This document shows positions 1-64,000 of a stretch of DNA of 64,000 nt, in pieces. The notes under the pieces are model-generated. The model worked only from the letters and a program-made list of their open reading frames with translations, ran no database searches and was not told the DNA's origin. Origin of the DNA: Phallus indusiatus (lineage: Eukaryota > Basidiomycota > Agaricomycetes > Phallales > Phallaceae); contig JAQFWX010000034.1 of NCBI GenBank assembly GCA_027605045.1, positions 62,001 through 126,000 of the forward strand. Direction: 5' to 3'. A program made the translations under genes and the position numbers. Position 1 is the stretch's first letter. Each line of letters opens with the position of its first letter.

Positions 1-486
1 AACCGGAATTTGGGTCTTGTCTTCAAATTACTCCCAGAGGGAGGTTATTAATAGTCAAATATGACACGTGCTATTATTGAAGAAGACGGTTCGATTTGAG
101 GTCCAGTCGTTGTGCATTCGTTCAGTTCCTGTCATTTACACACTGAAAGAACTGTATATATATAAGTGTTTACGTAGATCAGTACACTAAGTCCAGCGAC
201 GAGGGTAAGAAGCAGGGCTGCAGGAGACGCACCAAAATTCCAGACAGGCGTATCATATATCAACAAGGCATCCAATATAACAGCCTGAAGAACAAATTCA
301 CAAAAATGAAAATCAGTATAGCAATTGCAGCCTCGACACAGCGAGATATATGACTTTTACCTCAGCGAGCTGCGGGCACTGCAGTGAAGCCTCGTGAGGA
401 AGAACCCCAGAACACTACGCGTTACCTCATGCTGTCACGCGCGTCTAACTTGTGGCGATAACTTGCCGACTTCCTTGGTGAAGATC

Positions 487-1801
487 ATGTCGCGTTCTGC
501 TCAATCCTCTTCCGATGAGATTGGTTTAACAATACCTGGTTACAAGTTCTGGATCGAAATAGATGGCAAGAAAGCTAAACAGTATCAGATAGAACATGAT
601 GATGACGTTATGTCGTGTTATATTGCTTCGGAGGTGGACAAAGTGAGTAACCGCGATTCTGTGAACACGAGAAAAAATGTTGACCTAATTTTCGTCGTGT
701 TCTCTACTAAAAAACCAGGAATTTTCTATTGTTGTACAAAAGGATCAATTTGAGGCCATGGATATCCATTATTATCTTCACGACGATTGCATTAAAAGGC
801 TTTTCCTCGCACCTGAGCGACATGGTAGCCAAAAATTGTCTCATACGCACACCGGAAGTGGGAAACAGAAACTTGTCTTTTCAAATATCAATTATGCTGG
901 TAATGTGTTTTACAACTACTAGTCGGTCTAAACCCTAAGACATCGCTTTTCCCCCCTTCATGCTGACAGACGACGAACAAATGAGTCTTTCTTCCGTCCC
1001 TGAAAATCTCGGAATGATAAGACTTATGTTGTATCCTGTTCTCAAATTCAAAAGAAGAGGAAGGCGCGAGCCTAACATTTTTGATTTCAAAGACGTATCC
1101 ACTATGTCCGAAAAAACAAAATCAGTGGGCTTTCACAGTATATCGTAAGCCCATTCTACTGTTTCAAACGTATATTACAAGTTCATTCTTTGATACACAA
1201 GATTGCAGCCACCAGAAATTAAGAACGAGCGACCGCGTTATCACCAACACTACAAGACTTATCACGTGAACCCAGCAAAACCATGGTACACTATCAAATT
1301 TATTTATAGATCTCTAGGTTTTTACATTATTTTATGATCATTGAAATTGATTTAGTTATATGACGACCCTAATTTATGTAGCCATTCTTCAAGCGCAAGG
1401 TATAGCTCCCGAGGCTGGTCGTGAAAACGTTTCAAACGATCCACAGGATGACCAGAACTTGGAAAAACCCCTTTTCCCGAAAGTCGAGCCCACCGAGGGA
1501 AAACCTTCAAAACAACCTTGTAAGGCGAGTATTTAATTTATAATGATTTATTTGCGAATTTCCTTACAAGGTCATTTCTTAGAAGACTCATAAGATGGAA
1601 GCGTCGCAAATAATGAAAACGATTGAAACCATTATCATTGAGGACTCAAATTCTGAAGATGACGGGCGATCTGAGGTGAAGGTTGAAAAAATTACAGGGT
1701 CAAAAAGGCCGAGAACCTCTCTTAAAAAGTCTGTTCACTCAAAACGACTCAAAACGGATTTGAAATCGGACCCAGATATTATCATTCTCGATTCTGACTG
1801 A
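487..1801 (+). CDS. DUF7918-family protein, multi-exon
   Basis: Six exons join in frame: 487-642, 719-898, 940-1145, an exon starting near 1203 and ending at 1317, 1382-1524, and 1583-1801. The product opens with a block reading GYKFWIEIDGKKAKQYQIEH and then CYIASEVDK, continues through a VHER/SKKAG-like segment (MSEKTKSVGFHSIS) and reaches a PWYTIKFIYRSL...LQAQGIAP block. These are the landmarks of the basidiomycete DUF7918 domain, whose function is unknown. The tail is charged and lysine/arginine-rich and ends DPDIIILDSD, a hydrophobic patch between acids that resembles a SUMO-interacting motif (inference). The last intron appears to use a GC donor (gcgagt at 1525). The start at 487 lies just before the conserved block. 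The family and frame are well supported; the exon 4 start is less certain. Confidence 0.8.
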
Positions 1802-2371
1802 CTGGCTTACTTCAAAATCAGCTGTACTTGCATCACTTTCGATTTAATTTATATTATTTTCAAGGATTTTTACAAGGCTATGTATTTGTGTCGGTCAATG
1901 ACCCGAAACCTTGGGCGGTATCGACAAGTGATATCTTACAGGATGAGATGACTTAGGATTGTTACTAGTAATTAATTTGTAGCTCAAAGGAAGTTTATTC
2001 AAAGTTTTCGCTAGTCAGAGTTTCGTCATTCAAAAACTACTGCATATCTTGGCCCAATCCGTCACACGCATCACATGTCACATGTCACATGCCTCTAGAC
2101 GCCTCCTGAGTCCTCACCGAATCTGTATCTCGCGAGTCGCCCTTTCCCACTTTATTATGCGAAATTTTCTGTTAGCAAATAAACATTCTTCTTGGTTCAA
2201 ATTTCTCCAACTGACTTCGAGCTAGACTGCCGACGTGGCAGCAAATGGTGTTCACTGGGCAGGCACTAGGCACCATCGATGTGATTTAGATGGCGCCTTC
2301 ACATAGCCGACTAATTAACGCCTTTGTTGCGAAATCTTCTTGACCTCCACGCAGTTTCACAAAGAACCAAA
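1802..2371. other. intergenic, no gene seen
   Basis: AT-rich spacer between the DUF7918 gene and the F-box gene. It holds a short direct repeat (cacatgtcac near 2070) and nothing else I can name. Confidence 0.5.
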
Positions 2372-4047
2372 ATGGCCCTCAGCAAGATGGCTGCCTTTGA
2401 ACGATTTCCTCATGAAGTTTTCAAAGAGGTCATGTTCCATAGCTATGTCTATACACCAGAATTGCCAGGGGAAGCCAACTTCCCTATAGAAGTTCTATCG
2501 CCTCCCGTACCCGCTTCGCAGGTCTGCCGTTCGTGGAGATATGCTCTTTTATCGGATCCCACGATGTGGACGTGTATCGTGTTTCCCAAGATGAACTCCG
2601 AGTGGATAATGGAGCTGCTTCGTCGGTCGGGGCCTTCCTTGTTAAACGTGTTCCTCTCCATCGCGCAAAACATGACAGCCGAGACGATTCGGAGTTATGA
2701 TGAGACATCGAGCCTGTTGTCAGCCCTCTTCCAGCAGATTCACCGATTCAAAATATTGCGCATGCAAGTTGTCGTTTGCACACGGGGTCCTATCCCTCCC
2801 CTTCGGACTCTATAGAAGAATTGGCCGAGCTGGCCCTCTCAAAACTTCAACAACCCGCGCCGAACCTAGAAACACTTTCTTTCTGTTACATTTATCCCGA
2901 CGACGAGCTGGGCCTCACATCCGACTACACAGTTATCAGGAAACTATTTTTAGGAGACGCACCGAGGCTTACCCGATTGCATCATTCACTTACCCGCCGC
3001 TTAGAAGAATTAAACTCTCCTGTGTTCCATAATCTTACGGAGTTGCGTCTCGCACTGAATTTCGACTTAAACTTTAGTCGGTTTCTTGATCTCCTGGAAT
3101 TATCTCCCCGCCTCAAACACCTTCTTGTCTATGTTGAATGGGAGCATACGATATTGGCATATCTCGAACGCCCTTCTGACCGTAAAGTCCATTTGCCGCT
3201 TCTGGAGAAGCTCGTACTCCAGGTGAACTTCCGAGCCGAATTGACAGACTTGATTTTGGCACATGTGACTCTACCTCCAAGTACCCAATGGCGGGTCGTT
3301 TCCCCTTACGAGAGTGACATTGAGCTTTCGTCATCCGTATCCCAAATTTTATCTCGAGCACACTTCACATCTCTTCATATCCGAGCTTTTCCCTCCTCCG
3401 TATGGTTGACTTTCCAAGAAAAATTGGATGGAAATCGCACCAATTGTTTCGTTCTCTATATTTGGCACGAAAACCTACTAGATTTGGTGAACGCTTGGAA
3501 TTCGGTCGTGCACGCCTTCAAAATCGCCTCGAGTATCACCCACATGGAAATCGAGTTCGGATCTTCGGGCTGCTTCTACTTCGAAATCTTTCCAATACTT
3601 TTCACTCCAATGTCGAATCTGAGGTCTTTAATAGTCAGACCAGATACCGGCCGTCTTAATGATAGTGGCCCAGACGAGATACGCTTTTTATGCCTAACCG
3701 CGTTGTTGCCGAATTATCAGGATATATTAACTAAAGCTTTCGAAAAAAAGGGGTTTGCAAGGAATATCCCAGATCCGAGACAATGGCCGGAGCATCATAA
3801 CCAGCCTGGAATGTCCACTGGTACGGACGTGTGGATTTGTCCTCTGCTACGTGAAGTAACCATACAACTCCGTGATCCATTCGAAATGGAAAATGCAGAG
3901 CTCCTCTGTGCGTTTTCTCTTATGCGCCGAGCAGCGGGTACTTCTCCCCAGATACTTGTTTGTTGTCCGCAGACAAAACAAGGTGTTGAGGAGAGGCTAA
4001 CAGCTAACTCTATCAAAATTTCCCTGTCTCCGCTAACTTCTGTGTAA
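2372..4047 (+). pseudogene. F-box/LRR-like protein with an internal frameshift
   Basis: The N-terminus reads FERFPHEVFKEVMFHSYV and, after an insert, SQVCRSWRYALLSDPTMWTC. This is the F-box pattern of agaricomycete F-box proteins, which recruit substrates to SCF ubiquitin ligases. The remainder has leucine-rich segments (NLTELRLAL, LELSPRLKHLLVYVEWEH, LPLLEKLVLQVNF). The first frame runs from ATG 2372 to a stop at 2815, and the rest of the protein lies in another frame open from about 2767 to 4047. The two overlap by about 40 nt with no room for an intron, so one base seems to be missing near 2767-2776. It could be a true pseudogene, a recent mutation or a sequencing error. Both halves otherwise look unbroken, totalling about 550 residues. 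Confidence 0.75.
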
Positions 4048-4373
4048 AAACAAGTTATATCAATGCGTCAATGCATCGTTGTTCGATGTTTGTTAAGTAG
4101 ATTATATATATCCTAGCGGTTTTACTTACACATAAATCATAAATAGTCGTAAATACACAGCTGTCTAGTGAACAAAACAAGTAAAACAAATATAAATCGA
4201 AACTTAGGCTTGTACATTTCCGTCAACTTGACACATTAAAGCAATATTAAGCGTTCTCCCCGCGCGTCCTCGAAATTCGTTGGTCCACCGATCATCTCTT
4301 GCTTCAGACACCCTAATTTTTTTTAAAAAAAGAAATCACATTCAACATTCAAGCATGTCTTCTTTTGGGATGA
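4048..4373. other. convergent 3' intergenic spacer
   Basis: AT-rich spacer between the convergent F-box and hydrolase genes. It contains a poly-T/poly-A run near 4318 and no gene signal. Confidence 0.5.
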
Positions 4374-5862
4374 TTACCTTTTTATAGGTTTACCATCACT
4401 ATCAAGGGCAGTTAAAGCTTTATCTTGATCTTTCTCAAAATAGGCTAGAGTGGCAGCGAATTCGGCTGCTGTCTCCGGGGTGACCATGCTAAAACTGGCA
4501 GCGTCTATGGGACGACGGGATATACTCGGATCTTGGAATATCTGAGATAGTCGCTCCAAACCTAGTGTGTATGTTTGCTCTTTTGTGCGAGGTACCGGTT
4601 TGAATGGTTTATGCGGTGCGAGTCGGGAGAGGAATGTTGAATATACGCGGTTGACGACGGTAGCGCATGAAGGTACAAGGGTGAATGCTTCAGGTCCGCC
4701 TAAATACATGTTTTTGCATTTTTATAAAAGTATGATTTTTAAAATTTCTTACCTTTAATTACGAGCAGTTGGCCATGCGGCATTTTAGAGACTTCCTCCT
4801 CTGCTTGAGATATTGGAAATATTAGGTATTTTTCTCCCTATGAAGATAATCAGTCCCGCATTTCCATGTGTGACTATCTGTGATTTTACCTGAAGCACTA
4901 ATATTGGCGTTTGCAGCCGTTTAAACATTGAATCAGTGAGTGGAACCCGCTAAAAATCGGAGAGATTTCAGAGAACAAGATTGATACATAGTACGAGTTT
5001 CATTTACATTCATGCACATGAAAGCGTTCTGAATTACTTTTGTCCTTTTAGTAGCGGGAAAATGGGTATGCCAGTAAGCGCAAATTTCGTCAAGTTGATC
5101 CCTGGTAAGTACCTTCAGACAAAAAAAAATGTAAATGGAATGAAATGTGATGAAAATGGATGTGCTGGGATAACGTACGCCAGAGAACATCAAGTAGCCA
5201 GTTTCCACTAGGGATCTTTCTATTGTCTCCAGGTCGTTCGGAAAACATAACGCCTCTATCAGCTCTTTATATGCTTGAGGCGCCCAGTCAAATCTAGTTG
5301 AAGAATAGAAGTCAGAACGTGCGTGGGAATTGACTCTCAAGAAAGATTAGCCCGAGTGGGGTTGAGACGTACTCCACAGCAGCAGGTAGTTGACAGAGAC
5401 AAAGAGATAGAGTCATGTCGGGGTATAGTAACGCAAACCGGTAAGCAGCGTGAATTGATATAGTCTGTATGGCGAATACATGGCATTTTTGAATCCCTAA
5501 TAAACCTAAGGCGACCGCGAGGTCTGAAGCATCGACCCATGAATCTCGGGATGGGAGAATTGACGATTTTGTGAGACCGCACGCCCGCGCGTCGAATCCT
5601 ATTAGGTTATAATGATCTGCCAGTCGGTGGTCCTATGTATCACATGAGAAAGAGGACATAAACCTTCGTCAGCTCAGATGAATATAAGAGGGAAAGAAGA
5701 GAAACGCACTCTGAAATGATACCTCAACCAAGATGAGTCCACGTATAAACCATGTAGGAAGACTATTGTTGGTCTTGAGTGGTCGAAGAGAAGAGGATCG
5801 TTTGACGGCGCATTGCAAATATAATACAATTCGAGTTCAGGTGAGATGAGAACTGTTGGCAT
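4374..5862 (-). CDS. alpha/beta-hydrolase fold protein with degenerate nucleophile elbow
   Basis: Seven exons keep frame: 5862-5710, 5632-5373, 5293-5179, 5112-5038, 4949-4890, 4837-4753 and 4699-4374, giving 357 residues. The start MPTVLISPELELYY is followed by the oxyanion-hole strand PTIVFLHGLYVDSSWLRYHF, then YNLIGFDARACGLT and WVDASDLAVALGLLG, the usual order of an alpha/beta hydrolase. A late strand reads LQTPILVLQGEKYLIFP, which normally carries the acid. At the nucleophile elbow, where G-x-S-x-G is expected, the sequence is HVFAIQTISIHAA, so no classical serine triad is visible. It may be a non-catalytic or atypical hydrolase. An upstream in-frame ATG at 5904 exists, but the methionine at 5862 fits the family better. 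Confidence 0.75.
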
Positions 5863-6257
5863 GAGAGGTGTTCCGTGGGAATTATATAACTGGTCTCCCA
5901 GCACTGGAATTGAGCTATCGGGGAGTTTTGTATCTCGATAGAGTCCTGGATTTCGTTTCGTGAAGCGGTGACCAGTGAGACTGAAACACGGATCTGAGAG
6001 GGGAGTGGAGCCTGAAAGAGAGGTTCAAGGTGAGGGGCGTCGTTAAGATGTGGGGAGCGTGTGGAAATCAGGAAACATTTAGCATCGCGAATACAATTGA
6101 TAGGAGGCTGTTGTAAGCTTCTCGAGCCGCTGATGGACATAATAGCTCAGTTGACACGCGCCACCCATGGCCGCCCACTATGAATACCAAAAAGCAGAGA
6201 TATGAATATGAAAACAAAAATTTATTATCTTGGATTTGATGATCTTGGTTTGAGGCT
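5863..6257. other. intergenic, no gene seen
   Basis: Spacer upstream of the hydrolase start. Short open frames on the minus strand lack family resemblance. Confidence 0.4.
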
Positions 6258-6733
6258 TTACCTTAATGGGATCAACTGAGATCTCACATCCGCCGGGATA
6301 ATCCAATCTGCACCAGGAACAAATGAAAATCCTTCTTCCACGTGGCAGGCTTGAGTTCGTCCGATGTACCCCGCACCCTAGAAAGATCTTAGTTTGCACG
6401 AGTTTCGAATACTAGTAGTACTTACTTTTTTTGTTTTCAAACAGAAGCGACAATGGTCTATGTCAACATTAAGCCCGTGGAATCTTCCGTTCGTCAGACG
6501 CCGTTCATTATCCTACGGGGGAAAGTTGAAGGAAGGTCTTAAACAAGGTTGTCAAATCTCACCGTAAATGATGGAGGCGTCATTTGAAACAGAACTTGTA
6601 TATAACCCTTGACAGCTGAAGCGATGAGATATTTTATGAATGTGAGAAGCAATGGCAAAACTCCGGCTCACCGATATCGCCATTGCGGATCTATGCTTGA
6701 TTGGAATACATTGGACGTAAAATTTCGCGTCAT
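6258..6733 (-). CDS. unrecognised small multi-exon gene
   Basis: Four blocks on the minus strand read like protein and mostly join in frame: MTRNFTSNVFQSSIDPQWRY, then AVKGYIQVLFQMTPPSFT, then DNERRLTNGRFHGLNVDIDH with a CRFCLKTKK end, then GAGYIGRTQACHVEEGFSF and PGADWIIPADVRSQLIPLR ending in a stop at 6258. Introns between blocks 2-3 and 3-4 have good GT and AG ends and matching phase. The junction between blocks 1 and 2 is one base out of phase, so either the first exon is wrong or the gene is broken there. I do not recognise the family. Two Cys and a His in HCRFC suggest metal binding at most. Confidence 0.35.
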
Positions 6734-6916
6734 TATCGTTCTCCTGAGGTCTATTTCGTCCACATATCCGTCCGTTCACAAAAGGTCCAACAGTCCAAGC
6801 TCAGACTTGGGCATTTAAGAAGGGGACTAACAATTGTAACCTCACGCTAGCTCTTTCCACGCACTCTAAGTGTTCCAGCTACATTCTCACAACGCAACAC
6901 ACATACCTCAAGAAAA

Positions 6917-8088
6917 ATGACTTTCAATCCAATTTCTTCGTCAGCCGAAACTCCCTTGCAGTCAGAAGCGGTCTCGCCATCATTGCCAGACGGAGACTTC
7001 ATCCCGAAGAGTAACGAGGTAGCCGAATCGCTTGTAAATGACCTAAAGGAGGACGTTCAAAAAGACGAAATAATTAGTGCGGGGAAGAAGTAGAACAGGA
7101 GGAAACAGCAGTACGTACTTATTCGATGATTATTTCATTAGGCGACTGAATTTCCCTGATGCATATCACACTAGCTTACCATTTCGGCCGAAATCTCTTT
7201 AAACAAACCAAAGGAAAACATAGCCCTTACTGTCAATGAAGTTGAGGTAGAAACCTTTGAATCACCTTCAGAGATGATCATTCAAAGACAGGATGTTGAA
7301 GCGGATCCAACGCCGTCTTCCGGTGCTGATAATTTAGGCGACTCTGTGCGTAACATCGTGTGGTTTTCAATGGTAGCTCGCTGACTCATCATTAGACTAA
7401 GCTTCAGTCAACGGACTGCAACGTAGATGAAAGCAAGTCTGACACTTTGGATGATTGTGATGACAAGGATGCCTGGGGTGAATTTAGCTCCCCAGTGTCT
7501 ACCAATCGGGAATATGAATATGACGCTAGTACCGAGTGGAACGCGGAAACTATTGATTCAAAGTCAACAGTGCGTATTTTAGCTTAATTACAGACCCTTT
7601 GACTTACCGATACTGCTGTTATATAGACCATCGTGGTGAAGATGGCATCGGTACTTGGTGATTCTTCAGAGTCACCCACTGGCACCAGCGTGAATATCGA
7701 CTTGAGTGGGAGTGATTCTCATAATATCGTCGACATCGCTGTGCAATCGTCTGCTGAGACATCCCAGATTAACGTGTCTCTGACACCAGATTGCATAAAT
7801 ATAGCGGAGAATTCGAATCGCCCTCAAACTGCCGGTGCTACGCTAGTTCTTCAGCCCTTGTCTAACACACCAAAAAGGAAGTATCAAGAAGATGACATGG
7901 ACAAACAACCTCTGTCTCCAAAGCGTCAATGTCAATTTGAAAAGGATGAAAACTCAAGAGCACCTGGATTAAGATCGGCAATTGGTAGACATTTTTCTCG
8001 TGCAGCTAGGTCTGCTGGACCACGATCAGCGGTGGGCATCGCTATCAACGTTACCTCCCAGGTTATAAGAGGCAATCGATTACATTGA
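6917..8088 (+). CDS. unknown low-complexity, probably nuclear protein
   Basis: Open blocks separated by short introns: an acidic N-terminus from ATG 6917 (MTFNPISSSAETPLQSEAV...), a block beginning LTISAEISLNKPKENIAL near 7176, a block with DDCDDKDAWGEFSSP, and a last exon from about 7627 to the stop at 8088 containing KRKYQEDDMDKQPLSPKRQ. The lysine/arginine clusters fit a nuclear localisation signal and the bulk is Ser/Asp/Glu-rich and probably disordered. The first block meets an in-frame TAG at about 7091 before a usable donor, so the first junction is unsolved. No domain recognised. Confidence 0.4.
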
Positions 8089-8493
8089 AGCCTGACACAG
8101 TTCGGTAATTCCACGGGAACCCATCGTTAATTGTCATAGAGTGCATGACTAGGTATCGATGATTTCGACGATGAGTCCTGATGCGGGGGGTACCTGAAAG
8201 AGAGTTGCATAATTGTGTTGTTTTTAGGACTAAGCAGAATATGAGATCAATATATATATATATATGGTTTTTTCTTTTTTCTATAAGACTGACTGAGCGA
8301 AAAATCTTGGTAAAGGTGTCACTGAGCATTGAATAATTTGGCGACGAACGACGAACAACACGAAGACCGCTAAGTGTTAAAAATAGAGGTTTTCAAATAT
8401 GTGACATACTGTGATGCGTGACGTTCTCAAAGGCGTGACGCGTCCAGGTTCGTCAACAGTCAAAATTACATTCCTTTGATTTCTGTTGTGAAA
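8089..8493. other. intergenic, TA microsatellite
   Basis: Holds a short (TA)n run at about 8249-8264. Otherwise nothing recognisable before the UCH gene. Confidence 0.5.
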
Positions 8494-9850
8494 ATGAGCG
8501 GCGACGACGATTCTTCGGGTTGGCAGCTAACAGGTTTGATCATTTGATCATTTCCGAAGTATAAACTCATCACTGCGCACTTAGAGTCGGATCCAGGTGT
8601 CTTCACGTACGTACTGAATGCGAGGCTTTCCATATGCAGTGAAAAAAAAAAAACACGTTATGTAGCGAGCTTTTGCGCAAATTGGGTGTTCCATTACAAG
8701 TAGATGATTTATACTCATTGGATTCCGAAACACTCGCGACGATGCAGCCGGTTTACGCCCTGATATTCTTGTTCAAGTGGGTAGCTAACACGGACGAAAA
8801 AGGCGGTGCTCAAGGAACATTTGACGAAGAATTCCCAGGCTTTTTCGCTCATCAAGTACGTTCTGATGCAGAGAGCATTTGATTCCTGACCAACGCAGCC
8901 CTTTTAGGTCGTCAATAACGCTTGCGCAACCCTCGCTGTATTAAACGGACTTTGCAATATACCCAGTATACCAATGGGCAAGGAATTAACAGATTTAATT
9001 GCTTTCACAGCTGGGATGGATCCTCAGGTATTTCTGCAAATATTCTCATATTTGGATTATGATTCTCATTTCATTAGACAACGGGCTTAACAATAACATC
9101 TTCTGATTTCTTACGAGAAGCACATAATTCACTTTCGCCCCCATCTGCTGTATCCCTAGATGGACTAGGCTTACCGAAAACTGCAGAAGATGCATACCAC
9201 TTTGTTGTCTATCTTCCATTGGCTGGCAGATTATATGAGTTAGATGGCTTAAAACCATCAGCTGTCAACCATGGTTCATTTTCCGAAGTTGGAGAAGGGT
9301 GGTTGGCTAAAGCTCGGTACGATCTTTCCTTTTTGTTTCATGACGTTCAGTATGATTGACGACATATCAGGGATGTCATTAATAGTCGAATAGCGACTTA
9401 TCCAGCAGGCTCGGTCTGTTTGTTTTTCAAAATGCATTTCTATACATTCACATGCCATATATAAATATCTAGATTCACTTCAATCTCCAAGCTCTTCACG
9501 CGGATCCGATACCCGCTCTTCAGGCAGAGTTGGCAACTCATCACGCTAATGGTGCTACGTACCTTGAAGCCCAAGTCTCAGAAAAAATTGCAATAGAGAA
9601 CGAAAAGAGAACTCGTTGGGCGGTGATTGATTTTCTCTTTCTGATTTAAATTTATAACTAATTCCGGCATTTTCCCTTCAAGTTTGAGAATAGTCTACGA
9701 CGGCACAACCATGTTGGTTTTATTCATTCCCTGCTACTTGGATTGGCCCAAGCGGGTCAGTTGGATGCGGCAACTGCAACTGCAAAACAAAAGATGACTG
9801 AGCGGCTAGAAAAGATCAAAGAGGGTAAAATGGATGAAGATTCATGGTAG
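8494..9850 (+). CDS. ubiquitin carboxyl-terminal hydrolase, UCH37/UCHL5 type
   Basis: Eight exons (8494-8533, 8585-8606, 8666-8855, 8908-9027, 9078-9316, 9371-9413, 9473-9622, 9683-9850) give a 323-residue protein. It is a peptidase family C12 cysteine protease that removes ubiquitin; UCH37 acts on the proteasome lid and, in animals, in INO80. The sequence WQLTESDPGVFTELLRKLGV opens the catalytic domain. NNACATLAVLNGL carries the nucleophile cysteine, AYHFVVYLP the histidine and LYELDGLK the aspartate. The C-terminal tail, with a helix ending NHVGFIHSLLLGLAQAG and a Lys/Glu-rich end, corresponds to the ULD-like tail that binds the proteasome in UCH37. All key residues are present, so it should be active. 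Confidence 0.95.
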
Positions 9851-10047
9851 TGATGTTTCATCGGTGCAATGTAGTACTTGATTGATATAAATATTACTAT
9901 ATCATTGGTTGATGTTTGTTCAAATTTGTAGTACTACAAGGTCTTCATAATTGAATCTATCCAACAGACACGCGCACTATAATAATTTTAAGGATGAAAT
10001 TACGACCATCATTCAAATTGGAAATGATAATGATACAGCGCGATCTT
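9851..10047. other. convergent 3' spacer
   Basis: Short AT-rich spacer between the UCH gene and the first DUF6533 gene. No gene. Confidence 0.5.
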
Positions 10048-11741
10048 TCAGAACCTTAGATCTGAGACGATGTACGTTTCTTCAAGGACGCCAAAGTGGG
10101 AGCTATCAGCGGACCCAGTGCGAAGATGGATCGGATTTGGATTTATGCTCGGCGAAAACCACACGCCTTTGACATATAGTCCTGAGTAGTACTCGGCCGC
10201 GATTTTGTTTTCGTTGGACTCAGCATCAAGGTTGTCGTTCAGAGTCAGAATCATTCTATGAACAATGACTGGAATCATGGACCATAAGAGACTGTGTAAT
10301 GAATTATCGGTTGTTATTCGGGAAAACAAGTACTGAACACTGAACTCACAAAGGAAACAGAAGCCTGTTTTCTTGCTGGGAACCATGCATCGCACGATGC
10401 GACGATCAGTTCGAGTTCGTTTGACGGGTCTTGGGGGTTGAAACTTACCGAGAGTGCACCAGACAGTGCTAAAACATTCGCTACCCGCAAAACTAGACGT
10501 AATATGTTTCCTCAGATCGTCATCACAGTTTTAAAATCCGAGGCGTACCTGTTATTCCCTGAACGATAGATAGACACAGCGTAAGCCATGTGAGCTCAAT
10601 AGCATTAAAGAACGTTTCCTTACCATAAAGTACAGTACACCATCTAAATAGAGTTGTTTGATGATGTATGTTTGCAGATGCCGGGGTCGATGCAGTGCAT
10701 TACAGCATAGCAGAATAAAGTTCATCAGCTCCAGAACCAACTGCTGCCTTGTAAGAATTTCACAAAATTACTTTTGCTGCTGTAACACGCACAGGAAAGC
10801 CAAATCCTATTGTTATAAGTTCAGATATCCGTTGCGGCACGCACGTTTTCAAAATTGGATCATACACGATGTAACCTTTGTTGAGCACTCAGGAAACACA
10901 TAGATAAATTCATCGCCGAGCTCATTTACTTACGAGATGATTGAACGACCCCTGACATGCTCAGTTATGATATCTCAACATGTGGTTTTGTGGTTTTGAC
11001 ACTTACCAATTACAGATAGAATAAAGCAAAAGGCATAGGTTACTATGACGCTGAAGCATACCAGTTTCAGCACCTTTTTGTTCAAACCCCACAGTATGTA
11101 TATTCGTTGAGCCACGAAGACTTTTATAAGATGAGTGAAGAAAACATTGAATTGAATTGATAGGATGCTTACTATTCACAATAGCCAGTGAGGAGATGGG
11201 TAATATTGGAGTGACCGCAAGCCATCTTTTACAACTTTTTTTGGATACGATGAATTGAACGAGACGAATGGTAGTAGAATAACTCACAACTAGATAATGC
11301 AATTTTAGTATGTCACATGAATTTCAGTAGAAGATTCACGTCACCTCAGGTTGTGGAGAGAAGTTTCCCGGAAGTAGACCCAGTGCTTCATGATGATAAG
11401 CTTTAGAAATCATATGAAAGATGGACGATGATACCCAGACCGCTTATGATGTTATATATAGGAACGCTATAATGGTTGTAAAGGAATAACCACTTGAACC
11501 AAGAAGAATCAGCCTCCCAAATACATTTAATCTGTTCACATATCAGCGTCACGCGAATCATAATGAGGGAAGATTTAACCTCTCGACCCAACAACAGCAG
11601 ATGATCATAGATCAAAATGGTCAAACTGGCTGCTAAATAAAAAACTTCAGAGAACTTCAGGAATTCGGTCACAAATGTATGCTTACCGGTCAAATACTTT
11701 GTTGCGAGAAAGGATTCGAAAAATAGAGTAGCTGATTGCAT
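10048..11741 (-). CDS. DUF6533 multi-pass membrane protein, copy 1
   Basis: Starts MQSATLFFESFLATKYLT, then after an intron AASLTILIYDHLLLLGREV, then IKCIWEADSSWFKWLFLYNH. This is the DUF6533 signature of agaricomycete membrane proteins: a TILxYDxLLxL helix, an IW motif and a Y/N-H/R-Y segment. Further hydrophobic exons follow; one reads LELMNFILLCCNALHRPRHL and precedes QTYIIKQLYLDGVLYFM. The last exon contains IVHRMILTLND and ends at 10048. Seven transmembrane helices are expected from the family. The function is unknown, though the layout recalls a receptor. About ten exons; only the conserved ones were fixed. The copies at 15810, 19809 and 13951 are paralogues. Confidence 0.8.
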
Positions 11742-12158
11742 AATAGAATTGAAAATTAACAGTGAATAGGTTATACGAGTATCAGACTTGTATATTCAGT
11801 CTCAGAGGTGATTAGTGCCAGACTGTCAGAAACAGACTGTCGACCAGAGGACTGAAGTAGTCGTAGCACAGTTCAGAGCTACAGATAAGAGTTGCATCAA
11901 GAGATCAGGGCGTGTAACAAGTGATATTCGAATGCATTTCATCTTCCCAGGCAGACGTCTGTGCTACCCAGCTGGTACTCAAACTGAATGTTCGGACGTG
12001 ACTAATACCCACGGCCTCTTCTACTCAGGAGTTTTCTTGAATTTGGGACCACTGACGGCGTGTTAGATTTCGCAGTTCTCGTTGGTTGAAGATCCGGATT
12101 CTGACTTCTGAGCGTTTCTGCGTGAAGGACGAACACGAGGTTTGATCTGAATTAGGAA

Positions 12159-12404
12159 TTAGGGGTTGAAGTGAGATGAGATGAGATATTTAGGGCCATG
12201 CTGCGCGTCAAGGAACCCGAAAGCTGTCCAATCATCGTTATCGTCATGAAAACTACATCCAAACGTGAAGAAGGTTGACATTCTTACGAGAAACCTGTGT
12301 GGAGCATTGATGTTCTTTGGTGATTGCACGGCCAAAGTCAAAGGCAATTGGCTACCTACTTGTAAGGCATCAAATGAATCCATGACAGTATGAGCTCCGA
12401 CCAC
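12159..12404 (-). CDS. possible small gene, unassigned
   Basis: Minus-strand frame starting MVGAHTVMDSFDALQ with a good donor (GTAGGT) after it, then NINAPHRFL and another donor. It would be transcribed divergently from MED31. Exons downstream of 12159 could not be settled and no family is recognised. It may be chance. Confidence 0.2.
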   Translation of the reverse strand: MVGAHTVMDSFDALQVGSQLPLTLAVQSPKNINAPHRFLVRMSTFFTFGCSFHDDNDDWTAFGFLDAQHGPKYLISSHFNP

Positions 12405-12770
12405 CGATCATTAAGGATCTTCTGATTCAATTCGACTTTTGACTTGAAAGAGATATACTAATCGTGATTGGGAATTGGTTTAAAGGGCTTGAACGTTGAA
12501 CAATCATGACGATGCGATGGGGTGCCAGTGGGTACGATCGATTCTCGACCTCGATCCTGAGACCTGTCATTCTAGCTAAATTCGCTATCAGTGGCAACGA
12601 CATTTGGATTTATTCCTGGAAGAGGACATTGGATTATCGCGTTGAATTTCAAGTTACCAGCAGACTTGTCAACGGGGCGCGTTACGCGTAGACGAATTTT
12701 TCAGCGCCCATATACCGTAAGCATAGTTGGTCATCACGCTGAGTCAGCGCGTGTTTTCTCAACCAACATC

Positions 12771-13328
12771 ATGGATTCCTCCCAACACGAAATACCTCAG
12801 GTAGCATTAGATGCCAGGGGTGCAAACAGAGCGCGATTTGAGCTTGAACTAGAATTCGTTCAAGCACTTGCTAATCCATTCTATCTCAATACGTTGGCAC
12901 AGCAGAACATTCTTTCTCAGCCGGCGTTCATCAACTACCTCAATTATCTCCAGTATTGGAAAGAAAAAGAATATGCGCGGTTTATATTGTATTTCTATCA
13001 TATCATTTGTTGGAATTGTCTTACGAACGCTCACCTTTTCTCTAGATACCCACACGCGTTGCATCATCTGGAGCTGTTACAGCATGCTTCTTTCAGGAAG
13101 GAAATAGGTACAGAAGCATGGAGACAACGATTACATGACATGCAATTCGAACACTGGAGGACTTGGTGAAGTCTTATATTGATTCTTATTGCTGTTTCCA
13201 TCACCTTACAACTCTTTAGGCGCGACGATCCCAGTCGAATAAGGACTCAGATTATTGGACAGCCTGCGTCAGCATCCGCAGAAAAAGACCCCGATTTCGC
13301 CGCGGCAACTGACAGTCCACACAAGTAG
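12771..13328 (+). CDS. MED31: Mediator complex subunit 31 (SOH1)
   Basis: Three exons (12771-12979, 13046-13165, 13220-13328) encode 145 residues. The core reads [20 protein letters not shown], then [40 protein letters not shown] and [12 protein letters not shown], matching the highly conserved MED31 helical bundle at near-consensus level. MED31 sits in the middle module of Mediator, bound to the N-terminus of MED7, and supports RNA polymerase II transcription. The C-terminal 40 residues (Ala/Ser/Asp-rich) are variable in the family. It stands between DUF6533 genes without apparent functional link. Confidence 0.96.
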
Positions 13329-13950
13329 GAATAGTGTGTCGTCAAACCCTCTTTTCAAGAGTGAATATTGCCTGCAATCAATAGCTGAATTCGGTCACCA
13401 CTCGTCACTAATCACTACTCGCCCTGCGTAGCCATATCGCTTTGTAACATCAAGGATCAATCCTGCATCTCACACTGCTTTTTCCCCATTCGTCCTTGCT
13501 TACGATTGTGCTACATATGTAGGAAGAAGGTTTCATTTTGTTACAATGTCTGTCTCGAGAAGCTTGTTGTTTATATCTGGTCATTAGAGTACGGTCATGG
13601 TCACATCAATTGATATCTTTTGGGGACTACATATTGTCGTGTTTGGATTTCAGGCCTGATTTAGGATCATGACATGCTTTGATACTGATTGATTTTTTCG
13701 TAGTTTGAACCGTAACGTTTCTCCAAGTCTGGTCGATTGCTCCATCCACTTATGTATACAGTACCGTATTGACGACAGCTTCCCCATTCAGCTAGTGCTG
13801 TTACTGCTGGAGCTAATCAAACCTGCGTATTCATTTCCCGATTCATAATTAACATGATATTCCCATCAGACATGGAAGGAGATTTCTTTTTCGCTTCTTT
13901 CTTCCTCTTCTCTCTTATACCTCAACTTTTATTTCCCCACTACCCCGTTG

Positions 13951-15588
13951 ATGTCGTATTTTAACTTCGCGAGCGACGTTAATGCATCACAACAACAGTT
14001 TTTAGAGTCTGCGGCACTCGCTGGACTGAATGCTACTCGATATCTCAGTGGTCTGTTTACTCGTGCTTCGTACATATCGCCTCTTAACCAATGATTTTGC
14101 TTTGCAGTCGCGGGCACCGTCCTTCTATTTTATGATCTCATCCTTTTACTCCCTGGCGAGGCAGGCTTGAGCTTTCTAAATAACGCCTAGAATCCCACTG
14201 ACAAAGTCTCAATTTACCATTCATCATTAGATCACGCTAATATGGTCTGCGAAATTGTCGATTTACAAAGTCCTTTTCTTGATAAACCGTTATCTTATAC
14301 TTATACCATTTGTTTTCAACACACACAGTGAGTTGTGTAAATCGATGCACCCGGGACACCGATATGAACTGTCATTGTAGCTCTCGGCATCACTCCAGAC
14401 ACAGGTCTGACCTCTACAGTAGGCCGTATCTGACGTTTTCTTGTATATTTCGTACTAACATTTGGCCTAGTTGTGAGTTCATTCTATTATATAAACTTCA
14501 GCATCTTCAGGAAGGCTCCGATTAGTTGTGGCCTATGGTATCCGTTCATGGCCGCTTTAGGTGTCACATCTCTGGCTATCGCAAACTGTATGTATTATTC
14601 TGAATTAGGCAGTTGATCTAACTCACATAGTCCATAGTTTTCGTCGCTCATCGAATTTATTTCCTATCCGGGAACAACCAAACAATCAAGAGAATTTTCA
14701 TTTATTCATTCGTCTGTAGGTCCTTTTACTCTTTCGAAAAAATACTTCCTTTTCCTTGCTCATTTTTCATATCAAAGCTATTTATACGGTTACATATATA
14801 TCTGTCATATTGACATCTTTGCAAGTCGAGAGTAAATAATCAAGCCGGGTTTTGCTCCTATATTCTCACACAAGGTCTTTTATAGCCAAGATTGAATTTT
14901 CACCGTTACTTAATAGTTGTTTCATCATGGAGAAGCCCAGGTTCTTGGTCATGACTTATGGCGTCCCAGTAGCTATTCAATTCTATCCGATCAAAGTTTT
15001 GCTATTAACTTTCGAATGGTATCTAGATTCTTCTTGATGTGCTGGTATTCCTGTTAGCGTGCTATAATGCCTTCGACAGACCACGCGGTGTTGATTCTTT
15101 TTTAATACGTCAATTGATAACTGACGGTCTAATTTATTTTATGGTAAGTTCGTATATTTCGCCAGATCGTCCAGACTGATGAGATAAACTAGTTATTGCT
15201 GAGTGAATATTATGTGGTTGTAATACTATGTCACGAGCACATACTGAATGGCGCTTAGGTCTAAGATTGTTCAACATCTTATCGATCATTCTCGGTGGTG
15301 TAAGTCTTGCATGAAATTGTACACTATATAGAGGGATAACATTCTACAATGGAAACAGGTTCAGTTTACGCAACTAGGTGCCTTGTAAGCCTTTACACCT
15401 GCTTCTCGTGTGGGATACTGAGAATCATCTTGCCTCGTACATGAAGCTTTATTTGGGCCACTATATCAACTTTAGTCAGCCGATTGATCATCACAAGAGG
15501 CGTTCCCGACGAAGAGGATGGATTGGACGGGGGAGTTTACCAATTCTGTGGTATGGACGACATTTCTGTTCCAATCACAATCCTATGA
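13951..15588 (+). CDS. DUF6533 multi-pass membrane protein, copy 4 (inverted)
   Basis: Plus-strand member of the cluster. Exon 1 is MSYFNFASDVNASQQQFLES up to ATRYLS. The next has VAGTVLLFYDLILLLPGE, followed by ITLIWSAKLSIYKVLFLINR and YLILIPFVF, the DUF6533 core. Later exons read WYPFMAALGVTSLAIAN, FVAHRIYFLSGNNQTIKRIF, then YNAFDRPRGVDSFLIRQLIT with DGLIYFM, then LRLFNILSIILGG and TLVSRLIITRGVPDEEDGLD, ending at 15588. The exon order and exon ends match copies 1-3. The exon after LLPGE may start with a GC donor. More diverged in sequence than copies 1-3 are from one another. Membrane protein of unknown function. Confidence 0.75.
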
Positions 15589-15809
15589 AGCACCCCAAAT
15601 CCCCTGTTATTCCTATCAATCCGTAACGTATCATATGCAATGATGGCTTTGTAGTTGATAGTACAAGAAACTTCCATAATAGACATCATCGCCGAGATTG
15701 AAGGGAACCGAGCTTGCTTTAACCATAATACATGTATATGAATAAATCATTCTTCACTCTAATAACCATACAATTTGACGAGAACAATACATAAACCCTA
15801 AAACCTCAA

Positions 15810-17491
15810 TTAAAATGCCGCGTCTTTGAAGTTGTGTGTCTCGTCAACGACTGTATCGCTTGAACTACCGTTCGCGAAAGTTCGAAGGACAATTGAATGC
15901 GGAGAGAACCAGGATCCTGCTAAAGTGTCTGTCCCATTGAGGTCATTTTCCTTCCCGGTATGATCGTTCAGAGTCAGGATCATCCTGTGAACGATAGTGG
16001 GAACCATTGCCCATAAGAAGCTGCGTCATAAAATACATGTGATGGTTAGTTCGGAGCTGAAAAGAGATTGAACTTACAAGGCAAATAGAAGCGTATTTTC
16101 TTGCTGTAGGATAATATAGTATTTACTTTGCTGAAATTTACAAGTTTAGGTTCACTATGCTACTCACCGTAAATGCACCAGCCACGGCAACTATGTTTAT
16201 CACACGCAGAACTAATTATTAAAAGACTGTTTAGAACAAAAGTATAGGGACTTTGAGGATAAACGTACTTGTTACGACCTAGATAGGGTTGCAGGAGATA
16301 TATAAGATTTTCGCAAAACATCCACAGGCTGACATTTTTACCCAAAAATAAACAACATTATCGAAATAGAGTTGTTTAATTATGTGCATATGTAAATGCC
16401 TGGGACGATGCAACGCGTTGAGGCATAACAGGAAGAAGTTTAGCAACTCCAAAAACAACTGTAATATTGATTGAACATTTGACGAAGAAAAAAAGAATCA
16501 TAAATTCATAATACGCACGGGAATACCCAGTCCTATAGCGAGCAGTTTTGTTATCCGAAGTGTTGTGCACGTCTTCAGCAATGTATTATATGCTATGTAA
16601 GCTTGGATGCTGTTTAAGCACTCGTGTATTTTACGATTTACGACTAAGACCACGAACTTACGGCGTGTCTGAGCTATTCCTGATGTTCTCGTTAGCTTCT
16701 TAGCGTTAGGTAGACATTTTAGGGGCTCACCAATTGCACTGACTACAAAAGAACCAGTATAGGCTGATAAAATACCGAAAGTCACGAGTTTCAATACCGC
16801 TTTATTGAAACTCCAAAGTATATATATTCTTTGGGCCACGAATACTGGTGAACAAATAGAAATGACATAGTAAAACGTTGAAGAACGCTCGAATACTCAC
16901 CATTGACAATGCTTATAGAGGATATAATGAGCATTGAAACAGCGGTCAACCAGTTTCTGCAGCTGTTGATATATAAGGAAAGGTCGAGTCAAAATGGAGG
17001 CATCAATCACTCACAACTAAATTCGAACAATAGCTGAGACATTGAAATAGGTCATTTCCATTTCAAAAAAACACTTTACCTCCGTCGTCAAATTACCCGG
17101 GTATGGTCCAAGTGCTATATTATAATCAATCAACTTACTCGGAGAAAAATATATTGCTATTACCTAGAGCGTTGATGATGAGATACGCGGGAACGGTATA
17201 GTGATTGTAGAGAAATAACCATTTGAACCAAGAAGATTTCGCTTTCCAGATATATTGAACCTTTTATCTCATAAGCTGTCAAGTCCCTTTATTATAGAAA
17301 TATGAAGAAGGTTACCTCATGGCTCAATAATAACACATGATCATACACTAAGATGGTCAAACCCGCAGCTGAAAAAATATCAACGAGCTTAAACAAAGAA
17401 GATATTAACTCTACAGAAAGAAACTTGGCGTACCGCTTAGATATCTCGTATCATACAAAGATGGCGGGAGCGATATTTTAAGGATGGACAT
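15810..17491 (-). CDS. DUF6533 multi-pass membrane protein, copy 2
   Basis: Exon 1 is MSILKISLPPSLYDTRYLS, followed by AAGLTILVYDHVLLLSHE and the IW and N-x-Y exons. The last exon has MVPTIVHRMILTLNDHTGKE and ends at 15810. The start was placed by comparison with copies 1 and 3, where the same short exon ends in (R/K)YL(S/T). The middle exons are hydrophobic and line up one by one with copy 3. Its 3' end converges with copy 4. Confidence 0.78.
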
Positions 17492-19808
17492 GATAAATAA
17501 AGTAATGACCGCAGGTATAGAAAACGATTGTGAAGAAAACGAGAGTCGTTGCTCGTGGCGTAGCCAAATCAATAAACCTACAGAGGGCTCATGCTGGTTT
17601 AAATTGTGAAAAACCGATCCTCAACAAAACGCCGAATATTAACCTTTCGGGTATTACAGACCAGATGGACGGATTAGTAGCAGCGAGTTGGGCCTGATCA
17701 AGATCAAGATAATATGTATTGATTGATGTTCCTATTCGTCATCTTTTCGTTTGCGCTCGCTGCTGCTTCGTGAACAGAGTAGATCTGTCGGCTCACGAAG
17801 GTTTCTTCCAATCCCATCGTTAAACATGATGTTTGCGCTGTGCAAGAAATTCGCATTAGCTATGTCAACTCAAGGCCGTCAGTTGTAACTTGATGCTGAC
17901 GCCAGCGCTAGAAGTTTCTGAGATCGGGCATTTCAGCCCGACAACTTTATTGACCGTCCTAAAATGTCCTCCCGAGAGTCCTAAGTTTTTTAGGCACGAA
18001 TGTTGAATAACGTCGACATAAAGGGCCTGTAAGTGTCTGTTCGCATATCATTTTTGGTGTTTCAACTTGAGAAGGATTCAGAAGAAGCAACGGACATGGT
18101 AAAGCACGAATTATCGGCTATGAAGCTACAGCCCACCGTTGTGATTACGATCTACCGGCAGTTCCCGACAAAGGGCCCAAGATCAAGGCCGTTTCAGTAA
18201 CAGATATGATTGCGGCCTTGCAATTTGAAGGTCCCAGAACAAAAACGAGATGTGAAATACATAGAAGTTCCTTCGTGAGCTATTTTTTTAGCACGGAAAA
18301 CAGCGCCGGTCTCACGAAGCCCAAAAAAAAGGTAAATTTAGCGGTTCTGCCAGTATATGAATGAAAGAAGAACATGCCGCAGGGTCAGAAGTCAAAGGAG
18401 GAGATCGAAAGATTGGATTGGATTGCTCAGGTTCGAACAGCTACGAGAGATTATTATTATGCGAGGTAGTTCCGCTAGGTCCTTTTGTAAAGTTTGCGGA
18501 ACTGGGTTTATCTGCGCTCGAGAGGCATCACGAAAGTTCAAGATAGATCATAGACGGTGGGCTTCGATAGCAGAAGACGATAAGATAATCGCCCAAAAAA
18601 AGTCATGGATGAAAATAAAAGATATATGACATGATGGTGCCTGCACTGATATGTTAGCTCAAGCCCCGTCAGGGCTCAGCTCTTTAGGAGAATTGATAGT
18701 AAGGCGACAACGCAAGTGATCTAGATTGAGAACTGAGCAGTAAGGCATGAACAGGAACTCTACGCGACCAAGGGTAGTGTATTTGTTAGGTTTGTTTGTT
18801 TTCTGGTGAAGGTCGGAGGTGGCTCTAAGAAAAAGCTTATGAAATGTTTCGAAAGTGAATTTTGAAGCTGACAAAAGCAGTACCTACAAGAAGTCAGCAC
18901 AATGATTGATGTTCGTCAAATGAGATTCCGAGTTGCGATATAAGTAACTGAAGCTGATTCACACTAATAAATAGATCTCGGATGCGCGATTTGCCTTAGA
19001 TTGCTGATATATTTGTGATTGGTAGCAAGATGATAGTAGATATTGGCCATGGTCCCCTATTGTAGCAAACGTTTTTAGACAAAAGGTTTGCAGCCGTATG
19101 AACTGAGTTCCGCCAAAGCTAATTTCATCTGTTTTAGGTTTGAACTTCATGTTAAATCTCTTTAGAGCTATGTTGAGGTTGTACAAGCAAAGTTAGGGCT
19201 ATAGTAGAGAAGAGTTGTGACCCGGTGTTTTGACGCTGTACGACATAGCTTGATCGTGGTTTTGTTTCTGTAATCCCGCAAATGATTCCAAAATTTTCCT
19301 TCTGGAGTTGTATACGATCCAAGTCTTCCTCAGGACATTCGTAAAGCTGCTAGTATTCAACTAGTGTTGATCAAACAAATGATCAGGTATACGGCGACAA
19401 CATACGCTGAAGAGGGCGGCCTACGGGGAAATTAAGAGTCCGTAAAGGGAGAATGTATGGGATAAGTATCAAGATAGGAAAATGTACTTTAGAGTAGAGA
19501 ATGAGTAAAGCGCGTGATTCTGTGTATGATGGTCGCAACAAATGCGATACGGGCCATCACTCGCCCGACTCCTTGCGTCACGCTGACGAATCTTCACCGG
19601 GAGTTTCCGAGTTTCGTCACACAATACACCTAGTCTATTATGACTCTACTGATACGTTGTCTACGAACCGCAATAGTTGGCACTTGCTCTTCGGATTCTA
19701 CTTTATCGAAATAAGACATGATATACTCATTCATCTCGTCAATATCTACAACGCGCCGACTAAGGGAAAAATAAATGTATCACGTGGCTTTTGTGCTCAT
19801 GGACCGTT
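17492..19808. other. long gene-poor spacer
   Basis: No convincing gene in 2.3 kb. Short frames at 18357-18629 (arginine-rich) and around 18069-18200 lack introns, homology or composition typical of the neighbours. The stretch may be decayed sequence. Confidence 0.45.
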
Positions 19809-21511
19809 TCAAAAAACCGAGTCCGATGTTACGCTGACAGTTTCTTCATGAACGACATTGAAATTTGAACCCGGAGTATTACCAAGGACTTTGCGATTCG
19901 AGTTGGGTGAAAACCATGATCTTCGCAAATACTTGACTCCGTTCACGTTGTTTCCTTCCCCGAGATTATCGTTCAAAGTCAGTATCATTCTATGGACAAT
20001 GGTAGGAACCATTGCCCACAAAAAGCTGTACCATAATAGATTAACTTCCTGGTGGATGGAAGAGAAACGAAACATACAAAGCAAATAAAAGTGTGTTTTC
20101 TTGCTATAGGTTATACCTACTCAGTATGTTGGGCTTTGATAAGTTGAATACCACTCACCTTGAATGCTCCAGCCACCGCAGCAATGTTTACCACCCGTAA
20201 GACTACATCTTTAAGAAACTGTGGAAAAAACATCAAATTTGGATGCTTAAACGTACTTGTCACGACCTAAACGAATGGAGTCATGAAGTCAATGTGGAGT
20301 ACTTCCTAGAAATGATAATTAAGTTACCCAAAAATAGACAACGCCATCAAAATAGAGCTGTTTGACTATGTTCGTATGTAGATGTCGCGGACGATGCAGT
20401 GCATTGTAGCATAACAAGGCGAAGTTTATCAGCTCCAGAAACAGCTATGAATTTCATTTAATCTCTTTTTGAGGTGGAAACAAATAGGTTGAAAATTCGA
20501 ATACGCACGGGAATACCAAATCCTACAGCGAGCAGTTTGGTTATTCGTGATGTTGTGCACGTTCTTAGGGCTGGATTATATACAATAAAAGCTTGAATGT
20601 TTGAGCACTTGTAGTATGTCATTGTTGAACGCGACAAACATACGGTATGACTGAGCGAGTCCTGAATTCTTATCATCAGCGACACCCAGATAATTGCCTA
20701 TTAATTCCAAACTCACCAATCGCAGTGACGATGAAGGACCCTGCGTAGGCCGTTACAATACCGAAGGAAACCAGATTTAACACTGATTTATTGAAACCCC
20801 AGAGAACATATATCCGTTGAGCCACGAAAACTAGTAATGCGATTCAGGGATCGCGATGAAAATCAAATGAATTTTGTCAAAACTACTGCCACTCACTGTT
20901 TATGATACACATGGAAGAAATAATCAGAATTGCAGAGGTAGTAAGCCAATGTTTGCAGCTTTTTTTGAAAATATATAGGCAGTATGAGGAACGGAACGTT
21001 CTTAAATGTGACGGATGACATGGTTGGCTCACAACTGAATATGAAAATCAAGTATGAAAATGAGTTGTGCTCATTTTCGAAGAAATTCCACCTCACCTGT
21101 GTTGACAGATTACCCGGATATGGACCTAGCGCTGGACTCTGATAAGTCGATTGCATGCAGCGAGAGAGTTTAATTACCCAGAGAGTTCACAATTAAAAAT
21201 ACGGGAATGCTGTAGTGGTTGTAGAAGAATAACCATTTGAACCAAGAAGACTTCGCGACCCAGATATATTGGACCTGTTAATTCACTTGAGTATTAGCTG
21301 AGAGCGTATCTTGGGCTGTAGAAAGTAGAAAACGGTTACCTCTTGACCCAATAATAGCAAGTGATCGTAGACTAAAATGGTCAAACCGGCGGCTTAAGAA
21401 AAAACAAAGTGAGTTCTAAGTAGATAACGTTTCACAGAACATACCGCTCAAATACCTTGTGTTTAACAACGATGGAGGAAATAGTGCTTGTAGTATACTC
21501 GACGCGAACAT
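19809..21511 (-). CDS. DUF6533 multi-pass membrane protein, copy 3
   Basis: Exon 1 is MFASSILQALFPPSLLNTRY-LS, then AAGLTILVYDHLLLLGQE, then the IW exon. The last exon reads MVPTIVHRMILTLNDNLGEG and ends at 19809. Nearest to copy 2 in sequence and exon layout, so the two look like a tandem duplication. The longer open frame upstream of 21511 has no equivalent in the other copies and is probably untranslated. Confidence 0.78.
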
Positions 21512-24500
21512 GATGAGCAAGGTATCAAACGTGGATAACGGATTATATGAAGGTATGAAAAAAAAACGATGGCCAAAAAAATTGATGCTCCTCGTTCGTT
21601 CCGTCGTTACCCAACCGATGTGCCCACAAGAGGTCAAGATGTGGGAGGTAGAGCTTCAGTTGATTGTAATCCTTCGCATATTGAAAATAAGATATATATC
21701 ACAAAGCTTGTCGGACCTAATACCGAATGACGTTCCCATCCGTCATCACCTTGCTTGCATAGAGGATGCCATTCTGTTCGGCACAGTCTAAGCCTATTAT
21801 CTTAATGACCCTCTTTGGTGGGTAATCATGGTACCTCTCTGTATCCGTATGGCTGATGGTAGCGGTGTTGGCTCAAAAATCAGAAAACACCATTTAGATC
21901 AGGCGCTTGCCGGTCTTGACGAAGGAATAACATACTAGGATTAAGGGTAAGTTCCTTATAAGATTGATATCTTGTCCGGGTGTTTTGGCAATGTGTTGCC
22001 AAAAACAACTGGCATGTCAGTGTGTCCACGCATGAAACTTGAGCTTCTCAAAGGTTCCACTTCGTTTCAAGTTGATATTTTATTTGACAATATAAAATCT
22101 GGTACAGATCCTGAGAAAAACTCAGTTTTCTTAAGACCGATGGTGTCCATTGGGAGATCTGAATCAACAACGGTTCTATAAACCACATGGGTCAAAACTC
22201 TCAGGATATTCGATGGATGACACACAGTTCATGAATTGATGATCGAGACTCGAGTGATAGATGGAAGCTAAATATGGCGCCCGAGGTGCACCGAGCCCGC
22301 AACTTGCTGAATTGATCTAGGGAAATACGAGGAATGGCGCAGCAGATACCCACTTTGGCTGTGTGATGTCGATACTCGGTCGAGATTTATGTTCAGTAGT
22401 ATTGTCGGTATCTGCAAAATTAGATTTATTAGAACATAGTCATGCCAGGCTATGCAAACGGCATGATTTTGGAAAGAATCGGAATCATCGGGCTTACTTT
22501 AGTGCGTTTGTCTCCACAATAATCAAACTTTCTCCTAGCTAACATTATTCTCAAACCTCAGTTTTGGCTGGATTGGAGAGGAACGTATGTAAGTGCACAT
22601 CATGCGCGACATGGGTTAATATTTGGTGATTCTGGAATAGGGAATCGTTTGCGAGAAGGATTGTCACTCAGATGTGTAAGAGCTTGCGATCATTGGATTT
22701 GCCTCTCGGGCGACGCGGCATATGTAAATGATAATACCACATGGCAAAGTGCGCTGTTCTCTCAAGCGCGCGATATTGCAGTCTACCGGTACGCGGCACC
22801 CTTGAAGTTCGTCAACTGCGTTCAAACTTGCATTCGGTTACCTAAGTGGTAGTTGAACGTTGGTGGTCCCAGCAAATCCTAATATATTTAGAGGTTAGTG
22901 AGAATACAACCCACATGGTCGTAATCAGTACTAGTAGTGACCCAAGAAGTCTGAAGATTTTCAGTGTTTAACATGCAAGAAAGCGAACGTCCTGAACATC
23001 CGAAAAGCCAAGACAGGATACCGCGGTCGTTCAAATTTTGAAACAGCGCCCAGCTGACACATCCGGAAATTTTGAGCGCTTGTGCGTTTTTAACCAAAGC
23101 CCAACCAAAGCCGGCCGCGATTCGAGAACCTACACCTGAGCCTTTATTTCAACAATGTCAACACCTTGGCTTAACAGGGTACTCTTTCTTGATGGGAGAT
23201 CAACGCCTATCAATGTTCAACAATCAATCTACGTTACCTACGCAACAGATAGGAGTACGCTCAATTATCAATATTGTAAGCGACGTCATCAGTTACCTTC
23301 GGTTCATTTGGTATTGTCCTTATCTAGGAACTTTTCTCTTTGCAGCTTCTGAATATCATACCCTGTATCAATCATCCTCGCTCAGACATTAGGAAAAAAT
23401 AAGTAGCGCCAATCTTGAGAACATCTCAGATCAGTTTCCGGCTCACTTTACCTCGGCTCCGGTTCTTCGAGAATCGAGCCTAACTCGAAGCCCAATCCAT
23501 CTTCGGTTTCCAGTCGCTCGTTCGGATTCGGCTACGGCTAGGTATAGACCCCCGGATACAGCTTGTTTTGGTAAAAACAATCTATTGAATAAAATATTAT
23601 AAATAATACGCAAAAAATGACAATAAAATCCTTTCGATGTGTTTGCTTCATGAACATACAACAAGACACGGTAAATTTCCCTTACATACTAGCTCTGCCA
23701 GTGGAAACACGTCGTTAGGAAGTAGAGCGGGCGCTTGTGTAATAAAGAAGAAAGAATCACCACCGGCTCACGACTAAAAGAAATCTAAGGTACTGTCTAC
23801 TACAAAGTACTATGAAACCACGCTATACATGCTTCCGGATACAGAGCCAATTAGTAGCCTGTTTGAAGAGGGATCCAAAAATCAAAAGGGCACAAAGTAC
23901 TCTAAAGAAAAGAACTCGAAGTAATTCTCTGAGCTTACTCTTTAATTTACCATTTTATCAATCTTTTCGAGCTTCATGATACGAATAATCTTTTCCTTAC
24001 CCATCCACACTTTCGCAGTGATAATTATTCTCTGGTAATTAGCGTATCGCGCGTGGGTTCGAATCCCAGTGATGATGTTTTCAGTCAGAGTAAACGTGAC
24101 ATCATTTTGATTAAGGACTTCAAAATAATATTTCTGATATTATTTATATTATTTCTCACTTAATTAAAATGTTTTTACTAAAAAAGGCAGTATTCGAGGT
24201 CTTGGACGTGTAGCCGAATCCGAACGAGCGACCGTGAACTCGTCCATCTCGGTCCATCTTGGGCTCAAGTATGATATAACGAGGAGAGACGAAACAATAG
24301 TTATGCTGTGAACAAGGCATCTTCCCGTACCCGGATTCTACCTATACTAATCACATTGAGATCATCGTCTGGTGATAAGAAACGTCCCCTGGGCTTTTTG
24401 CACTGGTTTACATATGCCCAAGTTTCCAAACGGAATGACTTGTTATTTCATTTAGAGCGCTGAGATCATGCAAGGTGTGTTTTGTCCATAATGGCGTATG

Positions 24501-24647
24501 CTGAACTCCAAGTTTTTATAGAATTACTTCCTCAAAATTATTAGCACAGGAATTTTATGTAAGTACATCACAAGTATAACTGCCAAAGTTATGAAATCAA
24601 GAAACCATCTGACATCGGTATTAATCTATCTCGAAAGCACTTCCACT
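21512..24647. other. gene-poor region with inverted repeat
   Basis: No gene could be supported in 3.1 kb. Short frames at 21972-22181, 22649-22852 and 23072-23392 look random. The one clear structure is the inverted repeat at 23516-24232. A tRNA-like T-loop (gtgggttcgaatcccag near 24052) was considered and rejected. Confidence 0.5.
23516..24232. repeat. 22-bp perfect inverted repeat about 670 bp apart, with imperfect flanking extension
   Basis: The arm at 23516-23537 (tcgctcgttcggattcggct plus ac) is the exact reverse complement of 24211-24232. Outside the arms a weaker match continues (ttgggct in each, next to tcgag/ctcaag), suggesting longer, decayed inverted ends. No target duplication or transposase is visible. 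It could be the relic of a small non-autonomous DNA transposon. Confidence 0.5.
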
Positions 24648-26907
24648 CTACTGACCCATCTTGTTTTCCAGGGTCCTCCAGAAGTCGCAAAGTTGCAATT
24701 GTGCATTGGAGACTTGCTCAGTGTTGGTGACCGGAGCAAAGTTTTTGCTTGCATCCAGACTGAACCTGAATCGGGTTCCAGTTGCGCCCGCCAATTGGCT
24801 TGGTTTCCACTGGGGCCATGTTTGTTTTGCTCCACTTGGACCGTTAGGGTCTAGGAAACGGACGAAGTTGGTGTAGTATTTTTGTAGGGTTGGGGTCATG
24901 TTGAATGCTTCCGGGCCGGGTTGGATCATTGGTAGGATTGCGTTGTTTTTCCCGTAAAGGGGTGGCAACTCGCATTGGTGGAAGACACCAACGCCAAGAG
25001 CGGTTTGAGATGGAGTATTGGCATCATATCTGAAAGAGGTGATTTACGTTATAAATTGGGGTTAAGAGTTTTAATTGTTTACTTACCTATAGTTCCAGGT
25101 GTCTGCGAATGGAGCCAAGTAGCTGGACAAACCTATGGCAGGGCAAGAGAGAACGGTGTCACCATACGCGGCAGATGAAGAAGGGAACCACGGTCCATGC
25201 TTGGGAAGAGGTGACATTAAAGGATAACGTGAGAGGATGTTGTTAGTATCTGTCGAGTTGAGGTTTGGGAAATTGTTCATGAAGAAGTCGGCAACGTCCT
25301 GGCTGGTGTTCGCGTTGACAGCGAAGAGCGATCCTTCATCCGTGTCGTGGCTAATTTAACGCACAATCAAGATCATCGTATCAAGGAGGATAATAATTGC
25401 GCCATATTCTTACCCGAAGATTGATGGAAGCTTGCGGTATTTTCCTTGAGCAAAGAGGGTGAGAGGGAAGTCGGTGAGCAAGTCATTGTCGACGCAAGGA
25501 GTGTAAGGAACGATAGCGTTTCCAGTTCGACCAGGATAAGGGAAGGATGCCTCATTCGCGTCTTGCAGGACGTAACCATCTTGACTACGGAGACAGGCCA
25601 GTTTGTTGGAAGCGGTTTTAAGGTTGCATCCTACTCTCTCAGCAAGCAAATCGAATTGCCATTGCAGATCTTCGGCACGGAGTTGGGTAGGGAAGAACGG
25701 AGAAAGACCGAAGATGCCGTGGAATAGAGTTTCGGGTTGAGTATAACGAGTGACCAGGTGGACGGCGATACTTCCGGCACCGGCGCTATCACCAACTAAA
25801 ACGACTTGGTTAGGGTCTCCGCCAAACTGTTCATCGTGGTGAGTATTAATCTCCGAATTTTGATCGGTCGGATGGACTCACGAATTTAATGTTTTGTTGT
25901 ATCCACTTCAAGGCGAAAATTTGATCGTGAAGACCAACATTTAAATCTATCTGACCGTTTACGCTAACTTCGTTGCTTGCTAAGAAACCGAAGGGGCCAA
26001 CACGGTAATTGATACTAATGTAAATCATGTCGTGGTCTGCTGCAGCGACCAATTCCGAGCCGTTGTACTAGTACATGTAAAGTAAGTCAGTCAAAATCAA
26101 TGTCAGATTCAACCCGTTAAAACATTACGTTTGCATTGGCGTTTCGGTTGAAACCTCCGCCCGTAAGCCACAAAAATACGGGAAATTTGGAAGTTCGGGT
26201 GATGTTAGCGGGCCCCCAAAGGTTAAGAAACAGACAATCCTCGCCGTACTTTGAACCAATACCATTTGCCAGTCCGAAACAGACAGGCCCGAAGCTACTG
26301 GCTTGGATGATTCCAGTCGTGTTCGCGGGTGGTTGCGGTTTACGGAAACGAAGGTTTCCGATAGGCGGCGTGATGGGAGCGCAACAGGAGTGGTCAGAGA
26401 GCGAAAGGGAACCAGTGTTGTGGGCTCAGAGGGAAATCATAATGAGGGTATAAAAGTTGTTGTTATTGTAGTCGAAAAGGTTTGTTTTTTATATACAGTT
26501 TGTAAATATATGTTCCAGGGAAATGGAACTAAAGATGATTGGAAAGATAAAATATAAGAACTGTGAATTTAAATAAAAGTGAAATGAAGGGGAGACAAAA
26601 GGTGAAAAATAGAAAGTATAGCCTTTTAGTATCTCAGAATCACCTAGCCGTAAGGAACGGTGCATATAGCCTTCGCTTACTAATCTCCATGTAGCCTGTT
26701 CGCACAACCATCAGGCGCGCCATAGCGAAGGCCCAACCATTCGTTTACACCGTTGGACAACGTCTGACCCTGGTATACTGAATATCCCAGGTCAACGACA
26801 GGTCCTCCAGGTGCGTCGGGACTGGGCACAACAGCCGCGGCAGTAGCATATGCAGCAGATGACAAGAACACGAGTGAGGACGATGCAAGATGTTTAAGGT
26901 TGACCAT
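24648..26907 (-). CDS. secreted type-B carboxylesterase/lipase
   Basis: Starts MVNLKHLASSSLVFLSSAAY with a signal peptide ending near ATAAA. Exons then give PPIGNLRFRKPQPP, EDCLFLNLWGP, FPVFLWLTGGGFNRNANAN (oxyanion hole), YISINYRVGPFGFLAS and the nucleophile elbow VVLVGDSAGAGS, all hallmarks of the carboxylesterase family (esterase B; Candida rugosa lipase-like). C-terminal blocks include HDTDEGSLFAV, with the acid region, and GVGVFHQCELPPLYG, with the catalytic histidine. About 570 residues, secreted, likely hydrolysing esters or acylglycerols. The first intron (about 26409-26700) is near 300 nt, far longer than the others, and its acceptor is unclear, so the link between exon 1 (ending LRYGAPDG) and PPIGNLRF may be altered. 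Confidence 0.88.
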
Positions 26908-28102
26908 TGTGGGCAAACAAAGCTCGCCGCTGGGAGATGGGCAAGTTGTGAAGTTTCAAGGACTCAAAAATCAGGCTTTTTAAGCCATCGAAAAGTCCGT
27001 TTTCAGGAGGATGGTTTTCCTTTGTCTGCACGTCCGTCCAATTGGAAAATTGGCCCATATTGAATTGGGTGCCATAGTGCAAGAATTGAATGTCGGATAT
27101 GGTCTTTTTAATGAGTCCATAGCTTAAAACGATTCAAAAGCAAAGCGCATCATGCAAACACGCGCCTTATTTGAATCTTTTTCCAGTTCGATATACTAAC
27201 GTTTGAACTACTTCTGAATGGGTCGACTATGTCGCCGATATGCCTCCCATTCGAGGACGTCTGGCATCTTTACAATTGAATTTCAGTTTTCAAAAGCCCT
27301 TAAATCTGAGAGTACTTTCATCCTGATGCACCTTCAGATTGTAAAAGCAAAGAGTTCGGGATGTAAACTCATAACAGAGATACAGACAAAAATTGAGACA
27401 AGGAAATTATTCGTGCAAGTTTCGTGATAGGTTACCAGCACGACGTATGGATACCGTTTGGAGATGCGTGTGGACGTTAGCGATGTCAACAAATTCAATT
27501 TAGAATTCAGATGATCAGCGTTCGATTTGAAGTGATCAACGGCAAGATTATATGCCCGGCACTTCTATCGCGGAGCTACGGTACTTTTGCAATACCAAAT
27601 GCGCCCAGAAGGAAGACTCTTTGAAAGGCTGAAGAATTTAGACACGTAAGCCTTGCAAAACCCGCGCTGCGCGGAAACAAGTTTATTCTTCAAAATCGTC
27701 CTTGTGACTTCTCAATTAATTATTTAAGGCAGGTGTCTAAATAGTTTAATCTATTGGTCAACTGGCCCCAAGTCTTCATTGAGAATTTATATTAGATCGC
27801 TGACGTAGTTCCTTTTATTGGGCATTGAGTTGCATTCATAACAGGTAAATGGGGTTACAAACAAAGTCATTCATATGTCTTGTATTCATTTAAAACATTG
27901 AAATGTTATAGGTGTCGTCAACCATACTTAAAGACCAAGGAAAACACGCCGTTGAGTGGTACTTCCATTGCTCGCATTGATCTCCGTCCCCATCGCGAAA
28001 CTACAGAAAAATGTCCACGGATACGTTCAATAGATACATATCCGTTGTTAGGTGCGTCCTTGAGCTATGTTCCTTCACCGCTCTTATTAATGTACGTACG
28101 TT
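26908..28102. other. intergenic, no gene seen
   Basis: Divergent promoter region between the carboxylesterase and the next gene. Short frames such as 27218-27427 have no support. Confidence 0.5.
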
Positions 28103-29215
28103 ATGGAAAGCAACAATCTCGGAAAAGATGCCAAAATCTTGTTCATTTATGATGTGTTCCCTACGGATCCTAACGCTTACAAGACTTATTTCCCTGCGGT
28201 TCTGAGGTATCTTTCTTCTCTACTTCTTGTCATCTTGATCGACTAACGTACTAACCGTCCGACACAGAGTTATGGACTTTCCTGCACAAGGTGTGTTACA
28301 ATTACGTTCGACATACGTTCATGCTATTCAAATTGCCATCTCAGGATACAAGTACAACAACCTAAGCTATAGAAGCGAGTACGTGTCCCCCCCAAAAAAC
28401 TCTCCAATTTGTTTTCTTAAATGACAATACAGGAGTACCTGGATTAGAGCGGTCGTTAAAGACGGAATCGTTACTGATACCAGCGAGAATGTTCCAGTTC
28501 CAGTTTGGTGTCATTTCTAACAGAAAGCTGATGTAGAATTAACTAATGACGAACCCACAGGTAGGAAAGCAGATCGGTATTGTCAATTGGGGGGGCAAGA
28601 CGATGTTTACAGTGAGTAGCGGTTTAGTTATGTCATGCATTATTGACATTGAGCAATCTATAGCCTGTAGTTCCCTATGAGAACCCTGCCGCTACTCGAG
28701 CTGTCAATTTCACACAGACTCAGCAGAATGCAGGTTTAGGTAAATATTCTTTCCTCACGACAACTCAGACTGTCAGGCTTTTCTCATCGCGTTAATACTG
28801 CTTAGGATTTATTCCTCCGGAAGGTGGAAACCCAGTATACGTTCGTCATTTCAACATCGCGTGAGTTGAACATGCAAAAAGATATCTTGTTTGCAAGTTT
28901 AAAATATGGGTTCACAGAGTCCGTGGTGCTGCAACAGCTGGTATTGGGAGCAACATGAGGGCGTACATCATCAACGGTTACGACTACAAACAGGGCCAGA
29001 TTATAACCTCGCCAATTTCGGCCAAAATAGAACCCTTGTGGCAACAGACTCTTGCTAACCTTAACGAGGCGACCACTTTGTATCTCACGTATAATTCCAG
29101 CACTTCCAAGTTTACACTGTCAACTACTCGTGGCGTTGAAAGAGTCAAGGAAATTTCCGGAAAAGAGCTCAAACAACAGGCCAAAGAAGAGGAAGCGAAC
29201 AAACGTCGTCGTTAA
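28103..29215 (+). CDS. unrecognised multi-exon protein
   Basis: Starts MESNNLGKDAKILFIYDVFP. Spliced blocks follow: VMDFPAQ, GYKYNNLSYRSES, TWIRAVVKDGIVTDTSENVP, VGKQIGIVNWGGKTMFT, PVVPYENPAATRAVNFTQTQ, GFIPPEGGNPVYVRHFNIA and a final exon with RAYIINGYDYKQGQIITSP ending in a Lys/Arg-rich tail at 29215. Intron phases fit and exons are free of stops, so the gene looks real. No domain recognised and no signal peptide. The ATG at 28011 is in another frame and was not chosen. Confidence 0.6.
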
Positions 29216-30352
29216 AGGGAAGTTTGTTTGTTTTTGTTTCTTGGTTGCCGGAGGTATGCAACTGTAGTTGTCATACTTGAATTGAATTGTGTCATTATTT
29301 TTGCCCTTGCTGCTGTGTTGCCGTTTGTACATAATGAAATCAGTGGTGTAGCTAGTTTTAGCGCTTCAATATCAATCTCAATGCTTCTTGAACATTGCTG
29401 AATTGGATTGGGTGATTTAATTTGTTTCGGCTATTCAAATGCATAAGATGCATTGAGGCGCGATCGTTATGAGATTCTGTGCGTCAAATGTTGTATTGAA
29501 TTCGTGATGAGAGGAGGAGTGGCGTAGAAGGCAAAGCGCCACATAACAAATCAATTGTTTGAAGTCAACAAGACCCCGTATATGCGCATTTACCAGGCTT
29601 TGAAATCAAACGTTTTTGCGATTGGTTGGGTTTACATCTATAGCTACAGATTAATCATTAATATTCTGTTCTGTTTATATACTTCTCCAAGTGTTCTTGC
29701 AGGAGTCATAATAAAGTTGACACGGGTCCGACGAAATTCGAAATAAGAAGAAACCTCTCGGTACCGTCCATACATGGTTATTAATGCATTAATGTCCAAT
29801 GTCAGACTTCCGATTCCAAATCATTATCAAGACTGGCTTATTTTCGGAGAGGGGACGCGTATGCGTGTGCTGCCGAACCAGAACTTGGTTCTTTTCTTTG
29901 CACTAAGATATGTTTTGTAAGTGCAAGTCCACCTCAGAATGACTCTGAAAATCCAAATTGGACTATGTATATGACGTCATCATCCCAAATGCGCTGACGC
30001 GGCCCTTAGAATATATATTTTTATGCCGTTCTTCCGAGCATCCGAAAGTCCGGATCCGAATCCGGCAGAGTCTGAGTTAACCTCATTTTCCTTGCCGAGA
30101 GAATTTTTTCCTTTTTCCACAGCGACATTACCTTTGGCTTACCTTTGGCACCACACACTCTACGCGACGTCGTGTATGTAGTGCCTAATTTACAGACTGA
30201 CTAAGGGACTAAGGGTGGGAGATGAATCATATGATGCATGGGGAAGATCATGAGTGCTGGTATATAAAAGGCTGCTTGCTTTGCTCTTTTTTTTTTCAGT
30301 ACTTGTTCACGTCTGTCAACGCTAAACAAACGATCTGACAAACATATTCATC
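29216..30352. other. intergenic with promoter of the aldo/keto reductase
   Basis: No gene seen. The right end carries the TATA box listed separately and a T-rich tract at 30286-30296 just before the leader. Confidence 0.5.
30261..30270 (+). promoter_or_regulatory. TATA box of the aldo/keto reductase gene
   Basis: tatataaaag, 83 nt upstream of the ATG at 30353 and followed by a pyrimidine-rich stretch near the likely start of transcription. It is the strongest TATA match in this spacer. Confidence 0.55.
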
Positions 30353-32291
30353 ATGACTACTCGCAAAACTACAATGCCTTATGGTACGCTGCTGCTGCTG
30401 CCTCCTCTTTCCAGAATCATTCGTTAATTGTTGTTCGTTGTTCGTTGTTCATTGCAGTTAAACTCGGTAACTCCGGTTTGAAAATCTCGAAAATTGTGCT
30501 CGGGATGATGTCGTATGGTGACAGTAAATGGGCCGACTGGGTTCTCGATGAAAAGGAAGCTATAAAACATATAAAGGCTGCGTGAGTCGAGGATGTCTTT
30601 TTCTTTCTTGGTTGAGGATAGCTCTGAGATGTGTTATGCAGGTATGATGCTGGCATTCAGACGTTTGACACTGGTAGGAACGTTCTTTCAATCGTAATAT
30701 TGCTATATTGACGATTTTCATCCTTAAGCCAACGTATACTCGAACGGCGAAAGGCACGTCTGGCGTTGTCTACTTTTCAAAAGATAATACACTGACGCCA
30801 TTACAGCGAACGTATTTTGGGAAAGGCCATCAAATCTTTGAATTTACCCCGAGACGAGATCGTCGTTATGACCAAGGTAACGCTTTCCAAACCTATTGCA
30901 AGCGCGGTGTAGTCGAAGATTAACGACGCTATAGGTTTATTTCATCGTTGGGAAGGCTCCAGATGTTCACTTCTTTGGTGATAAAAGCTCTGGTCAACCT
31001 GAGCAGCTGGGATATGTAAATCAAGGAGGTCTAAGTCGCAAGGTATGCGGTTTGTTAATCGCTGAGTGCGATGACACGTCGAGTTGATGATGTTCTGCAG
31101 CATATCTTTGAAAGTGTTAAGCACAGTCTTGAAAGACTTCAGTTGGACTACATCGACGTGTTACAGTGTAAGTCGATCTATAACTGGGTCTCAACTAATT
31201 GACGTTAAACAATCCTTTATAGGCCATCGTTTCGATCCCAATACTCCTATTTCAGAGACCGTACGTCGGTCTCGTATCAATGTTTTCAATTCCCAATTGA
31301 ATGAACTTATTTCTCAGATGCAAGCTTTACATGATGTTGTACAGGCAGGCTACGTGCGCTATATCGGCATGAGCTCCTGCCACGCGTACCAATGTAAGTC
31401 ACCATGCTATTTACGTATTGAGCCTCTTTTCCTGATAAATTGTTACCCACAGTCAATGCTATGCAAAGTAAGCTTCTCAATATGATATTATTCTTTGAGA
31501 GTTGTACATTCATGAATTTTTTTCCAGACTATGCCATCAACAACAAATTGACACCTTTCATCTCGATGCAGAACCATTATTCGTTGGTTTACCGCGAGGA
31601 AGAACGTGAAATGATGCCAACCCTCAAAGTGAGTTTCCATGGACTTTTGGGCATTCCTTTATTCCCCCAGACTAAACAAAATAATCACAGCAATTTGGTG
31701 TTGGATGTATTCCGTGGTCTCCGCTAGCTCGTGGTTTACTCACTCGACCTCTGACAGAACAAACCAAAAGAGGCGACACTGACTGGTCCGTTATTCTCAC
31801 CGATGTAAATTCCCAAAATGTTGATGTTTTCCCTTTTTAATCAGGTATTTGAAAACTGCGTACAAGGCATCTGGTACGAAAGATATAGTAAACCGGTTAG
31901 TTAACCGCCGTGAAACACTCATTATTCGCTGCATGCATTGATTTACCTTGCCCCCTTTTAAGAGTTCAAGAAGTAGCCCAGAAGAAAGGAATAACGATGG
32001 CTCAAGTTGCTTTAGCGTGGTGTTTCTCCAACCCTAGTATGTCTTTTCGCAGGTTCCATTCTTCTTGTATTTTAATCACGCTTTTTCAAGACATTACTGC
32101 ACCTATCGTTGGTACAACAAGTCTTAAGAATCTTGAAGAGTTACTAGGTAATTTCTTTCGCTTAAACAAAAGTCATGCTATTGATTGCGTACTACTTTAC
32201 CATAGCCGCTGTTGAATTCCGTTTGACTGATGAAGAGGTGAAATATCTTGAAGAGCCTTATCAACCCCAGAATATCACAGGGCATGCGTAG
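30353..32291 (+). CDS. aldo/keto reductase (yeast Ypr1/AAD-like, potassium-channel-beta group)
   Basis: Spliced product: MTTRKTTMPY, VKLGNSGLKISKIVLGMMSY, YDAGIQTFDTANVYSNG (catalytic Asp and Tyr), EIVVMTK (catalytic Lys), LERLQLDYIDVLQCHRFDP (catalytic His), YVRYIGMSSCHAYQ, SMQNHYSLVYREEEREMMP, FGVGCIPWSPLARGLLTRPL and ITAPIVGTTSLKNLEELL, ending FRLTDEEVKYLEEPYQPQN at 32291. All four tetrad residues of the AKR superfamily are present, so it should reduce aldehydes or ketones with NADPH in the cytosol. The order resembles the AKR9/AAD group found in wood-decay fungi. The intron at 30754-30806 has a GC donor (gcacgt). A stump of the last exon is repeated just downstream. Confidence 0.92.
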
Positions 32292-32529
32292 CTCAAGTTG
32301 ATGACGATCAGCTGCATCGTGACATGTAGAAAATGTATTGCGATAAGATGAGAGAATGTTTTATCTCTGAATATATAAAACATCATACTTGCTCACTATA
32401 TTTCAATCGTTTGGAACCTTGGGAACGAGAGGTACCGGTTACCACGCCGTCAGCTGCTTCTGCGAGACTATAGGTAATAGGAACCCAAAAATGAATCGGA
32501 GCCTGCCACTGACTTCGTATATTGTAGTT

Positions 32530-32607
32530 GCTGTCAGGTTTACGGACGATGAGGTCAAATATCTTGAAGAGCTTTATCAACCTCAGAAGGTTTTCGGTCA
32601 TAGTTAA
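32530..32607 (+). pseudogene. duplicated last-exon fragment of an aldo/keto reductase
   Basis: Reads VRFTDDEVKYLEELYQPQK and ends in a stop, near-identical to the reductase end FRLTDEEVKYLEEPYQPQN located 250 nt upstream. Nothing else of the gene precedes it. It is either the remnant of a decayed tandem copy or a partial duplication. Confidence 0.75.
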
Positions 32608-33977
32608 TGTGACAAACATGGTGATGCTTTGAATTAGTCACTCTTCTGGACGCCAGGAAAACCAGTATAATTACCTTGAAATTTTCCCAGTCCATCATCA
32701 GCATTTAAAGAGTACATATGAAATATTTGATCAGTTCTTAATTCTTGAATTGAAAAAAGTAATATTCTTGGGTATGGAGCGGCGTATTGGTTGTTAGTTT
32801 TACCCTGGAGGTTTAGTTGGCGCTGTCATCTAATACTCTGATCACGAGGCCTTTCACACAAAAACAACCTTTCAATTCCGAAACCGGAACACCAGTGCCG
32901 TTGCTACTATTGCTGGATCAAAGCATAATACGTTCTCGAAGCTCCTTTTATGCCAAATATGTCAACCGTAATTAGGCGATGATGCGTTATATGCAGTAAC
33001 AGATCGGCCCCATGATGCGTCACACCGGGTAAGCTTCTCGAGCTTAATACAAACTTGTTCGCGGATATTTCTCGATATTTCTTGTATTGTCAATGAGAAA
33101 GCCAGCTCAGATTCATATCCACATGACAGTTTATTTTGCAATAATTTCGGGCCCTTGGTGACGTTAATTCCAAACTAGTAAATGTTTTATAATGCTCTTG
33201 CGCAATTTCAATCTATCCGGAGGGTTTTAGGAGACTCGTTGGAGAATCAAAAAAAAACTCATTAATACGAAATTGACAATGTTGCACACTTGTTGCAAAA
33301 CGCCAAGTAAGTTATTAGTTACGGCTCCTATTAAGTATCGTTCCTTTTTGAACAAATTCTACCAGCGCAATGTGCATAAGGCGGCCTTATATGTCAGCAG
33401 TCGCATTAGGTGATCGTCCCAGCCTGAGAAAACGAGACACGTGGTAGTTCAGCATAGAAGCAAAGGCAGGCAGAGAGTGGATCAAACTCAAAAGACTTAG
33501 ATCCAATAGATTTCCTTCTCTATCCCCTGGAATATTCTCATTTCCTACACAATCACAACGTCCTGTAAGACTGTAATGTGGTGGGCGATGACGGAGAGAC
33601 TGTTACAAAAAGAGGTCGTCCAAGAAATATTTTCGTAATACATTTCATGGTTCTTTGTTACGCATGCATTCTCGGGACCAAGAAAAATATTCAAATTCAG
33701 GATCATAAGGTCCATCAGTGCTGTTAAAGACTTACCCAACAGGAGATTTGGAGATTGATCCAGAGACTTCAGCCTATTCCTCATGCAGGAAATACTGTCA
33801 GATGTAACATAAAATTCATCCGTACCACTCATTTTCTCTGTGATTGCACTCCACGCCACGACCCAACACCAGCGTATAAACCGGATTTTTGCCGAATACG
33901 CCTTTGTCAAAGAAATAAAAGGCGAGACTCTTCAAAGGCCAGCACCAGGTCATTCATTCTACCTATAATTGACCATC
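32608..33977. other. intergenic, upstream region of the xylanase
   Basis: No gene supported. An open minus-strand frame at 33545-33910 lacks family resemblance. An ataaaagg TATA-like element lies at about 33915, 60 nt before the xylanase ATG. Confidence 0.5.
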
Positions 33978-34703
<726 letters not shown>

Positions 34704-36260
34704 GGTGCGTAGCTCCCTACGTTGGGTCGTTTAGCGCCCGATCGTCCTTTGTAATTTAGTATTTTAAACTCCAATGTGCACCTACATAAATGCAATCAAA
34801 CCTTTGCTTAAATTCCGATGATTAACCATGAATAATGAAAAGAGAGATATTAATTTGGCCACACTGGCAGAGGTTTTTCAGATCGTATCTATTGAAGGAT
34901 GATAAAACATTTAACACATCAGGTACTGGGATCGTCCGTAGGACCCAGTTCAATATATAATATTACTATGGCCTTTACTGTGAGAATGTCAAGATTAAAT
35001 TACACGCTCAAACACCTCCAGAAATCAAACAAGAAAATAGAAAGAAAACAGGCCAATTCCGATCCCGTTGGGTTTCAAAACATTTCAGTGACGTGGCGTT
35101 CGACCGCACGTACGCGACGTTCGCCTTTTGAAGCTTCCTTTGCGTCACGATTCCGTTCATGATGGACTCGGAGGCGCAATTTATTCAGACATTGCATAGA
35201 ATCTCTTACACATTTGCTGCCTGGAGTCGGGCCCGTCTTTCGGAAGGGTGCCGCAGCCGTTTGACAAGCGACGGCCACGTGGCAGGAAAGTGAATGAGAT
35301 GTGCTGGGAAGGTGTCGGCACATCACCATAGCAAAGCCCAAAGCTCCGAAGTCATGCGCTCATGTACCGTCACTACCTCCATCATCACCAGCTTTATCAT
35401 CAAACTTAAGTGAGAATATTCCGCGTCGTCGTCGTTCGCCATTAGTCCTTTCCACCTTTCATTCACAACACTCGTTGAAGCACTCGAAAAAAAAAAATCT
35501 CGTGTCACTGACTCCGAGTGACGGCGCTCGAATTTGCCGAGCAAGAGTCCAGCCACGTTCTCGAGGACCGACCAGCGACAGTGGAGTTCGTCTTCCCCCT
35601 CTTTTCCCACATCACGAGAAGCAAGGCGAGATATCTTTCAGAAGCGCCGTGATGCGTGATGGCGCAGTTTCGTTTTTCATCGGTGAAAGTTCGAGTGTCT
35701 GCCATATCCTTCAAATTCTCTGTGGCGGAAGTTGGAATGAAGTGGCGCTGCTAGTCGACGGGCAGCGGTTGTCGAGATGTGTAGTTACACTCTACGCAAG
35801 TATGTGGGTCTTCTTCAGCGGATTTAGCTCGAGCGAGGGTGATGGTTAGGGATTTCTAAAATTGCTTGGTATGGAATAATTAGCTACATACTATTGAGAT
35901 ATGGTAACCATCATAGGGAAGGACATAGCGTCAGCCCATGCCGACTAGTGATCTGGGTTTTAGCTCCAGAGCGCGTTCCGCGGTCTGGGAGTCTCAGCTT
36001 GGAAGTCTCAGCTGAGACTCCCAGACCGCGCCAGGTCATCCAGGGTTGCCGAAGTACTAATCGGCGTTCATAATCGGCGGCGACGTCTTATATTATACGG
36101 CTTCATATTTTTCTTCCAACATATTGGATTCACCACTCAACATTTTATGACTTATTTAAACTTTACTTTTCAAGGTAATTCCTTACATTCGCTTGCTCAT
36201 TCAAAAAGAAAAAAGTTCTAATCCAAGTGTTAGACTCTTCACCACTCATCCACTATTCTG
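34704..36260. other. intergenic with a perfect 21-bp hairpin
   Basis: No gene supported. A 182-codon open frame at 35301-35849 on the plus strand has biased, repeat-like composition and no ATG-based gene structure. The hairpin at 35979-36030 is listed separately. Confidence 0.5.
35979..36030. repeat. perfect 21-bp inverted repeat with a 10-nt loop
   Basis: The left arm 35979-35999 (cgcggtctgggagtctcagc plus t) is exactly complementary to 36010-36030, with loop 36000-36009. GC-rich stem. It could be a small DNA-transposon end pair, a terminator-like RNA hairpin or a snap-back duplication. Function unknown. Confidence 0.85.
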
Positions 36261-37915
36261 ATGGAGAGTGGACTGAAGGTAACAAAACCGTCAGTCTATC
36301 TCTTTGACCAGGTTGACTACATGATCCTGACAGGGAGTGCGTCTAATGACTCATTTATTGAATTTTACTCCGACGAGACTTTCCATGTAACAACTGTGAA
36401 TGACGCAAATTATACATTAACTTTTACAGGTGCTGGAGTCTTTCTTTTACCGCTTATGTAGATTTTGACCCAAACTAAATCCTTTTGAATAGGATCCAGC
36501 ATAACTATATACGGGTGAGCTCTTTAATCTTTATCAAGACCTGGCTCTAATATCTACCTTTTATAGTGCGAAACGACTGAACCATGGGAATTATTCCGTT
36601 TCGTTAGATGATGGGCCTTTGTTTGTCGGCGACGGAAATGGTCATGGTCAAAAGATCTTCCAGTTTCCTCTCTGGAATGCCCAAAATTTGCCCTATGAAC
36701 AGCATACCGTTGCGGTTAGAAACATAGTGACGGGTCCTTTGGGATTTCCTTTGGATGTGGATTTCATTTCCATTGGTAGAGAAATTGGCCCTCCTGGGTA
36801 AGTTTGATCGTATGGATTTTGTATCGAATTTACTTTTTTCAGTTACATCGGCCCGATATATAATATGACACTCGACGATGTATCCCCATTCGTTTCGTAT
36901 AGCAGATCCTGGAAACTGACATCGCCCGCTAATACTTCTATGGCGTTCGGTGGAACTCTGCATAGCACCACAGAAGAGGGAGCTAGTTTGTCATTATCAT
37001 TTCAAGGAAGCTCTATCGTATGTTTTTTCTTATATAACTGAACCTGAATTATGTTCTCGAACTTGTTTCTACCATTAGGAGCTTTATGGCCTATATAATA
37101 ATGCGCCGATTAAAGTCAGCCTTGATGATAACTTCCCAGTTAATTTAGCCGGACCAAATGTGGATCTCGATGTCCAGCAAGAACATCCGCAGACTTTGCT
37201 CTTTTATGCAGATGGCTTAGATGAAAGTCAAACCCATAATATAACAATGACTAACAGCGTTTCAAACTTGGGAAGACCTCTTCAGTTCGATTATGCTATT
37301 GTCCGAGGTAGTCAAAGGTGAGACTCAGAAAAAAAAAGTCCCATCGTTTTCGTAACTATACTGTTGTATAGGTTCTTCAACGATACACCACAACCAACGA
37401 CAGCCAGTACACCAAGCTCTCAGACTACACTGCCAACGGGAATTCCTATTCCTGGTGCTCCTCGGTCACGACACCCAGTCGGGGATCTCGTCGGATATGT
37501 AATTGGGGGCATAGGAGGTCTCATAATTCTCCTTTTCTTCGGAATCATTTTACGTCGTCGTCGTTCTTCACTTTGCCTGCGGATGAAATTGATCCAGAAA
37601 AACCCTGAAGAAATTCCTACCGGTGGCGTGTCAGCTATATCTCCGACCGCCCACATTTACCCAGGCTCGACAATTCGAAAAACTTGTTCTCCTCAAGTTC
37701 CGACTTTACCTACTATGGCTATGGGGATTTCTCTTAGTTCACAAGATCATTCAGTTGAAACCACTGTGCCGCGGCTCGCCGTTGGCGTTGCGGGACCATC
37801 AACTCAACCGGAACGAATCATCCCCCATGACTTTTTAGACTGGGATGCAGGCTTGGAGTCTGAACCAGGGAGCTCGCCACCGCCTTATGATGATGAGAGT
37901 TGTTTTGCTGGCTGA
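36261..37915 (+). CDS. single-pass membrane protein with a large outer part
   Basis: Exons give an N-terminal part of two similar beta-rich repeats (for example SVYLFDQVDYMILTGSASND and YIGPIYNMTLDDVSPFVSYS, each followed by N-glycosylation sites). A Ser/Thr/Pro-rich stalk follows, then one hydrophobic helix (VGYVIGGIGGLIILLFFGII) with RRRRSS after it, then a roughly 110-residue cytoplasmic tail ending SPPPYDDESCFAG. The PPPY motif could bind WW domains. This layout is common in agaricomycete hypothetical membrane proteins. No signal peptide is seen at 36261, so a first exon may lie upstream. Confidence 0.65.
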
Positions 37916-38914
37916 TCGTTGTGACAGCTTGAACGTACCCGCCACTGCCGAATATGTACAATGTCGCTTTATTTCTAGACTTTGTTTTTTTTTTTTTGGG
38001 GGGATAAACACATGAGATTATTCACTACGAAGAATCCATGCATGTAGATATACGTACAAGACCGCAACTAGGTTAAGCGACTTGAAGTTATATATCTATG
38101 TGTATATCAGCTAAAAGTCAAACTGGGCAAAATTTTGGAACTCATTACCAAGGCATTTTAGGGAAATTGAGTCAACTCATTGTCGTGGCCGCATGAAAAG
38201 GGAGTAAAAATAGGTATTAGTCTATCCGGTATAAATAAGTACCATATCCATCGGAAAACCCAGTAGCTCCGCTTCTAGTAAATGTCCCAATAGCCGGCAT
38301 CAGGCACCACTGGGCATAGCTAGCCCGACTAATGATACCTAAGTACTGGCTAAGTCATGTACCAACCTAAATATAGTCGTAACCGGTAGTTACCGATGCA
38401 TGATAATAGAGCGTATTGGGCAAGACCAGTAATTGCTATTGGTTTTTAATGGATCTCAATGGATTTCTAGTCTATGGGACGTTCACCGGAAGCCATCGTA
38501 CTCGGAAAGACAAAAACTTGAAACAAATTTTACTCTGTGACTGTGACCAGGCGCGCTTTTGGCCATCCGGGCTTGCCGTGGGTTCTCTATCATCATCGTT
38601 CGTTTTATCGTCCTGATTATATCAGTCAGCATTGAGTTTGTTGTTTTTAGGTCTCTTTACCGCTATTTATACAAGTCGTAATATCCAATGTAGGAAGATG
38701 AGAAGAACTCACGCACGGCGGGATGCTTTTTTGAGATGCATGTGCCCTATACCCATGTCCAATCGTCATGCGGGAAGTACAAACGTATGATGTTGGTAAT
38801 TATATTATTGATTTACATCGAAGTTCGCTAGTTAACATCTGACAATCAGTATGATATCTTGACACAAATCGTCCATCGTTAGAGGCACAACTGCAATATA
38901 CTAGGTTATAGGCT
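37916..38914. other. convergent 3' spacer
   Basis: Contains a T-run followed by G-run at 37987-38002 (possible polyadenylation area) and no gene signal. Confidence 0.5.
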
Positions 38915-39635
38915 TCAGGCATGTTTTTGAGCAGTATTGCGAACATCCTCTGCACCCTTCGCAACCTGACCAGCTGCACGCTCTTTTCCTTCTTCGGTTT
39001 TATCTTTTCCCCACGAGAACCAACCACTAGTCGCTTCTTTTGCTTTGTGGGCTTCGCGCTCTGCTTCCCTCTTTGCCTCATCTGTGTAACCCCCGATCGT
39101 ATTCTTTGCGCTTGTTAAACGCTCTTCCGTACCAACTTTAACGTCTCGAACGGCACTCTTCGTCTTGTCCAGGATAGATTCCCCGGACGCTTTAACCTTG
39201 TCTGCATCATGTTCGGCACGAGCCTATCCCAACGGCAAAAGGCAAAAGGGTTGACCATTTGAACAAAACGCAATGCTTGACAAAGCGCACGTACCTTCAC
39301 ATCCCTAGCAGCTGCTTCACTTTTCGCCTTTGTCACATCTCGAAGGTCTTGCGCTTCTTTCTTGACATCATCCATAGATGGCGGCTTCTCTCTCCTTGTC
39401 ATATAATACCCTATCCCTGCGAGAACGGCAACCCCGCCAACTAGTAAAGCGGTGTTACCACCAGCTGTCGCAGCTGTTTCTTTTTTGTCTCCACTTGATG
39501 GAGGTACAGTTGTCATATTCCGTCTCTGAGAAAACGAAAAATACATATGGATTTTGACATAGCACAAGAATGGAAACTTACGGCGACGACAGCTGAGCGG
39601 GCAGCAATTCTTGGGGTAAGTAGTCTTTGATACAT
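38915..39635 (-). CDS. small mitochondrial LEA-like helical protein
   Basis: Exon 1 is MYQRLLTPRIAARSAVVA, an arginine-rich amphipathic mitochondrial presequence. Next comes RRNMTTVPPSSGDKKETA, a hydrophobic segment LLVGGVAVLAGIGYYMT, then a long charged helix (SMDDVKKEAQDLRDVTKAKS, EHDADKVKASGESILDKTKS, AVRDVKVGTEERLTSAKNTI) ending with stop 38915. The 11-residue periodicity and Ala/Lys/Glu composition resemble group 3 LEA or apolipoprotein-like helices. Probably anchored in the inner membrane with the helix in matrix or intermembrane space. The exact role is unknown. Confidence 0.7.
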
Positions 39636-40276
39636 GGTGGTGGTGAAAGGTTTGTTGAACGGCTGGTGAAACAAATTGAGGAAAAGAAAAAGAAGTCTGC
39701 ATCCGCACGCTTTATCCTCACTCCGGTAATGACGATGTCATGGAATGACGTCACTCACGTATTCGTTGTGTTTCCACGTGACGACAGTTGGATCACGAGC
39801 GTCTAAGTGCAATTGCTCCCGCGAACTTGTTCCTTGCTTGTTGCTCAGTTTGCTATTCGACTTACACCATTTTCCAAGCGTTACAAGATTTGATACCTCA
39901 CTTCGGTGGGAAGAATTGGTTGTGCTCACAGTACCATCTCAAATTAATAGATTGACTATAAAAGTTTGTAGGAAGGAGCTTAGAGGCGTAATTTACGCAA
40001 CGAGTCGTGCCAGCGACTACGTACGTCCTAGGGTATGACATCTTATCTATCATCTAATTTTTTGTCTTTGGAGTTTATCGTTAACTAACAGGCGGATTGC
40101 AAATGTTCTCAAGATAATGAAACATGCTGTGCTGACTATCCCTCGGCCTCATGGCCTCGTCCGATGACTCTTGTATATTTTGAGAGTCACGCATTTCGCG
40201 TGACAACGCGACTGTTTCTTTCTTTTCATTCATCCCACCCAATATCTTATCAAAACCAAAAGCGGACAATTGATAA
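39636..40276. other. divergent promoter spacer
   Basis: Shared upstream region of the minus-strand mitochondrial protein and oxygenase copy A. A tgacgtca element lies at 39729-39760 as tgacgatgtcatgg...tgacgtcact, resembling a CRE/ATF site. No gene. Confidence 0.4.
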
Positions 40277-42947
40277 ATGGCTAACACAAACGATACTGAG
40301 CTGGCGAAGAAGGCTCTCATGGTGAGTGTCCGATAGCATCGTATTTAGAGTTTTGATATATTTGTTCTACTATACAATAGGAGGGTTTAAACGGCGCGTT
40401 GGATACTCTATTTGCATTTGAAGGAAGTTTCGCTTTTTTGACAAGAATGTCAGAGGCGGCAAATCCTTGCCCGGATATTGGTGGTATTGGCTTAATCGGG
40501 TTACCTCTTTCCGGTCACAACGCCAATTTGATCATCAAAAGCTCAATTCAAACAAAGACTCTGCCTAACAAAGAAGCTTGTGATACGTGGAAGATTGAAC
40601 CTCAGAAAGTCTCCTTTCAGAACAAAGAATGGGAGGCGTTCATTCATTCTGTGGCTATAAATGCGGTTTGCCCTGGATTAGGGATTCAAGCAGATAAAAC
40701 GCGATTTGAATGCCGACTGCATAAGCTTCTTCTCTATGGACCCGGATCTCAGTGAGTTCGTCATGTTCTTTCATCGCTTCCGGCGCTTATCGCGAACATC
40801 GTTACAAGCCCTCTTCATCAAGAGTAAGCCCCAGTTCTGATCATTCCATTTATTCCTAATTATTTCTCAGAAACCAAAGGGCTGATGGAGTGTTCGCAAC
40901 AATGATGATCGTACTTCCTTCGACCAACACAGGTGGCCAAATTCGTCTGTCCCACGGCAAGCAATCCAAGACGCTCGACCTCTCTCAAGACTCTATCGCA
41001 TCTACATTCATATTAGCTTGGTATCCCGATGTCGGTCAAAAAGCGAGACCCATTGCTTCGGGCTACCGCCTCGTCCTTGTTTACAATCTCGTCCATGAAT
41101 CAAACCCGGTCGATATTCCTAGTGTCTCTCATCTGGATCATCCAGCTCAAGATCTGCGCAAGATCCTAAGAATGTGGAAGAAAGGCGTATACGGGACGTT
41201 ACCTCAGGGCTTCTTTGTCGCATACCTTCTTAAGAGTGAACACGAGCTGGATACAATGTCTTTGAATGGCGTCGATGCACACAAGATTTCGCTTTTACGT
41301 GACCTCGCGAAGGAGCTGGGGTATACCATCTGCCTAGGCAACCTAACGGTCGAGATAACTGGGGATGCAAGTTACTCTGGTATCGGCATTAGCAGGTCAC
41401 ATAAGAAGGGATGCTATTCAGGTCCAGGCGGCGTCTGCACTTACGGCGGCTGTGCCAGCAATGTTTTCATTAAGGGGACTTACGATACTGAAATGAATAT
41501 CTCCAATGTTGTTGATTTAAATGGAGTACGAGTTCTCAACAATGATTGAGTGGTCGACGACAAGGAATCTCTCATTCCGGCGACTTTTCTCAACGATCTC
41601 GAGCCTGACAGGAAAGAACATAGTGGTTACACGGATAGCGTACGCGTTACTAACTTTTTTTCGACCTTTTGTTGTGTTATCTAATGCCCTTTTTGTAATT
41701 CAGTCCGCAGGCACATTGCGTTGTTGTAAGCCATAAATGCGTTAAACTTCACAAGATCTAGATTAATAGCAATCATAGGGTTTTGTCGCACAGTCATCAT
41801 TCTGATTCAGGAGCAAGATACCCTCGATGTGTATTGTTCAAAACACGCTGACGGTTTCGATTATGGGTTAAACCGCTTGGAGAAGCGTAATAATACGCTC
41901 GCATATGCTATGATCAGAAATCTTCGATCTCTGCCGAAAGAGAATGACAGTGGTGATGCAGACCGAGAACATCGAATTGCTGATAATGCAAAGTTCATGG
42001 TTGATTATGCATTAAGGTGGGAAGATTCTGAAATCTGGTCGGCGACTATGCAACATGCGGGCGGACTATACCTCAAAAATTTCGGCACAGATACTTATTT
42101 TGAAGGATGGGATAAACTCGTGCTTTCCAAGATTGACCAAGGGTATGTTACGACTTTCTATCAGAAAAACGCTTCAGAAAACAGCACTTCAAGGATTGCT
42201 TACTATCATTTTTTCCCTAGGCTTGAGTGTACTATTTCGAAAACGTCCCAATTGTCAGAACGCTTGGACTTTATTCATGCTATTCATGCGCATGCCACCA
42301 ATGGTGATAATCTCGTCTCGGAAGATTATTACCGAAAGAAAGTGATTACTGCGCTATCAGGGTACGAATTGGGCTCTCACCCCAACGATGTTGATGCACT
42401 CCTCCATTTGTGTCAAAAACGGGGTTTTGGTTTTGTGTATGATGTGTAATGTTTTTGTTTTTTTTTCCTTGTGCGCTGCCTGATTTTTTTTTGTCGTATC
42501 ATCTCTAGGTTGAAATCTACCAATTCAAACAACAAGAAACAGGTCTCTTTCGATTTTTGGCTTCATCTGGTTCGGTGTATAGTAGAGAAAAAAGGTAACC
42601 TTCGTGCGTCCCGTACTGACGACGACACTGCTAGAGAGGCCACACATTCTCAACAGTATCTTTTTTCGAAATTACCTTCAGGATCAGAAGAATCAGATTT
42701 TGGTTTGGTAGTGAAGCTCTGTCTGGACATCGTCAGTTCTCGATGGGATGTCCTGAAGATTGAAGTCGTCGAAGCGGCGAAATTGGAGCGTTTGGTCCAC
42801 ATTTTAGATGTCTGTTGTCTGGCCGGTTATCTCGAACCGTGTCGTCGTCTTCTTTATTCCGTCCGGAGGATAGATTCCCTTGCGCGCACTGATCTTTTGC
42901 CTGCTCGATATGAACCTCTTTGCATGTCGCTTGTTCCTGAATTATAA
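40277..42947 (+). pseudogene. 2OG-Fe(II) oxygenase-like paralogue A, broken
   Basis: Starts MANTNDTELAKKALM, then LFAFEGSFAFLTR and GIGLIGLPLSGHNANLI. Next come a jelly-roll stretch ending LLLYGPGSH, a 15-nt micro-exon (40809-40823), and VFATMMIVLPSTNTGGQIRL followed by AWYPDVGQKARPIASGYRLV. This resembles agaricomycete prolyl-4-hydroxylase-like oxygenases. An in-frame TGA at 41547-41549 interrupts it. Downstream exons (YCSKHADGFDYGLNRL, SFDFWLHLVRCIVEKK) match copy B, but a small deletion at about 42944 creates an early stop, so the Cys-rich C-terminal domain present in B is missing. In the micro-exon the expected HxD motif reads HQE, and the distal His position is Gln. Confidence 0.7.
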
Positions 42948-43050
42948 GAAAGCACAATATCACTCTCGCGTCTCCGCCTTTCGGGATCTTTTCGAGATAG
43001 CTTGTACAATCATATTGTCACTGTATTCTCCGAACAAGTCGATCACTCAA

Positions 43051-43135
43051 GAGTACTCACGGCCCGGGAATAGGTACAAAGCGACAAAAGATTGAACATC
43101 AAAATACGGACGATGGACAACCTGTACTACACTAG
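43051..43135 (+). pseudogene. C-terminal stump of an oxygenase paralogue
   Basis: Frame reads STHGPGIGTKRQKIEHQNTD then DGQPVLH and a stop. The same stump (STHGPGTGTKRQKIEYQDTD) precedes copy C at 47046-47129. The KRQK-acid pattern resembles the basic C-terminal tail of copy B (KKRKRPYEFERGETIDLTKE), so it is probably the end of a lost paralogue. Confidence 0.45.
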
Positions 43136-43883
43136 TTACGATTATATGATGTACCTTTAAGGTTTCTCTGTGATTTTTTTTTTTCACAAGATATGCTATA
43201 TATTGAGTCATTTACACTACGCGACGGCAAAAACTGACGCCCATCCATACTTTGGGCTAGTCACGCCATTATGCGTGACAGCACGCTTTTTCGATTTTTC
43301 TCTTCGTCTCACGTATCAGTATCTTGTTGATTAGAAGTCAATTATTGACTAATGAGATTCTTGAACTCCATACATTCACTTACAAAGAACCACGACAAGC
43401 GTAAGACAAACAATATACCAGAAGATACCCTCGTGGTAAGTCACCTGAGTCCAATCATATACGTGATTTTTAGCGTGTTCTGCTATACAAATAGAATGAT
43501 TTGGAGGATGCTTTAAGCAGTCGGTTTTCATTCGAGGGGAGTTTCGCTTTTGCAATAAGAGTCGCACACGCACAAAACCCTTGCTTGCATATTGATGGCG
43601 TTGGCTTGATCGGGCTACCACTCTCGGACCGCGACGCGAGGTCGATCGTTGGATGCCCCACCCTAGTATCACATGGAGATAGTGCAAATTCTCTGGCTAG
43701 CGAAGACGTTGACGGCGCATGGGAGATTGAGCCTCAGAAAATCACCTTTCTGAATAAAGATTGGGAAGGGTTCGTCCGTACCCAGGCCGTGCAAACTGTT
43801 TGCCGTGGGTTAGGGATTCAACAAGGCCAAATTCTTCCTCGATGCGACCTGCATAAGGTGCACCTCTATGGTCCGGGATCTCA
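43051..43883. repeat. left unit of a tandem duplication (partner 47046-47879)
   Basis: About 830 nt around the start of oxygenase copy B (a paralogue C-terminal stump, promoter and first two exons) recur around the start of copy C with a few percent divergence. The repeat distance of about 4.0 kb equals one gene unit, showing that B and C arose by tandem duplication. Confidence 0.8.
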
Positions 43884-46848
43884 GTGAGCTCGCTATTTTC
43901 TTTCCATTTGCGATAATGTCTTCAACACTATTTCAAGCTCTTGTCTCCATCAACAGTAAGTCTCACCTTTGATTATCTTATCTTCATCTTTAACTTTTTT
44001 CAGAGCTCGAAATATGGACGGAATTTTCGGAAAAATGATTGTCTTCCTTCCTTCGGTTTACACGGGTGGCCAAATTGTTATGTCTCGCGGTACAAATTAC
44101 AAGATGTTCGATTTTTTTCAAGACTCTATTGTATACACCTCCATACTAGCCTGGTATACCGATGTTAACTACGAAGTAAAGCCAGTTACTTCAGGCTATT
44201 ATCTCGCTCTTTCATACAACCTCACCCATACGTCAACCACCCTACCAAAGCCTATCGTCTCCGATCTTGATCGTCCAGTTCAGAATCTTCGCAGAATCTT
44301 GAAAAAGTGGAATGAAGGAGAATATAAAAAATTGCCCAGAGACTCTTTTGTCGCATATCTTCTGGATCACAAGTACAATCAATTGGAACTACTCTCAGGC
44401 ACAACGTCTTTGAAGGGCACGGATGCACACAAGATCTCATTTTTGCGTCCCATCGCGGAGGAGCTGGGGTATATTGTCTGTCTTGGTAACCTAACTTACA
44501 CAATATCTGGAGAGGCGGATGACTCGGATTATATCGATAAACGGAGGTTTAAGACTTACTATTCACGTTCAGATGACTCGGACTGCGACCCTGCCGACAA
44601 GGTTTCTATGGGAGAGATTTATGAAAAGAGCATGAACATATCCTGCCTTGTGGATTTATATGGAATACAAATTCTCAACAATAAGTTATCAGTCAGCAAT
44701 GAATCTCTGGTTCCGGAGAGTCCTTTCAAGAACGTCAAACCTGACGAGAAAGATTACATTAATGATATGTGTACTAATGTATGTTTTGTTCTAACTTAAT
44801 TTTCTACTGTCGGTTCTTCTGATGATATTTTTATTTTCCAGCCCGACAATACATTGACTCATTGTAAGCCAAGGTAACGTCGTTGAATGGTAACAACTTA
44901 AACTGATCTAGAATCATAGATTATCGTCGCACAGTCGTCGTTTTAGTTCGAGAAGAAGATGCTGTCAATGTATTTTGTTCGAAAAACGCGGATGGCTTTG
45001 ACTATGTGCTTGGTCGCCTATGTAAAGGGTCAAATTTTGGGTATCCCACTGAAATGGATAAAAAGATCGCGTATGCTATGATCAGAAATCTCAAATCTCA
45101 ACCGAAGAGCAGTGATGCAACGCAACGAATTGCTCGAAATTCAAAAACTATGATCGATTATACATTGGCGTGGGACGATTTTGATATGTGGTTGGCGATC
45201 ATGGAGTGTGTTCGGGGCACACAATACCTGGAAGTTTTCGGTACAGGTTTCTATTTCGAAGCGTGGTGTCAATTCTCGTTTTCCAAAATTGAAGAACTTG
45301 AAGGGTATTATCTGTCACGACTGTCATTCAAAGAAAAAATCACTTATTATTATTGACTTTTCACAGGCTTGCCAGTGCAAGTGCTATTATTACGCAAATA
45401 ACTCAACTTCGAGAACGTTTGAATTTCATTGATGCTATCCGCGAATTTTCTGCCACGATGGATGAAACCATTCCGGAAGATTGGTACAAACAGAAGTTGA
45501 TTGAGGCCTTGTCCACATTCCAAATGACGTCTTGTTCTGAAGATGCTGATGCGCTTATCTATGTGATTTCAACATGGGGTTTGCGTCTTGTATTCGAGAA
45601 GTATGTACTGTTTCTTTTTTCAGCCCTTGCCTTTTTTTATGTATTCTTTTCAGGGTGATACACCCGAAGAGCCAGAAACGAGACTCTTTCGATTTTTGGC
45701 TTCAGCTAACTCGAACCTTGGTAGAGAAGAAAACCACCCTCTGTGTACCCGAAGCTGAGGCCAGCGACAACGACGAAAAAATCTCTCGGTCTCAACATGA
45801 AGATTCACCAGAATTATGTCTAGAATCGGAATTCAATACAGTATTGAGCCTTTGTCTCAATACCATGGCTCCGCAATGGAACGATGTACGCCGTAGCACC
45901 CGGGCCGATATTCATACCCCTACAGACGATGTAGAAATACAAACTGAGAGCATAGATCGCATTATTCAAATTTTGGATGTCTGCTTTTTGGCTGATTGTT
46001 TGGAACCATGTCGACAAGTTCTCGATTCTGTTCTGACGATAGATTCCCGGCCCAAGGCGAGCACTGATATTCTTCCCTCACGATTCAAGTCTCTTTATAT
46101 TCCTCTTGTTCCTAAATTTATCGATCTCTTGCGAAAGCACAATGTCGCTCTTACGGTTTCGCCTTTCGATTCGTTCTCGATAAACCTTATTCGATTATAT
46201 CTTCAGTATATTCTCGGATCGTGTCAATCGCTTACCCCCGAAGTATCAAAGCTTCAAAAGGTTGGATGTGCCAGCACCTGTAAAACCTGTAGTGAATTAG
46301 ACCGCTTCATGGTAAACATTAACCCGAACAGGATTACGTTCCGAATGAACCCATCTCTTCGCTATCACTTGGAAGGACGCCTATCCCAAACATGCCTGAA
46401 GCGTTGTAATTGGATTACTACCCGAGATGGGAGGTTTCAAGTCACTAAAAAGAATGACTATTTCACGAGCATGAGTTGGGAGGGACGGAAATCGGCTGCG
46501 TTGGACTTTTTAGGCTCTTTCGGAGATGATATTATTTTGCAAGCGGTTATGGGACCGGTATGGGATGACGTCTCAGCGGCTTTGGAAGGTGTCAGGCCGT
46601 TTGTTTCTAATGTTCATCATCTCGATGGTACGACGACATCCCCAGCACAGGTCGCACCACGCCCTTTTAACGGTACAGTCAATACCCTCCCAGCTCACCC
46701 TTCGAATCCCGTTCCAAATCCAGTACAAGACCAAGCACTTCAATGCCATACGAAGGCCTCTAATGAGAACGACAGGGTGAACAAAAAGCGAAAAAGACCG
46801 TACGAGTTTGAACGGGGTGAAACCATCGATCTCACAAAGGAGGATTAA
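43352..46848 (+). CDS. 2OG-Fe(II) oxygenase-like paralogue B, complete but with degenerate active site
   Basis: Exon 1 43352-43435 (MRFLNSIHSLTKNHDKRKTN), exon 2 43495-43883, an 18-nt micro-exon 43938-43955, exon 4 from 44004, then further exons to 46848, about 1000 residues. The oxygenase-like half has FEGSFAFAIRVAHAQNPCLH, GKMIVFLPSVYTGGQIVMSR and AWYTDVNYEVKPVTSGYYLA. The expected HxD reads HQQ, the distal His is Tyr and the 2-oxoglutarate Arg is Tyr, so it is probably not an active dioxygenase. The C-terminal half has helical blocks (FDFWLQLTRTLVEKK), a Cys-rich segment (GCASTCKTCSELDRFM ... TCLKRCNWI) that may bind zinc, and a tail KKRKRPYEFERGETIDLTKE with a nuclear-localisation-like patch and an IDLT SUMO-interacting-like motif. 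Unbroken, so likely expressed. Confidence 0.78.
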
Positions 46849-47045
46849 TCAAAAAAATGTTCGTAATAGTTTAATACTTTATATTGGAAATCACTAATTC
46901 ATGGCGCATCATAGCATCGATGTCTGTCGGCTAAATTACTAGATTGCATTTTTGGCCTTTTCATAAAGAAAATATTAATGTAGATACACCACGTCGTCGC
47001 TGCACGACACGCGATTCATATACTGTGATCTGTGAGGTAGAAAGA

Positions 47046-47879
47046 AGTACTCACGGCCCGGGAACAGGTACAAAGCGACAAAAGATTGAATATCAAGACA
47101 CGGACGATGGACAACCTGTACTACACTAGTTACGATTAATGATGTACCTTTAAGGTTTCTGTGATTTTTTTTTTCACAATATGACATGCGATATTTTTGA
47201 GTCATTTACACTACGCGACGGCAAAAACTGACGCCTATCCATACTTCGGGCTAGTCACGCCATTACGCGTGACAACACGCTTTTTCGATTTTTCTCTTCA
47301 TCTCACGTATCAGTATCTTCTTGATTAGAAGTCAATAATTGACTAATGGGATCCTTGAACCCCGTCCAATCAGTTGCAAAAAACCACGACAAACATAAGA
47401 CAAACAATATACCAGAAGGTACCCTCGTGGTAAGTCATCTGAATCCAAATCATATATACATGTTTTAAAGTGTTCTGCTATACGAATAGAATGATTTAGA
47501 AGATGCTTTGAGCAGTCGGTTTTCATTCGACGGGAGTTTCGCTTTCGCGATAAGAGTCGCACACGCACAAAACCCTTGCTTGCATATTGATGGCGTTGGC
47601 TTGATCGGGTTACCACTTTCGGACCACCACGCCAGGTCGATCATTGGATGCTTGGCTCCAACGTCACATGGAGATGGTGCAAATACTCTGGTTGGCAAAG
47701 ACGTTGGCGGGGCATGGGAGATTGAGCCTCAAAAGGTCACATTTTGGAATAAAGATTGGGAAGGGTTCATCTATACCCAGACCGTGCAGACTGTTTGCCG
47801 CGGGTTAGGAATTCAACAAGGCCAAATTCTCCCTCGATGCGCCCTGCATAAGGTACACATTTATGGTCCCGGATCTCAG
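47046..47879. repeat. right unit of the tandem duplication (partner 43051-43883)
   Basis: Carries the paralogue stump (47046-47129, stop after DDGQPVLH), the shared promoter with its T-run, and exons 1-2 of copy C. See the left unit. Confidence 0.8.
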
Positions 47880-49038
47880 TGAGCTTCCCATGTTCTTTTA
47901 TCCGAGACATCCTCGTTCTTAACATTATTTCAAGCTCTTTCCCCCATCAACAGTAAGCAGCAGCTCCGATTATCTCATTTTCGTATTCAATTTCTTCTTA
48001 GAAGTCAGAAGATGGATGGAATCTTTGCAACAATAATTGTGTTCCTCCCTTCGGTTTATACGGGTGGCCAAGTCTCTATGTCTCACGATGCAAATTACAA
48101 GATGTTCGATTTTTCTCAAGACTCTATTGTATTGAAGAGCGCGTCTCAGGAGTAGGCAGAGACGGAGAGGGAACCAGTGTAGTGTGTAGGATAGAGATTG
48201 TAGAGTAGTTTTGAGAATAAAGAGAAGCTTTTCGCAAAAGAGGGCTTTTGTGAGTGTAAACAAGGGATAATGAGATGATATTCTGCGTCGAAAACGACGT
48301 CTTTTTATATACAATTTGAGGAGAGTGTTTTACTAAGCTAAATAACTACGGATTTCGCGGCCCAGGGTCAAAATGTCAAGGAAAACAAGGAAACGAACAA
48401 AAGGAGTTTAGAAAACTGTTAAATAAAATGTAAACTAGTCAAAAGTAGTCAAAAGCGCTTCGCATAGGCATAAATTTGTAAGAAAATGAGAAAATGGAAA
48501 GACGGAATTGAATTTAAAGAGATTAGAGCATTCTTCCCTTAATAATCCCATTTAATTTGCTACTCCGTAACACGGAATCGTCTTGTAGCGAATTTCCAAT
48601 GCTTTCTTCGTCCGTGGCACACGCATATATCGAGATTCGAGTTTTATTGACCACAAATTAGCTCGTTGCGCTGGGCTGTGCAGCACAGGTAAACGGCGTC
48701 TATTCCCATGTTCGCCTCGTAAGTCGTTCTCGTCCTCAACAGTATACACCTCCATATTAGCCCGGTATATCGATGTTGACTATGAAGTAAAGCCAGTTGA
48801 TTCAGGCTATTGTCTCGCCCTCTCATACAACCTCATCCATGTATCCCCCACCCTTCCAAAACCGATTGTCTCTCAACTAGAACGTCCAGCTCAAAATCTT
48901 CGCAGAATTTTGAGGGGGTGGAATGAAGGCGTGTACAAAAATTTGCCCCGGGACTCTTTTGTGGCCTATATTCTCGAGCACCAGTACAGCAAACAGGAGT
49001 TGCTTACCGGCATGACGTCCTTGAAGGGCATTGATGCA
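47346..49038 (+). pseudogene. 2OG-Fe(II) oxygenase-like paralogue C, destroyed by two retroelements
   Basis: Exon 1 MGSLNPVQSVAKNHDKHKTN, exon 2 NDLEDALSSRFSFDGSFAFA, a micro-exon giving SHSFPHQQ, then MDGIFATIIVFLPSVYTGGQ up to FDFSQDSIV. A 609-bp solo LTR interrupts the exon at 48133, and the reading resumes at 48745 with YTSILARYIDVDYEVKPVDS and LRGWNEGVYKNLPRDSFVAY. It is cut again after GIDAH at 49038, where the copia LTR begins; the rest of the gene is not in the window. HxD reads HQQ, the distal His is Tyr and the Arg is Cys, as in copy B. Confidence 0.85.
48133..48741 (+). mobile_element. solo LTR, 609 bp, TSD GTAT
   Basis: Begins TGAAGAGCGCG and ends CTCAACA (TG...CA). It is flanked by GTAT at 48129-48132 and 48742-48745, and splits the continuous coding sequence seen in copy B. 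No coding capacity. An internal inverted pair cgtcgaaaacgacg lies near 48291. Related in sequence to the LTR that starts at 63545. Confidence 0.8.
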
Positions 49039-49266
49039 CATGTTGAGTTACAGTCACGCCGTGACTACGTGACTATAGTTACTGTAAATAGTACTTACGC
49101 GCACGCGCCTAATTTCCTCACTCGTGTCATTACACGTAGTGAGGTACGTTCGTTATATTTTAGTTTCTCATTATTTCCTTATTGACAATGTACCTAGCTA
49201 TTATTCTTTAGGTACGCAATCATAATATCACTCGTGTCATTACACGTAGTGAGCTATTATTCTTTA

Positions 49267-49279
49267 GGTTATGGGCCCT
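49267..49279 (+). other. copia primer-binding site (initiator-tRNA anticodon arm)
   Basis: ggttatgggccct is one mismatch away from the complement of the initiator methionine tRNA anticodon arm (ggttatgagccc). Copia elements of flies and fungi prime from a half-tRNA of this kind. It directly follows the probable end of the LTR. Confidence 0.5.
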
Positions 49280-49359
49280 GCGCTACAGTTTTAAGAACTG
49301 TCAAAAGCCCGCTTAATTAGAAGAAGCTCATACCTGACCGAATCACTAAAGCGTGATGT

Positions 49360-49994
49360 TGTCAGGGTACGCTACCGCGTCCCCTCATTTTTCCTTATTA
49401 TTATCATCGGTATATATCTATTTCTATCTTATTTACATTTCCCGTGCATTACCTCTACTTTCCGTTTATTCTCTCCGTCCATATTTCACCTTCTCTACTC
49501 GCGCGCGTTGCGCGCTCGTACCTGGCGTGATGCCCATGACATCACGTCGCTTAGGCTCGGCTTGGGCGCCTAGCACTTAGCTGTGTCAGGGCCGCACGCT
49601 GTCAGGGTACGCTACCGCCGTCTCTCATTTTCTTATTTATTATCATCGGCATCGTTTCTTTTCTATTTTATTTATCCTTTCCATATTTTACTTTCACTCT
49701 CCGTTTCCTTGTTCTGTCTCTATTTCACTTTCTCTACTCGCGCGCGTCGCGCGCTCGTACCCGGCGTGATGTCTGTGACATCACGTCGCTTAGGTTTGGC
49801 TTGGGCGCCTGGCACTTAGTTGTGTCAGGGCCGCACGCCGCGTCGTCGTTTTATGTATATAGTAGCTGTACCTAGAGTGAGGGTCCCTAAGCTTGTTCTC
49901 TTAGGATCCCCTCCCTCTAGGTGAGTAGTATAGTTATCTTCCAATATATTGCTTAGGATCCCCTCCCTCTAGTGTGAGCTGAGTAGCCCTGACA
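49360..49994 (+). mobile_element. chimeric double LTR (partial plus full) of the gypsy1 family, TSD GATGT
   Basis: 49360-49599 is the first 240 bp of a gypsy1-type LTR (tgtcagggtacgctaccg...). At once a complete 395-bp LTR begins (49600-49994, ending gccctgaca). GATGT occurs on both outer sides (49355-49359 and 49995-49999), so the pair behaves as one insertion in the copia leader, just at the gag start codon. The two LTR parts differ clearly from each other, so they do not come from one element. Confidence 0.8.
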
Positions 49995-49995
49995 G

Positions 49996-51580
49996 ATGTC
50001 CGCTACTACTCCATCAGACTCTAACCCTAAGAAAGCAAAGCCGTACGAACCTCCAAAGTGGATCAACCAATACCAACCACATGAGCATCTGCAAGGAACT
50101 GAGAACTGGCTGACATGGAGCACAAACATGAAACGACTGCTGAAACAAGCAAATGTCTGGGAAGTTGTCACTGGAGAAAAACCACCTGCGAGCTCGCCCG
50201 AGTATGCGGATTGGTGCCTCAAAGATGGATTCGCACAAGTGGCAATCACACACAATGTAGTATCCAAGCACACCCTACCACTCGAAGACAAATCATCCAG
50301 CGAGATGTGGTATTTCCTCCAAGACCAATTCCAGCAAGTCGGACATGGATTGATCACCTTACTATTCAAGAAGCTCCTTCGCATAGTTACCAAGACGTCC
50401 GAGATGGAAACCCATGTCACCGACTTTCAAGCAACACTTCGGCATCTCGTGGACGCTGGAGTAAGGTTCTCCGAATATGTTCAATCGGCCATCCTCCTGG
50501 CTACTCTTCCGGACAGCAGTGCAGGTCCTGATTCCTGGATGGGATTCATATCGAGTACTCGGGTCAGCAGGGACACGAAGCTATCTGCGGTAGTGGCCAC
50601 AATCCTCGAAGAAGCCCGAATCCGATTGGCTAAGAACCCCACCGAAACGGACGATAATGCTCAGGCACTAGCTGCACGAGAATGTCAGGCCAAAAGCAAT
50701 GGCAAGAGATTCTGCTGAACTTGCGACAGAGAAGGCCATGACACGGCAAATTGCTGGGCTAAGGGTGGAGCAAAAGAGGGACAAGGTCCCAAGCGGAAGC
50801 GCACCAAGAAGAAGGAGAAGAAGGAGAAGGCGAAGGCGGCAAAGGAGTCGGATAGTGACAGTGACGAAGAAACAAACATGATCAATGAGTCCTGTTTTGT
50901 GTGTACACCATCCTCCGACAACCTCCCTACCAGCAATCTGCCCTCTGAACCATCCGCAAAACCCTGCGAGCAAGTGTTACATTCCCTTCAAAGTCGAATT
51001 ATCATCGATTCTGGTGCAACCACTCACATCGACATCGACCGTCGCAACTTCGACAAAGTCTCACCCTCCTCTAACCACCTAAATGGCATTGGAAGCAATA
51101 AAGTCCCAATTGTGGGACGAGGCAAGTCCAGTCGACGAATCAAATTGCCAAATGGCAAACCCGCGAAGCTCAAACTGAAAGATACCTGCTATGTCCCTAG
51201 CATGTCAATGGGATTAATATCTGTATCGCGAATGGACGAGGCCGGCTGCTATACCTTATTTGGGCAAGACAAGGCCATGTCATTCAAAGCGAATGATGGC
51301 GGGAAGCTCATGCGGGAGATCCTGAAGAAGGAAGACATTCAGTTCACTGCGAGCAAACGATCTGACAGACTGTATCACCTTGACGACACTGAAGACTCCG
51401 AAATTGCAAATGTTGCCGAAGTATCTGAACTTGAGCAACTGCATAGGAGACTCGGTCATCTCAACTATCACCACATTAAGAAGATAGTCAAGAAAGATAT
51501 GCTTACTGGAATCAAGCTCAGCGAGAATGATTTAGCGAGCGAGCCACCACTGTGTCCATGTTGTGCGGTCGGTAAGATAA
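49996..51580 (+). pseudogene. copia gag-protease-(pre-integrase) frame with one TGA
   Basis: Gag begins MSATTPSDSNPKKAKPYEPP with the copia UBN2-like pattern (NWLTWSTNMKRLL, FLQDQFQQVGHGLI). An in-frame TGA at 50716-50718 sits where the zinc knuckle should read C-W-T-C; the rest, TCDREGHDTANC, follows in the same frame. The protease has IIIDSGATTHI (Asp-Ser-Gly). A GAG-pre-integrase segment LEQLHRRLGHLNYHHIKKIV and the first Cys pair of the integrase zinc finger (LCPCC) end at the gypsy2 insertion. Integrase core, reverse transcriptase and RNase H are absent. Confidence 0.85.
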
Positions 51581-52258
51581 TGTAACGTTTCGTTACTTTT
51601 TATAGTGTACCGCTTGCGGTACACAGTTTATATCACGCTGTAGTTTCACGCCACAAGTAACAGACCAAATGTCACGGTACGCTAGCGCCTTTTCCGATTA
51701 TTCGATTTCTTCGATTTCTTTCGGTTTCATTTCGTGTTACGATTTCCTCCATTTCCCGTACTTTGCCGTTTCCATTAGTTCCATCGTTTTCTCGATTTTT
51801 CGATCTCTTCGATTTTCCTCGATTTCTGTCTATATCTCCTCGGATCCCATGGGGATCAGTTGAGCGCTTCGTATCCTGTACTTATATGCGTTTTCCCTAG
51901 AGGGGGATACCTAAGCTTGTTCTCTTAGGTTTTCCCTCCTCTAGGTGAGTAGTTAGTCGCTGCCCCTCAATAGATCTTAGGTTTTCCCTCCTCTAGGTGT
52001 GTGCCCTGAGTCGCCCTAACACCAAAGTGCTGTATTTTCTTTGTGGAGTAAAACAAGTTGCGCGTGCTGAATCAGCACGCGCGTAGCTACTACTAATGTA
52101 TAGTTATTACATAATGGCTCGCCGCGCCGCGGCGAGCCAGAGGCGTTAAGCGCCTCTGTTATTAGAGTAAGTAATAGTAACTACTGCAGAGGGCGAAGCC
52201 CTCTGCATATGCCTAAGTGGCATATACTCAATCCACCGCATGCGGTGGATCCGTTACA
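51581..52258 (-). repeat. gypsy2 3' LTR (about 321 bp without the inserted solo LTR)
   Basis: Ends are TGTAACG at 51581 and CGTTACA at 52258, a 7-bp perfect terminal inverted repeat of TG...CA type, next to a polypurine tract. Holds the strongest palindromes of the region: 51605-51624, 52060-52082, 52116-52138, 52138-52158, 52185-52207 and the perfect 20-mer at 52231-52250. Confidence 0.75.
51670..52021 (+). mobile_element. solo LTR, 352 bp, TSD CCAAA
   Basis: Begins TGTCACGGTACGC and ends CGCCCTAACA, with CCAAA on both sides (51665-51669 and 52022-52026). The ends and the internal cctaagcttgttctcttagg match the gypsy1 LTR, so it belongs to a related family in opposite orientation to gypsy2. 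It sits inside the gypsy2 LTR and is free of the dense palindromes around it. Confidence 0.9.
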
Positions 52259-52268
52259 TCCTCCCCTT
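52259..52268 (-). other. gypsy2 polypurine tract
   Basis: Minus strand aaggggagga lies directly before the 3' LTR (TGTAACGG), the position required for plus-strand DNA priming. Confidence 0.7.
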
Positions 52269-52320
52269 GTGACTTGGACTCCAAGTCATAGGATCGCGAA
52301 GAGGAAGCATCTGACTGTAA

Positions 52321-54140
52321 TCAGTCAGAGGGATTGCTGTAGTCAATCTCCATGCTCTCCGAGGCACTCGGATGCGGTGCGTCAAGGTCCTCAGGGGGCC
52401 TCAACAATTCCTCGTCCGTCATCTGAATTGGGACGGACGGGGAGTAAACCTTATTAGGCGGGCCTGCCACAATACTGGCAGGTGATGCCGACGCATGGAC
52501 GGCGGGGACGGCCGACTGAGTCGTACGCGCCTTTTTTGTTGGACGATCCAGTCCACGGCGCACGCGATAGTCATGCGCGATGCGATTAACATCTTCTCCA
52601 TTGGCGTAACGTTGGAGAAGGGGCGCGATCACCTCAGTGACGCGTCTTGTCGTCGCTCCATTGGCGTGCATGGAGCGAATCACCTCCTCTATGGTAATGG
52701 AGGAGGGGGATTTGCACTCGAAGGAACGAGTGTAGCCTTCCATGAGCGTGGAAGGCAGGTGGGTGGAGGAATTACCCCTACCACCGAGAACTTCTTCCCA
52801 CACAGTAAGTGCGGGGTCGAGGAGGCACTCAGCCGCCTTCTCGAGGAACTTGGCACGCACTTCACGAGTACGTGTGACTCGTTTGAGCCATGCGAACACC
52901 TCAACATCTTGAGGGTTTAATGATCCATCCGACATTAGTCGGATGTAGGGAGGGACCTGGTTAGGGTCCGCATTCCAAGTATTGATTAAATACTTGATCT
53001 CGGGGTGGATTAACTCTCCCGAGATAAACACCACCGATGGACGGTTGGCGGCAGCCTCCATAGCTTCAAGCTTGGCTGTTTTCCTCGCCAGGCGGCGCTC
53101 CTTCATGGATCTGCGCCAACGAGTCCATGCGTATGAAATACGCATGTGAACCCCTCTGTCATCGGGGTACGTGAACACCGGGGGGTCGGTCCAAACCCGG
53201 GTTCCAATCTCGACGAACAATGGTTCGTCGAGGCTGCAGGTGTTATACCATGCAGTAGGATTGGGGGTGCCAGGCACCAGAGAATGATCCCCACTAACAG
53301 TGGGGTCGAAACCCTTGACGAAGAAGGGCCATGGGTCCCTATTGGAGTCCCATCCTGGCTTGGTCCGTGGATACGGACCAGAGGGTTTCCTTGGAGAAAC
53401 CGGGGCAGCATCGCGAGAGCCCGATGCCTTGGTTGCATCAGCGTAGGTACGCTGAGGCTTGTGTTTGGTGGACGACGCGATGGAGGCGTCGTCATCATAG
53501 TCATTATCATCGACTATGTCTTCCATGTCGTCGTCAGACGACATGTCGTTGAAGATATCAGGCAAAGGGGCTGCCTGGGATGGTTCAGGCGCTTTATCGG
53601 CCTGGTCTCTCGACCGCTTTTTGGAGGTCGATGGGGTAGTCGACGGGCCTGCCGTCGACGCTGAACGTTCAAGTTCAGCAATGCGAGCTTTCAGCTCGCA
53701 GATATGACGATTCGCATCGTCGAGGTGGTCTGTCAAGGACTTGACGTCCTTTTCAGCTTCTTCTAGACGTTCGTCTAGATGATAGTACTCCTCTTTATGA
53801 AGGGAAAGGCCTTGTAGACGGCCTGCTTGACCATATCATGGTCAAGGATGATTGCCCCGCTGCCAGCGGGGCCTGCCAGGTGACTGGCAAAGTCGTTGCA
53901 CGCAGTGCAACTATCATTGTTATGATAGACGGATATGCATCCGTCCATCGCGTCTAAGGTCCATTCGGACCTTTGCAGGGCCAGTTGAGCCTCTGCTTTT
54001 TTGAACCTACTAACAGGTTGCGGCGTAGGCGACCGCAAGCGTGATCGTTCGCGTTGTTTTCCCTTGCTGTCAGGCATGGGGGGTGTGAGGGAGAAAAGAC
54101 CGTGAACGGACTTTTGGGTTATATACTTGGGCGGCCTCAT
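52321..54140 (-). pseudogene. gypsy2 extra ORF downstream of pol, one frameshift
   Basis: Two frames join into one protein of about 600 residues if one base is lost or gained near 53790. The first (54140-53775) starts MRPPKYITQKSVHGLFSLTP and includes a Cys pair (CTACNDF). The second has a coiled coil (YYHLDERLEEAEKDVKSLTD, ICELKARIAELERS), a Lys/Arg patch, an acidic run (DDDMEDIVDDNDYDDDAS) and a conserved-looking core (WPFFVKGFDPTVSGDHSLVP, AWYNTCSLDEPLFVEIGTRV, FTYPDDRGVHMRISYAWTRW), ending NPSD at 52321. It occupies the env position but has no signal peptide or membrane helix. Family not recognised; a structural or gag-like role is possible. Confidence 0.6.
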
Positions 54141-54210
54141 GGAGCGCCCAAGTGAAAATTACCTCACCGCGTAGCAGTGAAGTGCCAGTGGATCCCTGTG
54201 GGTGGGATCT

Positions 54211-54667
54211 TCAAGCAGATCCCCGAGTGGGATCTGGGCGCTTGTTGTTGGTCCGCGACTCTCCGTGATTGGATAGTCGTGGCAGCTGCCGAGGCTCGTT
54301 TACGCCTCGTAATTGCAAGTACTCGTCTAGAGCTTGCAAGTCCTTACAGTTACTGTAAGGTTCCCAAGTGGTATCCCCAAGGGTCCACTGGACTAGGAAC
54401 TCGAGATCTTTCTCGCGAGTTCCACTCCAGCGATGAGCTAGGAGTTCCTCGACGTGCCATTCAGCATCGTCTGGCTGTCCAAAGTCATACGCCGTGAGTG
54501 TATCGCGGCGTGGAAATCTCTCATCGTCGTTGGCGATGTGAGGTTTAATCAAATCCACGTGAAATACGGGATTTATGCGACGTTGCTTGAGCTCTTCAGA
54601 GAGCTCAAGTTTTACTGTGATATTGTCTTTAACGGACAATATTTTGTATGGTCCCACATAACGCGGG
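54211..54667 (-). pseudogene. gypsy2 pol 3' end: integrase tail and chromodomain
   Basis: Reads YVGPYKILSVKDNITVKLEL (GPY/F-like module), RINPVFHVDLIKPHI, then a chromodomain WHVEELLAHRWSGTREKDLE and FLVQWTLGDTTWEPYSN, ending at 54211. Everything upstream of GPY is missing because gypsy1 begins at 54668. Chromodomains direct integration to marked heterochromatin in such elements. Confidence 0.85.
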
Positions 54668-55063
54668 TGTTAGGGCTACTCAGCTCACACTAGAGGGAGG
54701 GGATCCTAAGATAATATATTGGAAGGGAAACTAACTACTCACCTAGAGGGAGGGGATCCTAAGAGAACAAGCTTAGGGACCCTCACTCTAGGTACAGCTA
54801 CTATATACATAAAACGACGACGCGGCGTGCGGCCCTGACACAGCTAAGTGCCAGGCGCCCAAACCGAACCTAAGCGACGTGATGTCACGGGCATCACGCC
54901 GGGTACGAGCGCGCAACGCGCGCGAGTAGAGAAGGTGAAATAGAGACAGAACAAGGAAACGGAGAGTGAAAGTAAAATATGGAAATGATAAATAAAATAG
55001 AAAGGAAGTGATGCCGATGATAATAAATAAGAAAATGAGAGACGGCGGTAGCGTACCCTGACA
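54668..55063 (-). repeat. gypsy1 3' LTR
   Basis: 396 bp. On the plus strand it runs tgttagggctactcagctca ... gtaccctgaca. It differs from the 5' LTR by G/A in gagaaggtgaaat and by a/g in ataataaataag. Confidence 0.95.
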
Positions 55064-55076
55064 CCATCCCCCCTTC
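55064..55076 (-). other. gypsy1 polypurine tract
   Basis: Minus strand gaagggggga tgg immediately before the 3' LTR and overlapping the end of the pol frame. Confidence 0.75.
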
Positions 55077-58000
55077 AACGAGGCGGCGTCCCGACGCCTG
55101 TAGCTTCGACTAATGACGCCTGTAACTTTGAGAAGTCGAACCGAGGGCGACGATGGAAAAGAAGACCATTTATCGAGCGTGGCGCACTCGGATGTTCGCG
55201 GTGGAATTCCTTAATGAGATCCGGGGCTGCAATATTTGACTCGGGTTCCCACTGATCGTGCTCGGGGCCATAGCCTTCCCAACGCACCTTATACTCGAGT
55301 CGTCTCCGGAAGACACGACTGTCCAAGATCCGTTCCACGACATAGTGTTCACCATCGTCTCTGACCTCAGGAGGGGGGGGGGCCCTGACGCGACGACCCG
55401 GGATTGTATCTTCAACCTTTGGACGCAACTTCCCGACGTGGAACACTGGATGAAGCCTTGACATCGACAGTGGTAAACGCAGCTTATATGCGTGCGATCC
55501 GACCTTGCTGACTATCGGGAAAGGCCCCAGGTACCAATGCGATAACTTGGCGGAGGGCCTGGTGGTACGGATGTCGCTCGAATCGAGGTATACCTTGTCG
55601 CCAACCTTGTATTCAGGTGCCGGGATGTGTTTCCGATCGTAGTACTTGGCCATCTCATCCTTCGACTTGGCTATAGCGGCCTTGGCTTCCTCTATCGTCG
55701 ACTCCATACGCGTCTTGAACTCGTTGACAGATTCGATCTTGGAGTCGGCAACCAGCGGTTCGAATCCCATACGAGGATGTCGTCCAGTGTCGAGCTCAAA
55801 CGGTGTCGCGCGCGTAGCTGAGTGCACGTGGTTGTTATATGCGAACTCAGCCAAGGGCAGTATCTGGTCCCAGTCGTCCTGTCGCTCAGAGGTGAAAAGT
55901 CGAAGGTACTGTTCGACTTCTGCATTGACACGTTCCGTCTGACCATCGGTTTGAGGATGATATGCCGTGGAGGGTGCAAGCCGTATGCCAAGGAGTCTAG
56001 AAAGCTCCTGCGTGAAGCGGGACGCGAACTGGGGGCCCCTGTCAGAGATCACCTTCATGGGGAGACCATGGAGCTTCCAGACGTGTTGAAGGTACAGACG
56101 GGCTAGACCCGTCGCGTCAAGTGTCGTAAATGTCGGCACGAAATGAACCCGTTTGGTGAGAGAGTCGACGACAGAGAGGATCGCGTCGAAACCGTTAGAT
56201 TCTGGCAGCTCCACGATGAAGTCGACTGAGATGTGTTCCCAGGGTCGACTTGGCACTTCTGTGGGTCGGAGAAGGCCATAGGGAGCATGACGAGACGGTT
56301 TCGTACGTAGACACATGTCGCAGGCCTCTACATAGCGTTGGACATACCTAGAGACACCTGGCCACCAGAAGGTGCGCGAAACGAGCTCGAGAGTCTTGAA
56401 ACGACCCGGGTGACCACCGAGTTTGGTGTCGTGGTGTCTGGAAAGGATTTTCCGACGCAACTCGTCCACATTTGGCACGTAAACCTTGCCGCGATAGTAG
56501 AGGAGGTCCTGGTCTTCAAACCATTCCGACGAGTGAGCTGAACGACCACCCAGTGCACGAAGTGTTGCAACGGCTTTAGACACACTATCCTCGACCTTGC
56601 CTTCCCGATTGGCCTTGCGAATCTGGCGTAAAAGGTCCTCCTCCTCCCCCTTAAGACGGAATGTTTGCAGAGCATTGATTGCAAACATTTCGGGTCGGAT
56701 TAGAGTGACGCCACGATTGTCGTCTTTTCCCGAGCCATGATCTGGGCGACGGGACAAGCCATCAGGTTTCCCCATCGACTTACCCGGTATATGCTGCAGA
56801 GTAAAGTCGAATCGTGAGAGATATACTGACCATCTAGCTTGACGACAATTTAGGTTACGCGCGGACATGAAATATTCAAGATTCTTGTGATCAGTCCGTA
56901 TGTCGATAGGGTGGGATGCGCCTTCGAGAAAGTGTCGCCATTCCTCTAAGGACCGTATGATAGCCAGCATCTCCTTGTCGTGAATCTCGTAGTTGCGTTC
57001 AACGGGACTGAGGGCCTTCGAGAAGAACGCAACAGGATGCCATTTGCCGTCCTCGTTCGACAACTGTGAAAGAACCGCGCCTGTTGCAAAGTCGGAGCTG
57101 TCTGCTTCAACCCGGTAAGGATTAGTGGGGTTGGGAATGAGAAGAATGGGAGCAGAGGTAATTGACGACTTCAGAGTATCGAAAGCATGCTGACAAGTGT
57201 CGGACCAGACGAAGGGTGTATCCTTCTTGGTTAACCCGAACATGGGATTGGCAATATGCGCGAAATCCTTGATAAACCGACGGTAGAAGTTGGCGAAGCC
57301 CAGGAAGGACTGGACCTCAGTGACGTTCTTCGGGATGGGCCAGTCTCTGACACCCGAGACTTTCGCGGGATCCATCTCGACCGTGTTCTCGGAAATGACA
57401 ACACCCAAGTACTCGATCTTAGTCCGGCAGAACTCGCACTTCTCTGCCTTGAGATACAGCTTGTGCTCGCGGAGACGTTCGAGAACGCGTCGTGTTACCT
57501 GGTTGTGCTGTTCCCGATCCTGAGTGTAGATGAGAATGTCGTCGATATAGACGGCAACGACACCTTCCGAGATCATGTCCTCGAAGATCTCGTTCATCAT
57601 TGTCTGGAAGGTCGCAGGGCTATTTGTGAGACCAAAGAACATTACCAGAGGTTCGAAAAGGCCGCGGTTGGTGCGGAAAGCAGCCTTCCACTCGTCTCCT
57701 TCCTTTATCCGCACATTGTTGTAACCCCAGCGCACGTCCAGCTTGGTAAAGTACCGGGCACCTTGCAATTTGTTGATGAGCTCTGAGATCAGGGGCAGCG
57801 GGTAACGGTTCTTAATCGTCATAGCATTCAATGCCCGATAGTCCTGGATGAGACGAAGAGAGCCATCTTTCTTCTTAATGAAGAATACCGGGGACGCCAT
57901 GGGCGACTTGGAGGGTCGGATTCGTCCAGATGCAAGGTTTTCTTCTAGAAACGCGTCTAACTCGGCCTGCTCGTTGGGCGACAACGGGTAGATCTTGCAC

Positions 58001-58134
58001 GACTTGGGCTCAGAACCTGGCACAAGCTCTATCGGGTGATCCCACTTCTTCGATTGCGGCAACGAGTCGAACGACTCCTTCGAGAAAATGTCGGCAAAGT
58101 TGTGGAACATCTCTGGCACGATATCCCGAAACCC
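55075..58134 (-). CDS. gypsy1 pol: reverse transcriptase, RNase H, integrase, chromodomain
   Basis: About 1015 residues. RT: FFIKKKDGSLRLIQDYRALN, FTKLDVRWGYNNVRIKEGDE, FGLTNSPATFQ and the catalytic VAVYIDDILIY. RNase H: HPVAFFSKALSPVERNYEIH, DKEMLAIIRSL, DIRTDHKNLEY. Integrase: an HHCC finger (HHDTKLGGHPG, ACDMCLRTK), then the DDE core with SVDFIVELPES, VISDRGPQFASRF and STAYHPQTDGQTERVNAEVE. A GPF/Y module (WYLGPFPIVSKVGSHAYKLR) and RLHPVFHVGKLRP follow, then a chromodomain (YVVERILDSRVFRRRLEYKV). No stop inside. The frame is -1 relative to the protease and starts at the GGGTTTC heptamer at 58128-58134, so it is likely read by frameshifting or was split by a one-base change. Confidence 0.93.
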   Translation of the reverse strand, partial: GFRDIVPEMFHNFADIFSKESFDSLPQSKKWDHPIELVPGSEPKSCKIYPLSPNEQAELDAFLEENLASGRIRPSKSPMASPVFFIKKKDGSLRLIQDYRALNAMTIKNRYPLPLISELINKLQGARYFTKLDVRWGYNNVRIKEGDEWKAAFRTNRGLFEPLVMFFGLTNSPATFQTMMNEIFEDMISEGVVAVYIDDILIYTQDREQHNQVTRRVLERLREHKLYLKAEKCEFCRTKIEYLGVVISENTVEMDPAKVSGVRDWPIPKNVTEVQSFLGFANFYRRFIKDFAHIANPMFGLTKKDTPFVWSDTCQHAFDTLKSSITSAPILLIPNPTNPYRVEADSSDFATGAVLSQLSNEDGKWHPVAFFSKALSPVERNYEIHDKEMLAIIRSLEEWRHFLEGASHPIDIRTDHKNLEYFMSARNLNCRQARWSVYLSRFDFTLQHIPGKSMGKPDGLSRRPDHGSGKDDNRGVTLIRPEMFAINALQTFRLKGEEEDLLRQIRKANREGKVEDSVSKAVATLRALGGRSAHSSEWFEDQDLLYYRGKVYVPNVDELRRKILSRHHDTKLGGHPGRFKTLELVSRTFWWPGVSRYVQRYVEACDMCLRTKPSRHAPYGLLRPTEVPSRPWEHISVDFIVELPESNGFDAILSVVDSLTKRVHFVPTFTTLDATGLARLYLQHVWKLHGLPMKVISDRGPQFASRFTQELSRLLGIRLAPSTAYHPQTDGQTERVNAEVEQYLRLFTSERQDDWDQILPLAEFAYNNHVHSATRATPFELDTGRHPRMGFEPLVADSKIESVNEFKTRMESTIEEAKAAIAKSKDEMAKYYDRKHIPAPEYKVGDKVYLDSSDIRTTRPSAKLSHWYLGPFPIVSKVGSHAYKLRLPLSMSRLHPVFHVGKLRPKVEDTIPGRRVRAPPPPEVRDDGEHYVVERILDSRVFRRRLEYKVRWEGYGPEHDQWEPESNIAAPDLIKEFHREHPSAPRSINGLLFHRRPRFDFSKLQASLVEATGVGTPPR

Positions 58135-59192
58135 TTGGGAGCTGGTGCGTCTGCGTTGTTGGCGTGGGCCTGAGCTAGTCGCTGGGAGATGGTCTCGGTG
58201 GCATATATGCGGTGAGTGTCGGGCTCGTCGGGTAGCATTGATATCGCGAACAGTCGATCACCCTCTTCAATCCCAGACTCGACGTCGACCAGGTCTGGTA
58301 TGTCAGGATCATCGGCCTCAGTGTCGTCGAGCTCTGGCAGAGGTGCGCGTCGGATCTGTTGGAACGCGCGCTTAGAGAGCTTACCCACTGGCCAGCGTGG
58401 GGCACAAGACCGACAACTGGGGCTGCAGCGCATGAACTCTACTTGACCAGTTGTGTAGTCTATGACAGGATTGTGAGCCTTGAACCACGGCAGCCCGAAC
58501 AAGACGGGATACTTGAGTGAGGTAACGGCGAACAAGGTGCGTTCAGAGTGATCCCGAAAGCGAACAACGAGGTCGACAACGTGGGTGATAGAGCCAGCGT
58601 GGTTGGGCGTACCGTCGACGTTAAACACGGGAATGGGTTTAGCAAGGCGTACGGAGGGAAGTCGATGTTTCTCGACAAAGTCACGATCGAGGAACATACC
58701 GCTAGCCCCGGTGTCCAGCATGGCCTTGCTGTGCAGCAGGGCTCCGGTGTCAACACTCTGTAGCTCTACTGGAATCTCTAGCTTCTGCGTGCCTGCGGTA
58801 GCTGCGAGTCGGTATTCCTTTGGCAATGCACGACGTTGAGAAGGCGACAGCATACATGGGGTAGAAACAGAACGTGTGGCAGGTGGAGGCGATTCTTTGG
58901 GTTTGTCAGGGGATGCAGCAGGGGTAGTTAGATTCGAATCAGAAATGTCATTTTGTTCGCGATCTATGTACAAAATGTCGAATCTATTAGATGTCGGCAA
59001 CGAGGGTGCACCTATCACTCGTCGCCGTTTTGAAAATCCTCTACCTCTGTTGCAGCTACAGTCTCGCCTTGGGTCAGAGCAGAGTCGCCACGTGCCTGGG
59101 CTTCCAACGCGTCTTTCTGGGCCAACAAATGTGCGATATTGTCGTCCAATTCGTCGGGCTGAAGATACCGAATGTCGTACGCGCGAGGGCAT
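58128..59192 (-). CDS. gypsy1 aspartic protease frame
   Basis: Contains KAMLDTGASGMFLDRDFVEK with the DTG active-site motif, then VRFRDHSERTLFAV and YPVLFGLPWFKAHNPVIDYT, the second half of the retropepsin-like fold. It ends with APAPKGF at the slippery heptamer. Open from 59192 but overlaps gag in another frame; the true protein probably begins near 59080. Relative to gag the frame is also -1, with no canonical heptamer seen in that overlap. Confidence 0.8.
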
Positions 59193-60325
59193 TCACGAGC
59201 CCAATGGCCTGTTGCTCCACAGCGATGACATCTGGTCGATTCTGGGCCTACGCGTCGACGAGCAGCGTCAACGTCCATCGGGTCATGTCTAACCTGGGAT
59301 GTAGGAGCAGAAGCCGCAGGTCTAGGAGGCAACGCGGGCGCGAGTTGAGGTGCTGGCCTGGGAGGTGGGTAAGAAGGAGCTTGATAGGAAGGGGCAGGGG
59401 GCCTCCTCTGGATCTGGAGGGTCTGATACGACGGAAAGGGGTTGGGACGGGGTCAATTAATGGGGACGATCGCGGGATTCGTCTGAACCGTTCCAGAGCC
59501 TACGAGTCGGCGACGAGCAGCAGTGAAAGCCTCGTTGGCACGCCTGTCCATGTCAAACATGCGTGCTTGCCTGATCCAGCCCTCGTAGTCGTGAAGTGCG
59601 GGTCGGTCCTTCATCGTCGCTACTAGAGATGCAATTGTCGGATCCAAACCGTTACGAAAGTACGTGTTAATGGCGAGTCCTTCCGTAAAGCCAGCGTGCT
59701 CAATGAGCACGCGGAAGGCGTCCACATACTCTTCCACAGTCCTGTTGCCTTGGACATAGCGGTTGGAATAGAGGGTGTTGATGGCATCTTCTTGCTCGGA
59801 TTGTGGAAAGAAATCAGCCTTGAATCGTTCCCGAAAGGCATTCCAGTCCGCGAAGGGCTTCTCTCCTCTTTGATACTTTTTCAGCATAGATTCGCTGAAG
59901 GTAAGGGCGCGGCCTTCATTCATGTACGACATTGCCCAGCCGATCTTGAGTTCATCAGTCTCGAAATCGCGACTGCATATACTCATGTAAAACTCGACGG
60001 TGTTCCAGAAGGCACGACCTTTGGAGCGATCTCCGTCGAACGAAGGAGGTACAGCAGGTCGGGTGTTTCGGGAAGAGCGTGAACTGGCTTGATGCTCAGG
60101 AGCCGGTGGTTGTCCAGGTGAGGACGCGTCGTCAACAGGGGTGTTTTGGGTAGGAGCAGCTCTAGCCGCGTCTCGGATGCTCCGTAGGACCTCAATCATT
60201 TGTGAGGCCTGGGATTCCTGTCTTGCCATGCGGGCATCCATTTCCGCGAACTGCCGCATGATAATAGTCGCCACATCTTCGAGGGTGACGATTTGGGGTG
60301 CAGAGGGTGGGGGTGAAGAATCCAT
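59015..60325 (-). pseudogene. gypsy1 gag with an internal TGA before the zinc knuckle
   Basis: Starts MDSSPPPSAPQIVTLEDVAT; the capsid part has FDGDRSKGRAFWNTVEFYMS, FADWNAFRERFKADFFPQSE and YVDAFRVLIEHAGF, typical of the retrotrans-gag domain. A TGA at 59453-59455 ends this part. The same frame continues with a proline-rich linker and the zinc knuckle CHRCGATGHWAREC, and stops at 59015. Given the near-identical LTRs this is either a recent nonsense mutation or a codon that is read through. Confidence 0.85.
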
Positions 60326-60477
60326 GAGAGAGAGAGAAAGGAAAAAGGGGTTTTAGGACGAAACAGAGGGGTCAATTATAGACGGGACTCGAGGGGAAAA
60401 TACGACACTGCGATAGTCGGTGTCGAGCGCGATTTTTCAGTAACGAGTGTCGATAGAAACGACCAGTCTGCGAGTAG

Positions 60478-60488
60478 AAGCTTGTTCT
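60478..60488 (-). other. gypsy1 predicted self-primer binding site
   Basis: Two nt inside the 5' LTR the minus strand reads agaacaagctt. It is exactly complementary (11 of 11) to aagcttgttct inside the LTR at 60597-60587, which lies 33 nt after a TATA box and is thus near the predicted RNA 5' end. This is the arrangement of Tf1-type self-primed elements. No match to a tRNA 3' end was recognised. Confidence 0.6.
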
Positions 60489-60490
60489 AC

Positions 60491-60886
60491 TGTTAGGGCT
60501 ACTCAGCTCACACTAGAGGGAGGGGATCCTAAGATAATATATTGGAAGGGAAACTAACTACTCACCTAGAGGGAGGGGATCCTAAGAGAACAAGCTTAGG
60601 GACCCTCACTCTAGGTACAGCTACTATATACATAAAACGACGACGCGGCGTGCGGCCCTGACACAGCTAAGTGCCAGGCGCCCAAACCGAACCTAAGCGA
60701 CGTGATGTCACGGGCATCACGCCGGGTACGAGCGCGCAACGCGCGCGAGTAGAGAAAGTGAAATAGAGACAGAACAAGGAAACGGAGAGTGAAAGTAAAA
60801 TATGGAAATGATAAATAAAATAGAAAGGAAGTGATGCCGATGATAATAAGTAAGAAAATGAGAGACGGCGGTAGCGTACCCTGACA
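60491..60886 (-). repeat. gypsy1 5' LTR
   Basis: 396 bp, TG...CA type (minus strand TGTCAGGG...CCCTAACA). Contains the TATA box at 60624-60630 and an inverted pair cctaag/cttagg around the predicted primer sequence. Confidence 0.95.
60624..60630 (-). promoter_or_regulatory. gypsy1 LTR TATA box
   Basis: Minus strand tatatag, with the predicted transcript start about 33 nt downstream at aagcttgttct (60597). The same pair is present in the 3' LTR. Confidence 0.55.
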
Positions 60887-63547
60887 GCAGCTGAGAAAGC
60901 GATTTCGAAAGTTCTTGATAGAGCAAGCATGTACTCACCTCCAGTACAGAAGAATGTCGGTTTTTCAAATCCAGTCCCCGCCCATGTCAGCCCAGCAGTT
61001 CCCGTGTATCCTCGGATTGTGTCCCAAACATCGCAGGAAGACGAGTTCTCGGATCGTTTTTCAAATAGAGCCACCGTTGCACCGTCTACTATCAGAACAT
61101 CAAGGAAATTAGTCGAGGCCGCTAGCATTTATCCAGTCAAAACTCACGTTGAACCGAAGACGAACCCGAACTCTCGTATTGCAGCTTTGGAGAAGATAGA
61201 CGCCTATGAAGATGTTAGCAACGAAGCCTTAGAGGACATTTTGGAAATCTTGAAGGCACGCATTCGAAAGAAGAAAGAGGCTGAGGAGAGTTTAGTGCAA
61301 GGTCCCCAGGAGAGCCGAATTGTACCTACCATTGCAGTGCCCGCTATTCCCGTTCAGGTCATAGTTCCGTCGCAGCCAGTTCCTGAGCCAATTCCAGCCA
61401 TCGTTTCGCCTAGTCGCCAAGTTTTGGACCAACATTTTGCCCCTAGTGAAGTCGCCGTCGAGCCAGTAGAAATCCCTAGTCATGTTTTGAAGCAGAAGGT
61501 TACGCTAAGTATTGGAAAATTACTTACCTCTTGTTCCGACTTTCGCGATCGTATGCAAGAATTCGTGACAGTTCAGGAGACGACCGCAAAAACCCCAGAG
61601 AAGATATGGACAGCACCACCTATAGCGGCATATTCAGTCAAGGGTAATTCATGTTTAGAAAATGTCGTCACTTACCCGAGTAGTCCTTGCGAAGCACATA
61701 CATCGTCGTCGAAGCCTGAAGGAGTGTCAGCTGAAGAGTCGTTAGCCGAAGAAATTAGCATTGAAGAAGAAAGAAATTTGAAGAATCGTGTTGAAGGACT
61801 ATTGGAGATTGAAGAAGAACCTAGTGTTGACCCTCGATTTGTTTTTGACTTTCATCCCCCGTTGTTTCCCCTATCATTACCTTATGTTTTGAAATCTCCC
61901 AGAATTGAAATGTTACCCATGTATTCGCGTTTGCCGCATGTAAAGTTGTTATGTACATCATTGTCGTCATTGTCTAAGTGTTGTCCTGCCCCTCATGTAT
62001 CCGCTCCCCCTTTTATCATCGCTAACCCTCGCAGTACCGCTTTTGTCGAGTTGTTTACGGTTGGCCAAGGTTTCGCACCGCAGAGTTTACCACCGCAGAT
62101 GCAGAAGAAGAAGGTCCCGCAGTTGCTGTATGATCCTGGAGGAGAAGGATTAGTTCGTTTCAGAAAATCTTGGGCTATTGTGCCTACTTGCCTGCAATTC
62201 GGATCGCCATTTTACGAGTCCCTTGTTCTCACCCAGAGTTCACGTGCCATGTTTTCGTCCCAAGTCTTGAACCAGCATACTTCCCTCGCCCATCTTCCCA
62301 TTATCGCATTCATGCTATCATCGTCCGCGGTCCCACATGCACATGCTATTCGAGTCGGATTGCCGTTATATGATGCTAGGAGAGAATATTTGGCCTGTTC
62401 AGGATCACCTTGCAAAGCTGCACTCACTCGCTTGCATTTGTTTGTCTGCGTCCGTGCCACATTGTCGCCCGTGCTCATTCCCGCCAGAAATCCAGAATTC
62501 GCATTCCAGCCTCAGTCCTCGACTTTGCATGCTTCCCTTGTGGGTTCTCTCTTCATCGCAGCCACGCTATTATTGCCCATCGCCTTGCCTGTACATGTTA
62601 GTCAAGGAATCCAGCTTGAAACATCTTGGATAGCCGTACCGGATTGTCTGCACCCTGCAAAGTTACCCAGCATAGTCATCTTCGCGAGGTTGTTCGGAAA
62701 GAAAGCGTCTATCCCTATCTCAATTGTTGAGCACGAGAGGACTATCGACTGGGAGAGAAGCATATTCACGATTACGTTGAAGCCAACTGGCATTAGTCAT
62801 CGATATTGCCACAGTCGTCCCATTTACTTGACACTCACATTTGAGTCTGGAGACTCGATATTCTTGGTAGTCAATTTACTGGCAGATCCGTCTATAGCAT
62901 CACGAGAGTCACTAAGTCGACAAAAGAGCGTACCATCAATTTCGGGAGCCCAGTTCATTCGTTCAAGCACAGGTCGAACGTTTACCGTCGAGTCAGAAGG
63001 TCTGCGCTTGGCCGTCATCGATTTTTCCACGTTATTCCTGATAGTGCCGCGCCTGGAGGAAGTCGCGAAGTTTAGTGCTCCAGTCGTCATTGCTCAGAAA
63101 GTAACAGGAAGCGCACCTATTGGTTTCGTTCAGCCTCGAGAGTCCCATTCCCATTCTCTACACATCGTTCCCGCATCTTCATCGTTCGCACTAGAAAAAC
63201 CTCAAGAGGATATTGCACGCCTACAACACGACATCAATGTAGAGGAGCGATCCCTGATTAAGAGATCTTGCGTTGAAATGGAGTGCAACAACAAGACGAA
63301 GTCTCCTTACCTTGGATCTACGTTCGATAATCAAAATGAAGATGAAAGAAGCCTATGCACCCGCAGAAATGAAAAAGTCAGTCAGCAGTGTTCATGTCAA
63401 AGCGTAACGCTATGTACAGCACGAGACGGCCTCCTCTTTATCCACCGATGTTCCTTCATTCACCCTGCCTCTTCGTCGACGTTGATGCTTGTGTCTGGAG
63501 ACTCGCGATCGTTATTATCAGTATTCGAAGCACTGATGGACCGGTGA
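60887..63547 (+). CDS. gypsy3 long ORF without recognisable RT (gag/pre-protease-like)
   Basis: Open from the gypsy1 boundary (AAEKAISKVLDRASMYSPPV) to TGA 63545-63547, so its 5' end is cut off by gypsy1. The first third is proline-rich with NEALEDILEILKARIRKKKE. A segment VTLSIGKLLTSCSDFRDRMQ resembles the region before the protease in agaricomycete Ty3 elements. The rest (for example TLTFESGDSIFLVVNLLADP) is long, free of stops and unlike any pol domain. It could be the ORF of a non-autonomous LTR element. The stop codon overlaps the first bases of the LTR. Confidence 0.5.
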   Translation, partial: AAEKAISKVLDRASMYSPPVQKNVGFSNPVPAHVSPAVPVYPRIVSQTSQEDEFSDRFSNRATVAPSTIRTSRKLVEAASIYPVKTHVEPKTNPNSRIAALEKIDAYEDVSNEALEDILEILKARIRKKKEAEESLVQGPQESRIVPTIAVPAIPVQVIVPSQPVPEPIPAIVSPSRQVLDQHFAPSEVAVEPVEIPSHVLKQKVTLSIGKLLTSCSDFRDRMQEFVTVQETTAKTPEKIWTAPPIAAYSVKGNSCLENVVTYPSSPCEAHTSSSKPEGVSAEESLAEEISIEEERNLKNRVEGLLEIEEEPSVDPRFVFDFHPPLFPLSLPYVLKSPRIEMLPMYSRLPHVKLLCTSLSSLSKCCPAPHVSAPPFIIANPRSTAFVELFTVGQGFAPQSLPPQMQKKKVPQLLYDPGGEGLVRFRKSWAIVPTCLQFGSPFYESLVLTQSSRAMFSSQVLNQHTSLAHLPIIAFMLSSSAVPHAHAIRVGLPLYDARREYLACSGSPCKAALTRLHLFVCVRATLSPVLIPARNPEFAFQPQSSTLHASLVGSLFIAATLLLPIALPVHVSQGIQLETSWIAVPDCLHPAKLPSIVIFARLFGKKASIPISIVEHERTIDWERSIFTITLKPTGISHRYCHSRPIYLTLTFESGDSIFLVVNLLADPSIASRESLSRQKSVPSISGAQFIRSSTGRTFTVESEGLRLAVIDFSTLFLIVPRLEEVAKFSAPVVIAQKVTGSAPIGFVQPRESHSHSLHIVPASSSFALEKPQEDIARLQHDINVEERSLIKRSCVEMECNNKTKSPYLGSTFDNQNEDERSLCTRRNEKVSQQCSCQSVTLCTARDGLLFIHRCSFIHPASSSTLMLVSGDSRSLLSVFEALMDR

Positions 63548-64000
63548 AGCGCGCGAGTCAGGAGTACTCAGGGAAGGAAGGGAGCCGGCGTGTGTGGAGA
63601 AGGAGTAGATTAGAGTAAAATAGTTATAAGATAAGAGGAATAATAGTAGAATAGAAAATAAAGCGGATTTTGAAAGCAATTTCGAGTTTTAAGTAAGAGC
63701 GCGGCTTAAGTTTGATTTTTAAGTAAGATGGGGGAATAGAACTTGTTTTTCTACGTCGAAAACGACGTTCTTAAATACATTTTTAGTCTAACTAATTTTC
63801 CGCTAATTCCGGAACTCTAATTCCCCTTTTGAACAACGGTCTTTTCAGAAAGATAGCAAAATGGAGAAACTAACAAAAGAAACACAAAGAAATGGATAAA
63901 TGGAGGAAATAAAACAAAGGAACTAGACGGAACAGATTTTTAAAGGATTTCTGAACGCTGAAGATTGAATCTAAGTAAAAGAAAGAAAGAAAACTTAAGC
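63545..64000 (+). repeat. LTR of gypsy3, runs off the window
   Basis: Starts TGAAGCGCGCGAGTCAGGAG, matching the beginning of the solo LTR at 48133 (TGAAGAGCGCGTCTCAGGAG), and shares the inner cgtcgaaaacgacgt block. Only 456 bp are visible. No clear polypurine tract precedes it, so whether it is the 3' LTR of the ORF to its left is uncertain. Confidence 0.65.

Follow-up and report, generated by a model that had tools for sequence, protein, structure and literature searches.

A Ty3/gypsy retrotransposon family of Phallus indusiatus paved with short Watson-Crick hairpins

Structured genomes and a paved retrotransposon fragment

RNA structure spread over a whole genome is a trait that has been studied in RNA viruses, and what it is for is still debated. 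In these viruses the trait, known as GORS, takes the form of a folding excess over coding and non-coding sequence, with stem positions poorly conserved among relatives, and the MFED values given are 15% for SARS-CoV-2, 7–9% for HCV and a maximum of 23.4% for vertebrate RNA viruses (PMC7642675). One report links the folding of RNAs replicated by Qbeta to avoidance of double-stranded RNA (PMC6913131), and another describes structured viral RNA that evades RIG-I/PKR sensing in fibroblasts (PMC3950689). For LTR retrotransposons, SHAPE-MaP of yeast Ty3 genomic RNA delimited a well-folded core that takes up almost 20% of the sequence (PMC11381356).

We analysed a window, the whole 64-kb stretch of Phallus indusiatus DNA (source genome of 67.2 Mb in 206 contigs), in which a sequence-only reading had described a retroelement covered almost end to end by perfect hairpins. 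The hairpins proved to be real and their number understated. A scan for perfect stems with loops of 0–15 nt, set against dinucleotide shuffles (60 per threshold), found 45 stems of at least 7 bp between 51581 and 54667, 32 of at least 8 bp, 15 of at least 9 bp and 6 of at least 10 bp, compared with shuffled means of 1.8, 0.8, 0.1 and 0.03, respectively; the earlier estimate of 2–3 stems by chance was about right. All 24 stems listed in that reading are present, 23 in the scan and the 7-bp stem at 53660-53679 by eye, and most of the lengths stand, two stems being 1 bp longer (52115-52139, 12 bp; 53854-53872, 9 bp). RNAfold z over 150-nt windows averaged −4.78 inside the element (17 windows, 88% below −2) and +0.12 in the other 409 windows of the stretch, where the remaining 1-kb bins hold 0–2 stems of at least 8 bp each. 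As had also been claimed, the solo LTR inserted in the element and the neighbouring element gypsy1 are unpaved, with no stem of at least 8 bp found in the former by the stem scan and four in 6.2 kb of the latter (0.9 expected).

The window holds just the 3' third of this element (Table 1), which we call family A, and full copies lie elsewhere in the genome. The copy is interrupted at 54668 by gypsy1, and its 3' LTR is split by the solo LTR, whose absence from the ~320-bp LTRs of complete family A copies marks it as an insertion. The outer LTR part carries a 9-bp stem at 51605-51624 and the inner part carries stems at 52060-52082, 52115-52139, 52138-52158, 52185-52207 and 52231-52250. ORF2 is broken over two reading frames in this copy (52321-53835 and 53775-54158), and in the ORF1 fragment the Pfam families SH3_Tf2-1 and Chromo score above cut-off (Chromo 27.4 bits).

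Table 1. Coordinates of the family A copy, its insertions and the paved stretch in the window
Feature	Position	Strand	Basis or remark
3' LTR of family A, outer part	51581..51669	−	starts TGTAACGTTTCG on +; ends from complete copies
Solo LTR of another element, inserted in the 3' LTR, unpaved	51670..52021		bounds from the sequence-only reading
3' LTR, inner part, paved	52022..52258	−	stem scan and LTRs of complete copies
Purine-rich tract adjoining the 3' LTR, candidate polypurine tract	52259..52268	−	by eye, position only
ORF2, orphan, paved	52321..54158	−	no Pfam family; 599 codons in intact copies
C-terminal end of ORF1 (gag-pol), integrase SH3-like domain and chromodomain, paved	54211..54667	−	Pfam
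gypsy1, a different chromodomain LTR retrotransposon, both LTRs, unpaved control	54668..60886	−	ends by eye
Paved stretch, 45 stems of at least 7 bp and 32 of at least 8 bp	51581..54667	−	shuffled 1.8 and 0.8

Complete copies, hairpin density and predicted folding

As an element, family A is ordinary: it is a Ty3/gypsy chromodomain LTR retrotransposon of ~9.2 kb. We sampled 18 copies at 9.9 kb and 12 upstream stretches (L013 could not be joined to its own), among which nine copies were complete with both LTRs and measured ~9.19 kb without insertions; L024 and L025 lie outside these nine, the repeat pair there being the LTR of another element. In the complete copies the LTRs are ~320 bp, begin with TG, finish with CA and are 93–100% identical within a copy. 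Target duplications of 5 bp were seen by eye in six of the nine and, with the ends used, were not seen in L015, L023 and L026. ORF1 (up to 2,020 codons) encodes gag, zinc knuckle, protease, RT, RNase H, integrase and chromodomain in the expected order, although in L023 two Pfam scores lie below cut-off (Chromo, 21.7 of 25.1 bits; rve, 26.9 of 32.6), and in some copies ORF1 and ORF2 are both open. Among the best 120 of 380 RT relatives listed, the genera named include Trametes, Phanerochaete, Phlebia, Mycena and Lyophyllum, all Agaricomycetes. Two scans of IMG/VR found no relative with DNA elsewhere, and the plasmid search returned a single Wolbachia record (31.5%).

ORF2 lies 3' of ORF1, after the chromodomain. 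It matches no Pfam family, and a search of 5.8 billion proteins found no homologue at E ≤ 0.001 among the 7,996 candidates scored; its AlphaFold model has a mean pLDDT of 36, from an alignment of three near-identical sequences. Because no ORF2 match was found on contig C140, which carries seven B-class matches (family B, below), among the matches listed (73 of 255 candidates scored), ORF2 may be exclusive to family A.

The sequence-only reading had suggested looking at other copies and at shuffled controls. All nine complete copies are paved from LTR to LTR, with 65–75 perfect stems of at least 8 bp each, compared with 1.3 in shuffled L027. Neither dinucleotide shuffles nor shuffles preserving protein and codons gave a comparable number of stems: in L023, ORF1 has 33 against 1.7 shuffled and ORF2 has 17 against 0.9, with RNAfold sense z of −3.8 in each ORF under the codon-shuffle control. 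These controls rule out composition and codon usage as main causes. Nothing was found in favour of a broader explanation that invokes chance, base composition or codon usage, or else repetition of a short unit. It also faces stems that differ from one another in sequence and z of 0.12 in the rest of the window, and we regard its probability as negligible.

Predicted folding extends over both strands. In 150-nt windows of L027, mean z was −4.60 on the sense strand (95% of 121 windows below −2) and −4.11 on the antisense strand (92% of 121). MFED, the gain in folding energy over shuffled sequence, reached 42.0% over 350-nt fragments in L027 and 39.7% in the window copy, compared with 27.9% for MS2, 29.8% for Qbeta, 20.6% for family B, 2.7% for family C and 1.2% for gypsy1, and the folding excess of E. 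coli rRNA in 150-nt windows was 5–6%. By the same measure, folding thus goes beyond that of two RNA phages noted for their structured genomes, in a retroelement that must pass through DNA. G-U pairs made up 4.6% of the sense fold, half the shuffled 10.2%, and unpaired G+C was below that of one shuffle on each strand.

The trait resembles GORS, but is stronger and occurs in a retrotransposon. As in GORS, the folding excess of family A depends on base order, and the level of structure is kept between families A and B (lower in B) while individual stems differ; unlike the GORS viruses, family A is a DNA-integrated fungal LTR retrotransposon with nearly pure Watson-Crick pairing, and its MFED of 42% exceeds the 23.4% maximum given for them, a comparison in which our dinucleotide shuffles may differ from the method of that source (PMC7642675). 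Family A shares with MS2 and Qbeta strong local folding predicted on both strands, but is denser (8.2 stems of at least 8 bp per kb, compared with 0.8 and 1.4) and replicates via DNA. Like yeast Ty3 it is an LTR retrotransposon whose RNA has stable folded parts, although the probed Ty3 core is ~20% of the sequence (PMC11381356) and in family A 95% of 150-nt windows are predicted to fold below z −2. It has the domains, LTRs and 5-bp target duplications of Ty3/gypsy chromodomain elements of mushroom-type fungi, but unlike them is paved and carries the orphan 599-codon ORF2 after the chromodomain. We found no description of a hairpin-paved retrotransposon in the open-access literature searched, in agreement with the sequence-only reading, whose author knew of none.

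The stems are short. The excess over chance holds steady to 8 bp, where it is 5.3 per kb, and falls to 1.6 at 9 bp, and among stems of at least 7 bp with 4-nt loops, 13 of 20 are exactly 8 bp. No clear trade-off between stem length and GC was seen (GC 0.55–0.56 at 6–8 bp). Loops are G-poor and most often 3–6 nt. Dispersed short stem-loops have been proposed as packaging contacts in RNA phages, and the plus-strand genomic RNA of family A could likewise have been selected for packaging or compaction, with its stem-loops contacting Gag. Paving over the whole length including the LTRs, loops mostly of 3–6 nt and folding above the phage level are consistent with such a role. On the other hand, no motif common to the 3-nt or the 4-nt loops was seen by eye, sense G-U pairs are not favoured, and family C and gypsy1 lack paving; we consider packaging or compaction quite unlikely.

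Construction and maintenance of the stems

In our reading, point changes at synonymous and non-coding sites account for most of the stems, and compensatory changes preserve them. Arm codons departed from a conserved residue in 16 of 114 cases, compared with 91 of 446 elsewhere (p = 0.14; 20 relatives, 70%-conserved columns), arm density in the RT-integrase part was 0.55 nt per codon at invariant columns and 0.63 at the most variable, and the codons for YIDD in RT and for HPQTDG in integrase, two motifs of these enzymes, each lie within a perfect 8-bp hairpin. Stems with third codon positions opposed, the register with the least flexibility, were the rarest (23 of 90) and the commonest in codon shuffles (232 of 560), a rarity to be expected if synonymous choice builds the stems. 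Of 100 copy-specific stems, which pair perfectly in one of eight other copies but imperfectly in L027, 90 were one base apart, counts that, like those of own stems below, are not independent across copies. Coding neutrality and one-base steps point to point substitution under selection within the freedom of the code rather than to copied tracts.

The first of two origins offered by the sequence-only reading was mutational, namely that template switching by reverse transcriptase (quasi-palindrome correction) perfects imperfect stems. Its arms would be perfectly Watson-Crick, as they are here, and paving is limited to the A/B lineage among the sequences read; moreover, ten of the 100 copy-specific stems were not single-base steps, and five of these had at least two mismatches mended. 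Against this, conserved amino acids are not replaced by arms, stem density is independent of protein conservation, nine-tenths of the copy-specific stems differ by one base, and the excess falls sharply past 8 bp. The multi-base, coding-blind tracts expected of template switching as the main source were not found. Coding neutrality, one-base steps and compensatory pairs therefore argue against it as the main source, and we judge this origin very improbable.

Variation among copies indicates how the stems are maintained. Variant counts excluded L029 and L024 (a near-duplicate of L025) and columns covered by fewer than 8 copies, and some, including the split by site class, also excluded L020 and L028, which are near-identical to L027. 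Within family A the stems are mostly kept among copies. Where both sides of a paired position had changed, Watson-Crick pairing was restored in 8 of 8 cases, compared with 4 of 35 when the partner was slid by 1–4 bases (Fisher p = 3e-6). Shared variants were rarer in arms (58/130, shared/singleton) than outside (317/399, p = 9e-4). Split by site class with near-duplicates removed, this contrast was found in non-coding sequence (p = 0.011), and the shared/single ratio did not differ between arms and outside at third codon positions (p = 1.0) or at first and second positions (p = 0.20). In non-coding sequence, the counts of lineage-shared against invariant sites were 24/449 in arms, 27/165 in loops and 141/1400 outside, so that such variants were likewise rarer in arms than in loops (p = 4e-5) or outside (p = 0.0017). 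Random drift from the reference would leave ~44 stems of at least 8 bp at 4% divergence and ~35 at 6%, whereas six copies 2–7% off the reference have 63–75 own stems each, scaled to full length; this contrast is smaller than it appears, with its sign kept, because part of the differences arose on the reference's own branch.

The codon-shuffle controls, the compensatory changes and the fewer lineage-shared variants in non-coding arms support the second origin offered by the sequence-only reading, selection for a folded genome. Strong selection can thus act on synonymous sites in a transposon, a point that matters when such elements are dated or their codons analysed.

Related families, a possible shield and strand preference

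A genome search with the RT protein gave at least 118 matching places, with split copies counted repeatedly (116 of 489 candidates scored). The matches listed comprised 62 at 92–100% identity (family A), 52 at 75–83% (family B) and four at 41–42% (family C), and for families B and C our analysis is based on one 3.8-kb stretch each. Paving is graded across them, absent in C, partial in B and saturated in A. Family B has 47 stems of at least 6 bp against 9.8 expected, 20 of at least 7 bp against 2.7 and just three of at least 8 bp, its excess holding to 7 bp (4.0 per kb) and dropping to 0.65 at 8, and family C is at or near chance at the first two thresholds (12 against 11.0 and 6 against 2.9).

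Families A and B have 75% of amino acids and 70% of bases in common over 1,143 codons, with amino-acid identity of 0.81 in arm codons, 0.74 outside and 0.68 in loop codons. Both sister families are structured, mostly at different sites and more weakly in B. Of 331 base pairs in A stems, 180 are paired in B, compared with 74–94 when slid, and this is just slightly above the ~48% expected from divergence alone. Both-side changes from A stems kept pairing in B no better than slid controls (14 of 37; controls 3 of 42 to 16 of 45), and those from B stems kept it in A above controls (16 of 30; controls 4–9 of 20–24). Between families, we take overall density to count and not any single hairpin.

Computationally, the paving of family A is dense, neutral to coding, covarying within the family, placed differently in B and predicted to fold on two strands. 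We propose, as a tentative reading that falls somewhat short of even probability, that family A has been selected over its full length for short local Watson-Crick hairpins, likely to evade silencing. A strand pre-collapsed into ~8-bp hairpins would be hard to anneal, whether to antisense RNA, to small RNA or to its complement, and would then be a poor substrate for silencing by host RdRP, Dicer and Argonaute. With almost exclusively Watson-Crick pairs, pre-folding would extend to both strands, as it does for Qbeta RNA. The stems, rarely longer than 10 bp, would also be too short for dicing. Domain matches in the host genome include Argonaute (Piwi), RdRP and RNase III, and a possible benefit of pre-folding as a shield against duplexes is favoured, by analogy, by these matches together with double-stranded RNA avoidance in Qbeta and escape from RIG-I/PKR. 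That gypsy1 is unpaved in the same host indicates that the pressure toward paving is not general. The unpaved relative and the unpaved neighbour in the same genome provide natural controls, which, given these three kinds of domain in the host, make the shielding idea directly testable.

A more far-reaching version, to which we give roughly three chances in ten, is that the lineage evolved stepwise, from none in C through partial in B to saturated in A, a genome recoded down to its catalytic motifs. Its complementary strand, as antisense RNA or as single-stranded cDNA, would be locked in ~8-bp hairpins, which would shield it from becoming double-stranded or shield single-stranded intermediates from attack. 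Such a sequence-wide passive shield would, if true, be to our knowledge the first in a DNA-integrated element.

Mismatches within the stems bear on which strand folds. Single internal mismatches comprised 20 A-C against 0.9 expected, 3 G-U against 0.5 and 19 others against 2.8; scaled to the other classes, A-C remained in excess (20 against 6.1, p = 7e-6) and G-U did not (3 against 3.4). The signature of a folded sense RNA, G-U over A-C as in rRNA, was thus not found in these stems. Since A-C becomes G-U, or G-T in DNA, on the complement, the lead of A-C over G-U is a hint, not proof, that the complementary strand of family A folds too. One explanation is selection on the minus strand itself. 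Its hairpins could matter in first-strand cDNA within the particle, by compacting it, by protecting single-stranded DNA or by controlling plus-strand synthesis; alternatively, they could matter in an antisense RNA of full length. The codon-shuffle control also favours A-C (15.8-fold) over G-U (6.1-fold), but A-A is enriched 16.2-fold there and counts are small. Moreover, 18 of 26 A-C or G-U mismatches in coding stems are beyond repair by any synonymous change, so base use at fixed positions may contribute to the A-C lead. A-C and G-U variants in arms did not differ among copies (p = 0.31), the A-C lead is mixed in stems kept between A and B with two mismatches allowed (7 A-C to 3 G-U one way, 6 to 7 the other), and the minus strand has no larger predicted folding excess than the sense strand. 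We consider minus-strand selection unlikely.

Family B leans the same way, with 5 A-C and 0 G-U at total 7 and 8 and 3 at total 6. In calibration, MS2 and Qbeta together were enriched for both classes, and rRNA, with small numbers, had no A-C at total 8, 3 G-U and 0 A-C at total 7, and 3 and 2 at total 6 (A-C, 1.5 expected). The family A mismatches count against the proposed reading, in which both strands are pre-folded, in that they tilt toward the minus strand rather than toward both strands equally.

Probable truncation of the window copy, and its neighbours

Comparison by eye of the flanks of gypsy1, the unpaved chromodomain LTR retrotransposon that cuts off the window copy of family A (the hairpin-paved Ty3/gypsy element), revealed GCGGG on one side and GCAGC on the other, without a matching target duplication. 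No resumed family A sequence was seen beyond the far side of gypsy1, and together these results indicate that the window copy was probably truncated rather than merely split. The family A LTR is also adjoined by a Ty1/copia-type fragment.

Features in and around the window copy of family A
Feature	Window position	Strand
Ty1/copia-type gag-pol fragment	49993-51585	
Pol_BBD and gag_pre-integrs domains of this fragment	within 50719-51585	
Orphan ORF2 (599 codons; also in L023, a complete copy elsewhere)	52321-54158	-
gypsy1	54668-60886	

Variant spectrum and ORF2

Among singleton variants of family A copies, C>T and G>A prevail and CpG sites hold 265 singletons, a spectrum resembling that of methylation-driven decay; the per-base rate of T>C was ~2.5 times that of A>G. 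A low-confidence model predicted a long helix for ORF2, for which no relative was found among 7,996 scored candidates.

Side observations

Outside the element, lone 150-nt windows at 7651 and 49801 showed folding z < -3. Separately, NZ_CP087956.1:1638-2562, in a 5.3-kb record labelled as a Wolbachia plasmid, codes for a Ty3-like RT (31.5% identity), possibly an insect retroelement within the assembly.
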